Origin: Spirochaetota bacterium
GTDB taxonomy: Bacteria > Spirochaetota > Spirochaetia > Treponematales > UBA12059
DNA length: 45,370 nucleotides
Reading direction: 5' to 3'
NCBI GenBank assembly: GCA_026398615.1
Contig: JAPLSN010000034.1
Coordinates: 1 to 45,370 of the forward strand
Positions 1 through 45,370 of the stretch are shown one piece after another. The notes beneath the pieces are model-generated. The model did not search any database and had not been told where the DNA came from. It was given only the letters and a program-made list of their open reading frames with translations. Each line of letters begins with the position of its first letter. Position 1 is the first letter of the stretch. Both the position numbers and the translations under genes were made by a program.

Positions 1-71
1 ACCTGACACCGGACGAAGTCTACGCGAGTAAGTTTCAGAGAAAAGAGAATCAACTATGCTCTGCCGCATAG
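1..71 (+). CDS. IS3-family transposase OrfB, C-terminal fragment
   Basis: This is the extreme C-terminus of OrfB, read in the frame beginning at position 3 and ending in TAG at 69-71. The encoded residues (from LTPDEVYASKFQRKEN to the final CSAA) match the end of the second copy exactly. It is partial only because the window starts here. No catalytic residues fall in this piece. Confidence 0.85.
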   Translation, partial: LTPDEVYASKFQRKENQLCSAA

Positions 72-138
72 AAACAAGAGAAAGGAGAATCCACCTTATT
101 TTCTTTACGAATTTGTCTTGACAGATGGGCTCACTATA
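1..138 (+). mobile_element. Right end of an IS3-family element (partial, cut by window edge)
   Basis: These 138 bases are identical to positions 3935-4072, the right end of the complete IS copy further right. They contain the last codons of the transposase (stop at 69-71), a short non-coding tail and the right terminal repeat ending in GGGCTCACTATA at 138. The boundary is clear because the two copies diverge from position 140 onward. Both copies lie in the same orientation, so they bracket about 2.6 kb holding a glycosyltransferase, the wbpB homologue and the 5' part of a GxxExxY gene. The left end of this copy lies outside the window. Confidence 0.93.
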
Positions 139-140
139 AT
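113..140 (+). promoter_or_regulatory. Possible hybrid promoter at the IS/host junction
   Basis: A perfect -10 hexamer TATAAT (135-140) is created where the IS end (TATA, to 138) meets host DNA (AT). Sixteen bases upstream lies TTGTCT (113-118), a 4/6 match to -35. A perfect TTGACA (118-123) is also present but only 11 bp from the -10, too close for a standard sigma-70 promoter. The downstream glycosyltransferase starts about 20 bp later. Function is inferred from sequence only. Confidence 0.4.
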
Positions 141-162
141 ATCAACATAATAGGGGCTATTG

Positions 163-1353
163 ATGAAATCCGTTTTAATATATTCCAACTCAGATATTGT
201 ACGAGATCCACGTGTTAATCGCCAAGTGGAAACACTAAAGCAATTCTATCACGTAATTCTCGCAAGCTGCGGTAAATCGATTTGGAGTGATATCGAATTT
301 GTGGATCTCGCTTCGCTCAATATATGCAACAAATCAATCAGAGAAATTGAAATTGATTTTCGGCTCGGACATCGGGGTGAAGCACTGGTTTGGTTTGCAT
401 ACCGGATTCTATGCAGACTACCATTTCTGTTTTCCGTACGCGAATGGCTTGAGGTCAGACTTAGATACCGCAATACCATTAAACTCCTTTCGGGTCTATC
501 CTACGATCTAATAATTGCAAACGACATCGACAGCTTGTCTATCGTCATGCGATGTCGACATATGTCAAAGATCCTGTTCGATGCACATGAATATTCCCCC
601 GAACAATATTCTGGCATCGTCCATAATCATAGTAGAGATTATTCGTTCTATATCCTCCGAAAGTACCTTCGAAAATGCGACTCGATGATTACCGTATCGG
701 AAGGAATCTCGTCAAAATACGCCTCAACATTCAACATCAATAAACCTGAAGTAATTTGCAATGCTCCCTATTATAGGGAACAAGCGCCATCGATGAGAGA
801 AGATAAAAATATTCGGCTTGTACATCATGGAGTCGCGAATCCTCTTCGTTCTATAGAAGTGATGATTGAGATTATGTCGTATCTTGATCCAAAATATACT
901 CTTGATTTCTATTTCATAAATTATCACTCTGATTATTGTGAGTATTTAAGAAAACTTGTCAATGGGAACTCCAGAATAAGGATATGCCAACCAGTACCAA
1001 TGATAAAGCTGGCAGAAACACTCAACCAATATGATATAGGACTCGCTTTCTTCCCTCCTTTGACATTTAATCTCAGACATGTACTACCAAATAAATTTTT
1101 TGAGTTTATTCAAGGGCGAATTGCCGTCGCGATAGGTCCATCACCTGAAATGCTCTACTATGTCAATAAATTTGATTTGGGGGTTGTCGCAGATGATTTT
1201 TCCGCTGAATCCATGGCAGAAGCGATATCATCACTAACGCGAGATGATCTTCTCCGGTATAAAGAAAATGCTAATAAATGTGCTCATGACTTGTCATCTG
1301 AACCGCAGATGAAGAAATTACATGAAATAGTTCGGTCACTGATTGAAAAATAA
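163..1353 (+). CDS. Glycosyltransferase, GT4-like, AT-rich
   Basis: Encodes about 396 residues with the two-Rossmann GT-B layout. The N-terminal strand MKSVLIYSNSDIVRDPRVNR resembles the acceptor domain of group-1 transferases. The C-terminal donor-binding region carries LPNKFFEFIQGRIAVAIGPS, the usual glycosyltransferase group-1 position where a Glu contacts the nucleotide sugar. I prefer ATG at 163 over TTG at 160; an AGGGG sequence lies just upstream. The gene is strongly AT-rich compared with the cluster to its right and begins only 24 bp after an IS end, so it was probably acquired horizontally. It presumably adds a sugar to a surface glycan; substrate unknown. Confidence 0.8.
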   Translation: MKSVLIYSNSDIVRDPRVNRQVETLKQFYHVILASCGKSIWSDIEFVDLASLNICNKSIREIEIDFRLGHRGEALVWFAYRILCRLPFLFSVREWLEVRLRYRNTIKLLSGLSYDLIIANDIDSLSIVMRCRHMSKILFDAHEYSPEQYSGIVHNHSRDYSFYILRKYLRKCDSMITVSEGISSKYASTFNINKPEVICNAPYYREQAPSMREDKNIRLVHHGVANPLRSIEVMIEIMSYLDPKYTLDFYFINYHSDYCEYLRKLVNGNSRIRICQPVPMIKLAETLNQYDIGLAFFPPLTFNLRHVLPNKFFEFIQGRIAVAIGPSPEMLYYVNKFDLGVVADDFSAESMAEAISSLTRDDLLRYKENANKCAHDLSSEPQMKKLHEIVRSLIEK

Positions 1354-1368
1354 TTCACGGGAGTTCAT

Positions 1369-2469
1369 ATGCATACAATCGCCCTCATCGGCTGCGGCAG
1401 AATCGCCTTCAAGCATATCGAAGCCGTAATTCAGAATGTGGACAGGATCCGCCTGGTTACCTGCTGTGATCCGAGGACGGAGCGAACTGATGCAAGGGCC
1501 TCGGAATACCGCAAGGCAATCGCGGGTGCAGAAGTCGCGATGTATGCCGACTATATCGAGGCGCTCGCGAAAGAAAAGCCGGATATCTGCGCCTTAGCGA
1601 CGGAATCAGGATACCACGCGAAGATCGCGATCGACTGCCTCGAAGCCGGAGCCCACGTCATCTGCGAAAAACCCATGGCTCTCTCGACGAAGGACGCGGC
1701 GGACATGAATGCGGCCGCGAAGAAAGCCGGGAAGAGGCTGGCCATCTGCTTCCAGAACCGCTTCAACACTCCTGTCCAGCGCCTCCGCAAAGCCTACGAG
1801 GCCGGCAGGTTTGGCCGCATGCTGCACGGCATGGTACAGGTGCGCTGGAACCGGGGAGAGTCCTACTACACCGAGGCTCCCTGGCGTGGTACCTGGGCAC
1901 TCGATGGTGGTACTCTCATGAACCAGTGTACCCACGGAATCGACCTGCTCCAGTGGATGATGGGTGAGGATGCCGTCCGCGTGCAGGCGACGACGCACCG
2001 CTACCTCAGGCCGATCGAGGCGGAGGATTTCGGTGCCGCGATAGTCGAATTCGCAAGTGGCGCTGTCGGCATGATCGAAGGCTCGGCTGACATCTACCCG
2101 ACGAACCTGAACGAGACGCTTTCACTTTTCGGCGAGGAGGGTTCCGCCGTGATCGGTGGTCTTGCCGTCAACAAGATCGAAACCTGGCGTTTCGCTGATG
2201 CGGAAGTTCAAGGCGATACCGAGGCTGTCGTACTCGACCCGAACGAAAAAGATCCTCCCTCCGTCTATGGTTTCGGGCATACCGCGCTCTATGCCGATTT
2301 CCTCGATGCGATCGAGCAGGGGCGGGAACCTCTTGTCTCCGGCGAACGCGGGAAGAAGGCTCTGGATATTATCCTCGCCATCTACAAGTCGCAAAAAACT
2401 GGCAAGGCAGTGGATCTACCGACTGATTTTTCAACAATGGAAATGACAGGGGAATTCGAAAATCAATAG
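1369..2469 (+). CDS. wbpB: Gfo/Idh/MocA oxidoreductase, probable UDP-GlcNAcA 3-dehydrogenase (WbpB/WlbA-like)
   Basis: A 366-residue NAD-dependent oxidoreductase. The N-terminal Rossmann motif is ALIGCGRIA (residues 5-13). The family EKP motif is E100-K101-P102, and LMNQCTHGIDLL supplies His189; these match the lysine and histidine described as catalytic in WlbA. WbpB oxidises C3 of UDP-N-acetylglucosaminuronic acid, giving the 3-keto sugar used by WbpE. Assignment is supported because homologues of wbpE, wbpD, wbpA and wbpI follow within 10 kb. Start ATG 1369 has GGGAG upstream. On sequence alone it could be another sugar dehydrogenase of this superfamily; the neighbours decide it. Confidence 0.8.
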   Translation: MHTIALIGCGRIAFKHIEAVIQNVDRIRLVTCCDPRTERTDARASEYRKAIAGAEVAMYADYIEALAKEKPDICALATESGYHAKIAIDCLEAGAHVICEKPMALSTKDAADMNAAAKKAGKRLAICFQNRFNTPVQRLRKAYEAGRFGRMLHGMVQVRWNRGESYYTEAPWRGTWALDGGTLMNQCTHGIDLLQWMMGEDAVRVQATTHRYLRPIEAEDFGAAIVEFASGAVGMIEGSADIYPTNLNETLSLFGEEGSAVIGGLAVNKIETWRFADAEVQGDTEAVVLDPNEKDPPSVYGFGHTALYADFLDAIEQGREPLVSGERGKKALDIILAIYKSQKTGKAVDLPTDFSTMEMTGEFENQ

Positions 2470-2490
2470 GATAGATCCAAAATTAAAGAA

Positions 2491-2602
2491 GACAGGATAA
2501 CAGGATTTGCAGGATCAACAGGATGGGGAAGAAGGGAAGTAAAGATATAAATTTATTCTTGAGTTCTTATCATGTAAATCCTATTCATCCTGTTATCCTG
2601 TC
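2491..2602. repeat. CAGGAT repeat cluster with inverted arms
   Basis: Four CAGGAT units occur at 8-9 bp spacing between 2493 and 2524. The first 16 bases, GACAGGATAACAGGAT (2491-2506), recur as an exact reverse complement at 2587-2602, with AT-rich DNA between. The whole lies in the 159-bp gap between wbpB and the GxxExxY gene. As I recall, AGGAT-type repeats of this kind often accompany GxxExxY genes in environmental bacteria. Role unknown; it could be a transcript hairpin or the footprint of an uncharacterised mobile unit. Confidence 0.75.
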
Positions 2603-2879
2603 TCATTTTTCATTTGTAGGGAAACTGGATGGTTGATGATAAACTGACTGAATGCATCATCGGTTGCGCATTCAAGGTATACAATACGCTCGGTTCCGGA
2701 TTCCTGGAAAGTGTCTACAAGAAGGCTCTTATTCTGGAGCTTCGGTGTCAGGGGCTTCAGGCTGATGAGGAATTACCCATAGATATGCTGAGCCCAAGAA
2801 ATCGGACAGCTTGGGAGGGCTGAATAAGGTGGACGATCCCTTCTTGTAGAAAGCAAAGAAGGAGGAGTAGAGTTTCACC

Positions 2880-3169
2880 ATGAGAAAGCGCTACGACAAG
2901 GATTTCAAGGCGAAGGTCGCCTTGAGAAGACGCTCCAGGAAATATCCAAGCTGTACGAGGTTCATCCGAATCTCGTCGCGCAGTGGAAGAAGCAGCTGAT
3001 AGAGCAGGCTGCGCAGCTCTTTGAAAAGGCAGGGAAGGAAAACACGGCGAACGAAGAAGCCGAGCGCAAGACGGACGCGCTTTTCAGACAGATCGGCCAA
3101 CTCCAGGTCGAGAACGAGTTCTTAAAAAAAAAGTACCGGCAACTGTACGGGAGCGAGCCGAAACTGTAG
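2880..3169 (+). pseudogene. IS3-family OrfA (helix-turn-helix/leucine-zipper protein), frameshifted
   Basis: The reading starts MRKRYDKDFKAKVAL and then loses frame. In another frame it continues EKTLQEISKLYEVHPNLVAQ through a coiled-coil-like LQVENEFLKKKYRQLY to TAG 3167-3169. IS3 OrfA proteins normally read KVAL, about five residues, then EKTL, so roughly 16 nt seem missing near 2925. OrfA provides sequence-specific DNA binding and the N-terminus of the OrfAB transposase, so this copy is probably not autonomous unless another copy supplies it in trans. The length of the missing piece is estimated from family pattern. Confidence 0.8.
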
Positions 3170-4005
3170 AACCTGAGCATCCTGAACTCTCGATCGCAAA
3201 GCAATGCGAGATTCTGAGTATCAGCAGATCCGCCTATTACTATAAACCGGAGCAGACTGAAGACGACCGGGAGCTCGCAATCTTGAAAGCCATTCTGGAA
3301 ACTCTTGCGAGACGCCCATTCTACGGCTATCGCAAAGTAGCCCGGGAGCTCGCGGACCTTGGCGTTACTCGCAAACAGGTTCGACGAATCATGAAGCGGG
3401 CTGGTTTGCGGGCCATCTATCCGGGAAAGCGAACGAGCATGGCGGCGAAGCACCACAAGAAGTATCCGTACCTCTTGCGCGGCAAGGGAATATGGCTACC
3501 AAATCAAGCCTGGGCTACGGACATCACGTATATCAAGCTCTCTGGATGCGATGTGTACCTCGCGGCGATCATAGACCTGTTCTCACGGAAGATACTCGCG
3601 TGGCGTATTTCAAATACGCTCGATGCGGAGTTCTGCGTAGCGGCGCTCGAGGAGGCGATCGCAATCTACGGCATTCCGGCGATCTTCAATACAGATCAAG
3701 GCTGCCAGTTTACGTCCGATGCCTTCATCTCAGTTCTCGAAGGGCATGGCATTCGGATCAGTATGGACGGCGTTAATCGGGCCTTGGACAATATCTACAT
3801 CGAGCGCTTCTGGAGGACCTTGAAGTACGAAGACATTTACCTCAGCGACTATGGGACGCTGATCGAGCTGAAGGCCGGGATCAAGCGGTACATGGATTTC
3901 TACAACGGAGAGCGGTTTCACCAATCGCACGATTACCTGACACCGGACGAAGTCTACGCGAGTAAGTTTCAGAGAAAAGAGAATCAACTATGCTCTGCCG
4001 CATAG
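3124..4005 (+). CDS. IS3-family transposase OrfB (DDE integrase domain)
   Basis: Open in the -1 frame relative to OrfA from the A9 run (3124-3132); the first in-frame ATG is only at 3283, so synthesis is probably as an OrfAB fusion by -1 slippage. The N-terminal part (VPATVRERAETVE, then ISRSAYYYKPE) is the linker region. Then come the HTH_21-like YGYRKVARELADLGV segment and the rve integrase core. The DDE residues are visible as Asp in WATDITYIKL, Asp in FNTDQGCQFTS and Glu in YIERFWRTLKYE. It catalyses copy-out/paste-in transposition through a circular intermediate in the well-studied relatives. The stop is TAG 4003-4005. Confidence 0.92.
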   Translation, partial: KKKVPATVRERAETVEPEHPELSIAKQCEILSISRSAYYYKPEQTEDDRELAILKAILETLARRPFYGYRKVARELADLGVTRKQVRRIMKRAGLRAIYPGKRTSMAAKHHKKYPYLLRGKGIWLPNQAWATDITYIKLSGCDVYLAAIIDLFSRKILAWRISNTLDAEFCVAALEEAIAIYGIPAIFNTDQGCQFTSDAFISVLEGHGIRISMDGVNRALDNIYIERFWRTLKYEDIYLSDYGTLIELKAGIKRYMDFYNGERFHQSHDYLTPDEVYASKFQRKENQLCSAA

Positions 4006-4335
4006 AAACAAGAGAAAGGAGAATCCACCTTATTTTCTTTACGAATTTGTCTTGACAGATGGGCTCACTATAAGAAGTACGCTATGAAAACACTGTTGTT
4101 GGATCGTTTTATGCGGATATTCTGGTCGAGAACGGCGTCATTCTCGAACTCAAGGCGGTCGACGCCTTGGTGAAAGCTCATGAAATCCAGCTCGTCAATT
4201 ACCTGAAAGCGACAGGGAAAACCATAGGCCTGCTAATCAATTTCGGAACATCTTCCATTGCAATCAAACGAAAGTACATTGGAGCGGTACTGCCCGCCGA
4301 TCCTGACAAGATCTTTAAATAACAGGGGTAATCCT

Positions 4336-5451
4336 ATGCAGGTTCCTTTTTACACTTCCACCAGGGAATATAAAGCGCATAAAGCTGAATTCGACGCTGC
4401 AGTCTCGGGTGTGATGGCTCGAGGTGACTTCATCCTCGGCGGCGAAGTAGCGGAATTCGAAAAGGAAGCCGCCGCCTATCTTGGCGCCACGTACGCCATC
4501 GGCGTGGCTTCAGGGACAGATGCACTGGTGATCGGGGCCGACATCCTGGGTTTCCGGGACGGCGCGGAGATCCTTACGCCTACCTTCACCTTCTTTGCCT
4601 CGACGAGTTGCGTGGCCAGGCTCGGCGGGAAGCCCGTGCTCGTCGACATGGACGCGGAGACGCTCGAGATGGACCTTGCCGATGCCGCTCGTCGCGTGAC
4701 GAGGAATACGAAGGGCATAATCCCCGTGCATCTTTTCGTCCAGCCGACATCCATGCAGGGAGTCATGGACCTCGCGAGATCGCATGGCCTTGCGGTTCTC
4801 GAAGACGCCGCGGAAGCATGGAGCATGGAGAGCCTCGTGGATGGGGCGTGGCGTAAAGCAGGCACGATCGGCGATATCGGGATATATTCCTTCTTCCCGA
4901 CCAAGACCCTCGGCGCGTACGGTGATGCGGGTCTCATGGTTACGGACGACGAAGAGCTTTACAGGAAGATAAAGAGTTACCGAATCCATGGCAGTTCGGT
5001 AAAATATCATCATGACTATATCGGCTACAACTCCCGACTCGACACTATCCAGGCGGCGATTCTCCGCGTAAAACTCCAACGGACGACGGAAGCGATAGCC
5101 GCCCGCGCAAGCATCGCGGCGCACTACACCGAACGCCTTTCCGGGATTCCAGGGATCAGGTTTCCGAAGCTCACCACGGACAGTCGCGGTGTGTCCTACG
5201 TTTACAATATCCTCGTTCCGAAGCGCGACGAACTGGCTGCCTTCCTCAAGGAGAAAGGGATCGGCACCTCCATCTATTATCCGATTCCCCTTCACCTGCA
5301 GAAATGTTTCGCGTACCTCGGCTACCGGGAGGGGGATTTCCCCGTTGCGGAGAGGATATGCAGGGAGATACTCGCGCTTCCGATCTACCCGGAACTGCGG
5401 GACGACGAAGTCGAGTGTGTCTGTGAGGCGATAGCGGCATTCTACAAATAG
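4336..5451 (+). CDS. wbpE: DegT/DnrJ/EryC1 sugar aminotransferase, probable WbpE
   Basis: A 371-residue PLP-dependent aminotransferase. The PLP lysine is K190 in SFFPTKTLGAYGDAG, the Asp contacting the pyridine nitrogen is in VLEDAAEAW (about 157), and VASGTDAL (about 58-65) forms the phosphate pocket. WbpE transaminates C3 of the 3-keto sugar made by WbpB, giving UDP-2-acetamido-3-amino-2,3-dideoxyglucuronic acid. I chose ATG 4336 rather than the upstream TTG at 4258: the 26 extra residues read through the tail of the broken GxxExxY gene and look like non-coding sequence, while CAGGGG sits just before 4336. Specificity is inferred from the neighbouring pathway genes. Confidence 0.87.
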   Translation: MQVPFYTSTREYKAHKAEFDAAVSGVMARGDFILGGEVAEFEKEAAAYLGATYAIGVASGTDALVIGADILGFRDGAEILTPTFTFFASTSCVARLGGKPVLVDMDAETLEMDLADAARRVTRNTKGIIPVHLFVQPTSMQGVMDLARSHGLAVLEDAAEAWSMESLVDGAWRKAGTIGDIGIYSFFPTKTLGAYGDAGLMVTDDEELYRKIKSYRIHGSSVKYHHDYIGYNSRLDTIQAAILRVKLQRTTEAIAARASIAAHYTERLSGIPGIRFPKLTTDSRGVSYVYNILVPKRDELAAFLKEKGIGTSIYYPIPLHLQKCFAYLGYREGDFPVAERICREILALPIYPELRDDEVECVCEAIAAFYK

Positions 5452-5487
5452 ATATATTTAAAGCGTACGCATAGAAGGAGGTGGCAC

Positions 5488-5706
5488 ATGAAGATTTCGA
5501 TTGTCATAGAACGCGATTCATTCGGATTTTTCGCGTTCGCGCCTGAACTTCCGGGTTGTCAGACCCAAGGCACTACATTCGAAGAGGCCGATGCCAATAT
5601 CCGGGAAGCAATCGACTTATTCCTTGAGACGCTCGATCCCGACGAACTCGCCCAGCTGGATAATTCCGCTGTATATACCACGACGTACGAGGTTGCCGGT
5701 GTCTAA
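5488..5706 (+). CDS. hicB: HicB-family antitoxin
   Basis: A 72-residue HicB: MKISIVIERDSFGFFAFAPE, then LPGCQTQGTTFEEA and ANIREAIDLFLETL, the degenerate RNase-H-like fold that binds HicA. No DNA-binding domain follows, so autoregulation would need residues inside this short fold. A strong Shine-Dalgarno AAGGAGG lies at 5475-5481, six bases before ATG 5488. The gene overlaps hicA by 8 nt, so translation is coupled. It neutralises the mRNA-cleaving HicA toxin. The module lies between two sugar-pathway genes on the same strand and could be co-transcribed with them. Confidence 0.87.
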   Translation: MKISIVIERDSFGFFAFAPELPGCQTQGTTFEEADANIREAIDLFLETLDPDELAQLDNSAVYTTTYEVAGV

Positions 5707-5893
5707 GCTTCCCGGACTTGACGCTGCCGAGGCGGAGCGTCTCTTACTGGCTGCCGGATTTGTGCTTGTCCGATGCAAGGGAAGTCATCGAATATACAAA
5801 CGCGATAACGTACGCATGGTATTGCCATTTCACTGGGGAGAAACATTACATCCCAAAATAGTACGTGAGTTATTTACTCTTTTAGAAGGTTGA
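5699..5893 (+). CDS. hicA: HicA-family toxin (mRNA interferase)
   Basis: A 64-residue protein beginning at GTG 5699 inside the end of hicB: VSKLPGLDAAEAERLLLAAG, then FVLVRCKGSHRIYKRD. The catalytic histidine of HicA nucleases is in the GSHRIY motif (His30), and HPKIVRELFTLLEG matches the C-terminal helix. HicA cleaves mRNA and tmRNA in studied systems. GTG is chosen because no in-frame ATG precedes the conserved N-terminus and it gives the tight overlap typical of TA pairs. The catalytic His is intact, so the toxin looks active. Confidence 0.85.
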   Translation: MSKLPGLDAAEAERLLLAAGFVLVRCKGSHRIYKRDNVRMVLPFHWGETLHPKIVRELFTLLEG

Positions 5894-5995
5894 TTGATAT
5901 AAACGAGAAATCGATTTCAACATCTGTGCGATGAGTTTGCGGTTTTCCTCAAGAAAAAAAAGAGAAAATGGTTTCCGGGTCTTTTGGAGGAATAT

Positions 5996-6328
5996 ATGAT
6001 AATTAAGGAAGAAATGGATCATGATTCAACCTTATCGCGGTTGGTCAAGTTGATCTCGGAGGCGACCGATGCCGACCGTGTAATTCTTTTTGGATCCCAG
6101 GCTCATGGGGATGCAAAATCAGGAAGCGATTATGATTTCCTTATAATCAAAGAAGACATGAAAAACGAACGATCGATCTCCAACCTGACATATCGAGCCC
6201 TGCTGGATGAGGGCGAATCCGCGGAAGTGGATATTTTGGTTGCCGACACGAAGCGTCTCAAGGAATCGAGCTGGGGCATACTCCCTGAAATCCGGAATTA
6301 CGGGATTGAAGTGTATGTCAGAGGATGA
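5996..6328 (+). CDS. MNT-type nucleotidyltransferase domain protein (probable antitoxin of a HEPN/MNT pair)
   Basis: A 110-residue minimal nucleotidyltransferase. The signature is ILFGSQAHGDAKSGSDYDF, with Gly33-Ser34 and the metal-binding Asp45-x-Asp47. A further EVDILV supplies the third acidic position. In studied HEPN/MNT modules the MNT protein modifies or neutralises the HEPN ribonuclease. ATG 5996 follows GGAGG (5986-5990) by five bases; TTG 5984 and ATG 6014 are alternatives. The usual HEPN partner is reduced to a 27-codon remnant overlapping its 3' end, so this gene is probably an orphan. Confidence 0.8.
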   Translation: MIIKEEMDHDSTLSRLVKLISEATDADRVILFGSQAHGDAKSGSDYDFLIIKEDMKNERSISNLTYRALLDEGESAEVDILVADTKRLKESSWGILPEIRNYGIEVYVRG

Positions 6329-6398
6329 AGCATGGTTGAAGAGAGCGGGTGATTCTGAAAAAGCATGCTCGTTGAGAGGAATTTATGGAATCCAATGA
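6315..6398 (+). pseudogene. Vestigial HEPN-domain gene, N-terminal remnant
   Basis: An ATG inside the MNT gene's 3' end (6315) opens a 27-codon frame beginning MSEDEAWLKRAGDSEKAC. This looks like the first helix of HEPN proteins (WL-x-RA-x-D pattern) found downstream of MNT genes. The frame ends at 6398, inside the wbpD homologue. The RX4-6H ribonuclease motif and the rest of the roughly 130-residue domain are absent. The reading overlaps both neighbours, which suggests a deletion joined the toxin start to wbpD. The call rests on a short similarity. Confidence 0.5.
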
Positions 6399-6981
6399 GA
6401 TACTGACCATCCCGTGCTCGGACGGCGACTACAGGAAGCACGAATCTGCCTACGTGGACGAAGGTGCACTCGTAGGGATAGGCACGAAAATCTGGCATTT
6501 TTCCCATATCATGGGCGGCGCCAGGATCGGGAAGAATTGCTCCATCGGCCAGAACGTGAATGTGGGAAGCAAGGCCGTTCTTGGAGACAGCGTCAAGGTC
6601 CAGAACAACGTCTCGATCTACGACGACGTCGTCATTGAAGACGATGTTTTTTGTGGTCCCTCCTGCGTCTTCACGAACGTGATCCATCCGCGGGCTTTCG
6701 TGGAGCGAAAGAACGAATACTTGCGAACCCTCGTGAAAAAGGGAGCCGCCATAGGCGCGAACGCGACCATAGTCTGCGGAACGACCCTCGGCGAATATTG
6801 TTTCGTGGGTGCGGGGAGCGTGGTGACAAGGGACGTTCCCGCTTACGCCATGGTATACGGGAATCCCGCAAGGATGAAAGGCTGGATGTGCCGCTGCGGC
6901 GTCAAACTTGGCGATGATCTTGCCTGCCCCGAATGCGGGAAGCGGTATGGAAAGTCGAACGAAACCTTGAAACAACTGTAG
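6385..6981 (+). CDS. wbpD: WbpD-like UDP-2-acetamido-3-amino-2,3-dideoxyglucuronate N-acetyltransferase
   Basis: A 198-residue left-handed beta-helix acyltransferase. Hexapeptide repeats run from about residue 24 to 150 (ALVGIGTKIWHFSHIMGGAR, IGKNCSIGQNVNVGS, VKVQNNVSIYDDVVIEDD), and the loop FTNVIHPRAFVERK is typical of this family. The end of the helix reads VPAYAMVYGNPARMKGWM. It then has Cys169, Cys171, Cys181 and Cys184, a small zinc-ribbon-like tail seen in some homologues. It acetylates the 3-amino group using acetyl-CoA, after WbpE. ATG 6385 follows GAGAGGAAT. Context with the other four wbp homologues makes the assignment strong. Confidence 0.9.
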   Translation: MESNEILTIPCSDGDYRKHESAYVDEGALVGIGTKIWHFSHIMGGARIGKNCSIGQNVNVGSKAVLGDSVKVQNNVSIYDDVVIEDDVFCGPSCVFTNVIHPRAFVERKNEYLRTLVKKGAAIGANATIVCGTTLGEYCFVGAGSVVTRDVPAYAMVYGNPARMKGWMCRCGVKLGDDLACPECGKRYGKSNETLKQL

Positions 6982-6988
6982 ACTACCA

Positions 6989-7017
6989 TTGTATCTTAAC
7001 CAGTATGTCGATATAAT
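6989..7017 (+). promoter_or_regulatory. Sigma-70-type promoter of the abiE operon
   Basis: TTGTAT (6989-6994), a 17-bp spacer and a perfect TATAAT (7012-7017) precede abiEi. Transcription would begin around 7024, giving a leader of only about 14 nt with no clear Shine-Dalgarno. The -10 lies in the centre of the palindrome at 6996-7034. Predicted from sequence only. Confidence 0.65.
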
Positions 7018-7034
7018 ATCGATATACTGGTTAA
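6996..7034. promoter_or_regulatory. Operator-like 39-bp palindrome upstream of abiEi
   Basis: The outer arms are TTAACCAGTAT (6996-7006) and ATACTGGTTAA (7024-7034). Inside them TCGATAT (7008-7014) pairs with ATATCGA (7016-7022) around a single central base. The two 19-bp halves differ at one position. The palindrome covers the spacer, the -10 and the likely transcription start, so a bound repressor would block initiation. AbiEi antitoxins of studied type IV systems repress their own promoter by binding inverted repeats, making AbiEi the obvious candidate ligand. Confidence 0.75.
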
Positions 7035-7037
7035 AAT

Positions 7038-7649
7038 ATGAGATTCGAACTACCGGAGCTTGATTACTCTATCCTCATGCAGGCCCTTTCGGGATATTCG
7101 TATCCCCGTGATCGGGTTACCCGTCTACTCCGCTCGGGCGGATTGATCCGCGTAAAAAAAGGGCTCTATGTAACCAACGATCCCAGGGATTGGTATTCGA
7201 AGGAAGTGCTAGCCAACCTGGTCTACGGGCCATCCTATGTATCCCTGGAATATGCCCTGCGATTCCACGGTCTGATTCCCGAGGCGGTGGAAACCGTTAC
7301 GTCGGTTACCACACAGCGCCACAAGCGATTCGATACACCCTTGGGAAGGTTCGAGTACGAACACCTCCCGGAACGAATGTATTCATGCGGGATCGTATAC
7401 TTGCCCGCGGACACCCGGCGCGGGTTCTTCATCGGTTCGCCTGAAAAAGCGTTGATCGATACTTTGGCCTTGCGGACTCCGGGCTTGAAACCGGCTGATA
7501 TCGAAAAGCATCTCTTCGAGAATCTCAGGATAGACGAAGCGGATTTTTCCCGCCTTGATTTCTCGCATTTGGATCCCGTTTTAATAGATTGCGGGAAGCT
7601 TTCCGTCCGCTCGTTTTTTACCTTCCTGAAGCGGAGGTCATCGCTTTGA
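7038..7649 (+). CDS. abiEi: AbiEi-family antitoxin (type IV toxin-antitoxin)
   Basis: A 203-residue protein. The N-terminal winged-helix-like segment YSYPRDRVTRLLRSGGLIRV, followed by KKGLYV, is characteristic of AbiEi. The body reads YVSLEYALRFHGLIPEAVET, then VTSVTTQRHKRFDTPLGRFE and SPEKALIDTLAL, also family-typical. It acts as antitoxin and transcriptional autorepressor, here probably through the palindrome directly upstream. The start ATG 7038 lies three bases after that palindrome, giving a very short leader. The stop TGA overlaps the next gene's TTG start by 4 nt. Confidence 0.87.
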   Translation: MRFELPELDYSILMQALSGYSYPRDRVTRLLRSGGLIRVKKGLYVTNDPRDWYSKEVLANLVYGPSYVSLEYALRFHGLIPEAVETVTSVTTQRHKRFDTPLGRFEYEHLPERMYSCGIVYLPADTRRGFFIGSPEKALIDTLALRTPGLKPADIEKHLFENLRIDEADFSRLDFSHLDPVLIDCGKLSVRSFFTFLKRRSSL

Positions 7650-8512
7650 CTGATGCGTTGTCTACCCTCGTGGCCCGGAGGAATCCCCGGAGCTTCGAAG
7701 AATACGACCGTGCCCTCCGGGAAGTCGCGCAGGAATTCATGCTGCTAGGGCTGTGGCGCGGTAAATTTTTCGAGAAGGCCGCGTTCTATGGAGGCACGGC
7801 GTTACGACTACTGTATGGGCTGGACCGGTTTTCGGAGGATCTCGATTTTTCGCTTTTGCGACCGGATGAGGGATTCCGTTTCGATCCGTATTTCGACGCA
7901 ATAGGCCGGGAACTCGCCGCCCTTGGTCTGGATGTGGAGCTGGAGCACAGGGACAAGGATACTTCCGTCGAGTCGGCTTTCCTCAAGATGAACACAAGGA
8001 ATGCGCTGATAGTAATAGGCGTTCCCGGTTCGGTGTCCGCCTCAGCGGCACCCAACCGGCTGATACGTGTAAAATTCGAAGCGGATGTCGATCCGCCAGC
8101 AGGATTCGGAACGGAGATTCGCCTCCTCACCGAACCGTCCCCCATCGGAGTGCGTGCGTATACGGGGCCGAGCATGTTTGCAAGCAAGTTCCACGCCCTC
8201 TTGGCTCGTTCGTGGAAGAATAGGGTCAAGGGTCGGGACTGGTACGATCTGGTGTTTTTTGTAGGAAGGGGCATACCGATGGATCTTCACTACCTGCAGA
8301 GTCGGCTGGAAACGGCGGGTTCATGGACAAGTGGAGCGATGACGGCCAAGGATGCGTGCGCGATGCTCCATGGGAAAATCGAAGGGCTCGACATCGATGC
8401 CGCGCGGGAGGATGTCTCGCGTTTCGTCCCCGTTCCGTCCGATCTGGAGCTATGGTCCAAGGATTTTTTCCACCAGATAACGGATAGGGTAACGGTAAGC
8501 GATGCTGGATGA
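7646..8512 (+). CDS. abiEii: AbiEii-family nucleotidyltransferase toxin
   Basis: Encodes 288 residues from TTG 7646, overlapping abiEi by TTGA and preceded by GGAGG (7633-7637, spacer 8). The nucleotidyltransferase signature is FYGGTALRLLYGLDRFSEDL followed by DF (GGT at 49-51, D66-x-D68 region). Further conserved residues are Lys143 in RVKFEAD, Lys181 in ASKFHALLA and Asp198/Asp201 in KGRDWYDLVFF. AbiEii is a bacteriostatic NTP transferase of DUF1814 type; homologues add nucleotides to tRNA. An upstream TTG at 7589 is also open but lies inside abiEi without a ribosome-binding site. All key residues look intact. Confidence 0.87.
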   Translation: MTDALSTLVARRNPRSFEEYDRALREVAQEFMLLGLWRGKFFEKAAFYGGTALRLLYGLDRFSEDLDFSLLRPDEGFRFDPYFDAIGRELAALGLDVELEHRDKDTSVESAFLKMNTRNALIVIGVPGSVSASAAPNRLIRVKFEADVDPPAGFGTEIRLLTEPSPIGVRAYTGPSMFASKFHALLARSWKNRVKGRDWYDLVFFVGRGIPMDLHYLQSRLETAGSWTSGAMTAKDACAMLHGKIEGLDIDAAREDVSRFVPVPSDLELWSKDFFHQITDRVTVSDAG

Positions 8513-8528
8513 AGACAAGGGAGTATGT

Positions 8529-9848
8529 ATGGGTAATTTTGATTCAATCATGAAAAAAATCAAGAATGACAGCGTCAAGGTCGGCATCATCGGTCTCGGC
8601 TACGTGGGACTCCCCCTGGCCGTCAGCTTCGCTAAAAAAGGAATTGAAGTTCTCGGTTTCGAGAAAAGCACCAAGAAGGCCGATGCCGTCAACGCGGGCA
8701 AGAATTATATCGGCGACATCAGGGACGAGGATTTTGTCGCGGTCGTGGGATCCGGGAAACTTTCGGCGACGACTGACTTCACCAGGCTTCGCGAGTGTGA
8801 CGCCGCCATCATCTGCGTACCGACGCCATTGGACAAGTTCAAGAAACCCGACATGAGCTACATCGCCGCGTCCTGCGAAGAGATCGGCAAGTGCATGAAA
8901 AGCGGCACGTTCATCTCCCTTGAGAGCACGACCTACCCTACGACGACCGAGGACTTCATGAAGCCCATCATCGAGCGGGAGTCCGGGATGAGGGAGGGGG
9001 TAGACTTCTGGCTCTGTTTCAGCCCAGAGCGGGTCGACCCGGGCAACAAGCAGTACAAGACCGAAAACACTCCCAAGGTGATCGGCGGCCTTGGGGATGA
9101 AGCGCAGAAGATCGCCCTGGCCCTGTACGGAAAGGCGATCCGGGAACTGTATCCCGTAAGCTCTCCCCGGGCGGCGGAGATGGTGAAGATACTCGAGAAT
9201 ACCTATCGCCTCGTGAACATTTCCCTTATCAACGAGCTGGCATTGCTCGCCGGCAAGATGGATATCAATATCTGGGAAGTCATCGAGGCGGCCAAGTCCA
9301 AGCCGTTCGGCTTCCAGGCTTTCTACCCGGGTCCGGGAATTGGAGGACATTGCATACCGCTCGATCCCTTCTACCTCGAGTATATCGCCAAGGGCTTCAA
9401 CTTCGACCTGACCATGATCAATGCCGCCGGCAATATCAATAACCTGATGCCGTACCGTATCATGAACAAGATCATGTACGCCCTCAACCGTCAGGGAAAA
9501 GCGATGAATGGGTCGATGATACTCTTCCTCGGGGTCGCCTACAAACCGGACATCGATGACGCGCGTGAAAGCCCGGCCCTCCTCGTGATGGAACAGGTGG
9601 CGCGCAAGGGCGCGACCGTGCTCTACCACGACCCATATATACCGGAAGCGACGGACGAACACGGTCACCGGTATGTCAGTGTCGAACTCACCGACAAGGC
9701 GATCGCGGATGCCGATTGCGTCGTGATCACGACCAACCATGAATGCTTCGACGTGGATCGCATCGTCGCGAAGGCCAGGCTCGTCGTGGATACGCGGAAC
9801 GCGGTCAAGCGCGTCCATATCGAAGGCGACAAGGTGTTCAAGCTGTAG
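8529..9848 (+). CDS. wbpA: Nucleotide-sugar dehydrogenase, probable UDP-N-acetylglucosamine 6-dehydrogenase (WbpA-like)
   Basis: A 439-residue UDP-glucose/UDP-GlcNAc dehydrogenase-superfamily enzyme. The NAD-binding motif is GLGYVGLPLA (22-31), IICVPTPLD follows the Rossmann core, and the catalytic thiol is Cys275 in GIGGHCIPLDPFYL. The C-terminal UDP-binding domain begins near FLGVAYKPDIDDARESPAL. It oxidises C6 of UDP-GlcNAc to UDP-GlcNAcA, the first step toward UDP-ManNAc(3NAc)A. I chose ATG 8529, preceded by AAGGGAG; ATG 8502 overlaps abiEii and lacks a site. WbpI begins 5 bp after its stop, so the two are co-transcribed. Confidence 0.9.
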   Translation: MGNFDSIMKKIKNDSVKVGIIGLGYVGLPLAVSFAKKGIEVLGFEKSTKKADAVNAGKNYIGDIRDEDFVAVVGSGKLSATTDFTRLRECDAAIICVPTPLDKFKKPDMSYIAASCEEIGKCMKSGTFISLESTTYPTTTEDFMKPIIERESGMREGVDFWLCFSPERVDPGNKQYKTENTPKVIGGLGDEAQKIALALYGKAIRELYPVSSPRAAEMVKILENTYRLVNISLINELALLAGKMDINIWEVIEAAKSKPFGFQAFYPGPGIGGHCIPLDPFYLEYIAKGFNFDLTMINAAGNINNLMPYRIMNKIMYALNRQGKAMNGSMILFLGVAYKPDIDDARESPALLVMEQVARKGATVLYHDPYIPEATDEHGHRYVSVELTDKAIADADCVVITTNHECFDVDRIVAKARLVVDTRNAVKRVHIEGDKVFKL

Positions 9849-9853
9849 CCGTG

Positions 9854-10996
9854 ATGCACATCGTCACCGTCGTCGGGGCGAGACCCCAGTTCGTCAAGGC
9901 CGCGGTCTTAAGCCGGTTGATCCGGTCCGCGGCCTATCGCGAACGCATCTCGGAATTTCTCGTCCATACGGGGCAGCACTGGGACGACAACATGTCCAAC
10001 CTGTTTTTCAGGGAGATGGGAATTCCAGAGCCCGAGGTCAACCTGGGCGTCGGCGGCGGGAGCCATGGCCGGATGACCGGCGACATGCTCGCGGGGATCG
10101 AGGCGATCCTCATCGAGCGGAAGCCGGATGTGGTGCTCGTGTACGGCGATACGAATTCCACACTGGCCGGCGCCCTCGCCGCGGCAAAGCTCCATATCCC
10201 GGTAGCCCACGTGGAAGCGGGCTTGCGAAGCCGGGACAAGGGCATGCCGGAAGAGCAGAACCGCATCGTCGCCGACCACCTGTCGACCTGGCTTCTCTGT
10301 CCGACCGAAACCGCGATCGAGAACCTGTCCCGTGAAGGGCTGGTGGACGGCCAGGCGACAGCTGCCCCGACGAGCGACCATCCGGGGATCAAGCTGGTGG
10401 GCGACGTCATGTACGATGCATCGCTCCACTACCGGGCTATCGCCTCGGTGCGACCTGCGGCTGAGCGCGCCCTGAAACGCCTGGGGATCGACAAACCGTT
10501 TTGTCTCCTGACCCTCCACCGTGCGGAGAACACCGATGACCGGGAACGCCTGTCCGGGATCATGGAAGGATTGAGGCGGTCGGCCGGGATTCCGATGATC
10601 TTCCCCGTCCACCCGAGAACGAGGAAGCTCCTCGATCTCCACGGGATCACCCTGCCGCCGCATGTCCGGCCGATAGAACCGGTCGGCTACTTCGACATGC
10701 TCGAACTGGAGGAAGCATGCGATACGGTCATAACCGATTCCGGGGGAGTCCAGAAGGAAGCATATTTCTTCCACAAGCCCTGCGTAACGCTTCGCGAACG
10801 GACCGAGTGGGTGGAGACGGTGGAAAGCGGCTGGAACAGGCTTGCGGGGGCTGATCCTGGCGCCATCGCTGCGGCACTGACGACGGTTTCGGCGATGGAC
10901 GGGTGGCGGCCGCTTTACGGCATGGGCGATGCCGGGGAACGCATTCTCGCCGTGCTGGAAACAGGTTCGGACGCGAAAAGCGGGAACGGTGCGTGA
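9854..10996 (+). CDS. wbpI: UDP-N-acetylglucosamine 2-epimerase family, probable WbpI
   Basis: A 380-residue non-hydrolysing UDP-sugar 2-epimerase. Visible motifs are VVGARPQFVKAAVL, HTGQHWDDNMSNLFF, VYGDTNSTLAGALAA and VAHVEAGLRS followed by MPEEQNRIVADH. The C-terminal GT-B-like half has LLTLHRAENTDD and TDSGGVQKEA. In this context it should epimerise UDP-GlcNAc(3NAc)A to UDP-ManNAc(3NAc)A, the last step of the pathway. A WecB-like activity on UDP-GlcNAc is the alternative. GTG 9851 is another possible start. Its TGA overlaps the next gene's GTG start (GTGA 10993-10996). Confidence 0.87.
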   Translation: MHIVTVVGARPQFVKAAVLSRLIRSAAYRERISEFLVHTGQHWDDNMSNLFFREMGIPEPEVNLGVGGGSHGRMTGDMLAGIEAILIERKPDVVLVYGDTNSTLAGALAAAKLHIPVAHVEAGLRSRDKGMPEEQNRIVADHLSTWLLCPTETAIENLSREGLVDGQATAAPTSDHPGIKLVGDVMYDASLHYRAIASVRPAAERALKRLGIDKPFCLLTLHRAENTDDRERLSGIMEGLRRSAGIPMIFPVHPRTRKLLDLHGITLPPHVRPIEPVGYFDMLELEEACDTVITDSGGVQKEAYFFHKPCVTLRERTEWVETVESGWNRLAGADPGAIAAALTTVSAMDGWRPLYGMGDAGERILAVLETGSDAKSGNGA

Positions 10997-12159
10997 AACC
11001 TTTCAGGATCGCCCACCTCAATTTCATCGACGAGCCGGGAGTGACCCGCAAGTTGCGCGAGCAGGCTTCCGCCGCCCGCGAACTGGGCCTCCCCATGGAT
11101 TTCTACCTGATCAGCAGTGATTTCAAGGATCATGACGAGGGGAATCTCAAGTTCCGGAAGCGCGCGCAGTCCACCATGCCCGGACGGCTTCGATTCCTCC
11201 ATTCAATGCTTTTCGGGCATGAAGACCTGATTGGCTCGTATCTCGATCCAGCCGCCTACGACGCGTTCGTCATCCGCTTCGGAAAGCTGTTCCTGGGCCA
11301 GGGTATCACGTATCGTCGTTGGGGTTCCCGCATCGTCACCGAGCATCACACGGACGAGATCGCCGAACTCCTTCTCAAGCCGACGCTCGGGCGGAGATTT
11401 CTCGCGGCGGTGAGCCTGCAAAGGAGCCGAAAGGCGCTGGGAATGGTTGCGGGGATCAGCGCCGTCACCGGTGAAATCCTGGGGAACGAGATCGCCAAGT
11501 CGGGGGGCAGGCCGGGCATAGTCGTTCCCAACGGCGTTTCCGTTCCCGCTGAACCGCCTCCGCCGCGATCCCTCGGACCGGTGGAACCGATCCGGATCGT
11601 TTTCGCGGCAGCCGCGTTCCAGTCCTGGCAGGGGTTGGATCGCCTCCTCGCGGGACTCAGGCGGTATTCAGGCATCCGCCCGCTCGTGGTCAACCTTGCA
11701 GGCAAGCTCGACGAGGATCAGCATGCCGGCCTCCAGCGCTTTGCCGGTCACGCCCGCATCCGCTTCGAGGAGCATGGTATCCTCGATCCCACCGCCGCAC
11801 GGCAACTCTACGTTCGATGCCACGTCGGTATTGCCGGCCTTGCGCTCCTGCGGAACGGCTTGGCCGAGGCTTGCCCTCTCAAGGTCCGCGACTACGCGGC
11901 ATATGGACTTCCATTCGCCTATGCCTTCGTAGACCCCGACATTCCCGCCGATTGGCCATATGCCCTGCGCCTGCCCGCCGATGAATCTCCGGTCGATGTC
12001 GATGCCATCGTACGCTTTGCCGAGGGTGCATACGCGGCGGGTGATCCCGGTGCAACGATGCACGCTTTCGCCCTGGCGCATCTTGACTGGAAGCCGAAAG
12101 TACAAGCCTTGTACGATTTCGTCAGAAAGGCGACGTCCGGCGGGGAAGGCGAGGCATGA
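10993..12159 (+). CDS. Glycosyltransferase, GT4-like
   Basis: A 388-residue GT-B transferase starting at GTG 10993 with a 4-nt overlap to wbpI. The N-terminal domain opens KPFRIAHLNFIDEPGVTRKL. The donor domain includes VVPNGVSVPAE, RIVFAAAAFQSWQGLDRLLA and GLRR. It lies directly after the UDP-ManNAc(3NAc)A genes and is translationally coupled to them, so it is a candidate for transferring that sugar; this is inference from position. The usual EX7E motif is weak here (RNGLAEACPLKVRDYAAYGL). Confidence 0.75.
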   Translation: MKPFRIAHLNFIDEPGVTRKLREQASAARELGLPMDFYLISSDFKDHDEGNLKFRKRAQSTMPGRLRFLHSMLFGHEDLIGSYLDPAAYDAFVIRFGKLFLGQGITYRRWGSRIVTEHHTDEIAELLLKPTLGRRFLAAVSLQRSRKALGMVAGISAVTGEILGNEIAKSGGRPGIVVPNGVSVPAEPPPPRSLGPVEPIRIVFAAAAFQSWQGLDRLLAGLRRYSGIRPLVVNLAGKLDEDQHAGLQRFAGHARIRFEEHGILDPTAARQLYVRCHVGIAGLALLRNGLAEACPLKVRDYAAYGLPFAYAFVDPDIPADWPYALRLPADESPVDVDAIVRFAEGAYAAGDPGATMHAFALAHLDWKPKVQALYDFVRKATSGGEGEA

Positions 12160-13328
12160 CCATTCTCGGCATCTTCCTCAACGACGAGGTCCGCACCGGC
12201 GGTCACCGGCGTTACCTGGAACTCCTGGAAGGGCTCGCGGAACGCGGCAACCGGGTTGTCGTCGTTCTCAACAGGCAGTTCGCGTACGAATCGGAACACT
12301 TGACCGTCCGCAGGATCGAAGCCCGCTACGTACGGGGTGGCATCGTCCCGATCGCCCTGGTTTTCAGGAAAGCCGTTCGGCGCGATTTTGCCGAAATTGC
12401 CTCGCTCGCGGGCAAACCCGATTGCATCCTCATCCACGGAGAGACGCACTTCCTCGCAGCCCTGCTCTTGAAGCGTAAACTCGGTACCCCCCTGGTCTTC
12501 GGGCATCGGAGCAATGCTGTGCGCGAATCGATGATGAAACTGTCCGAGGATGGAACGTCAATGACTGCCAGGCTCGGATCAACCTGGGAACTCCGGAAAT
12601 ACCGACGATACGAGCGCATGATCGCGCGGAACGCCGACCTCGCGGTGTTCCAGAGCACGTACGACAGGAACGATTTCCTTTCGCGCGCGCCCATGGCGTC
12701 CGAGCGGGCGGCCGTGGTGCCGGGAAACATCGGTCCGCCCAGGTTCCGCGCGGAACATGCCGGTACGAACCGGAGCACGGCCCTCGGGCGCGTGATTTTC
12801 GTCGGTACTTTCGGCGTGCGAAAAGGCGTCCGCTACCTCGTCGATGCCATACTCCTCCTCGCCGAACGGGGTGTCAACGGCATCCGCTTCGAACTGGTCG
12901 GGCCGGGGCCCGACCGTGCCCGGTACAAAGCGCTTTTTGACGAGCGCGGGCTGTCGGGAATCGTATCGCTAGAAGGCCGGATAGCAGATCCATTTCAGAG
13001 GATCGCTGCCGCCGACCTCATGGTCGTGCCCTCGCTCTTCGATTCCTATCCCGACACGACGCTCGAGGCACTCCATGTCGGCACGCCGGTCATCGGCAGC
13101 GCCGTCGGGGGAATCCCCGATCAGCTCGTCCACGAAGACCTGCTCTTTCCGCCCATGGACGCGATGGCCATCGCCGACCGCATCGAGCGCTGCGTCCGCG
13201 AGCCGGGCTTCTACACTCACCTGAAGGCATTGTGCGCGGAACGGCGGAAGGCTTTCCTCTTCGATTGGGCGGAAGCCTGGGAAACCGTGATGCGGGAATT
13301 GCTAGGATCAAGGATACCAGGGTCATGA
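12156..13328 (+). CDS. Glycosyltransferase, GT4 family
   Basis: A 390-residue group-1 glycosyltransferase overlapping the previous gene by ATGA. It opens MTILGIFLNDEVRTGGHRRY, with the glycine-rich acceptor-side loop. The C-terminal domain contains VIFVGTFGVRKGVRYLVDA, FELVGPGPDR and PSLFDSYPDTTLEALHVGTP, where the Glu of LEALHVGTPVIGS sits in the donor-sugar position. Part of the same transcription unit as wbpI and the preceding transferase. Donor and linkage unknown. Confidence 0.82.
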   Translation: MTILGIFLNDEVRTGGHRRYLELLEGLAERGNRVVVVLNRQFAYESEHLTVRRIEARYVRGGIVPIALVFRKAVRRDFAEIASLAGKPDCILIHGETHFLAALLLKRKLGTPLVFGHRSNAVRESMMKLSEDGTSMTARLGSTWELRKYRRYERMIARNADLAVFQSTYDRNDFLSRAPMASERAAVVPGNIGPPRFRAEHAGTNRSTALGRVIFVGTFGVRKGVRYLVDAILLLAERGVNGIRFELVGPGPDRARYKALFDERGLSGIVSLEGRIADPFQRIAAADLMVVPSLFDSYPDTTLEALHVGTPVIGSAVGGIPDQLVHEDLLFPPMDAMAIADRIERCVREPGFYTHLKALCAERRKAFLFDWAEAWETVMRELLGSRIPGS

Positions 13329-13367
13329 TAATGACGGCAAGGTGACAGGGCGGAGGGAGAAGACACT

Positions 13368-14489
13368 ATGAATCCATTCAAATATGGTACCATCGTCAGA
13401 GGCGAATATTTCTACGATCGAAGCGAGGAATGCAAAAGGATAGTTTCTACACTCTCGGGAGGGAATAACATCGTACTGTTGGCGCCACGCCGATACGGCA
13501 AGACTTCACTGGTATTTCGCGCTCTCGAGGAACTCGAAAGCAAGGGTTTTACCTGCGTGTATTTCGATTTCATGCCCGTTTACTCCCGGGAATCTTTTAT
13601 CGAAGCGTACACCAGGAGTATCCTTGCCAAACAGGGAAATTGGGAAAAGGCAGTCAAGAAAGTCGGTGCACTGTTATCTGGAGTACGGCTCGGCCTGTCG
13701 CTCGATCCTGCCGGGACGCCTGAGTTCCGGATAAATTTCATTGATGCCAAGGTGAACGAGAAAACGCTTCAGGAGATACTCGAATTGCCGGAGCGTCTGG
13801 CGAGCGGGAAGAAAAAGTTCATAATGGTATTTGACGAATTCCAGGAGATCGTCAAGCTCAATGGCGAAAACTTCGAGGGTCTCCTGCGAAGTACAATACA
13901 GAGACAGCGCAACGTGAATTACCTTTTTCTGGGAAGTCGTACGCATTTGCTCAGCGATATGTTCCACAACAAGAATCGGGCTTTCTATGATTCAGCCATG
14001 TCGATGCAACTCGATCTTCTTCCCGAACGGGAGTCGGTAGCATACCTGAAAAAAAGATTCGCTGAATCAGCAATAAAGATCGACAATGCCACGGCCGGGA
14101 TTCTCTTAAATCAGGCGGGGAACATCCCCTATTACATTCAACTTTTGGCCGCGGAAGTATGGCAATATTCCATCCCGGCGCCTGCGGTTGTAAGTGAAAA
14201 AAGCATAATCGAATGTGCCGGCCGTATCCTGGATCTCAAGAGCGATTATTATTCAGAGCTGTTCGATCGTCATTCCGCGGCGCAGAAAAAACTTCTGAAG
14301 GCTCTGGTTTCAGGCAGTGAAGGCATATATTCCGCCGGCTATTCCAGTAAACACAGGCTTTCAGCCGTTTCGACCACGCAAAAGGCCCTTGCCGGTCTCA
14401 TCGAAAGCGGTATCGTCGAAAAAACGGGAAACCAGTTCATCATCGGGGATCCCTTCTTCAGGCTGTTTATCAAGAATTACGCCTATTAG
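13368..14489 (+). CDS. AAA/STAND-like ATPase (archaeal-ATPase-like family)
   Basis: A 373-residue P-loop protein. The N-terminus NPFKYGTIVRGEYFYDRSEE is typical of the ATPase_2/AAA ATP-binding proteins. Walker A is LLAPRRYGKTSLVF (Lys45) and Walker B is FIMVFDEFQEIV. A sensor-like FLGSRTHLLSDMF follows, and the C-terminal half looks like a winged helix (STTQKALAGLIESGIVEKTG). GC content is lower than in flanking genes, suggesting an insert in the glycan cluster. Biological role unknown; relatives are often in defence or mobile contexts, but nothing here proves that. GGAGGGAG provides a ribosome-binding site before ATG 13368. Confidence 0.75.
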   Translation: MNPFKYGTIVRGEYFYDRSEECKRIVSTLSGGNNIVLLAPRRYGKTSLVFRALEELESKGFTCVYFDFMPVYSRESFIEAYTRSILAKQGNWEKAVKKVGALLSGVRLGLSLDPAGTPEFRINFIDAKVNEKTLQEILELPERLASGKKKFIMVFDEFQEIVKLNGENFEGLLRSTIQRQRNVNYLFLGSRTHLLSDMFHNKNRAFYDSAMSMQLDLLPERESVAYLKKRFAESAIKIDNATAGILLNQAGNIPYYIQLLAAEVWQYSIPAPAVVSEKSIIECAGRILDLKSDYYSELFDRHSAAQKKLLKALVSGSEGIYSAGYSSKHRLSAVSTTQKALAGLIESGIVEKTGNQFIIGDPFFRLFIKNYAY

Positions 14490-14654
14490 CATAATGCCGC
14501 CAAGCGTAATTACTGACACGAGTGAACCGATCCAGGTATCGGCACCGAATTTCATTGTCCGAAATCGACTGGAAGCATCCGGGGCCCATACCTGATTTTT
14601 CGGGCTGATGGCTTGCTTGTCGTAATACTGAACTGCCTGCAAGGACTCCGCTGC

Positions 14655-16361
14655 ATGAACAAGATGCCTGATCCCGCGGCACCTGGAAAGCCTATCGCAA
14701 GTCCTGCGGTCGGCTGGCTCCGTCTCCTCCCCGCAATAGCCTACTTCTTCGCGAATTTCGCCAAGCTTGTGATTTTCAACCGGGATCTCGTCCAGCGGGG
14801 CACGAGGCTTTCCAACGTCGCGTTCATCGTCCTGCTGGCCCTGTCGTGGGAACTGCTCGTGACCTTGACCCTGGCGACGCGGCGCCGGTGGCTTGCCGGC
14901 TTCTACCTCGTCCAGCTTGCCTACATGGCGGTGAACGCGGGATATTTCCATTACTACAACACCTACCTGAGCTTCCGTCAGGCTTTCCGCCTGCTGGGGG
15001 AGTTTTCCGGGCTCGTGACCGGCGGCGCCCTGCCGTTCGACGCCAGGCTCCTCGTCTACGTCATCGACCTGCCGTTCATCGTCCTGCTGCTCGTGCGGGG
15101 TTTCCCCATGCCGATTGGACGAAAGCTCGCGAATGCTGGAATTGCGTGTTCCCTGGCGGCGCTGGCGCTCCTGTTCGGTTACAAGTACTCGAGACAGATA
15201 GCCCCGGGCGACGTCACGGTTGTCCGCAGCGACAAGGCGAGGTTCATCGCGAACTTCGGCCTCCTGCCCCTGCAAGCCACGGATTTTTTCCTGCAAGCCG
15301 ATTACGAACGGCAGTTGTCGCCTGAAAAATTGCCGGAAGTCGCGGGGTCGGCAAGGAAATACCGGAAGAGCGTGCTCTTCCTCCAGGTGGAAGCGCTCGA
15401 CGCGAATGCGATCGCGGCCGACCACGGGGGCAAGCCGGTCATGCCCTTTCTCCGGTCCCTGTCCGCTCGCGGCAGGTTCATTCCCTACATGCTGAGCTAC
15501 CACAAGGGCGGGGGAACTTCTGACACCGAGTTCTCGGCCATGACCTCGCTGGAACCCCTGGACGCCTATGCCGCGTTCAATCTCCCCGATTATGCCTACC
15601 CGAACAGCATGCCCAGGCTTTTCCGGGAAGAGGGCTATTCGGTTGAGGCTTTCCACGGGAATATCGCGCGGTACTGGAACCGTGGCGACGCGTTCGCTTC
15701 GATGGGCTTCGAAACGTACTGGTCGCGCGACGAGATGAGGCTCCCCGAGTCGGGGTGGGGGGCGAAGGACGACGATGTCCTTGATTTCGTCGCAGGGAAG
15801 ATCGAAGCGGCAACAAAGCCGTTCTTCTATTTCGTCATCACGATGTCGAGCCATGGTCCCTATCGCATCGTTCCGGGGTACTACGCGGACAGGTCCTTCG
15901 ACGACGTCGGGTCGAATATCGAACGCCGGTACCTCCTTTCGATGGCCTACGTGGACAAGGCGCTGGAGCGTTTCTTCCTGCGGATGGGAACCCGGCTCGA
16001 CGATGTCATCGTCATCCTCTACGGCGACCATGCGGAATACTATGTTCCCTCCGTGGAATGGAGCTTCCCGAGGGCTTCTGTCCACGACGATTCCCGGCGG
16101 CTCGAATTCGTGCCATGCATAGTGTTTGCGCCCGGTGCAGGGGCTGGAGAAGCCACCGAGGCGGCCGTCCTGACCGACCTGGCGCCGACCGCGCTCGCCG
16201 CATCGGGCATCCCCTATCGTTTCAGGACATCGGGGAAGGATCTTCTCGACCTGGAGGCCGGCAGCCCGACGGTGTCCTTCTCCGGCCACGCGTACGAGCG
16301 AGCCGATCTGGAACGCTTCGCCCTGTCGACGAAAAACGACGCCCGGAAGGCCGGGCGATGA
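14655..16361 (+). CDS. LtaS-like membrane sulfatase-fold phosphotransferase
   Basis: A 568-residue protein with an N-terminal block of about five membrane segments (roughly 22-178) and a periplasmic sulfatase-fold domain from about 238. The catalytic threonine is Thr288 in HKGGGTSDTEFSAM. Metal ligands appear as Glu in LFLQVEALD and Asp-His in LYGDHAEYY. Such enzymes move glycerol-phosphate (LtaS, OpgB-like) or related groups from phospholipids to glycans. A role in decorating the surface polysaccharide is inferred from the surrounding transferases. ATG 14655 is preceded by AAGGA; an upstream TTG at 14613 adds residues without support. It overlaps the next gene by ATGA. Confidence 0.83.
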   Translation: MNKMPDPAAPGKPIASPAVGWLRLLPAIAYFFANFAKLVIFNRDLVQRGTRLSNVAFIVLLALSWELLVTLTLATRRRWLAGFYLVQLAYMAVNAGYFHYYNTYLSFRQAFRLLGEFSGLVTGGALPFDARLLVYVIDLPFIVLLLVRGFPMPIGRKLANAGIACSLAALALLFGYKYSRQIAPGDVTVVRSDKARFIANFGLLPLQATDFFLQADYERQLSPEKLPEVAGSARKYRKSVLFLQVEALDANAIAADHGGKPVMPFLRSLSARGRFIPYMLSYHKGGGTSDTEFSAMTSLEPLDAYAAFNLPDYAYPNSMPRLFREEGYSVEAFHGNIARYWNRGDAFASMGFETYWSRDEMRLPESGWGAKDDDVLDFVAGKIEAATKPFFYFVITMSSHGPYRIVPGYYADRSFDDVGSNIERRYLLSMAYVDKALERFFLRMGTRLDDVIVILYGDHAEYYVPSVEWSFPRASVHDDSRRLEFVPCIVFAPGAGAGEATEAAVLTDLAPTALAASGIPYRFRTSGKDLLDLEAGSPTVSFSGHAYERADLERFALSTKNDARKAGR

Positions 16362-17590
16362 ACGTCGCCATGATCGTGAACGGCTTCCCGGAACTCTCCG
16401 AGAAGTTCCTCGTGAACCAGGTGACGGGGCTCATCGACGCCGGCATCGACCTGGATGTCTATGCGGCGGTCAGGCCCTCGAAGGGCCCGACGCACGCCTT
16501 GGCCGACCGGTACGGCCTCGGGGACCGGACGATCTACGCCGACGTTCCGCGGTCGATCCGGAAGCGCGTGCTCGGCGCCCCGGCGTTGTTCGCGACCTGC
16601 TTCGCCATGGACCCATCATCTGCCTTGCGCGCCCTTTCGGGGCGTTATGCGACCGCGTCGAGGAACCTGAAGACGCTCCACTTCCTGAAGGCGTTCGGCG
16701 ACCGCAGGTACGATATCGTCCACTGCCACTTCGGGCCGAACGGCCTCACCGGCGCATTCCTCAAGGACGCGGGGAGGGCCGCCCGACTCGTCGTGAGCTT
16801 CCACGGGTCGGACATCAACAGCTACCCGCGCCGATACGGGAAGGCCGTGTACCGTACCTTGTACGAGCGCGCGGACCTGGTGACCGCGAACACCGCGTTT
16901 ACCGCGTCCAAGGTAGCGGCGAACGGTTGTCCCGGGTCCAGGATCGAGGTCCTGCCCGTCGGGCTTCGCATGGAAGAGCATCCCGAAACGCCATTCGCCT
17001 CAAGGTCGCCCCTGCGGATCCTCACCGTGGGGCGCCTCGTGGAAAAGAAGGGGCATCGCTACGTCATCGAGGCAATCGCCCGCCTGCGGAAGGATTTTCC
17101 GGGCATCGAATATGTCATGGCCGGGGACGGTCCCGAACGCGGCCGCCTCGAGGCTTTGGCCTCGGAACTCGGCGTGTCCGGGGCGGTGCGCTTCCTCGGT
17201 TCGCGGAACGATCGCGAAGTCGCCGCGCTGTACGGCGAAGCCTCCGTGTTCGTGCTGGCGAGCGTGACCGCCGCCGACGGCGACATGGAAGGGCAGGGGC
17301 TCGTCCTCCAGGAAGCGCAGGCGTCAGGCTTGCCCGTGGTATCGACGCTCCACAACGGGATTCCCGACGGGGTGCGCGACGGAGAGACGGGTTTCCTCGT
17401 CCCCGAGCGGGACTCCGCTGCGCTTGCGTTCCGGATCGGGGAGCTACTCGGCAATCCGATTCTTAGGGAGCGTATGGGACATTCGGGACGGGCGTTCGTC
17501 TCCGCCGTCTACGATACGCCGATCCTTACCCGCTGCCTCGTCGGATTGTATGACCGAATCATCAGTCGTGGATCCCGAAGGCGGATTTGA
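16358..17590 (+). CDS. Glycosyltransferase, GT4 family (colanic-acid/amylovoran type)
   Basis: A 410-residue GT4 enzyme. It opens MNVAMIVNGFPELSEKFLVN, the pattern of WcaL/AmsK-like transferases, with VHCHFGPNGLTGAFL and VSFHGSDINSYPRRYGKAVY following. The donor side has ILTVGRLVEKKGHRYVIEAI, VMAGDGPERGRLEAL and GQGLVLQEAQASGLPVV; the EX7E-like acidic residues are in this last segment. The start is an ATGA overlap with the LtaS-like gene, and the next gene begins directly after its stop, so these genes form one unit. Substrate unknown. Confidence 0.87.
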   Translation: MNVAMIVNGFPELSEKFLVNQVTGLIDAGIDLDVYAAVRPSKGPTHALADRYGLGDRTIYADVPRSIRKRVLGAPALFATCFAMDPSSALRALSGRYATASRNLKTLHFLKAFGDRRYDIVHCHFGPNGLTGAFLKDAGRAARLVVSFHGSDINSYPRRYGKAVYRTLYERADLVTANTAFTASKVAANGCPGSRIEVLPVGLRMEEHPETPFASRSPLRILTVGRLVEKKGHRYVIEAIARLRKDFPGIEYVMAGDGPERGRLEALASELGVSGAVRFLGSRNDREVAALYGEASVFVLASVTAADGDMEGQGLVLQEAQASGLPVVSTLHNGIPDGVRDGETGFLVPERDSAALAFRIGELLGNPILRERMGHSGRAFVSAVYDTPILTRCLVGLYDRIISRGSRRRI

Positions 17591-18436
17591 ATGATTTCAC
17601 GACGCAATCAACGGTTCGTGCACGGGCTGCGGAACAGGCACAAGGGCGAAACCATCTGGATCGTCGGTTCGGACCCGTCCCTTTCCGGGTACCCGGACGA
17701 TTTCCTCGACGGCAAGATCAGTATCACGCTGCACCTCGCGCATCATAAATTTCCACGAGCGACATGGCGGTATTCGAGCGAGTACGACCGTTCGAAACAC
17801 CTCGTGGGCGTCGATCCGGATTACGCCAGGAAGCCCCTCATCGCCGCCCTGCCCATGTACGGGAAGACTGCAAGAGAAACCATCGGATTGTTGGCAGATT
17901 TCGATGAAGTCTGGTTCCACCGGATGGTAAGCTATCCGCCGACCGGCGTCAGGGGTGAGGTGGATCCGGCGTTCACGCACTGGAAGGTCGGCAGGACGAT
18001 GGAAGGACGCGCGGGAATCTGGGGCGGCCACGGTACCTGTCTCCACACAGCCATGTACATGGCGATACTCATGGGGGCTGGCGAGATCCGGCTGATCGGG
18101 GCGGGACATGGTCTCTACATGCCCGCGTTCGAGCATTTCGCGGAAGTCGAGGAAGTGCATCATGAAATGCGTCCCGGGTACCGTTCGTTCTCGGATCCCG
18201 TCGAGCACGTGGCCCTGATAGAACAGACGCTCGCGCTGGCTGACGCGTGCCGCGAGCGGGGCATCGCTTTTTCCTGGCACCGTACGTGGACGCCCGCGAT
18301 GGATGACCCGATCACGGTGGATCCCGAGTGGCTCGCCGCTGAAAAGGAACGATCGTGCAGGAATTTCGGGTGGAGGCGGGAGCTGTACTGGACGGTCTGG
18401 AAGAGGCCGCTCAACCGGGTCGTTAGCCGGTTCTGA
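17591..18436 (+). CDS. Uncharacterised protein, possibly MptE-like/DUF115-like
   Basis: A 281-residue soluble protein beginning at the base after the previous stop. The N-terminal GETIWIVGSDPSLSGYPDDF resembles the glycine-Pro-Ser-Leu nucleotide-binding loop of the MptE-like/DUF115 family, whose members often sit in glycan clusters. A second conserved-looking stretch is GIWGGHGTCLHTAMYMAILM followed by GAGEIRLIGAGHG. No membrane segment or signal peptide is visible. I cannot assign a reaction. The tight spacing to glycosyltransferases suggests a role in glycan synthesis or modification. Confidence 0.6.
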   Translation: MISRRNQRFVHGLRNRHKGETIWIVGSDPSLSGYPDDFLDGKISITLHLAHHKFPRATWRYSSEYDRSKHLVGVDPDYARKPLIAALPMYGKTARETIGLLADFDEVWFHRMVSYPPTGVRGEVDPAFTHWKVGRTMEGRAGIWGGHGTCLHTAMYMAILMGAGEIRLIGAGHGLYMPAFEHFAEVEEVHHEMRPGYRSFSDPVEHVALIEQTLALADACRERGIAFSWHRTWTPAMDDPITVDPEWLAAEKERSCRNFGWRRELYWTVWKRPLNRVVSRF

Positions 18437-18481
18437 AACCGTGGTTCGCCTTCTGATTCGAACAGTTCATGGAGCGCAACG

Positions 18482-19417
18482 GTGTCACGCAGAGTCCGCC
18501 TGATCATCAACCTGCTCTTCATCGCCGCGGTGGTCGCGTTTTGCGCGATATATGTCTCCCGGCTGGATTGGGGGAAGGTCGCGGGGGTGAAGATCAGTCC
18601 CGCGTTCATGCTCCTGTCCGTCACTGCGGGCGTCGCGTACCTCTTCCTGTCGACGTTCATCTGGATCCGGATGCTTTTCAGGCTGAATCCGGCCGTGCGC
18701 CCGAGCTGGGACCTGCTGGCCGTCTACGCGAAATCATGGATGGGCCGATACATCCCCGGCAAGGTCGCCTGGATCGCGGGGAAGATCCACTTCGCGTCGC
18801 GTTTCGGCATCCCGGCGTCGCAGCTCGGCGTCACGTCGTTCCTGGAGGCCGGGATCCAAATGGCCACGCAGCTGATCATCAGCCTCGCGATCGTCCTGGC
18901 CGACGGTCACTTCGGGATGCTTCCCGACGGCCTGCGGCTGCTGACCCTCCTTGCGATACTCGGTCTCGTCGTTTCCCTGCTGCCGCCGGTATTCAACCTT
19001 GCGATTTCGCTGCTGCTCAAGATCATGAAACGCAGCGTCGATCACAACGTCACGGTCACCTGGACGGCCGTCGGAGAGATGACCGTCCTCTATTCCGTGG
19101 GTTACCTGCTCCTGGGAGCCACTTACTTCTTCTCCCTCGGGTCCTTCATGCCGGACCTCGATCCGGCCCTTTTCGCCTTCACGACGGCCGGCATCAGCAT
19201 CGCGGGTACCCTGGGCATCCTGGCGCTGTTCGCGCCCAGCGGCCTGGGCGTCAGGGAAGGCTTCATCGTCCTTTTCCTCTCGCTGGTGATGCCGGTGGAA
19301 CTGGCGGTCGTCTCGGCCGTCGTGCTCAGGGCCGCCGCCCTGCTCATGGACTTCGCCTTCCTTGGCGCATGCCTGGCCGGGCGCTGGCTTTTCGGCCGCG
19401 GGGTGGCGGTTGCATGA
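18482..19417 (+). CDS. Flippase-like integral membrane protein (PF03706/AglD_N type)
   Basis: A 311-residue polytopic protein with about eight hydrophobic segments. Family features include the conserved YAKSWMGRYIPGKVAWIAGK stretch (the R-IPGK signature of lysylphosphatidylglycerol synthase TM-like proteins) and the C-terminal LFAPSGLGVREGFIVLFLSL. Proteins of this fold are proposed to flip lipid-linked substrates. Here it lies between a GT4 and a GT39-like enzyme, consistent with flipping a polyprenyl-phosphate sugar. GTG 18482 has GGAG seven bases upstream. The stop overlaps the next start by ATGA. Confidence 0.82.
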   Translation: MSRRVRLIINLLFIAAVVAFCAIYVSRLDWGKVAGVKISPAFMLLSVTAGVAYLFLSTFIWIRMLFRLNPAVRPSWDLLAVYAKSWMGRYIPGKVAWIAGKIHFASRFGIPASQLGVTSFLEAGIQMATQLIISLAIVLADGHFGMLPDGLRLLTLLAILGLVVSLLPPVFNLAISLLLKIMKRSVDHNVTVTWTAVGEMTVLYSVGYLLLGATYFFSLGSFMPDLDPALFAFTTAGISIAGTLGILALFAPSGLGVREGFIVLFLSLVMPVELAVVSAVVLRAAALLMDFAFLGACLAGRWLFGRGVAVA

Positions 19418-20475
19418 GAATCCTCTTCATCACCAGAAAATATCCGCCGATCAAGGGCGGCATGGAAAAGTACTCGAAGGAGCTATACGAAGCCCTGTCC
19501 TGCAAGGCGGACGTCACACTGTGCGCGAATAGACGGGGAAACAGGGTGTTGCCGATCTTTCTCGCCACCGCCGCCTGGCGGATCATCCGGGACGGCCGCC
19601 ACTACGACGTCATCCATCTCGGCGATGGCCTGCTCTCGGTGCTGATACCGGTCATCAGGGCGTTCACGAGGGCGGCCGTGACCATCACCGTGCACGGCCT
19701 CGATGTCACCTACGGCCACCCGCTTTACAGGCTTGCGGTCGTTCCGCGCCTGCGGGATGCGGACCGGGTGATCTGCATCAGCAGGAACACGCGCAAGCTC
19801 TGTATCGAGAAAGGTATCCCCGACGAAAGGATCACGGTCATACCCAACGGGATCGATCTCGAGGACGTTGCCGCTCGTCCCGCGGAGCGTCCGGTAGCCC
19901 TGCCCGGAGCGGCGAAAGACGCGAAGATCCTGTGCACCGTCGGCAGGCTGGTCAGGCGAAAAGGCCATGAGTGGTTCATACGGAACGTGCTGCCGAAACT
20001 GGACGATTCCTATGTTTACCTCATGGCCGGGGACGGGCCGGAGCGTGAGAACCTCCGGCTGGCGATAGCCGAAACCGGGTCGGGCGGCAAGGTTTTTCTC
20101 CTGGGAACCGTGGACGAGGGAACGAAGGAATGGCTTCTGCGCGTCTCGCGATTGTTCATCATGCCCAACGTTCCCGTTCGGGGGGATGTAGAAGGCTTCG
20201 GGCTCGTGCTGACGGAAGCCGCGTCCCGGGGCCTCATGGCCATCGCTTCCGAACTCGACGGGATACCCGACGCCGTGATCCCCGGCGAAACGGGCGTCCT
20301 CGTGCCGCCGGGCGATGCGGACGCCTTCGCTGCAGCCATCGAGGCCGCATCCCCCGATCGGCGCCGCGTGGAAACCGCTGCCGCGATATTCGCGTGGGAT
20401 CGCATCGCCGACATCTACATCCGGGAAATGCAGGAATCGGTCGCCGCCGCGGCGTCCCGGAGGAAGCGCCCTTGA
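19414..20475 (+). CDS. Glycosyltransferase, GT4 family
   Basis: A 353-residue GT4 enzyme. The start MRILFITRKYPPIKGGMEKY is the classic acceptor-domain GGxE loop. Further motifs are VTITVHGLDVTYGHPLYRLA, ITVIPNGIDLEDV, LCTVGRLVRRKGHEWFI, LMAGDGPERENLRLA and the donor-site GDVEGFGLVLTEAASRGLMA containing the EX7E pair. It overlaps the flippase-like gene upstream (ATGA) and the GT39-like gene downstream (TTGA), so all three are translationally coupled. Substrate unknown. Confidence 0.88.
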   Translation: MRILFITRKYPPIKGGMEKYSKELYEALSCKADVTLCANRRGNRVLPIFLATAAWRIIRDGRHYDVIHLGDGLLSVLIPVIRAFTRAAVTITVHGLDVTYGHPLYRLAVVPRLRDADRVICISRNTRKLCIEKGIPDERITVIPNGIDLEDVAARPAERPVALPGAAKDAKILCTVGRLVRRKGHEWFIRNVLPKLDDSYVYLMAGDGPERENLRLAIAETGSGGKVFLLGTVDEGTKEWLLRVSRLFIMPNVPVRGDVEGFGLVLTEAASRGLMAIASELDGIPDAVIPGETGVLVPPGDADAFAAAIEAASPDRRRVETAAAIFAWDRIADIYIREMQESVAAAASRRKRP

Positions 20476-22037
20476 AGCCATCGACCCTCTCCCGCGACGA
20501 CTGGTTCATCATCGCCGCGCTCGTGCTCTTCGCCTTGTTTTTCAGGGTGAGTACGCTCATGATGATCCACACGGGCGTCGACGAACGCGACTACTGGCAA
20601 TCGGCCAAGGCGATCGCCAGGTCGCTTCCCTACCCGGAGCTGTCCCATCGCACCACGAGGTACGGGGTGATCCTGCCCGTGGCGCTGGCGCAGATCGTGC
20701 TCGGCAGCCACCCGAACGTCTACTACCTCATGCCCGTACTCAACTGCATGGCGCAGGCGCTGTTGGCCTACCTGATCGGACTGCGCCTGCGCGGGAAGAT
20801 CACGGGTTTCCTGGCCGCCCTCGCCCTCGTGCTGTTCCCGTACATGATCCGGGCCGGCAGCCAGGTGCGTCCCGAGGTCTTCTCGATCACCTACATCCTC
20901 CTGGCGCTGTGGTGTTTCATCGAGTATCTCGACGGCGACAGGTCAGGGATCCGGCCGCTCCTCTGGATGGCATTCTGGATCTTCGTCGCGTATGAAACCA
21001 AGATCACCAACCTGTTCTTCGTCCCGGGATTCCTGCTCGCCATCGTCGTCTGCCGGAAACGTCCGGGGCACGCATTGCTGCTCGGCGGGGTTCTTCTCGG
21101 CATGTTCCTCGCGGAGACCGGCTTGTACGCCATTCTTACGGAATATAGATTCGGCGAACTCGAGATAATCCTGCAGAAGCATTTCCGTTCCGATTCGTTC
21201 TCCGTTCCGCATGTCTGGGACTTGTTCCGGCGTTTTTCCCCGAGATATCTCCAGGCATACTGGAGCATTCCTTTCGCCGCGTTCGCCGGATTCTCCGTTT
21301 TTTTCCTGGTCAAGCGAACGGACAGGAAGGTCAAGGGGCTCATCCTCGGGACCCTGAGCTTTTTCCTGTTCCTTACCATCGCCGTGAAGAGCCTGCATCC
21401 CGTCACCCCGGTGGAAGCCTTCATCAACCGTTATTTCAGCGCGGTGCTCGCACCCGTTTTCCTCGTGCTGGCGCATGGCATCGAGGACCTGGCGGCCAGG
21501 TTCGGGATCGGTACGCGGAAGCTGCCTTCGCTGGCGACTGCGAGGCCTTTCGTGGCCTTTCTGGGCGCGATGGCCGTGCTCGTGGCCGTCCTGTTTTCCC
21601 TGCCCGGCTTGCCGTCGGGCATCCGCGAATACGTGCATTCCCCCTTCAATCCCGGCGAACATCCGCTGGTCCTCAACGAAACTTTCCGACGCGAGATCAA
21701 CCGCGCGTACCGGGACGGCGTTCCCGTCGTGGCGTCCGGGCGGGGCGGCGGCAGCGGGGCGATCATGACCGCAACGAGTTACTATCTTGATCTTGCGGCC
21801 TACGAGAAAGGTCGCCCTCCTGCCGCGCGGGATGTCGTCCTGGACGGCCTCGCCTACCGCATGCTCGCGCGCCCCGGAGCAAGCGGTGTCGCCGGCGAGT
21901 ACCTGGCGGTGATACGCCTGCCATTCCGCATGGCGAAGATCCCGGCGTCGGAGCTGCCCGGGCTGACGGGCGATTCGTTCGACGGAACAGGCGCCCGAAC
22001 GGATGATGAACCGGATGATGAACCGGATGACGAGTAG
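20472..22037 (+). CDS. GT39-like membrane glycosyltransferase (polyprenyl-phosphate sugar dependent)
   Basis: A 521-residue polytopic protein. The first membrane segment is followed by a periplasmic loop with HTGVDERDYWQSAKAIA, where the Asp-Glu pair matches the catalytic acidic loop of PMT/ArnT-type GT-C enzymes. About nine to eleven further hydrophobic segments follow, then a soluble C-terminal domain. Such enzymes use lipid-phosphate sugars on the periplasmic side. Start TTG 20472 (GGAGGAAG upstream, TTGA overlap) is the only plausible site. The last residues DDEPDDEPDDE come from a 12-bp tandem repeat at about 22007-22034. Confidence 0.82.
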   Translation: MKPSTLSRDDWFIIAALVLFALFFRVSTLMMIHTGVDERDYWQSAKAIARSLPYPELSHRTTRYGVILPVALAQIVLGSHPNVYYLMPVLNCMAQALLAYLIGLRLRGKITGFLAALALVLFPYMIRAGSQVRPEVFSITYILLALWCFIEYLDGDRSGIRPLLWMAFWIFVAYETKITNLFFVPGFLLAIVVCRKRPGHALLLGGVLLGMFLAETGLYAILTEYRFGELEIILQKHFRSDSFSVPHVWDLFRRFSPRYLQAYWSIPFAAFAGFSVFFLVKRTDRKVKGLILGTLSFFLFLTIAVKSLHPVTPVEAFINRYFSAVLAPVFLVLAHGIEDLAARFGIGTRKLPSLATARPFVAFLGAMAVLVAVLFSLPGLPSGIREYVHSPFNPGEHPLVLNETFRREINRAYRDGVPVVASGRGGGSGAIMTATSYYLDLAAYEKGRPPAARDVVLDGLAYRMLARPGASGVAGEYLAVIRLPFRMAKIPASELPGLTGDSFDGTGARTDDEPDDEPDDE

Positions 22038-22178
22038 GCCGCGGGGCTTATCGTTGGGTTGCGAGCGGGTGTTCACGGACGAGACCGTCATATGAATATC
22101 TTGCCGGACATTGAGGATACCAGGAAGTCATAGGCGCTTTCGTGGACAGGCTCGAACGACGGAATTCGGAGAAACCGG

Positions 22179-23114
22179 ATGAAAAAGCTGATCATTCAGA
22201 TGCCCTGCTACAATGAGGCGGGGACGCTCGCTCTCGCGCTCAAGGAACTGCCTCGGTCGGTGCCCGGCTTCGACGTCGTGGAGTGGCTCGTCGTGAACGA
22301 CGGGAGTACCGACGATACCGTGGAGATCGCCAGGAAATGCGGCGTCGACCACGTCGTGGATTTCAGGCGGAACCGCGGGCTGGCGCGCGGCTTCACGGCG
22401 GGGCTCGAAGCGGGCATCGCGCTGGGCGCTGACGTCATCGTGAACACGGACGCCGACAACCAGTACGAGGCCGCCGACATCCCGGCCCTCGTTGCGCCGA
22501 TCCTCGAGGGCAGGGCCGACATCGTCGTCGGCGCGCGTCCGATTTCCGGGATCCGCCACTTCTCCCCGGTCAAGAAGGCGCTCCAGAAGCTCGGGAGCTG
22601 GGTGGTCCGGAAGGTGAGCAGGACCGACATCCCCGACGCGCCGAGCGGATTCCGCGCGATGAGCAGGGACGCCGCGATGCGCCTGAACGTCTACAGCGAC
22701 TATACCTACACGCTCGAAAGCATCATCCAGGCGGGCCGCATGGGCATGGCCATCGTCTCGGTCCCGATCCACGTGAACGAGGACCTTCGCCCGTCGAGGC
22801 TGGTGCGGAGCATTCCCAGCTACATCAAGCGCTCGATCGGGACGATGATCCGCATATTCGTGATCTACAAGCCGTTCGCGTTCTTCATGGGCATCGGGAG
22901 TTTCGTGTTCCTGGCCGGGCTTGCCCTGGGCGTCCGCTACCTCGTGTACCTCTTCGGCGGCTCCGGCGGCGGCCACATGCAGTCGCTGATCCTCGCGTCC
23001 ATCCTTCTCGTGATGGGATTCCAGACCATGCTGACGGCTTTCCTCGCGGACCTCCTGGCGGCCAACCGCAAGCTGCTCGAGGACGTCAAATACTCGTTGC
23101 GGAAAAAAAGCTGA
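22179..23114 (+). CDS. GT2 glycosyltransferase, polyprenyl-phosphate sugar synthase-like
   Basis: A 311-residue enzyme. The GT-A domain shows MPCYNEAGTL, VVNDGSTDDTVEIA and VNTDADNQYEAADIPALV, where the DADNQ aspartates bind metal and nucleotide. Two membrane segments lie near the C-terminus (FAFFMGIGSFVFLAGLALGV and SLILASILLVMGFQTMLTAF). This DPM1/ArnC-type layout fits transfer of a sugar from a nucleotide donor to undecaprenyl phosphate. It would supply the lipid-phosphate sugar used by the GT39-like enzyme upstream. GGAG precedes ATG 22179. A 141-bp gap separates it from the previous gene; I see no clear promoter or terminator there. Confidence 0.88.
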   Translation: MKKLIIQMPCYNEAGTLALALKELPRSVPGFDVVEWLVVNDGSTDDTVEIARKCGVDHVVDFRRNRGLARGFTAGLEAGIALGADVIVNTDADNQYEAADIPALVAPILEGRADIVVGARPISGIRHFSPVKKALQKLGSWVVRKVSRTDIPDAPSGFRAMSRDAAMRLNVYSDYTYTLESIIQAGRMGMAIVSVPIHVNEDLRPSRLVRSIPSYIKRSIGTMIRIFVIYKPFAFFMGIGSFVFLAGLALGVRYLVYLFGGSGGGHMQSLILASILLVMGFQTMLTAFLADLLAANRKLLEDVKYSLRKKS

Positions 23115-23175
23115 TCGCTGGAATGACGACGGATACGGGAAAGCGGAAGGCCCCGGGACGCGTCCGATCGCGGGT

Positions 23176-24297
23176 TCAGGCGCCCGCGAGCTTCGAATAA
23201 AGCGCGATGAGGCGGTCGGCTGCGGCCTCCCACGAGAACAGCGGCAGGCGGACCTTCGCGTTGCGCGTCAGGGCTTCCCGCAACCCGGGTTCCGACACGA
23301 TTCGTTCCATGGCCGACGCGAGCGCGGTCGCGTCGAGCGGATCGACGACGATCGCCGCGTCGCCGACGATCTCCGGGATCGCGCAGGCATTGGATGTGAT
23401 GACGGGGCAGCCACAGGCCATCGCTTCCACGTTCGGCATCCCGAACCCCTCGGCCAACGAGGGAAACACGAAGAACGAGGCCGCGTTCATGAACTCGACG
23501 ACGTCGACTTCCTGAAGGAAGCCGGGTGCGAAGAAACGGTCCGCCATGCCGAGGGCGGCGACGCGTTCCCGCACGGCGGGATTGTCCCAGCCGCCGCCCG
23601 CGCAGACGAGTAAAAAGCCGTCAGTGCGGTCCTTCGAAAACCGGGCGAACGATTCAAGGAGCGTCCAGGGGTTCTTGCGCTCGGAGAACTTGCTGATGTG
23701 GAAAGCGAACGGGATCCGGATTCCGAATCGTGCCGGCGCGGTGATGTCCGCGGCGTCCAGGATCCGGTATTGGGGGGATAGCCCGTTGTAGCAGACGACG
23801 ATCTTCCGGGGATCGATGCGGTAGCGTTCCGCGAAGAATTTCGCGCTCGTTTCCGACACCGTCACGATCGCGTCCATCATCCTCGCCAGGACGGGCACTA
23901 CGAGGATCTCGTGGGCGAGCTCGAGCTTGCCGTAGAAGCGAGGCACCCAGAGCTGTTCCGCACCGTGCATCGTCGCCAGTTTCCTGCCGGATATGCCGGC
24001 TATCGGCGAGTAGATCGTGAGCGGGGAATAATGGACTATATCGAAACGCTCGCGTCGCAGCGTCGCGGCGGCGAGGATCGGGTTGCGGGGAACGACGAGT
24101 TCGCGGATCCGGCGATAGATCGGGTTGTCGCACCGTCCATAATGGATGAAGGTGAAGTCAAAGCGTCCGGCGTGGCGATCGAGAACAGCCCCGAGTATCT
24201 CGTTGAGGTGATGCCCGGATCCCGATTTCCAGTTGTCGAGTGGTTTCGTGAAAACCGCAATGCGCGGCGCGCCGGTCTTGTCGCCCATCGCGGGCAT
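23176..24297 (-). CDS. Glycosyltransferase, GT4 family (minus strand)
   Basis: A 373-residue GT4 enzyme, the only one in the glycan cluster read leftward apart from the beta-helix lipoprotein. The acceptor domain begins APRIAVFTKPLDNWKSGSGH. Donor-side motifs are FAFHISKFSERKNPWTLLES, LLVCAGGGWDN and the donor-sugar site SLAEGFGMPNVEAMACGCPV, with the full EX7E pattern. It converges on the GT2 gene with a 61-bp gap and diverges from the next gene. ATG 24297 and ATG 24288 are both possible starts. Confidence 0.87.
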   Translation of the reverse strand: MPAMGDKTGAPRIAVFTKPLDNWKSGSGHHLNEILGAVLDRHAGRFDFTFIHYGRCDNPIYRRIRELVVPRNPILAAATLRRERFDIVHYSPLTIYSPIAGISGRKLATMHGAEQLWVPRFYGKLELAHEILVVPVLARMMDAIVTVSETSAKFFAERYRIDPRKIVVCYNGLSPQYRILDAADITAPARFGIRIPFAFHISKFSERKNPWTLLESFARFSKDRTDGFLLVCAGGGWDNPAVRERVAALGMADRFFAPGFLQEVDVVEFMNAASFFVFPSLAEGFGMPNVEAMACGCPVITSNACAIPEIVGDAAIVVDPLDATALASAMERIVSEPGLREALTRNAKVRLPLFSWEAAADRLIALYSKLAGA

Positions 24298-24380
24298 GAT
24301 ATACGATCACCCGGACCGGAAGCAAGCGCGTTCCGCGGGGGCAAACCCGCCGTTCGCGGAGGTTCGTGCGAAAGGATCCC

Positions 24381-25457
24381 ATGAGCGGCATCACCATTCT
24401 CGCCATCCACGACCGGATCGCGTGTTTCCATTCCCTGAAACCCTTCCTTTTCGCGGCTGACCAAGGCCGGTTCACGTACACCGCGTCCCCGGAATGGTGC
24501 CTCGAGCGCGACCGGAACAGGGTCCTTGTGATGGTCCGGCGTTTCATCAAGCCGGACGCCGTCGACCTCGGCCTCATGGGGCGGCTCCGCGAGAAATACG
24601 ACCGGATCGCCTTTTTCCACGACGACGCGGGCGGCGGCATTCCCCGGCTCGAGGTTCTGCCTTTCGTCGACCTGTTCTATTCGAAAGCCCTGTTCCGCGA
24701 CCGCACCTTGTACGGGAAAACCCTCTACGGCAAGGAACTGTACTCCGACTGGTATCACCGGAAGTACGAGGTCGTCGATCCCGGGGCAAGGGAGCGTCAG
24801 GTCGAGTCGCGGCCGGAACAGCTCGCCAAGCTCCGGCTGTCCTGGAACATCGGCATCGGCGACTATCCCCGCGGCAAGCTCAGGCAACGCGCCGGGGTCG
24901 TCGCCTCCATAGCCTTGGGCTTCAGGGCAGCGGGGCCGTTCTATTCCGGCAAGCGCCTGCCTCCCGACCCGGTCGCCAGAAATCCGGGCACCCTCCCCGT
25001 CCATGCCCGCATCGCGCTCGCGGGGCGGCCTTCCATCGCGCACCAGCGGGCGATGATCCTCGAGCGGATCCGAGGGGTTCCGGAGTTCCTCACCGGGACC
25101 GTTTCGCAGCGTCGTTTCAACGCGGAGATGACCATGTCCAAAATCGTGCTCAGCCCCTTCGGGTGGGGCGAACTCTGCCTTCGCGATTTCGAGGCGGTGA
25201 TCTCCGGCGCGCTCCTCCTAAAACCCGACATGTCGCATCTGGAAACATGGCCGGATATCTTCATCCCCGGTGAAACCTACGTCCCCTTCGACTGGGACGC
25301 GGCCGAGCTCGTGGGCAGGGCGGAATTCTACCTCGCGAACGACGGCGAGAGGAAACGGATCGCCCGCGCCGCCTGGGAGCGTTACCGTTCCCAGCTCGGG
25401 GATCTGTCCGCGCGCTTCGAATCGACGATCGACGAGATCTCGGGCGGGAGGGCTTGA
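24381..25457 (+). CDS. Putative glycosyltransferase (group-1/exostosin-like C-terminus)
   Basis: A 358-residue protein without a membrane segment. The C-terminal region TMSKIVLSPFGWGELCLRDF followed by EAVISGALLLKPDMSHLETW resembles the donor half of exostosin-like and short group-1 transferases. The tail has GETYVPFDWDAAELVGRAEF. The N-terminal half (AIHDRIACFHSL; KYDRIAFFHDDAGG) is not recognised. GTG 24366 is an alternative start; ATG 24381 is preceded by AAAGGA. It ends one base beyond a TTG codon, and the next gene starts just after. Confidence 0.6.
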   Translation: MSGITILAIHDRIACFHSLKPFLFAADQGRFTYTASPEWCLERDRNRVLVMVRRFIKPDAVDLGLMGRLREKYDRIAFFHDDAGGGIPRLEVLPFVDLFYSKALFRDRTLYGKTLYGKELYSDWYHRKYEVVDPGARERQVESRPEQLAKLRLSWNIGIGDYPRGKLRQRAGVVASIALGFRAAGPFYSGKRLPPDPVARNPGTLPVHARIALAGRPSIAHQRAMILERIRGVPEFLTGTVSQRRFNAEMTMSKIVLSPFGWGELCLRDFEAVISGALLLKPDMSHLETWPDIFIPGETYVPFDWDAAELVGRAEFYLANDGERKRIARAAWERYRSQLGDLSARFESTIDEISGGRA

Positions 25458-25459
25458 TC

Positions 25460-26185
25460 GTGGCTGGAGAACACTCGCTGCGGGACGTCATCGCATCCCT
25501 TCCCGCTGACAAGCGAAAGGCCGACGGGCCGTGGACTACCTTCGTGCTCCGGCCGCTTTCTTTCCCGGTGGCGTGGGCGCTTCTGGCGCTCGGTGTGACT
25601 CCGAACGCCGTGACCTACGCGTCGGCGTTCCTTTGCGTCGTCGGTTTCGTCCTCCTGGCCGTTCCCCATCCTGTCGCGGTGTATTCCGCGTTCTCCCTGT
25701 TTTTTCTCTTCGGCATCCTCGATTGCGTCGACGGGAACATGGCACGCATGGTAAAGCGCCCGAACCCGATGGGCGAATGGGTCGACGCGCTCGGCGGCTA
25801 CGTGGCGTATGCCACCTTCCTTCTCGGGATCGGCATCGCGGCGGAAATCGCCAACGGTTCCGCCATCCCGCTCACGGGGCTGCGCCTGCCCTGGGCCGGA
25901 GGCGGATGGGTGCTGCTCGGGGCGATCGCCTCGTCGGCCAACCTGCTCATGCGCGCCACGTTCCAGAACTATCGCGCCCTGCGGCCCGAAGAAGGCCGAT
26001 CCGGGGTGGCCGGTGAAAAGCGCCTGAGCGAAGCCATCGGCATCACCGGGCTCCTCGTGCCCGCGAGCGCGGCAGCCTATGCCGCCGGCGTTCTGCCCTT
26101 TGTCGTCGCCGCGTACGCCGGGATCTACGGCGGCGGCTGTCTCCTCGTCGTCCTGAAGCTTGCGGCGAAGGCAGGGAAGGGGTGA
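25460..26185 (+). CDS. CDP-alcohol phosphatidyltransferase-family membrane protein
   Basis: A 241-residue protein with about six membrane segments. The family motif is recognisable: Asp88-x2-Asp91-Gly92-x2-Ala95-Arg96-x8-Gly105-x3-Asp109. The fourth aspartate expected at 113 is a glycine (GEWVDALGGY). The family condenses CDP-diacylglycerol or another CDP-alcohol with an alcohol, and the missing residue is the proposed catalytic base. GTG 25460 is chosen because GGAGGG (25447-25452) lies seven bases before it; TTG 25454 would sit directly on that site. The stop overlaps the next start (GTGA). Confidence 0.78.
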   Translation: MAGEHSLRDVIASLPADKRKADGPWTTFVLRPLSFPVAWALLALGVTPNAVTYASAFLCVVGFVLLAVPHPVAVYSAFSLFFLFGILDCVDGNMARMVKRPNPMGEWVDALGGYVAYATFLLGIGIAAEIANGSAIPLTGLRLPWAGGGWVLLGAIASSANLLMRATFQNYRALRPEEGRSGVAGEKRLSEAIGITGLLVPASAAAYAAGVLPFVVAAYAGIYGGGCLLVVLKLAAKAGKG

Positions 26186-27324
26186 AAAGGGAATGGCGCG
26201 TGAGGCCGGTCGTTCTCGCGTACAACACTTCCCTGTACGTGTGGAAATTCAGGATGCCCTTGCTGGAAGCCCTCCGGGAACGGGGTTACGAGGTCGTCGT
26301 CCTGGCGCCCCGCGACGGCTGCACGGAGCGGATCGTGGCGGCCGGCTTCGGCTTTCGCGAGCTCCGCCTCGAGCCGCGGGGCCGGAATCCCGCCGCGGAT
26401 ATCGGGACCTTTCTTGATTTCATCCGGGCGTACCGCGAGCTTCACCCGTCGGTCGCCCTGCATTACACGATCAAGCCCAACCTCTACGGTTCGCTCGCCG
26501 CCAGGATGCTCGCCATTCCCGCGATCGACAACGTCACGGGCCTGGGCGCGATCTTCGAGCGTGACGGGCTTCTCCAGCGCTGCGTCGGGCTCGCGTACCG
26601 CGTCGCGCTCGCCCGCGTCAGCCGCGTTTTCTTCCAGAACACCGATGACCGCGATCTTTTCGTCGGTCACCGCTTCGTCGATCCCGCGAGGGTTGAAGTG
26701 CTGCCGGGCTCCGGCGTGGACCTCGAACGGTTCCGACCTGCGCCCCGGCCGGACGGGCCGTTCACCTTCCTTTTTGTCGGGAGGCTCCTCAAGGCCAAGG
26801 GGGTCGAGGATCTCGTCGCTGCCGCGCGCATCGTGCGTTCCCGCGTGCCCGAAGTCCGGATCGTACTCCTTGGGGAGCGAGCCGACGGGGAACCGGGCGC
26901 GGCCGATCCCGCCATTTTGGACGCGGCGATTTCGGACGGCACCGTGATCGCGCCCGGTGCGACGGACGACGTGAGACCATTTCTGACGGCGGCCGACTGC
27001 GTCGTCCTGCCCTCGTACTACCGCGAGGGCGTTCCCCGTTCGCTCCTCGAGGCGATCGCATCGGGGAAACCCGTGATAGCTGCCGATTCCGTGGGTACGC
27101 GCGAACCGGTGATCGAGGGTGAAAACGGCTTCCTGTGCCGGCCCCGCGATCCCGCCGACCTGGCAGCCGTCATGTCGCGTATGGCGGAGCTTGCACCGGC
27201 TGAACGCGCGGCGCTGGGCGAGGCTTCCCGGAAGCTTGCAGAGACGCGCTTCGACGAGCGCATCGTGATCGGGAAATACCTCGAGGCCGTGGATGCCGCG
27301 ACCGCGTCGGGGCCGGCGACCTGA
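26182..27324 (+). CDS. Glycosyltransferase, GT4 family (PglA-like)
   Basis: A 380-residue GT4 enzyme. Near the N-terminus it has VVLAYNTSLYVWKFRMPLLE, and HYTIKPNLYGSLAARML with AIDNVTGLGAIF matches the PglA/WcaJ-associated type that adds a second sugar to a lipid-linked monosaccharide. The donor domain shows FTFLFVGRLLKAKGVEDLVA and PSYYREGVPRSLLEAIASGK, the EX7E-type site. GTG 26182 overlaps the previous stop and follows AGGGAAGGG. In such clusters the initiating phosphoglycosyltransferase (here at 29637) works just before this enzyme. Specificity is inferred. Confidence 0.85.
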   Translation: MKREWRVRPVVLAYNTSLYVWKFRMPLLEALRERGYEVVVLAPRDGCTERIVAAGFGFRELRLEPRGRNPAADIGTFLDFIRAYRELHPSVALHYTIKPNLYGSLAARMLAIPAIDNVTGLGAIFERDGLLQRCVGLAYRVALARVSRVFFQNTDDRDLFVGHRFVDPARVEVLPGSGVDLERFRPAPRPDGPFTFLFVGRLLKAKGVEDLVAAARIVRSRVPEVRIVLLGERADGEPGAADPAILDAAISDGTVIAPGATDDVRPFLTAADCVVLPSYYREGVPRSLLEAIASGKPVIAADSVGTREPVIEGENGFLCRPRDPADLAAVMSRMAELAPAERAALGEASRKLAETRFDERIVIGKYLEAVDAATASGPAT

Positions 27325-27360
27325 TCTCGGGTAAAATCCAATCCTGAAAGGCGAACGACA

Positions 27361-28485
27361 GTGACGCATCTCGTTACCGGCGCGGCCGGGTTCATAGGAT
27401 TCCATCTCGTCCGGAGGCTCCTCGAGCGGGGGGACGACGTGGTCGGGATCGATTCCATCAACGGCTACTACGATCCGGCGCTCAAGTTCGACCGGCTCGC
27501 GGAGCTGGGCATCGGGGCCGAGGCCGCCGAACCCAACCGTCCCTGCGCGAGTTCCCGATACCGGGGTTTCACCTTCCTGCGCTGCTCCCTCGAGGACCGG
27601 GCCGGATTGGAGGATCTGTTCGGGCGGATGCGCTTCGACCGGGTCTGCAGCCTGGCCGCGCAGGCCGGCGTGCGGTACAGCATCGAGAATCCGCGCGCCT
27701 ACGTCGAGTCGAACGTCCTCGGCTTCCTCAACGTGCTCGAATGCTGCCGTTCCGCGAAGACACCCCATCTGGCCTTTGCGTCCAGCTCCTCCGTTTACGG
27801 CCTCAACGCGACGAGGCCGTTCAGCGAACACGCGGGCGTCGACCACCCGGTCAGCATGTACGCGGCCACCAAGCGCGCGGACGAGTTGATGGCTCACGTG
27901 TACAGCCACCTGTACGCCCTGCCGACGACCGGCTTGCGCTTTTTCACCGTCTACGGGCCGTGGGGACGGCCGGACATGGCCTATTTCCGCTTCGCGAGGG
28001 CCATCCTTTCAGGCGAACCGATCGACGTGTACAACGACGGGAACCTGCTGCGGGATTTCACCTACATCGACGACATCGTCGAAGGCATCGTCAGGATCAT
28101 CGACCGGATTCCCGCCGGTGATCCCGCTTGGCGGACCGAGCGCCCCGATCCGGCTTCCTCGAGCGCGCCCTTCAGGATCTACAACATCGGCAACAACCGG
28201 CCCGAACGGATCCTGGACTTCATCCGGGAGCTCGAGACGGCGCTCGGGCGGGAAGCGGTCAAGCGTTTCCTGCCGATGCAGCCGGGCGACGTGTACGCGA
28301 CCGAGGCCGACGTCGCAGACCTGGAACGCGACTTCGGCTGGAAGCCGACGACGAGGCTCGCGGAGGGCCTGCGGCTTTTCACGGCGTGGTTCAGGGAGTA
28401 TCGGGATCGGGAACAGGATCCGGACGCGTATTTTCGTAGCGCAGGTCCAGGCCCTCGGACGGGGGCGTCATGCACAGGCCCGTGA
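27361..28485 (+). CDS. NAD-dependent epimerase, UDP-glucuronate 4-epimerase-like
   Basis: A 374-residue short-chain dehydrogenase/epimerase. The NAD motif is TGAAGFIGFHLVRRLLERGD, IDSINGYYDPALK is typical of UDP-glucuronate 4-epimerases, and the catalytic site is SSSSVYG plus MYAATKRADE (Tyr-x3-Lys). LRFFTVYGPWGRPDMAYFRF and DGNLLRDFTYIDDIV complete the match. It converts UDP-GlcA to UDP-GalA in relatives. The C-terminus runs about 28 residues beyond the usual end (YRDREQDPDAYFRS onward), antisense to the convergent beta-helix gene with 95 bp of overlap, so the native stop may have been lost. Confidence 0.87.
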   Translation: MTHLVTGAAGFIGFHLVRRLLERGDDVVGIDSINGYYDPALKFDRLAELGIGAEAAEPNRPCASSRYRGFTFLRCSLEDRAGLEDLFGRMRFDRVCSLAAQAGVRYSIENPRAYVESNVLGFLNVLECCRSAKTPHLAFASSSSVYGLNATRPFSEHAGVDHPVSMYAATKRADELMAHVYSHLYALPTTGLRFFTVYGPWGRPDMAYFRFARAILSGEPIDVYNDGNLLRDFTYIDDIVEGIVRIIDRIPAGDPAWRTERPDPASSSAPFRIYNIGNNRPERILDFIRELETALGREAVKRFLPMQPGDVYATEADVADLERDFGWKPTTRLAEGLRLFTAWFREYRDREQDPDAYFRSAGPGPRTGASCTGP

Positions 28486-29515
28486 ACACGCAGTCCGAGA
28501 AGACGATCGTCCCGCGCGGCTTCGTTTCGAGGCCGTTGAAGTAGAGCGAGACGGGATGGTCGTCGACGATTGTCGTTTCGATGCGGATCGTCTGTTCGCC
28601 CGAGTCGGGCTTGAGCCTGCCGAACGAGAACAGGAGGCCCGGTCCCTGGTTGTCCGAGATGATGCAGGAGCGGACGACGCAGTCCCTGAAACCCGGGTCC
28701 CGGGAGTTGGGCTCGAAGTCGATGCCCGCGCCCGGGAGCGCCCCGCCCGTTCCCCGCAGCTCGCAGCCTTCGATGAGGAGGCGGTCCGCGGAAATGACGC
28801 TCACGCCCTGGCGATGGTGGTCGAGGAGGATGAGGTCGCGAAGGACGAGATCGGCGCAGGGTATCCTGCCTTCCGGTCCGTTCGAAGTCCCGACGTAGAC
28901 CCCGTCGCCGCCCGAGGACGAAATTTCCAGTCCGGCTATCTCGACGCGCGAGACTCCGCGCAGGGACAGCGCGTGCCGCCACTGCGAAGGCTCGTATGGC
29001 GGCCGCTGGTAATCGGATTTCTTCATCCGCCACGCCGCGCCATAGCCGCTCACCCGCAGGTCCCCGACGCCGTTCGCCTCGAAGAGGCAGTCGCCGGATG
29101 TACGGAATGCCCCTTCGGCGGCCCGGACGACGACGCCCTCTCCGAATATCAGCTCCAGCCCGCCGCGGAGCTCGATCGTCCCCGAGACGATCCATGGGGA
29201 TCCCATGTTGGGTACATAGACCGTCGCCGCGCCCGAAGCGATGGCGGCCCTGATGCTTTCCGTCGCGTCGGCGGAGTCGAAGCCCCACCATGCCGCGCTC
29301 ACCGCGCCGTTACCGATGCCGCCGGTCGATCCGGACAGGGCCGAGCAGCCGGATGCCGACCACGCTTCCTCCAGCGCGGCAATCCTCGCGGACTGGGCGG
29401 CGCGTCCCGGGAGACCGGTCCTGTCAAGGGACGGCCCCAGTTCCCGGGGAATGCGGTGGACGCAGGACGCGAGCAGCGGGACGAGCATGGCAATACGGAG
29501 CGCGCGTATGTTCAT
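28391..29515 (-). CDS. Right-handed beta-helix lipoprotein
   Basis: A 374-residue protein with a lipoprotein signal MNIRALRIAMLVPLLASC (lipobox LAS-Cys18). The mature part has repeated short beta-strand turns (IELRGGLELIFGEGVVVRAA, LRGVSRVEIAGLEIS, LVLRDLILLDHHRQGVSVI, LLIEGCELRGTG), as in pectate-lyase-fold proteins that bind or cleave polysaccharides. The fold is inferred. ATG 29515 is chosen because it directly precedes the signal peptide; the frame is open upstream to 29689. It could process or bind the polysaccharide made by this cluster. The 3' end overlaps the convergent epimerase. Confidence 0.75.
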   Translation of the reverse strand: MNIRALRIAMLVPLLASCVHRIPRELGPSLDRTGLPGRAAQSARIAALEEAWSASGCSALSGSTGGIGNGAVSAAWWGFDSADATESIRAAIASGAATVYVPNMGSPWIVSGTIELRGGLELIFGEGVVVRAAEGAFRTSGDCLFEANGVGDLRVSGYGAAWRMKKSDYQRPPYEPSQWRHALSLRGVSRVEIAGLEISSSGGDGVYVGTSNGPEGRIPCADLVLRDLILLDHHRQGVSVISADRLLIEGCELRGTGGALPGAGIDFEPNSRDPGFRDCVVRSCIISDNQGPGLLFSFGRLKPDSGEQTIRIETTIVDDHPVSLYFNGLETKPRGTIVFSDCVFTGLCMTPPSEGLDLRYENTRPDPVPDPDTP

Positions 29516-29636
29516 GGCCCGTTCATCATGCCCGATTTCGGGCGAGTCCAACAATCGCCAACCGCCGTTTTCAACCTTGCGCCGCTTGCACGGCCAGGAG
29601 CGTTCGGATAGAGTGGCACGCGCAGGAATTCCAGGC

Positions 29637-31007
29637 ATGGCAATGATATCGCGAAGGCTCGACCAGTTCGTCATCTTCCTCGTCGACATCGTCCTTCTCT
29701 ATGGGAGTTTTTTCCTGGCTCTCGCCGTCTGGGAAGGCGCGGAGCGGGCTCTCGTACCGTGGGCGGCGAACGCGTTCGCGTTCGCGTGGATCGCCGCCCT
29801 GTGGGTGCTCGTTTTCTATACCGCAGGATTGTACGTCGTCGACGATCCCTTCGACGGCACGCGATTTTTCAAGCATTTCATCGTGGCCTCGGCGGTCGCC
29901 GGGCTCGCGTCCTTCGGCTTGCTCCGCGTCGTCTGCGGCGGGATCGATGTCATCCGCGACGCTTCGGCCGTCTTTCCGGGCATCGTCGCGATCATCGTCT
30001 GGACATGGCGTTTTTCCTACGCGCGGATCAGGCGGTTCTTCCTTCCCAAGGTCGGGGTCGCTTTCGTCGGCTACAACGCGGGCGTCGCGGAGCTCGCCTC
30101 GGAAATGGCCGCGCGGCCCCACATGGGGTACGAAGCGCGGCTCGTGTACGATCCCTCCGGAGCGACCCCGTCGTGCGCGGGCCCGGAATGCGTCGCCGGT
30201 CGCGACGCGTTCGTGGAGCGAGCCGCCGTCCGGGACATCGGTCTCGTGATCATCGCCCGCAGCTCGGCCGTCGACGAAGACGCACGGAAGGCCGTCTTCG
30301 GCCTACTCGCCCGGCCGGTCCGCTACCTTGGCCTGCCCGAATTCTATGAGTCCTTCCTCCGCAAGGTCCCGATCGGCGACATCGACGAGCTCTGGTTCCT
30401 CGAGAAGGTGGATCGGAACGGCACCAGACCCTACGCCATCGCCAAACGCGTCACGGACATCCTCGTCGCGACCTCCGCCATGCTGTTGAGCCTCCCGTTC
30501 TGGCCGCTCGTCGCCCTGGCCATCAAGCTCGGGAGCCAGGGGCCCGTGCTCTTCCGGCAGCGGCGCCTCGGCCGCTTCGGCAAGCCGTTCACGATCCTCA
30601 AGTTCAGGACGATGAGGACCGACCTGAACGATTTCGCGCCGACCGGCAAGGACGACCCGCGCGTGACCGCCTTCGGGGATTTCATGCGCAAGTCCCGGAT
30701 CGACGAGATCCCGCAGATGCTGAACATCCTCATGGGCGAGATGAGTTTCGTGGGACCCCGTCCCGAGCGGCCCGAACTCGCCATCGAGCTGGAAAAGGCG
30801 ATCCCCTTCTACCGCGAGCGCCTGCGGGTGAAGCCGGGGATCACCGGCTGGGACCAGGTTTCCGGGGAATACCATTCCCCCTCGGTGGAAGATACGTACA
30901 AGAAACTCCAGTACGACCTCTATTACATCAAGAACTACTCGGTGTTCCTCGACGTTTCGATCTTCTTCAAGACCATCTTCACGGTGTTCATGCGGGCGGG
31001 CCGATGA
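29637..31007 (+). CDS. Polyprenyl phosphoglycosyltransferase (WcaJ/WbaP-like initiating enzyme)
   Basis: A 456-residue enzyme with about four N-terminal membrane segments (residues 8-125), a CoA-binding-like Rossmann domain (VGVAFVGYNAGVAELASEMA) and the C-terminal bacterial sugar transferase domain after another hydrophobic stretch. Catalytic-domain motifs are FTILKFRTMRTD, SRIDEIPQMLNILMGEMSFV followed by GPRPERPE, and RLRVKPGITGWDQVSGEY. It transfers a sugar phosphate to undecaprenyl phosphate, starting each repeat unit. AGGAA lies eight bases before ATG 29637. It is divergent from the beta-helix gene (121 bp apart) and overlaps the next permease gene by ATGA. Confidence 0.9.
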   Translation: MAMISRRLDQFVIFLVDIVLLYGSFFLALAVWEGAERALVPWAANAFAFAWIAALWVLVFYTAGLYVVDDPFDGTRFFKHFIVASAVAGLASFGLLRVVCGGIDVIRDASAVFPGIVAIIVWTWRFSYARIRRFFLPKVGVAFVGYNAGVAELASEMAARPHMGYEARLVYDPSGATPSCAGPECVAGRDAFVERAAVRDIGLVIIARSSAVDEDARKAVFGLLARPVRYLGLPEFYESFLRKVPIGDIDELWFLEKVDRNGTRPYAIAKRVTDILVATSAMLLSLPFWPLVALAIKLGSQGPVLFRQRRLGRFGKPFTILKFRTMRTDLNDFAPTGKDDPRVTAFGDFMRKSRIDEIPQMLNILMGEMSFVGPRPERPELAIELEKAIPFYRERLRVKPGITGWDQVSGEYHSPSVEDTYKKLQYDLYYIKNYSVFLDVSIFFKTIFTVFMRAGR

Positions 31008-32455
31008 GACTCCTCCTGAAGCTCGCGTTCCGGAACCTGGTCCGGACGCCCCGGAAAACGTTCACGATCGGGATTCTCGTGGCCATCGGCCTGTGCTGCA
31101 TGCTCGTCGGCAACGCGGTCATAGATGGATCGGAGAGAGGCCAGCGCCGGATGTACATCGACGGTTTCACCGGGGACTTCGCCGTCGGGGCGCGCACCGG
31201 TGAGCTGTATTCGCTCTTCGGCAACATCGACCCGGTGCTGGCCGAGTACTCGGAAACGCCCGTGCTGCCCGGGGCCGAGGCTATCAAGGCGATCCTCGAT
31301 TCCGATCCGGCGGTGGCCGGCTCGGCGTACCAGGTTTCCGCCGCGGCGAGCGTCAGGTGGGAGGGCTACAAGTCCACCAAACCCGTGTTCGGCGTGGGAT
31401 CGGATTACTTCCGCATGCTCGGTTCCATCAAGATCGTCGAGGGCCGCGCGATCCTCGACGGCGAGAGTGCGATCGTGATTACGAAGGCGATGGCTGACGC
31501 CGCGGAGAAGGCAGGCGGGCACCGTCCAGTACCCGGCGACGTCTTCCAGCTCGTTTCCGGCTCCGATACCGGGTTCGCGATCCGGGAAGTCCCGCTCGTC
31601 GGCATTTCGGAGTACGCTGCCCCGAACGCAACGCTCGACGCCATCACGCTCGTCGACCTGGAGACCGCCAGGGCGATGGCGGCCGTGACCATCGGTTCAG
31701 CCATGGGGGAACCCGGAGGACAGGCTCCGTCGGTGCTCGAGGGCGGGATCGATGACCTGTTCGGCACGGAGTCCGCAGGGTCGGTGGCGTCGGAGGGCGC
31801 AGGCATGGACCTGCAGGACATCGAACGGCAGGTCGCCGAGAGGACGGAACGGCCCGTCGGCATCGCAGGCGGTGCCAGCCATTTCATCCTGGTTCGCCTC
31901 GTTCCCGGCACCGACGCGAAGGCGTGGGCTTCCCGCGCGGCCCGGCGTATCGATGAGACCGGGTACGAGGCGGGTATCATCGACTGGCGGACGGCGGCGG
32001 GGATGAGCACCCTGGCCGTCTTTGCGCTCGGCATTATCTTTGACGCCGGTTTCGGCATCGTCGCGGCGGGCGCCGTCGTCATCATCATGAATTCGCTCGT
32101 CATCACCGCGCTCGAGCGCACGAGGGAAATCGGCACCATGCGGGCATTGGGCGCGTCGAGGAGCTTTGTCAGCCTGCTCTTCATGACGGAGACGACGATG
32201 ATAACGTCGGTTTTCGGGGTCGCCGGCATCCTTGCGGCCCTGGTGCTCTCCGCGGTCGTGGGCATGCACGGCATCCCGATGGGGAACCCCCTGCTCGTGA
32301 CCCTGTTCGGCGCCACCGAGCTCCGGCCTTTGGTGACGCCGGGCCTCGTCGCGTCCCACGTCGGCCTGTCTGTCCTCATGGGGGCGGCCGCGAGCCTCTA
32401 CCCCGTTATCCTCATCATGAGACTGGCGCCTACGACAGCGCTGTCGGCCGAGTGA
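31004..32455 (+). CDS. ABC transporter permease, FtsX/MacB-LolCE type
   Basis: A 483-residue permease with the FtsX topology: one N-terminal membrane segment (about 20-40, after AFRNLVRTPRKTFTIGI), a large periplasmic domain, and three C-terminal segments. The signature ALERTREIGTMRALGASRSF precedes the third segment. LolCE-type permeases extract lipidated substrates from the inner membrane. The insertion between about 205 and 275 is Gly/Ala-rich. It overlaps the sugar transferase by ATGA and is followed by a second permease, but no ATPase gene is nearby. Confidence 0.85.
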   Translation: MRLLLKLAFRNLVRTPRKTFTIGILVAIGLCCMLVGNAVIDGSERGQRRMYIDGFTGDFAVGARTGELYSLFGNIDPVLAEYSETPVLPGAEAIKAILDSDPAVAGSAYQVSAAASVRWEGYKSTKPVFGVGSDYFRMLGSIKIVEGRAILDGESAIVITKAMADAAEKAGGHRPVPGDVFQLVSGSDTGFAIREVPLVGISEYAAPNATLDAITLVDLETARAMAAVTIGSAMGEPGGQAPSVLEGGIDDLFGTESAGSVASEGAGMDLQDIERQVAERTERPVGIAGGASHFILVRLVPGTDAKAWASRAARRIDETGYEAGIIDWRTAAGMSTLAVFALGIIFDAGFGIVAAGAVVIIMNSLVITALERTREIGTMRALGASRSFVSLLFMTETTMITSVFGVAGILAALVLSAVVGMHGIPMGNPLLVTLFGATELRPLVTPGLVASHVGLSVLMGAAASLYPVILIMRLAPTTALSAE

Positions 32456-32459
32456 CGGC

Positions 32460-33740
32460 ATGACCGCACGGATCGCGTTCAGGAACCTTGTGCGGCAGAA
32501 ACGCCGCTACGGCCTGCTCTTCGCGGCGATCGCGCTCGGGTTCGCCGTCGTCACGCTTCTGGGGGGTATGAGCGGGGGCATGACGGTCAGCCTCAGGCGG
32601 AAAGCCAAGTCATACTATGGCGGAGACATCACGATACTCGGGCATAACCGACCTGATTATTTTTTAACGGTGCCGGATTTCCCGGCGATCAGGAATGCCG
32701 TCATGGAGCTCGGAGTCGCCGACCTCGTGGTGCCCCGCGGCAATGTCTATTCGGGGGGGTCGGTGTTCTTCGGCGGAGCCATGATCAGGCAGAAACGGAT
32801 CACAGGGACCGATTTCGCCGTGGAATGGCCGCGTTTCGCCACGATGGACTTCGTCGAGGGCAGGCCCGACGGCCTGGCGGAAAACGGGGGCATCATCCTC
32901 TCGGAAGCCACCGCGAATCGGCTCGGCGCCAAGGTCGGCGACGAAATAATGGTGCTGCTCACAAGCTTTGGAGGGCAGAAAAACACCGGCGTTTTCATCC
33001 TGCGTGGCATTTTCCGCGACAACAGCCTCTTCGGTTTCTACACGGCCTACTGCGATATCGGCCAGCTCACGACGCTCACACTGCATCCGACCGGGATCAC
33101 CGATGTCGGCGTCTGGCTCAAGCCGGGAATCGATCCCGCCGCGGCGGCGGAAAAGGTACGGGCCGTCATGGAACGCGAAGGCCTGCTCGTGTTCCCCGTC
33201 ATCCACCGCAAGGACGTGTATGACCTGTACAAGGCGAAGAGGGACTGGACCGGCGTGAAGTACGCGATCCTGACCCTCGACGCCCACCTGTACGAAGTGA
33301 AGGATTTCCTCGACGCCATACGGGCGGTAACGTATTTCCTCCTCGGGGTGTTTGTGATCATAGTGACGGTCGGCATTTCCAATACGTACCGCGTCGTCGT
33401 CTTCGAGCGGACCCGTGAAATCGGCACCATGCGTGCCATCGGGATACAACGCCCGGCGGTCCGGGCCATCTTCCTGTACGAGGCGCTGGGGCTCGGGATC
33501 GCGGGCTCCATCGCGGGTTTCGCGCTCGGCTTGGCGGCGCTCTCGATCGTCGCGGGGATCGACCTTTCCGGGGTGCCCGGTTTCCAGATGTTCCTGGAAC
33601 GGAACCGCCTGCGCTGGGACCTGGAACCGGCGATCGTCGCCCTCGACGCGGTCATCGTCTGCCTTGCCGCGGTGGTCGCCGCGTGGCGGCCCGCGTCCAG
33701 TGCGGCATCCATCGAACCCGCCGACGCGCTGAGGAGTTGA
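32460..33740 (+). CDS. ABC transporter permease, FtsX/LolCE type (second subunit)
   Basis: A 426-residue permease with the same layout: AFRNLVRQKRRYGLLFAAIA at the N-terminus, a periplasmic domain, and the FtsX signature VFERTREIGTMRAIGIQRPA before the last two membrane segments. It starts 4 bp after the first permease, so the two likely form a heterodimer. The C-terminal PADAL is typical of MacB/LolC-like permeases. A LolD-like ATPase must come from elsewhere in the genome. The substrate could be a lipoprotein or glycolipid; the next two genes favour outer-membrane delivery. Confidence 0.85.
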   Translation: MTARIAFRNLVRQKRRYGLLFAAIALGFAVVTLLGGMSGGMTVSLRRKAKSYYGGDITILGHNRPDYFLTVPDFPAIRNAVMELGVADLVVPRGNVYSGGSVFFGGAMIRQKRITGTDFAVEWPRFATMDFVEGRPDGLAENGGIILSEATANRLGAKVGDEIMVLLTSFGGQKNTGVFILRGIFRDNSLFGFYTAYCDIGQLTTLTLHPTGITDVGVWLKPGIDPAAAAEKVRAVMEREGLLVFPVIHRKDVYDLYKAKRDWTGVKYAILTLDAHLYEVKDFLDAIRAVTYFLLGVFVIIVTVGISNTYRVVVFERTREIGTMRAIGIQRPAVRAIFLYEALGLGIAGSIAGFALGLAALSIVAGIDLSGVPGFQMFLERNRLRWDLEPAIVALDAVIVCLAAVVAAWRPASSAASIEPADALRS

Positions 33741-33742
33741 CA

Positions 33743-34510
33743 GTGAAGAGAGTCCGAACCCTTGCCTGCCTGTGCGCGTTCGCGGCCGTCCAGGCGGTCG
33801 TGGCCCAGGCGGATTTCAAGGCCCTGCTCGCCAAGGTCGACGCCCTCGTTTCCTTCGACGGCGATTTCTCGGCCGAGTATACCGTCATGCAGGAAAATCC
33901 CGGGGTCGGTACGAGCGTGACGACCCTGGCCATGTTCCGGCGCGACAAGGCGTCCAAGTACCTCATACTCATCCTGAAGCCGGAATCCGACAAGGGGAAG
34001 GGCTACCTGAAGATCGACGGGAGCCTCTGGCTCTATGACCCGGTGGGCCGCTCGTTCACCTTCACGAGTTCGCAGGAACGCTTCCAGAATTCGAACGCGC
34101 GCAACTCAGATTTCACGCGTTCGACCCTGGCCCTCGACTACGATATCGCGGGATCGAAACGCGAAAAACTCGGAAAATTCGACTGCTGGGTGCTGGATCT
34201 CAGGGCCAACAACAACGAAGTCTCCTTCCCGAAGATGCGCGTGTGGATCAGCGACGACAACCTCGTGCGGAAGAGCGAGGATTACAGCCTCTCGGGGCAG
34301 CTGATGCGCACCACCGCCATTCCGACCTACCAGAAGGTCGGCGATCGCTTCGTCCCCGTGGACATCTACCTCGTGGACGCGCTCAGGGGCAAGACCATCA
34401 ACGGGAAGTTCCAGAGCGAAAAAACGAAAATCTCGGTCGCGAAGCCCTCGCTGGCGCCGGTGCCGGATTCGGTGTACTCGAAAGCGTACCTGGAAAAGGT
34501 AGGAAAGTGA
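33743..34510 (+). CDS. LolA-like outer-membrane lipoprotein-sorting protein
   Basis: A 255-residue periplasmic protein. Signal peptide residues about 1-23 (ACLCAFAAVQAVVAQA). The body matches the LolA-like family: SFDGDFSAEYTVMQENPG, LILKPESDKGKGYLKIDGSL, LYDPVGRSFTFTSSQERFQN and a late VWISDDNLVRKSEDYSLSGQ. Such proteins bind lipid in an open beta-barrel groove. GTG 33743 has GAGGAG six bases upstream. It lies between the permeases and an outer-membrane barrel, suggesting it shuttles the permeases' substrate across the periplasm. It is not assigned to lolA itself because the family has several branches. Confidence 0.82.
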   Translation: MKRVRTLACLCAFAAVQAVVAQADFKALLAKVDALVSFDGDFSAEYTVMQENPGVGTSVTTLAMFRRDKASKYLILILKPESDKGKGYLKIDGSLWLYDPVGRSFTFTSSQERFQNSNARNSDFTRSTLALDYDIAGSKREKLGKFDCWVLDLRANNNEVSFPKMRVWISDDNLVRKSEDYSLSGQLMRTTAIPTYQKVGDRFVPVDIYLVDALRGKTINGKFQSEKTKISVAKPSLAPVPDSVYSKAYLEKVGK

Positions 34511-35715
34511 GTTTCCTGCCGCGCCGGCTGCTTGGCGCGCTCCTGGCCGTTTCCTGCCTCGGGCCGTTCCTCGCTGCCCAGGACGCCGCGCCGCCTGCGG
34601 AAGCCTCCCCGGGCGGCGAAGAGGCACCCGCACCTGGCGAAACGACCATCGACGACGACATGTTTTCGGACGCTCCTGATGACGTGGTCGCCGAGGTCCC
34701 GACCGGCACCGTACTCGATGAATTGGAGCGCGGCAAGCTCCTGGCGTGGAGCGGCTCGGTTTCAGCCAGAGCGCTCGCGTCCGCCGGCTGGGAGACGGTG
34801 CCCTGGAATGGCGGTGCACTGGACGGTTTCACCGCCGGCGGCGGCGGTTCCTTCGCGTCGACCCTCGCGTTCGACGTCAGACCCGACGGCATCACGCGCG
34901 TCCACGGCGCTTTTACCACGGAATACCCGGATTTCGTCCCTTACGCGAAAGAACTGTTTCTCGACTACGATCTTGCGTCTGTCGTCTATTTCCGCGCGGG
35001 ACGGCAGGTTCTCTCGTGGGGAGCCGGGCGATTTTTCAAGGACGGCAACCTCGTGGCGGACAGCGAAGAGGGCGCGGCGGTGAAAGCCGGCGTGCCCGTG
35101 GGCAGGCTCGGCCTGTCCTTCGTGGCCATCGACAGACCCGCGTGGCATTCCGGCGAGGCCGCGCTTCGGGAAATCGCGGTCGGGCTCATGTCCGATATCG
35201 CGTTCGGCACGACCGAATTCTCGCTTGGGGGCCTGTACCGGGCCGTCGAGGGCGGAAAAGCCGTCGCGACGGTCAAATCGTCGCTCTGGGGCTTCGACCT
35301 TTACGGCGACGCGGTCCTCAGGCTGTCGACGTCGTACGAGCCCGCGTATGCGGCGCTCGGCGGCTTCTACTGGGATCACGTCGACCCGTCCATCCGTCTT
35401 GCCGGTGAATATCGTTTCGCATCTTCCGATTTCGTCGACCCGGGCCATGCCATCGCGCTGGCGGTCCTTTTCCGGAAACTCGGCGGATCGTCCGTGGACG
35501 CGGGCGTGCGCTGGGATCACGATTTCGGTTCGGCGAGCGGCCAGGTGACTCCCGGGCTTTCCCTGTCGCCCTGGCGCCGCGTCGATGTCGTCATCGGACT
35601 GCCGTTCGCGTACGGGTCGGACATGGTCATCGAATACGGCGATGAAGAGGATCCGGAGCTGTTCCCGGGTTCCGCGGCGGTGATCATCGCCGTCACCGTG
35701 ACCGTCAAATTCTGA
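34507..35715 (+). CDS. Predicted outer-membrane beta-barrel protein
   Basis: A 402-residue protein overlapping the LolA-like gene by GTGA. The signal peptide ends near FLAAQDA, followed by an acidic, Pro-rich linker of about 50 residues. The rest alternates hydrophobic strands and charged turns (FRAGRQVLSWGAGRFFKDGN, VGLMSDIAFGTTEFSLGGLY, DVVIGLPFAYGSDMVIEYGD). It ends in VTVTVKF, with the terminal aromatic residue typical of Bam substrates. It resembles barrels found beside LolA-like proteins in transport operons. Function unknown; probably the terminal receptor or channel of this transport unit. Confidence 0.75.
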   Translation: MSFLPRRLLGALLAVSCLGPFLAAQDAAPPAEASPGGEEAPAPGETTIDDDMFSDAPDDVVAEVPTGTVLDELERGKLLAWSGSVSARALASAGWETVPWNGGALDGFTAGGGGSFASTLAFDVRPDGITRVHGAFTTEYPDFVPYAKELFLDYDLASVVYFRAGRQVLSWGAGRFFKDGNLVADSEEGAAVKAGVPVGRLGLSFVAIDRPAWHSGEAALREIAVGLMSDIAFGTTEFSLGGLYRAVEGGKAVATVKSSLWGFDLYGDAVLRLSTSYEPAYAALGGFYWDHVDPSIRLAGEYRFASSDFVDPGHAIALAVLFRKLGGSSVDAGVRWDHDFGSASGQVTPGLSLSPWRRVDVVIGLPFAYGSDMVIEYGDEEDPELFPGSAAVIIAVTVTVKF

Positions 35716-35747
35716 AATCCCCAGGCTTCCCTTCCCGCCCATTTACC

Positions 35748-35777
35748 TTGACAGCCCGGTACGCCGCGAACAATGAT
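35748..35777 (+). promoter_or_regulatory. Possible sigma-70 promoter for the TPR gene
   Basis: A perfect TTGACA (35748-35753) lies 18 bp before AATGAT (35772-35777), a 4/6 match to TATAAT. It sits in the 76-bp gap between the outer-membrane barrel gene and ATG 35792. The -10 is weak, so confidence is limited. Confidence 0.4.
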
Positions 35778-35791
35778 ATCTTCACCAAGGT

Positions 35792-37174
35792 ATGTCCTTC
35801 CTGCTGCCCATCGTCATCGTTTCCATAATCCTCATGACCGTCTTCCTGATAGGTTTTTTCGTGATCGTGGCGCCGACCCGGAAAGGCAATTCCAGGAACA
35901 GGAAGGTAAAGGTCAAGGATCGTGCCCAGATCCTCAAGGAAGCCAACCGGCGGCTGGCGCAGAATCCCAAGGACGCGATCGCGCTCCAGTCCATCGGCGA
36001 GCTCTATTACTCGGAACAGAACTGGGAAAAGGCCTGCTCCACATACGCCCTCCTGTCGGAGATTTCCGCGGGCAACCCCGAAATGGACGAGTTCGAGATC
36101 AATATGCGCTACGGCGTGACGGCCATCAAGCTGGACAAGTTCGAGGAAGCCTACCGCGCGCTTTTCGTCGCGCACACGTTCAAGCAGGACAATTTCGAGG
36201 TCAATTTCAACCTCGGCTATCTGGATTTCCAGAAACGCCAGTATGAAAAGGCCGTGGCGCTCCTGAAGCAGGCCGCGACCCAGAACCCGGATCACGCGGG
36301 AGCCTTGCGCTACCTCGGCCTCTCGCTGTTCAAGACCAAGGCGTACCGGGATTCGCTCAACGCCATCCGCAGGGCTCTCGATGTCGCCCCCGACGACAAG
36401 GAAGCCATCTTCGCCTTGGGCGAGTGCTACTACGAGCTCGGGCAGGCGGACCAGGCCATCCGTGTGTTCACCCACCTGCGCGCGGACCCGCAATTCGGGC
36501 CGAACGCCGCGCTCTTCGCGGGGACCATCCACCTCAACCAGCATCAGTACCAGAAAGCCATCATGGATCTCGAGATCGGCCTCAAGCACCCCAACATCAA
36601 GGTCGAGACGATGGTAGAACTCAAATACCGGCTTTCCGCGGCGTACCTCCATGACCAGGAGATCTCCAAGGCGGTCACGATCCTCGCCGAGATCCAGTCA
36701 GTCTACCCCAACTACAAGGACGTGCCGTCGCTGCTCTCCAAGTACCGCGAGCTGAATTCCAACAGGAACCTCCAGACCTTCCTGCTGGCCCCGGCCAGCG
36801 ACTTCATCACGCTCTGCCGGAAAGTGGTCATGACCTTCTTCCCGAAAGCCAAGATCAAGATCACGAACATCGCCGTGCAGCGCAACGACTACGCGGATAT
36901 CCTGGCCGAGATCGAGACGACGAAATGGTCCGATATCGTGGAGTTCAGGTTCATCCGCTCCTCCGGCACCGTCGGGGAGCTCATGGTCCGCGATTTCCAC
37001 GCGAGCCTGAAGGACACCAAGGCCGGCAAGGGTTATGTCATCAGCGCGGGCAGTTATTCGGACGAGGCACGCAAGTTCGTCGAAGCCAGGCTCATCGATC
37101 TCGTGGACAAGGACGCGTTGACGAAGATGCTCAACAGCATCGACATGAAGGCCAGGACCCTGCTCGACGAGTAG
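35792..37174 (+). CDS. Membrane-anchored TPR protein with Mrr-like C-terminal domain
   Basis: A 460-residue protein. Residues about 5-28 (LLPIVIVSIILMTVFLIGFF) are a membrane anchor with the rest probably cytoplasmic. TPR-like repeats occupy about 45-305 (DAIALQSIGELYYSEQNWEK; EVNFNLGYLDFQKRQYEKAV; HAGALRYLGLSLFKTKAYRD; EAIFALGECYYELGQADQAI). The C-terminal 120 residues, with RSSGTVGELMVRDFHASLKD, AGKGYVISAGSYSDEARKF and LIDLVDKDALTKML, resemble the Mrr/restriction-endonuclease-like fold, though the nuclease QxK signature is not obvious. It lies convergent to the flagellar rod genes. Its role is unknown. Confidence 0.7.
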   Translation: MSFLLPIVIVSIILMTVFLIGFFVIVAPTRKGNSRNRKVKVKDRAQILKEANRRLAQNPKDAIALQSIGELYYSEQNWEKACSTYALLSEISAGNPEMDEFEINMRYGVTAIKLDKFEEAYRALFVAHTFKQDNFEVNFNLGYLDFQKRQYEKAVALLKQAATQNPDHAGALRYLGLSLFKTKAYRDSLNAIRRALDVAPDDKEAIFALGECYYELGQADQAIRVFTHLRADPQFGPNAALFAGTIHLNQHQYQKAIMDLEIGLKHPNIKVETMVELKYRLSAAYLHDQEISKAVTILAEIQSVYPNYKDVPSLLSKYRELNSNRNLQTFLLAPASDFITLCRKVVMTFFPKAKIKITNIAVQRNDYADILAEIETTKWSDIVEFRFIRSSGTVGELMVRDFHASLKDTKAGKGYVISAGSYSDEARKFVEARLIDLVDKDALTKMLNSIDMKARTLLDE

Positions 37175-37200
37175 CCGCACGCGCGTGGATGCGGAGAATC

Positions 37201-37228
37201 ACCCCGTCACTTCCGGCGGGGTTTTTTA
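37201..37228 (+). terminator. Intrinsic terminator after the TPR gene
   Basis: ACCCCG (37201-37206) pairs with CGGGGT (37217-37222) across a 10-base loop and is followed by a run of T (37222-37227). It lies 27 bases after the TPR gene stop and before the convergent flagellar genes. Confidence 0.8.
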
Positions 37229-37258
37229 TTGTCTTTTTTTCGACGACAGGGACGGTAT

Positions 37259-37292
37259 TTCCAATAACGAAGCGGGCGTGACGCGCGCTTCA
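37259..37292. repeat. REP-like element: TTCCAATAACG plus GC hairpin (copy 1)
   Basis: TTCCAATAACG (37259-37269) is followed by a 21-base hairpin (37270-37290), AAGCGGGCG and CGCGCGCTT around TGA, with one mismatch. The right arm overlaps the TGA stop of the minus-strand rod-binding gene (37292-37290). The same 11-mer and a GC-rich hairpin occur after lptB. It may act as a leftward terminator or mRNA 3'-end stabiliser. Confidence 0.5.
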
Positions 37293-37640
37293 GGACGAGA
37301 GCTGGCGGTACAGGGATTCCGAAAGGCCGAACTTCGCGTTCTTCGACATGGATCCCGCGTACTCGTCGGTGAGCATGTCGTCGAAGATTTCCTCGGCGTA
37401 GCCGCCGGATACGAGACCCGCTTTATCCACGGTCGCCTTCATCTGCTTGAGCATCATCTTGATGAAGATGGCTTCGAAGTCCTGGCAGGATTTCCACAAT
37501 GGCGATTCCGTGTCGATCTTTGACGTCGAGCCGACGCGTGCCCCGCTGCCCCGGACTCCGGCGGCGGCCGAGGGCACGCGCAAGGGGCGGTTGTAGTACT
37601 GCAGGGTCCCGGTGTCGACGGCGTTCATGGTCATGGTCAT
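37290..37640 (-). CDS. flgJ: Flagellar rod-binding protein (FlgJ N-terminal domain only)
   Basis: A 116-residue protein. The rod-binding domain is CQDFEAIFIKMMLKQMKATV, then GGYAEEIFDDMLTDEYAGSM and FGLSESLYRQL. The muramidase domain of proteobacterial FlgJ is absent, as in spirochaetes. It caps or chaperones the growing periplasmic rod. Its start lies two bases after the flgG stop; ATGACCATGACCATGAAC offers three possible starts at 37640, 37634 and 37628. Last gene of the flgF-flgG unit. Confidence 0.88.
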   Translation of the reverse strand: MTMTMNAVDTGTLQYYNRPLRVPSAAAGVRGSGARVGSTSKIDTESPLWKSCQDFEAIFIKMMLKQMKATVDKAGLVSGGYAEEIFDDMLTDEYAGSMSKNAKFGLSESLYRQLSS

Positions 37641-37642
37641 GA

Positions 37643-38437
37643 TCAGCGCTTCAGTTGCGTCGCGGTGCCGAGCATGTTGTCGCTGGTCTGGATGGCTTTC
37701 GAGTTGAACTCGTAGGCGCGCTGGGCCACGATCATGCTCACCATCTCGCGGACGATGGCCACGTTGGACATCTCAAGGAACTTGTGCACGGTCTTGCCCA
37801 TGCCGTCGTACCCGGGGCGCCCGGGGATGGGATCGCCCGAGGCGTTGGAGAGCTTGAAGAGGTTTTCGCCGACCGCGGTGAGGCCGACGGGGTTGGGGAA
37901 ACGGTAGAGCTCGAGCTGGCCCACGAGGATCGGGTCTTCCTGCCCCGGGACTTTCACGTTGATGCGGCCATCCTGGCTGATGGAGAGCGTCTCGGGGATG
38001 AAATTCTCCGGAAGGATGACCTCCGGCAGGAGCTTGTACCCGTTCGAGGTCACGAGCTGACCGTTGGAATCGATCTTGAAGGAACCGTCGCGCGTGTACG
38101 CGAAGGTGCCGTCGTAGGTGAGGACGCGGAAGAACCCGTCGCCCTGGATGGCGATGTCCGAGATGTTCTCGGTGTTCTGGAGCGCACCCTGGGTGAATTG
38201 CCGCTGGGTTGCGGCGAGCCTGACGCCGTGGCCCATCTGGACGGGCACGGGCACGACCGTGTCCTCTGTGGCCGGCGTGCCGGCCACGCGGACGGTTTGG
38301 TAGATCAAATCCTCGAAATCCGCGCGCATCCGCTTGAAGCCGGATGTGTTCACGTTGGCGAGGTTGTTGGATATCGTGTCGATATTGGCCTGCTGGCCGA
38401 TCATGCCGCTCGCGGCGGTCCAAAGGCTACGTACCAT
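37643..38437 (-). CDS. flgG: Flagellar distal rod protein FlgG
   Basis: A 264-residue rod protein. The N-terminal MVRSLWTAASGMIGQQANID and SNNLANVNTSGFKRMRADFE, together with the C-terminal EMVSMIVAQRAYEFNSKAIQ and TSDNML, form the D0 helices that pack into the axial tube. The central GDGFFRV and GSFKIDSNGQLVTSNGYKLL are FlgG hallmarks. Length matches the family (about 260). It is the second gene of the flgF-flgG-flgJ unit, 12 bp after flgF, matching the treponemal arrangement. In spirochaetes the rod belongs to the periplasmic flagellum. Confidence 0.95.
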   Translation of the reverse strand: MVRSLWTAASGMIGQQANIDTISNNLANVNTSGFKRMRADFEDLIYQTVRVAGTPATEDTVVPVPVQMGHGVRLAATQRQFTQGALQNTENISDIAIQGDGFFRVLTYDGTFAYTRDGSFKIDSNGQLVTSNGYKLLPEVILPENFIPETLSISQDGRINVKVPGQEDPILVGQLELYRFPNPVGLTAVGENLFKLSNASGDPIPGRPGYDGMGKTVHKFLEMSNVAIVREMVSMIVAQRAYEFNSKAIQTSDNMLGTATQLKR

Positions 38438-38449
38438 CTATTCCTCCAG

Positions 38450-39298
38450 CTAGACTCTCACCACTTCGTTGATGAGCTTGCCGAGCATCGAATCTTCGGT
38501 CTGCACCGTCTTCTGGTTGGCTTCGTACGCGCGGTTGACTTCGATCATCCGTACCATTTCCAGGACCGGGTTGACGTTGGACGCTTCCACGAAGCCCTGG
38601 ATCACCTGGGGCCGTTCCGCCGTCATGAGCCTGGCTTCCCCCGATTCCCCGGTGGTCCGCCAGAGGCTCGAACCCTGCTTGGCCAGGTAGCGCGGTTTCT
38701 TGAAGTCCACGACCTTCATCGTGTCGAGAAGCACCGTGTCGTCCCACGAGTTCTGCTCGCGGCCGACGAGCTTCGTCGGGTCGTCGTCCTGGTACAGGGC
38801 GTTCACCCAGACCCGGCCGGCCTTATCCACCTGGAAGTTGTTGCCCTTGACCCGGATGGGACCGTTCTCGCCCAGGACGGGGAAGCCTTCCTTGGTTTCG
38901 AGGTAGCCTTCCCGGCCGAGGACGAAGGACCCGTTCCTCGTGTAACGCTCGCCGTCGGGAGTCCGGACGCAGAGGAAGCCCGTCCCGTCCAGGGCGAAGT
39001 CGAAATCGCTCTCGGTCTGCTTGAGGGAACCCTGCTCGAATTCCACGAACAGTTCGTTCGTCTCGACGCCGGTGCCGAGCGTGCCGATGACGGGCGCCAT
39101 GTCCCCGGAGCCCATGGGGTGGAGGTAGACGCCGTCATCGTCCGTGCGCCGGAGGAGAAGTTGGGCGAAAGCCTTGTGGATCGTGACCTCGCGCTTGTAC
39201 CCGTCCGTGTCGACGTTGGCGAGGTTGTTCGAAACGGCATCGAGCCTGACCTGCTGGGCGTTCATGCCACTCGCGCCCGTATACCATCCGCGTATCAT
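38450..39298 (-). CDS. flgF: Flagellar basal-body rod protein FlgF (FlhO-like)
   Basis: A 282-residue rod protein homologous to FlgG. It has MIRGWYTGASGMNAQQVRLD, SNNLANVDTDGYKREVTIHK, the central GTGFLCVRTPDGERYTRNGS and the C-terminal VNPVLEMVRMIEVNRAYEAN. The strong GGGAGGAG before ATG 39298 fixes the start. In spirochaetes the paralogue upstream of flgG is usually called FlhO or FlgF. First gene of the flagellar unit, although the 160-residue gene upstream might be co-transcribed. Confidence 0.92.
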   Translation of the reverse strand: MIRGWYTGASGMNAQQVRLDAVSNNLANVDTDGYKREVTIHKAFAQLLLRRTDDDGVYLHPMGSGDMAPVIGTLGTGVETNELFVEFEQGSLKQTESDFDFALDGTGFLCVRTPDGERYTRNGSFVLGREGYLETKEGFPVLGENGPIRVKGNNFQVDKAGRVWVNALYQDDDPTKLVGREQNSWDDTVLLDTMKVVDFKKPRYLAKQGSSLWRTTGESGEARLMTAERPQVIQGFVEASNVNPVLEMVRMIEVNRAYEANQKTVQTEDSMLGKLINEVVRV

Positions 39299-39418
39299 GT
39301 CCCTGTGGCTCCTCCCTATGAGTGTCGGACGATGGGGGCGGGGAGTTTACCGGTGAATTGCCGGGACCGGAACGGGATCCCGGCATCGCAGGCAGGGTGT
39401 CGGGGAAGAAGGCGCGGG

Positions 39419-39901
39419 TCAGATCGTGATGAGCCTTCCGGCGTCGTTTTCGATGAGGAAGATCGACTCGTAGCGTCCCGACGGGGTCACGACCTTCGAC
39501 CCCGGGGAGTAGGTTTCGATGAAGAAGAAAAGGATGTCGTCCATGTCGGTTGCCGACTCGGTATGGGACCAGCGGTACCAGATGTGGTCCTTCCACTCGA
39601 GAAGTATGCCCCTGCGGTAGGGATCGCGCTCGATCTCCGGGTCGGTATGCTCGCGGAGCGTGGAACGCAAGCCCCCGTACCAGGAGCGCACGATGCAGAA
39701 CAGGTTGAGTTTTTTGGACTTGTCCATGTAGTAGAGCTCGACGATGCCGCCGATCGAGGGGACGGACCGGACGATGTCGTACTTGTCCGCCCTGGCGAAT
39801 GGCGACCAGTTGATGGTGAAATAGATGGAGCCGTCCCGTTCGCGCCTTTCGATGTCCCAATCCACTCGTGCATGGTACCTTGCAGCGCCGACCGGGTACA
39901 A
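39419..39901 (-). CDS. Conserved-looking protein of unknown function upstream of flgF
   Basis: About 160 residues from TTG 39901, or 148 from GTG 39865; neither has a strong Shine-Dalgarno. The protein is rich in aromatic and charged residues (SIYFTINWSPFARADKYDIV, LEWKDHIWYRWSHTESATDM) with no signal peptide or membrane segment. I do not recognise it. It is read in the same direction as flgF with a 120-bp gap, so a flagellar link is possible but unproven. The codon pattern is typical of a real gene in this genome. Confidence 0.6.
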   Translation of the reverse strand: MYPVGAARYHARVDWDIERRERDGSIYFTINWSPFARADKYDIVRSVPSIGGIVELYYMDKSKKLNLFCIVRSWYGGLRSTLREHTDPEIERDPYRRGILLEWKDHIWYRWSHTESATDMDDILFFFIETYSPGSKVVTPSGRYESIFLIENDAGRLITI

Positions 39902-39970
39902 GGGGACGGAATCGACTTGTCCCTATTCCGTCTTGACCGGGTCGCCCTTCACGAAGGATAATGAACTCCC

Positions 39971-40924
39971 ATGAAGAAGCTCATTTTCGTGACGGGCGGG
40001 GTATGCTCTTCATTGGGCAAGGGCGTCACCGCGTCGTCCTTGGGATGCCTCCTCGAGGCGCGCGGATTGTCCGTGCGCATGGTGAAGATCGACCCCTGCC
40101 TCAACGTGGACGCGGGAACGATGAATCCCTACCAGCACGGCGAGGTCTACGTCACCGACGACGGCGCGGAGACCGATCTGGATCTCGGCAATTACGCCAG
40201 GTTCACCAACGCCGTGGCCGACAGCCCCGAGGTCGACGTGACGATCGTCGAGATCGGGGGGACGGTGGGCGACATGGAATCCATCCCCTTCCTCGAAGCC
40301 GCCCGCCAGCTCATCCACGAGGCGGGCAAGGAAAACGCCGTATCGGTGCATGTCACCCTGGTGCCCCGCGTCTCCGGCGGCTTCGGGCAGCGCGGGATCC
40401 TCGGGATGGTCAGGGCCGCGCGGTGGGCGCGGGAAAACCGCATGCCGTACTTCGGCATCTGCCTCGGGATGCAGATCCTGGTGATCGAGTACGCGCGTAC
40501 CGTCCTCGGCTGGGCTGACGCCAACTCTTCCGAATTCGACCAGGAAACCGCCCATCCGGTCGTCAGCCTCCTCGAAGAGCAGGTCGACGTGAGGAACTAC
40601 GGCGGGACGATGCGGCTCGGGCGCAGCGAGTCGGTGCTCAAGGAAGGCACGCGCGTGCGCGAAGCCTACGGGACGGCATCCATCCACGAACGGCACCGGC
40701 ACCGTTATGAATTTTCGAACGCCTTCAGGGCCGACCTCGAAAAGGCCGGACTGCGCATCTCCGCTCTCACGCCCGACGGCGGCCTCGTCGAGTCCTGCGA
40801 ATGGCCCGATCATCCATGGGGTGTCGGCGTCCAGTTCCATCCTGAATTCAAGTCGCGGCCGGTGGCGCCGCGTCCCCTGTTCGCAAAATTCATCGGCGCG
40901 TGCACGGCGTATGGCGGGAAATGA
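39971..40924 (+). CDS. pyrG: Internally deleted CTP synthase-like protein (317 aa)
   Basis: The N-terminus is unmistakable Pyr[41 protein letters not shown] and LDLGNYARF. The C-terminus is the GATase-I domain with the nucleophile Cys164 in [28 protein letters not shown] and His290/Glu292 in QFHPEF. Full-length PyrG is about 540 residues. Two in-frame segments are missing: about 46 residues after Phe78 (including FTTGRIY) and about 170 after Pro132 (including the UTP-site TKPTQHS motif and the interdomain linker). P-loop Lys17, Asp71 and Glu94 remain. It is either a neofunctionalised mini-PyrG or a decaying gene. It overlaps lptC by 14 bp. Confidence 0.8.
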
Positions 40925-41822
40925 CCGGCCGGCGGCTGACCGAAATGCCGGTCCGCGCCGCCTGCCCCTGCCCCGCTGCGGGTTCGGCCCGGAGGCCGTC
41001 GCGTTCTGCCTTCTCCTCGGCGCGGCAGGATCGTCCTGTTCCTTCGATTACGGCTCGCCGATGGACGAGGAGCTGGATGAGCAGGTACCGAACTACGTCC
41101 TCTTCGAGTACCGGCACACCGTCGCCGAGCGCGATGCCCCCGTCATGAAGCTGACCGCCGAAAAGGCCGAAATCTACGAAAAGACGAAACGCACCCGCGC
41201 GGATTCCCTGACTTATATCGAGTACGATCGCGACACCGGGGAGATCGTCGCCGAGGGAAGGGCGGATTCCGCCGTCTACCATGTCGATTCCGGCAATGCC
41301 GAGCTCTCGGGCAGTCTCGTGTTTTCCGCACCCGGGGACGACCTCACCCTGGAGACGGAATCCCTCGAATGGAAGAAGGAAGCCCGCAGGCTCGAAGGCC
41401 GCCGCGACCAGCTCACGACGATCCGCCGAAGCGACGGCACCGTCATCCGGGGATCGGGATTCGCCGTCGACGCCGCCACGAAGACCGTTTCGTTCCGCGA
41501 GCACGCGGAAGGGACCGTGATCGTCAACGAGTCGGATGACGGCGAAACGTCCGCCGGGACGCCGCCTCCCGAAGCCGCCGCGGCAACTTCCGTTGCGCCG
41601 CCGCCGGATGCCGCCGAGCAACCCGACGCCGATGCCCAGGCCGGTCCCCCGGAACCGGCAAGTCCCGACGCTTCCGGGGTGAATCCGTCCGGTGAGCCGG
41701 ACGGCGAAACGGCTCCGGGCGTTTCCGGGGCGGCTGCCGACCCCGTTCTTCCGGAATCGCCTGAGTCGATCCGCCACCGAAACAGGGCTGATTTCGAACC
41801 GATCTACGGGGTCGGCCAATGA
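40911..41822 (+). CDS. lptC: LptC-like LPS export protein, lipobox-bearing, with Pro/Ala-rich tail
   Basis: A 303-residue protein. A hydrophobic segment ending GAAGSSC suggests a lipoprotein anchor. The LptC-type beta-jellyroll occupies about 60-205 ([77 protein letters not shown]). The final 90 or so residues are Pro/Ala/Asp-rich and not part of the usual fold. In the Lpt machine LptC links LptB2FG to LptA in the periplasm. ATG 40911 overlaps the pyrG-like gene. The ATGA overlap with lptA supports the assignment. Confidence 0.83.
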
Positions 41823-42529
41823 AGGCTTCCGCCGTGTTCCTCGCGCTTGTCCTGTCCGCCTCTGCGGTCGCCGCGTCCGCCGACCAGTTTTCCTTTTCCG
41901 CCGATTCGATGACCAGCACCCGTGCCAAGGGCAAGGAGCGGACGATCCTGAAGGGCAGTGCGAAGATCGTGTCCGGAGGGACCGTCATCACGGCCGCCTG
42001 CATCGAACTCTACGGAACGGACTACCGCTTTGCGCTGTGTACGGGCCAGGTCACCGCCGTCGACGAACAGCGCGGGATGCGGCTCATGACCGAGAACCTG
42101 TACTACGACCGCGTGGACAAGGTGAGCCGGCTCGAGGGTTTCTCCACCCTGGAGGACAAGAAGAACAAGCTCGTCATCAAGGGAGGCTACATAGAGAATG
42201 ACGAACGCACCGAAATCGCCGTGATACGGATCGGGGTCAGGGTCCTCAAGGATGACATGGTCTGCCGCTCCGAATACGCCCGCTACGACCGCGCCGGGAA
42301 ATCCTTCGAGCTCTCGGGAGATCCCCGGGTCAAGTGGAAGGGCGACGATTACTCGGCCGAGATCATCATCGTCGATCTCGAGACGGACGATATCGTCATG
42401 AAGGGATCGGTGCGCGGTTCCCTGACGAAGGAAGATCCCCCGGCCGTACCGAAGGGCGAAGCGCCCGCAGAGCCCGCGCCCCCGGTTCCCGGCGATGCGC
42501 CAGGCGGCAGCGAGGCGGGCCAGCCATGA
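41819..42529 (+). CDS. lptA: LptA/OstA-like LPS transport periplasmic protein
   Basis: A 236-residue OstA-like protein with a signal peptide (ASAVFLALVLSASAVAASA). The jellyroll shows FSADSMTSTRAKGKERTILK, GSAKIVSGGTVITAACIELY and LMTENLYYDRVDKVSRLEGF, the repeating strands that form the LPS bridge. The last 35 residues are Pro/Ala-rich. LptA bridges LptC to LptD at the outer membrane. It overlaps lptC and lptB by ATGA at both ends, so the three are translationally coupled. Confidence 0.87.
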   Translation: MKASAVFLALVLSASAVAASADQFSFSADSMTSTRAKGKERTILKGSAKIVSGGTVITAACIELYGTDYRFALCTGQVTAVDEQRGMRLMTENLYYDRVDKVSRLEGFSTLEDKKNKLVIKGGYIENDERTEIAVIRIGVRVLKDDMVCRSEYARYDRAGKSFELSGDPRVKWKGDDYSAEIIIVDLETDDIVMKGSVRGSLTKEDPPAVPKGEAPAEPAPPVPGDAPGGSEAGQP

Positions 42530-43449
42530 GCGACGGGACCGGCATCCCGCCGCCGGACCGCGACATTCCGCAGGGCGACGGAAAGCCCGCGGATGAGGCG
42601 CAGCCCTGGGAGTCGCGGGGCGTCGAGACTGCCGCGAGTTCGGAAGACGCCGTCAGGATCGACGAGGAAGCCCGGGCGCCCGAGGAATCCGCGGCGGAAG
42701 CGGAGGCCGCGCACCCGGAATCGCTCAACGTTCTCGAGGTCACGGGTCTGCGCAAGCGCTTCGGGCGCACGGAAGCCGTGGCCGGCATCGATTTTTCGAT
42801 GAAGACCGGCGAGATCGTCGGCCTGCTCGGACCGAACGGCGCCGGCAAGACGACGGCGTTCTACATGGTCGTCGGCTTCATCCGTCCCGATGGCGGTTCG
42901 ATCTACCTGGACAATTCGGACATTTCCCGCCTGCCGATGTACAAGCGCGCGCGCCGCGGGATCACCTACCTTCCCCAGGAACCTTCCATCTTCAGGAAGC
43001 TGTCCGTGGAGAAGAACGTCTGGGCCGTGCTCGAGACGCGGGCCGACATCGACATGAAGGCCAAGAAGGCGATACTCGAGGAGCTTCTCGACGAATTCGG
43101 CATCGAGCACATCCGCAGGCAGCCCGCCTACACCCTCTCCGGAGGCGAGCGCCGGAGGACGGAGATCGCGAGGGCGCTGGCCATCGAACCCAAGTTCCTG
43201 CTTCTCGACGAACCCTTCGCGGGCATCGACCCGATCGTGGTGAGCGAGATCAAGAACATCGTGCGGCATCTCGCGAGCCGGGGCATCGGGGTGCTGATCA
43301 CGGACCACAACGTCCGCGACACCCTCGAGATCACCAACCGGGCATACATCATCAACCGTGGGGAAATCCTGGTGTCGGGCGACCGCGACGTGATCCTCTC
43401 GTCCGAACTCGCGCGGCGGATCTATCTCGGTGAAACCTTCAGGATGTGA
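42526..43449 (+). CDS. lptB: LPS export ABC transporter ATPase LptB, with acidic N-terminal extension
   Basis: A 307-residue ATPase. Walker A is GPNGAGKTT, the Q-loop ITYLPQEPSIF, the signature LSGGERRRTEIARAL, Walker B KFLLLDEPFAGID and the switch His is in LITDHNVRD. The GETFRM C-terminus is typical of LptB. The first 67 residues are an acidic, Pro/Ala-rich extension absent from the usual LptB of about 240 residues. LptB powers LPS extraction with LptFG, which are not in this window. The coupling to lptA makes ATG 42526 the natural start. Confidence 0.92.
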   Translation: MSDGTGIPPPDRDIPQGDGKPADEAQPWESRGVETAASSEDAVRIDEEARAPEESAAEAEAAHPESLNVLEVTGLRKRFGRTEAVAGIDFSMKTGEIVGLLGPNGAGKTTAFYMVVGFIRPDGGSIYLDNSDISRLPMYKRARRGITYLPQEPSIFRKLSVEKNVWAVLETRADIDMKAKKAILEELLDEFGIEHIRRQPAYTLSGGERRRTEIARALAIEPKFLLLDEPFAGIDPIVVSEIKNIVRHLASRGIGVLITDHNVRDTLEITNRAYIINRGEILVSGDRDVILSSELARRIYLGETFRM

Positions 43450-43541
43450 TTCCAATAACGCGAGTGAGCGTACCCGCGCATTACGGGAAATCGATCAAGC
43501 CAGGCTTGATCGCCGCGAGTGAGCGTACCCGCTCACTCGCG
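43450..43541. repeat. REP-like element (copy 2): direct repeat and hairpins between convergent genes
   Basis: TTCCAATAACG (43450-43460) matches copy 1 at 37259. GCGAGTGAGCGTACCCGC occurs twice (43460-43477 and 43515-43532). The second copy forms a 12-bp-stem hairpin (43514-43541, loop TACC) that overlaps the TGA of the minus-strand regulator (43535-43533). Between them GATCAAGCC/GGCTTGATC (43493-43511) is a second perfect hairpin. No long T-run follows, so this may be a factor-assisted or mRNA-stabilising structure between lptB and the convergent gene. Confidence 0.7.
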
Positions 43542-44867
43542 AGGCATAAGATCGTTCGTCTCACAGACGGTCTTCAACTTCAGGTACTCGGTATTGAGGC
43601 GGGACATGCGCAGGTTGAGCCGGGCCAGGCGCTGGGCCAGGAGACGGGCGAGGAATATGCCGTAGTGCGGGTTGTCCCTGATCAGGTTGACGAAATCCTG
43701 CTTGGAGATCCGGATCAGCGTCGTCTTGCCCTGCGAAACCACGGTCGCCGAACGGCGGTTGGACAGCAGGAAACTCATCTCGCCGAGGAAGATGTCGTCC
43801 GGCGAGAGCGAGGATACCAGCTTCCCCTTCGCGTAGACGTAGAGCATTCCCGACACGATGTAATAGAGGTAGTCGGATTCCTCGCCTTCCGAGCAGACGC
43901 GTTGCCCGTTCTCGAACACGAGTTCCTGGGAGGCGTCGAAGATCGCCGGGATCATGTTCGTGGCGTTCTTCTGGTGCTCCATCTCGAAGGTGGCTTCGTT
44001 GCCCTTCTCGTTGTAGCTGAGGTTCGACACGTAGATGCTGGCCATCTTCATGCCCATGCCGTGCAGTTCCGGCTCGTCCCGCTTGGCGTCGAGCCGCGCC
44101 CTCCAGTCGAACCCGTCGCCCTCGTCGCGGATCGAAAAGCGCGAACGCTCCGGTGTGATGGTGTACGTGAAGTACACTTTCTTGGTCCTGACCGCGGGAT
44201 CACGGTTCTTCTCGCGGATGAAGTCCATCATGTCGTGGTTGCGCTCGAGCCAGGCCGTCTTCTCGTCGTACGATATCTTGCAGTTGCCGTGTTCGATCGC
44301 GTTGAAAAGCAGCTCGAGCAGGGCAACGTGGAGCTTTTCCTTGGCGTCCCTGCTGATGAGGCTCGCGTTGAACAGGTAGTTCGTGACCAGGTTCGAATAG
44401 GTCGTGACGTCGAGCGGGTCGTTGTCGATGATGAACGAACCCGCGATGTTCCGTATGAGGTACTGCTGGATGCCGCGCTGGAACAGGATCTGCTTGTTCT
44501 GGCGGATGATCTTGATGAGGCGCGCGAAACCGTTCATGAACTCGCGCTTGCGCAGGACGGCGATGATGTTCTGGTCACGCATCGCTTCGAGGAGTTCCTT
44601 CTCGTCCATGTTGTCGTGGATGGCGATGATTCCGCCGTAGTGCAGCCAGGGGTCGGCGCGCACCTCGGACAGCACGGCCAGCGCGTCGATCTTCACGTCC
44701 GAGAAATAGACGATCTTGATTTCCGGCAATTCGTACTTGAGGAAACCCACGACGTCCGCGTTCTCGTCGAAGAAAACCGGCACGAATTCGTGCGTGAATT
44801 TATCGCATTCCAGCTTGATGAACTGGTTGAGCTGGGCGTCGGTCGAGATGACGGGAATCTTCCGCAT
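43533..44867 (-). CDS. Regulator with pseudo-receiver, HATPase (anti-sigma kinase-like) and cNMP-binding domains
   Basis: A 444-residue signalling protein. Residues 1-125 look like a receiver fold without the phospho-Asp pattern (IKIVYFSDVKIDAL; GIIAIHDNMDEKELLEAM). Residues about 175-297 are a GHKL ATPase with the N-box ALLELLFNAIEHGN, the G1-box IRDEGDGFDW and the G2-like HGMGMKMASIYVS. Residues about 310-425 form a CRP-type cyclic-nucleotide-binding domain (GEESDYLYYIVSGMLYVYAK, DIFLGEMSFLLSNRRSATVV). No HTH follows. It probably acts in a partner-switching pathway that senses a nucleotide. ATG 44867 follows AAGGA; the frame is open to 44936. Confidence 0.83.
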   Translation of the reverse strand: MRKIPVISTDAQLNQFIKLECDKFTHEFVPVFFDENADVVGFLKYELPEIKIVYFSDVKIDALAVLSEVRADPWLHYGGIIAIHDNMDEKELLEAMRDQNIIAVLRKREFMNGFARLIKIIRQNKQILFQRGIQQYLIRNIAGSFIIDNDPLDVTTYSNLVTNYLFNASLISRDAKEKLHVALLELLFNAIEHGNCKISYDEKTAWLERNHDMMDFIREKNRDPAVRTKKVYFTYTITPERSRFSIRDEGDGFDWRARLDAKRDEPELHGMGMKMASIYVSNLSYNEKGNEATFEMEHQKNATNMIPAIFDASQELVFENGQRVCSEGEESDYLYYIVSGMLYVYAKGKLVSSLSPDDIFLGEMSFLLSNRRSATVVSQGKTTLIRISKQDFVNLIRDNPHYGIFLARLLAQRLARLNLRMSRLNTEYLKLKTVCETNDLMPRE

Positions 44868-44989
44868 TGCATTTCCTTCCGCTGTTCCTGGAACGGGCGC
44901 CGGCAGGCTGCTGAACCCGAGGCTTCGTAAAGGCATGCCGGAGCGCGAACGGTCGTTCCCCTCATTTCTCGGCGTTTCCGGCGTCCGGA

Positions 44990-45017
44990 TTGACTTTTTT
45001 CAGGCTCCATGTATGAT
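44990..45017 (+). promoter_or_regulatory. Sigma-70 promoter of the CAU tRNA gene
   Basis: TTGACT (44990-44995), a 16-bp spacer and TATGAT (45012-45017) give 5/6 matches at both boxes. Transcription would begin near 45024, about seven bases before the mature tRNA 5' end. Confidence 0.75.
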
Positions 45018-45030
45018 AAAAACCCGTTTC

Positions 45031-45104
45031 GGGCCCATAGCTCAGTTGGTTAGAGCTGCGGACTCATAATCCGTCGGTCCCTGGTTCAAGTCCAGGTGGG
45101 CCCA
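45031..45104 (+). tRNA. tRNA with anticodon CAU (Ile2 or Met)
   Basis: 74 nt folding as a full cloverleaf: acceptor GGGCCCA pairs with TGGGCCC, D-arm AGCTCAGTTGGTTAGAGCT, anticodon stem GCGGA/TCCGT with loop CTCATAA (anticodon 45065-45067), and T-arm CCTGGTTCAAGTCCAGG. CCA is not encoded. CAU could be elongator Met or Ile2 (lysidine-modified). The overall pattern resembles Ile2, but I cannot decide. The first base pair is G-C, so it is not the typical initiator. Confidence 0.95.
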
Positions 45105-45133
45105 AAAAACGATCCGGAAGGATCGTTTTTTAA
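45104..45133 (+). terminator. Intrinsic terminator of the tRNA gene
   Basis: AAAAAACGATCC (45104-45115) pairs perfectly with GGATCGTTTTTT (45120-45131) around the tetraloop GGAA. The T-run gives a strong rho-independent terminator that begins on the last tRNA base. The symmetric A/T runs could work in both directions. Confidence 0.92.
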
Positions 45134-45139
45134 TAAAGA

Positions 45140-45157
45140 CCCACCTGGACTTGAACC
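45140..45157 (-). repeat. Inverted copy of the tRNA T-arm
   Basis: CCCACCTGGACTTGAACC is the exact reverse complement of 45083-45100, the T-arm and start of the 3' acceptor strand. With the terminator between them, the two arms form a nested inverted repeat over 45083-45157. Confidence 0.9.
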
Positions 45158-45207
45158 GAGGCGCGCGAGCCCGGAAGGGGACTGGGGGTTGTCAGCGGAG
45201 ACACGTC

Positions 45208-45370
45208 ATGGCGGCCGTCCGGGTTTCGGTCTACACTGTTCCCATGGATCACATGACCCTCGGAAAGACGCCATCTTCACCGACAGCCCCCGGTTCTTCC
45301 GTCCGCCGGAAGCGGCGCTTCGACGTGGCCGACCTCTACCGCGACGCATCCGAAGAAAGCGTCACGGATC
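45208..45370 (+). CDS. Partial open reading frame of unknown function (runs off window)
   Basis: An open frame from ATG 45208 (AGCGGAG seven bases upstream) or the in-frame ATG 45244, with no stop before the window end. It reads MAAVRVSVYTVP, then MDHMTLGKTPSS and VRRKRRFDVADLYRDASEES. The basic RRKRRF stretch followed by DVADLYRDA is not recognisable as a family. Too short to assign; the codon pattern after 45300 looks coding. The stretch 45158-45207 holds nothing else I can identify. Confidence 0.4.
   Translation, partial: MAAVRVSVYTVPMDHMTLGKTPSSPTAPGSSVRRKRRFDVADLYRDASEESVTD

Follow-up and report, generated by a model that had tools for sequence, protein, structure and literature searches.

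The 45,370-nt stretch of spirochaetal DNA analysed here (hereafter the window) harbours a run of four genes encoding two FtsX/LolCE-type permeases (PERM1 and PERM2), a LolA-like periplasmic carrier and an outer-membrane barrel, which, judging from sequence comparisons, rather probably make up a type VII (LolCDE/MacB-like) ABC exporter whose LolD-like ATPase comes in trans. The permease pair, the carrier and the barrel would form one export route from the inner to the outer membrane, with the LolD (G000:C24:8036-8701) of a complete sister module on contig C24 of the same genome as the candidate donor of the ATPase. This LolD would drive PERM1/PERM2 as well as the C24 permeases, and it may also serve a third set, on contig C14, that has no ATPase. 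Less firmly, the neighbouring polysaccharide genes may make the cargo, perhaps a glycolipid or a lipid-linked glycan.

The gene run and its products

All four ORFs lie where the initial annotation had placed them (Table 1), separated by no more than 4 nt or overlapping. The junctions are, in order, an ATGA overlap between the sugar transferase and PERM1, a 4-nt gap, a 2-nt gap and a GTGA overlap, so that the reported coupling of the first permease to an initiating sugar transferase (TIGR03025 EPS_sugtrans, 341 bits vs a 296-bit cut-off) is present as well. The gene set is not due to chance, since further genomes of the order have the same set. Pfam matches, the barrel model and the ORF translation also agree with the earlier description of two FtsX-type permeases, a LolA-like protein and a barrel ending in Phe.

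Table 1. Positions of the module genes, their short conserved segments and LptB in the window
Feature	Position	Strand	Basis or remark
Sugar-phosphate transferase (EPS_sugtrans, initiating, polyprenyl-phosphate)	29643..31007	+	Pfam Bac_transf 1.3e-62; TIGR03025
PERM1, FtsX/LolCE-type permease	31004..32455	+	483 aa; Pfam FtsX 1.9e-15; placed in clade II by the permease trees
Retained coupling helix of PERM1, predicted to contact LolD	32114..32173	+	Alignment and window scan
PERM2, FtsX/LolCE-type permease with MacB-like periplasmic domain	32460..33740	+	426 aa; FtsX 7e-15, MacB_PCD 7.8e-13
PERM2 coupling helix	33405..33464	+	R317, E320, G322 and G328 invariant in 21 aligned clade II PERM2
LolA-like periplasmic carrier	33743..34510	+	GTG start; 255 aa; PF17131 1.4e-34
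Outer-membrane beta-barrel	34507..35715	+	GTG start; 402 aa; terminal Phe; structure model
Acidic D-D-x-F motif, mature N-terminus of barrel	34651..34689	+	F53 invariant, D50 at least 90 % conserved (38 aligned barrels)
LptB	42334..43449	+	Only ABC ATPase found in window; outside module

Both permeases exceed the Pfam cut-off for the FtsX C-terminal domain (57.4 bits for PERM1 and 55.6 bits for PERM2 vs 25.5), while MacB_PCD was matched by PERM2 (49.6 bits) and not by PERM1 at an E value of 0.01. A PERM2 profile built from 21 relatives matches LolE, LolF, LolC and MacB structures. Neither protein reaches the 362.45-bit cut-off of the LolC/E equivalog TIGR02212 (68.2 bits for PERM2 and 24.6 bits for PERM1).

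The LolA-like protein has a signal-peptide-like N-terminus and lies well above the curated cut-off of PF17131 (119.8 vs 30 bits). Its model (pLDDT 87.8) shows the LolA fold in structure comparisons, i.e. Z scores of 24.5 to 4z48 (rmsd 2.2 over 220), 24.4 to Porphyromonas gingivalis LolA3 (9tp6) and 24.1 to 3buu. The barrel is without a Pfam family match at an E value of 0.01, and was modelled with confidence as a porin-like barrel (mean pLDDT of 81.3, with values of 90 or more for 263 of 402 residues). In structure comparisons, Occ porins and AlgE reach Z scores of about 20, and Wzi 18.6. The 50 structural matches listed are porins and other barrels (e.g. AlgE, Wzi and an usher), and the barrel may still be of the Omp85 type. 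Because porins, AlgE and other structures reach similar Z values, the fold leaves the cargo unnamed and a function could not be assigned from it. The acidic motif near the mature N-terminus possibly serves for periplasmic docking. A similar motif is carried by barrels of the sister clade described below.

Distribution of the module and its putative cargo

Across the order, the four-gene set recurs as a clade (clade II) separate from the sister module (clade I), with a support for this split of 1.0 in one permease tree and 0.598 once divergent loci were added. While 41 of 42 clade I modules come with a LolD-like ATPase of their own, no LolD was found in the sequence seen for 16 of the 17 modules of sub-clade IIa, to which the window belongs (3 of the 16 start at a contig edge). 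Among the IIa-like modules, 29 of 41 have no LolD nearby (10 of the 29 at a contig edge) and 12 are followed by one downstream. In the remaining sub-clades, LolD is located upstream, convergent or unlinked: in 3/17 loci of the sister sub-clade IIb (L103, L107 and L144) it separates the sugar transferase from PERM1, and of the six IIc genomes lacking a LolD close to the module, five hold an unlinked I-type LolD (G055, G024, G051, G071 and G083, the last one more divergent). Two LolDs of genome G038, which may thus have a free LolD, are found on contigs without an FtsX match.

The search of relatives proposed in the initial annotation therefore yielded both unlinked LolDs, in IIc, and LolDs next to the module, in IIb and some IIa-like members. 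The expectation that close relatives have no adjacent LolD, whose failure had been named beforehand as speaking against a borrowed ATPase, did not hold. We read the adjacency of LolD in some relatives as a sign of a system that depends on an ATPase, the local copy of which has been lost from the window version, and not of a motorless system.

Regarding the cargo, it is somewhat unlikely, albeit worth weighing, that the module sorts a glycosylated or special class of lipoproteins and is not a glycan exporter. The carrier belongs to the LolA superfamily, and lipoproteins are named as a possible cargo of a comparable Borrelia cluster in the available part of its description (PMC13078400). However, polysaccharide markers were found near 25/52 clade II vs 0/42 clade I modules, a difference that is biased towards clade II by the choice of the markers from clade II neighbourhoods. 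For the glycolipid cargo favoured here, the lipooligosaccharide of Treponema denticola, with a diacylglycerol anchor according to the excerpted source, illustrates a possible type (PMC3776326).

Proposed source of the ATPase

An ABC HMM matched only the LptB ORF and an antisense ORF over it, and a tblastn search with the nine LolDs of the window genome also hit LptB. This supports the earlier statement that no LolD-like ATPase is adjacent and that LptB is the only ABC ATPase of the window. Within 29643-35715, no LolD remnant is visible, as the best tblastn row there had an E value of only 1.8; a decayed LolD inside the module was therefore ruled out. LptB itself, which serves a different ABC type, was rejected as the motor, scoring 107.7 bits against the LolD HMM vs 361 for the C24 LolD, one of the nine LolDs of the window genome from which this HMM was built.

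Elsewhere in the window genome, each LolD above 200 bits adjoins its own FtsX gene, so that the search yielded no free LolD of this score. The ORF at C38:63807 (165.8 bits), surrounded by unrelated ORFs, was discarded as a free LolD, as it clusters with four further ABC ATPases that score 173-187 bits; we guess it to be an ECF-type ATPase. The C24 LolD carries Walker A, signature and Walker B motifs. Another permease set without an ATPase is present on C14.

Evidence for the identity of the donor comes from the coupling helices. An ER..EIGTMRA.G segment, whose placement relative to the transmembrane helices we infer, is found in both permeases. Among the nine complete systems of the window genome, C24 has the closest coupling helices for both (15 of 20 residues identical for PERM1), followed by C41. 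Between IIa and clade I these helices are highly conserved, ranking 6/464 and 2/407 among the sequence windows compared. The LolD contact regions of the IIa permeases are more clade I-like than the rest of the proteins (p 0.0145 and 0.0023), a signal that weakens once clade I conservation is corrected for (p 0.09 and 0.06). For PERM2, it also appears in the IIb set, used as a control because it possesses a LolD of its own (p 0.0023; corrected 0.0188).

An origin of the ATPase from another complete system of the window genome, e.g. C41 or the canonical LolCDE-like C2, is unlikely. The coupling helices of C41 score only a little lower than those of C24 (BLOSUM scores of 72 vs 73 and 65 vs 75), and its gene order is LolD-permease-permease-LolA-like. 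However, the C2 helices score low, and the LolDs of clade II modules elsewhere are mostly of clade I or IIb type, with the C41 LolD (G000_LOLD_L112) outside both.

The LolD trees (79 and 87 taxa) disagree with the permease trees. At two well-supported positions, the convergent and unlinked clade II LolDs branch within the clade I LolDs: IIc and unlinked LolDs with clade I LolDs of family f3 (97.9/100 with 79 taxa and 98.2/99 with 87 taxa), and convergent IIa LolDs beside a clade I LolD (92/99 and 89.5/97, respectively). The permeases of the f3 clade I modules fall inside clade I (0.99-1.0) and those of IIc with IIb (0.927). The upstream IIb LolDs form a clade (93.2/100 and 96.1/100). AU tests reject keeping together either the clade II LolDs (p 0.013, 0.0147 and 0.006) or the clade I LolDs (p 0.030 and 0.014). 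A nesting of co-directional downstream LolDs among clade I LolDs (81.2/97 with 79 taxa) was lost with 87 taxa and dropped.

A clade I module is present in 15/16 ATPase-less IIa genomes vs 5/30 genomes with a linked LolD, although the genomes are not independent because co-occurrence follows families. In family f5 alone, the counts are 3/3 and 0/18. The association is weaker (p 1.6e-4) when seven IIc genomes without an adjacent LolD are added, and in five genomes with a convergent LolD, a clade I module and its LolD are present in addition.

It is improbable that the permeases need no ATPase and act as a passive scaffold or sensor linking synthesis to the carrier. The 29 IIa-like modules lacking a nearby LolD would fit, and orphan FtsX-type permeases, known as ADOP proteins, provide a precedent. 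PERM1 and PERM2 are nevertheless two separate genes and not one chain (ADOP TIGR03434: 14.3 and 36.1 bits vs 622.3), their coupling helices belong to the best-conserved segments, and a downstream LolD exists in the other IIa-like modules. A dedicated ATPase in the missing part of the assembly is highly improbable: the window genome is a draft (43 contigs, 99.08 % complete), but the absence recurs in G001, G003, G022, G030, G041, G056 and G132, where all LolDs listed with 200 bits or more adjoin FtsX.

Taken together, the borrowed ATPase put forward in the initial annotation is supported in part, and indirectly, by the largely LolD-less sub-clade IIa, the unlinked LolDs, the discordant trees and the kept coupling helices.

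Known systems and implications

With LolCDE-LolA, the module shares a pair of FtsX-type permeases that have a coupling helix, and a periplasmic carrier of the LolA fold. In contrast to it, there is no local LolD, PERM2 stays far below the lolCE cut-off, a barrel is part of the gene run and the locus is tied to a sugar polymer. Borrelia BBJ23-29 likewise clusters type VII ABC parts, a LolA-like carrier and an outer-membrane barrel, but, in the portion of the report available, has its own ATPase (BBJ26), a single permease (a proposed homodimer), an Omp85-type barrel and TPR proteins (PMC13078400). AmeABCD of Castellaniella defragrans, as excerpted, also unites an inner-membrane pump, a LolA-superfamily (DUF1329) protein and an outer-membrane protein (DUF1302) in one cassette, the pump being an RND protein instead of an ABC permease pair (PMC6394551).

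For the sharing of an ATPase, the accessible parts of the respective papers describe MceG as a single ATPase serving both Mce1 and Mce4 of Mycobacterium tuberculosis (PMC9947336) and FhuC as an ATPase common to several permease sets encoded elsewhere in Staphylococcus aureus (PMC10147376). Both are uptake systems, whereas the module would be a type VII exporter, for which we infer the sharing. Among the best-ranked open-licence PMC matches, no paper was recognised that deals with the module or with the sharing of a type VII ATPase.

Wza (PF02563) exceeded the cut-off in 1 of 15 genomes (G003), stayed below it in G016 and was not matched in the window genome; LptD (PF04453) was found in 1 of 15 (G013), a count that a divergent LptD may escape. 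It is tempting to speculate, as a distinctly tentative extension, that LolD is an exchangeable shared motor, one clade I LolD driving several LolC/E-like sets (C24, the window and C14), and that the clade II set provides the missing route that takes glycolipid or polymer from the inner to the outer membrane in spirochaetes without a Wza-type exporter or recognisable LptD. If the exporter reading is true, Lol/MacB-type ATPases would be shareable and swappable between permease sets, as for MceG and FhuC, and the module would be a candidate route for glycolipids or polymers to the outer membrane in such spirochaetes.

Organization of the module and ATPases of its genome

An initiating sugar-phosphate transferase gene is followed by genes for two FtsX/LolCE-type permeases (PERM1 and PERM2), a LolA-like carrier and a barrel. 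The initial annotation described a close four-gene run coupled to the transferase by an ATGA junction to PERM1, which is borne out, i.e. every junction from transferase to barrel is an overlap or a gap of 2–4 bases. The permease and carrier identities are backed by Pfam and NCBIfam, the model of the carrier resembles structures of the LolA superfamily (best 4z48, Porphyromonas gingivalis LolA3, 3bk5 and 3buu), and the AlphaFold2 model of the barrel is confident and porin-like. The barrels of the window and its relatives share a conserved acidic D-D/E-L-F-type motif at the mature N-terminus, which may be a docking site; the pattern was matched in 54 of 72 barrel ORFs, some of which, including that of the window, were begun too far upstream for testing.

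Features of the window and of the second ATPase-less set
Feature	Coordinates	Strand
Integrase-core (transposase-type) gene	3283-4005	
AbiEii-type nucleotidyltransferase gene	7589-8512	
Right-handed beta-helix protein ORF	28391-29689	-
Sugar-phosphate transferase	29643-31007	+
PERM1	31004-32455	+
PERM2	32460-33740	+
LolA-like carrier	33743-34510	+
Barrel	34507-35715	+
Acidic motif of barrel	34651-34689	+
CTP synthase match	39971-40924	
LptC-, LptA-, LptB-like genes	40707-43449	
C14 set	L081:11843-16710	

The surrounding polysaccharide locus encodes glycosyltransferases, a UDP-GlcNAc 2-epimerase, a UDP-sugar dehydrogenase, an epimerase and a CDP-alcohol phosphatidyltransferase. The integrase-core and AbiEii-type genes lie inside or beside it, and the beta-helix ORF, divergent from the transferase gene, may overlap its start. 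The window also holds the sole CTP synthase match of the genome (317 aa), which, compared with five aligned relatives, is missing 47 and about 170 residues in two clean in-frame gaps; in 23 other genomes the full N-terminal domain was in one piece in 18, partial in one and absent in four, and the window's match is either an assembly error or an unusual gene.

The genome, a 99.08 % complete assembly of 3.38 Mb in 43 contigs, encodes 20 FtsX domains and nine LolD-like ATPases above 200 bits, each adjoining its own FtsX permease. Two FtsX pairs are without LolD, i.e. the window pair and that of a PERM1-PERM2-LolA-like-barrel set on contig C14, whose closest relative in genome G001, L217, has LolD upstream. 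The closest complete paralogue of the window module, on contig C24, has the order LolD-PERM1-PERM2-LolA-like-barrel.

Placement of LolD across the order

PERM2 matches were found in at least 112 of the 146 genomes of the order. We annotated 103 modules (100 neighbourhoods, the window and the C24 and C14 modules), 94 of which entered a PERM1, PERM2 and LolA-like tree, nine being too short; 20 weaker loci added later were placed solely in a larger permease tree. In the 94-module tree, LolD lay upstream in 41 of 42 clade I modules, the C14 set being the sole exception, and clade II comprised 52 modules, i.e. IIa (17, including the window), IIb (17) and IIc (18). An ATPase in the same operon, which the initial annotation suggested looking for in relatives, was largely lacking in IIa and present in IIb: LolD was not seen in 16 of 17 IIa modules, three of which (L056, L092, L105) begin at a contig edge and two (L091, L152) have less than 1.6 kb of downstream sequence, and was convergent in L104, while all 17 IIb modules have LolD upstream, which in L103, L107 and L144 sits between sugar transferase and PERM1, the position of the window's ATGA junction. 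For IIc, LolD was convergent downstream in 11, absent in six and about 6.5 kb upstream in one.

From a LolA-like alignment scan we used the best 80 of 239 relatives, all spirochaetes by name, 13 of which were left out as copies of loci already in the set; the enlarged tree holds 161 modules, those with fewer than two genes of sufficient length being left out. Of the 41 modules in its IIa-like group, 12 had LolD downstream, 10 were LolD-less at a contig edge and 19 LolD-less within 3.5 kb, and the other four genes were mostly kept together, except in L298, where permeases and LolD lie on the strand opposite to the LolA-like and barrel genes. Considering this mix, ATPase placement is labile. The node joining IIa with IIc had a support of 0.211, and therefore no order of LolD losses and gains can be read from the tree. 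Three loci (L315, L326, L327) carry LolA-like and LolD genes with permeases not recognised; a barrel was recognised in L315 and L326, not in L327.

The search for an orphan LolD suggested initially was successful in IIc, where five of the six genomes without LolD near the module (G055, G024, G051, G071, G083) encode an I-type LolD among unrelated genes, at a contig start in G024 and about 62 kb from the closest FtsX match in G055. The remaining genome, G117, encodes a complete clade I module, and both it and G083 also have an unlinked LolD of another group. IIc appears to rely on an unlinked ATPase of its own. In eight IIa genomes (G000, that of the window, G001, G003, G022, G030, G041, G056 and G132), all LolDs listed at 200 bits or more adjoin FtsX; another, G038, encodes two LolDs whose contigs show no FtsX match. 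Given unlinked LolDs in IIc and FtsX-paired LolDs in IIa, IIa must therefore borrow from a complete system or go without.

Clade I modules, judged from PERM2 matches, trees and annotation, were present in 15 of 16 genomes with ATPase-less IIa versus 5 of 30 with linked LolD (Fisher P=4e-7), in 16 of 23 versus 5 of 30 with the seven IIc genomes without adjacent LolD included (P=1.6e-4), and in 3 of 3 versus 0 of 18 in family f5 alone (P=7.5e-4), all three P values being too good since the genomes are related. The module counted for G038 falls in clade I in the larger permease tree, and G044 was scored as without one, although a contig fragment (L377) also falls there.

LolD phylogeny and contact regions

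The first IQ-TREE run used 79 of 167 LolDs (downstream, convergent and unlinked ones kept, those of clade I and IIb thinned in part by random sampling; clade I LolDs L199, L210 and L218 of family f3 lost in trimming), the second 87, with L199, L218 and five LolDs from later loci included and L210 and seven others still lost in trimming. The IIb LolDs formed a single clade (93.2/100 with 79 taxa, 96.1/100 with 87). In either run, IIc and unlinked LolDs nested with the clade I LolDs of f3 (97.9/100; 98.2/99), falling inside L199 (81.9/96) and L218/L385 (89.5/97) in the 87-taxon run. Convergent IIa-type LolDs lay beside a clade I LolD, L206 with 79 taxa (92/99) and L375 with 87 (89.5/97). The co-directional downstream group joined L172 in the 79-taxon run (81.2/97) and lay near the base in the 87-taxon run, so it was not counted as clade I-nested; the L298 LolD groups elsewhere. 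Permease partners were assumed for L315, L326 and L327 (no permease annotated) and for L328 and L344, which start inside the LolA-like gene.

Forcing the clade II LolDs together was rejected (AU P=0.013 and 0.0147; 0.006 in an 86-taxon test), as was forcing the clade I LolDs together (P=0.030; 0.014 with 86 taxa). No clade II module fell among clade I in any of the three permease trees, the split having a support of 1.0 with 161 modules versus 0.598 in the larger tree with its 20 added loci, three of them divergent. In the latter, f3 clade I permeases lay inside clade I (0.99–1.0), and those of IIc grouped with IIb (0.927). These phylogenies are most simply read as clade II permeases being able to use a clade I LolD.

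The PERM1 coupling segments of IIa are 63 % identical to clade I and 52 % to IIb and IIc (whole proteins, 28 % to each), and those of PERM2 49, 41 and 39 % to clade I, IIb and IIc, respectively. For clade I-specific similarity in 20-residue windows, the coupling helix ranked 2 of 464 in PERM1 and 26 of 407 in PERM2, and the three contact regions jointly gave P=0.0145 (PERM1) and 0.0023 (PERM2) in IIa, and 0.0124 and 0.063 in IIc. The IIb control counts against borrowing, with P=0.0023 for PERM2 (0.31 for PERM1); corrected for conservation, IIa gave 0.09 (PERM1) and 0.06 (PERM2) and IIb PERM2 0.019. A retained ancestral contact surface would look the same as borrowing. The contact regions thus lend weak support to a putative use of clade I LolD by IIa. 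Among complete systems of the genome, C24 gave the best coupling-helix fit (73, 75), followed by that on contig C41 (72, 65).

Putative cargo and shared motor

Polysaccharide markers occurred close to 12 of the 17 IIa modules, 7 of the 17 in IIb, 6 of the 18 in IIc and none of the 42 in clade I, the marker choice from clade II neighbourhoods favouring clade II, and neither Wza nor LptD had a profile match in the window's genome. Therefore, a lipid-linked glycan would be the most likely candidate cargo. LptC-, LptA- and LptB-like genes are present in the window; among 15 genomes, an LptD profile match was found only in the 1.1 Mb G013.

Taken together, the module, with its LolA-like carrier and barrel, is a variant of LolCDE-like export whose motor would be encoded apart and is probably shared. 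ATPase sharing is described for MceG (PMC9947336) and FhuC (PMC10147376), and the likeness to the window module would lie in a motor common to several permease sets, which is probable here.
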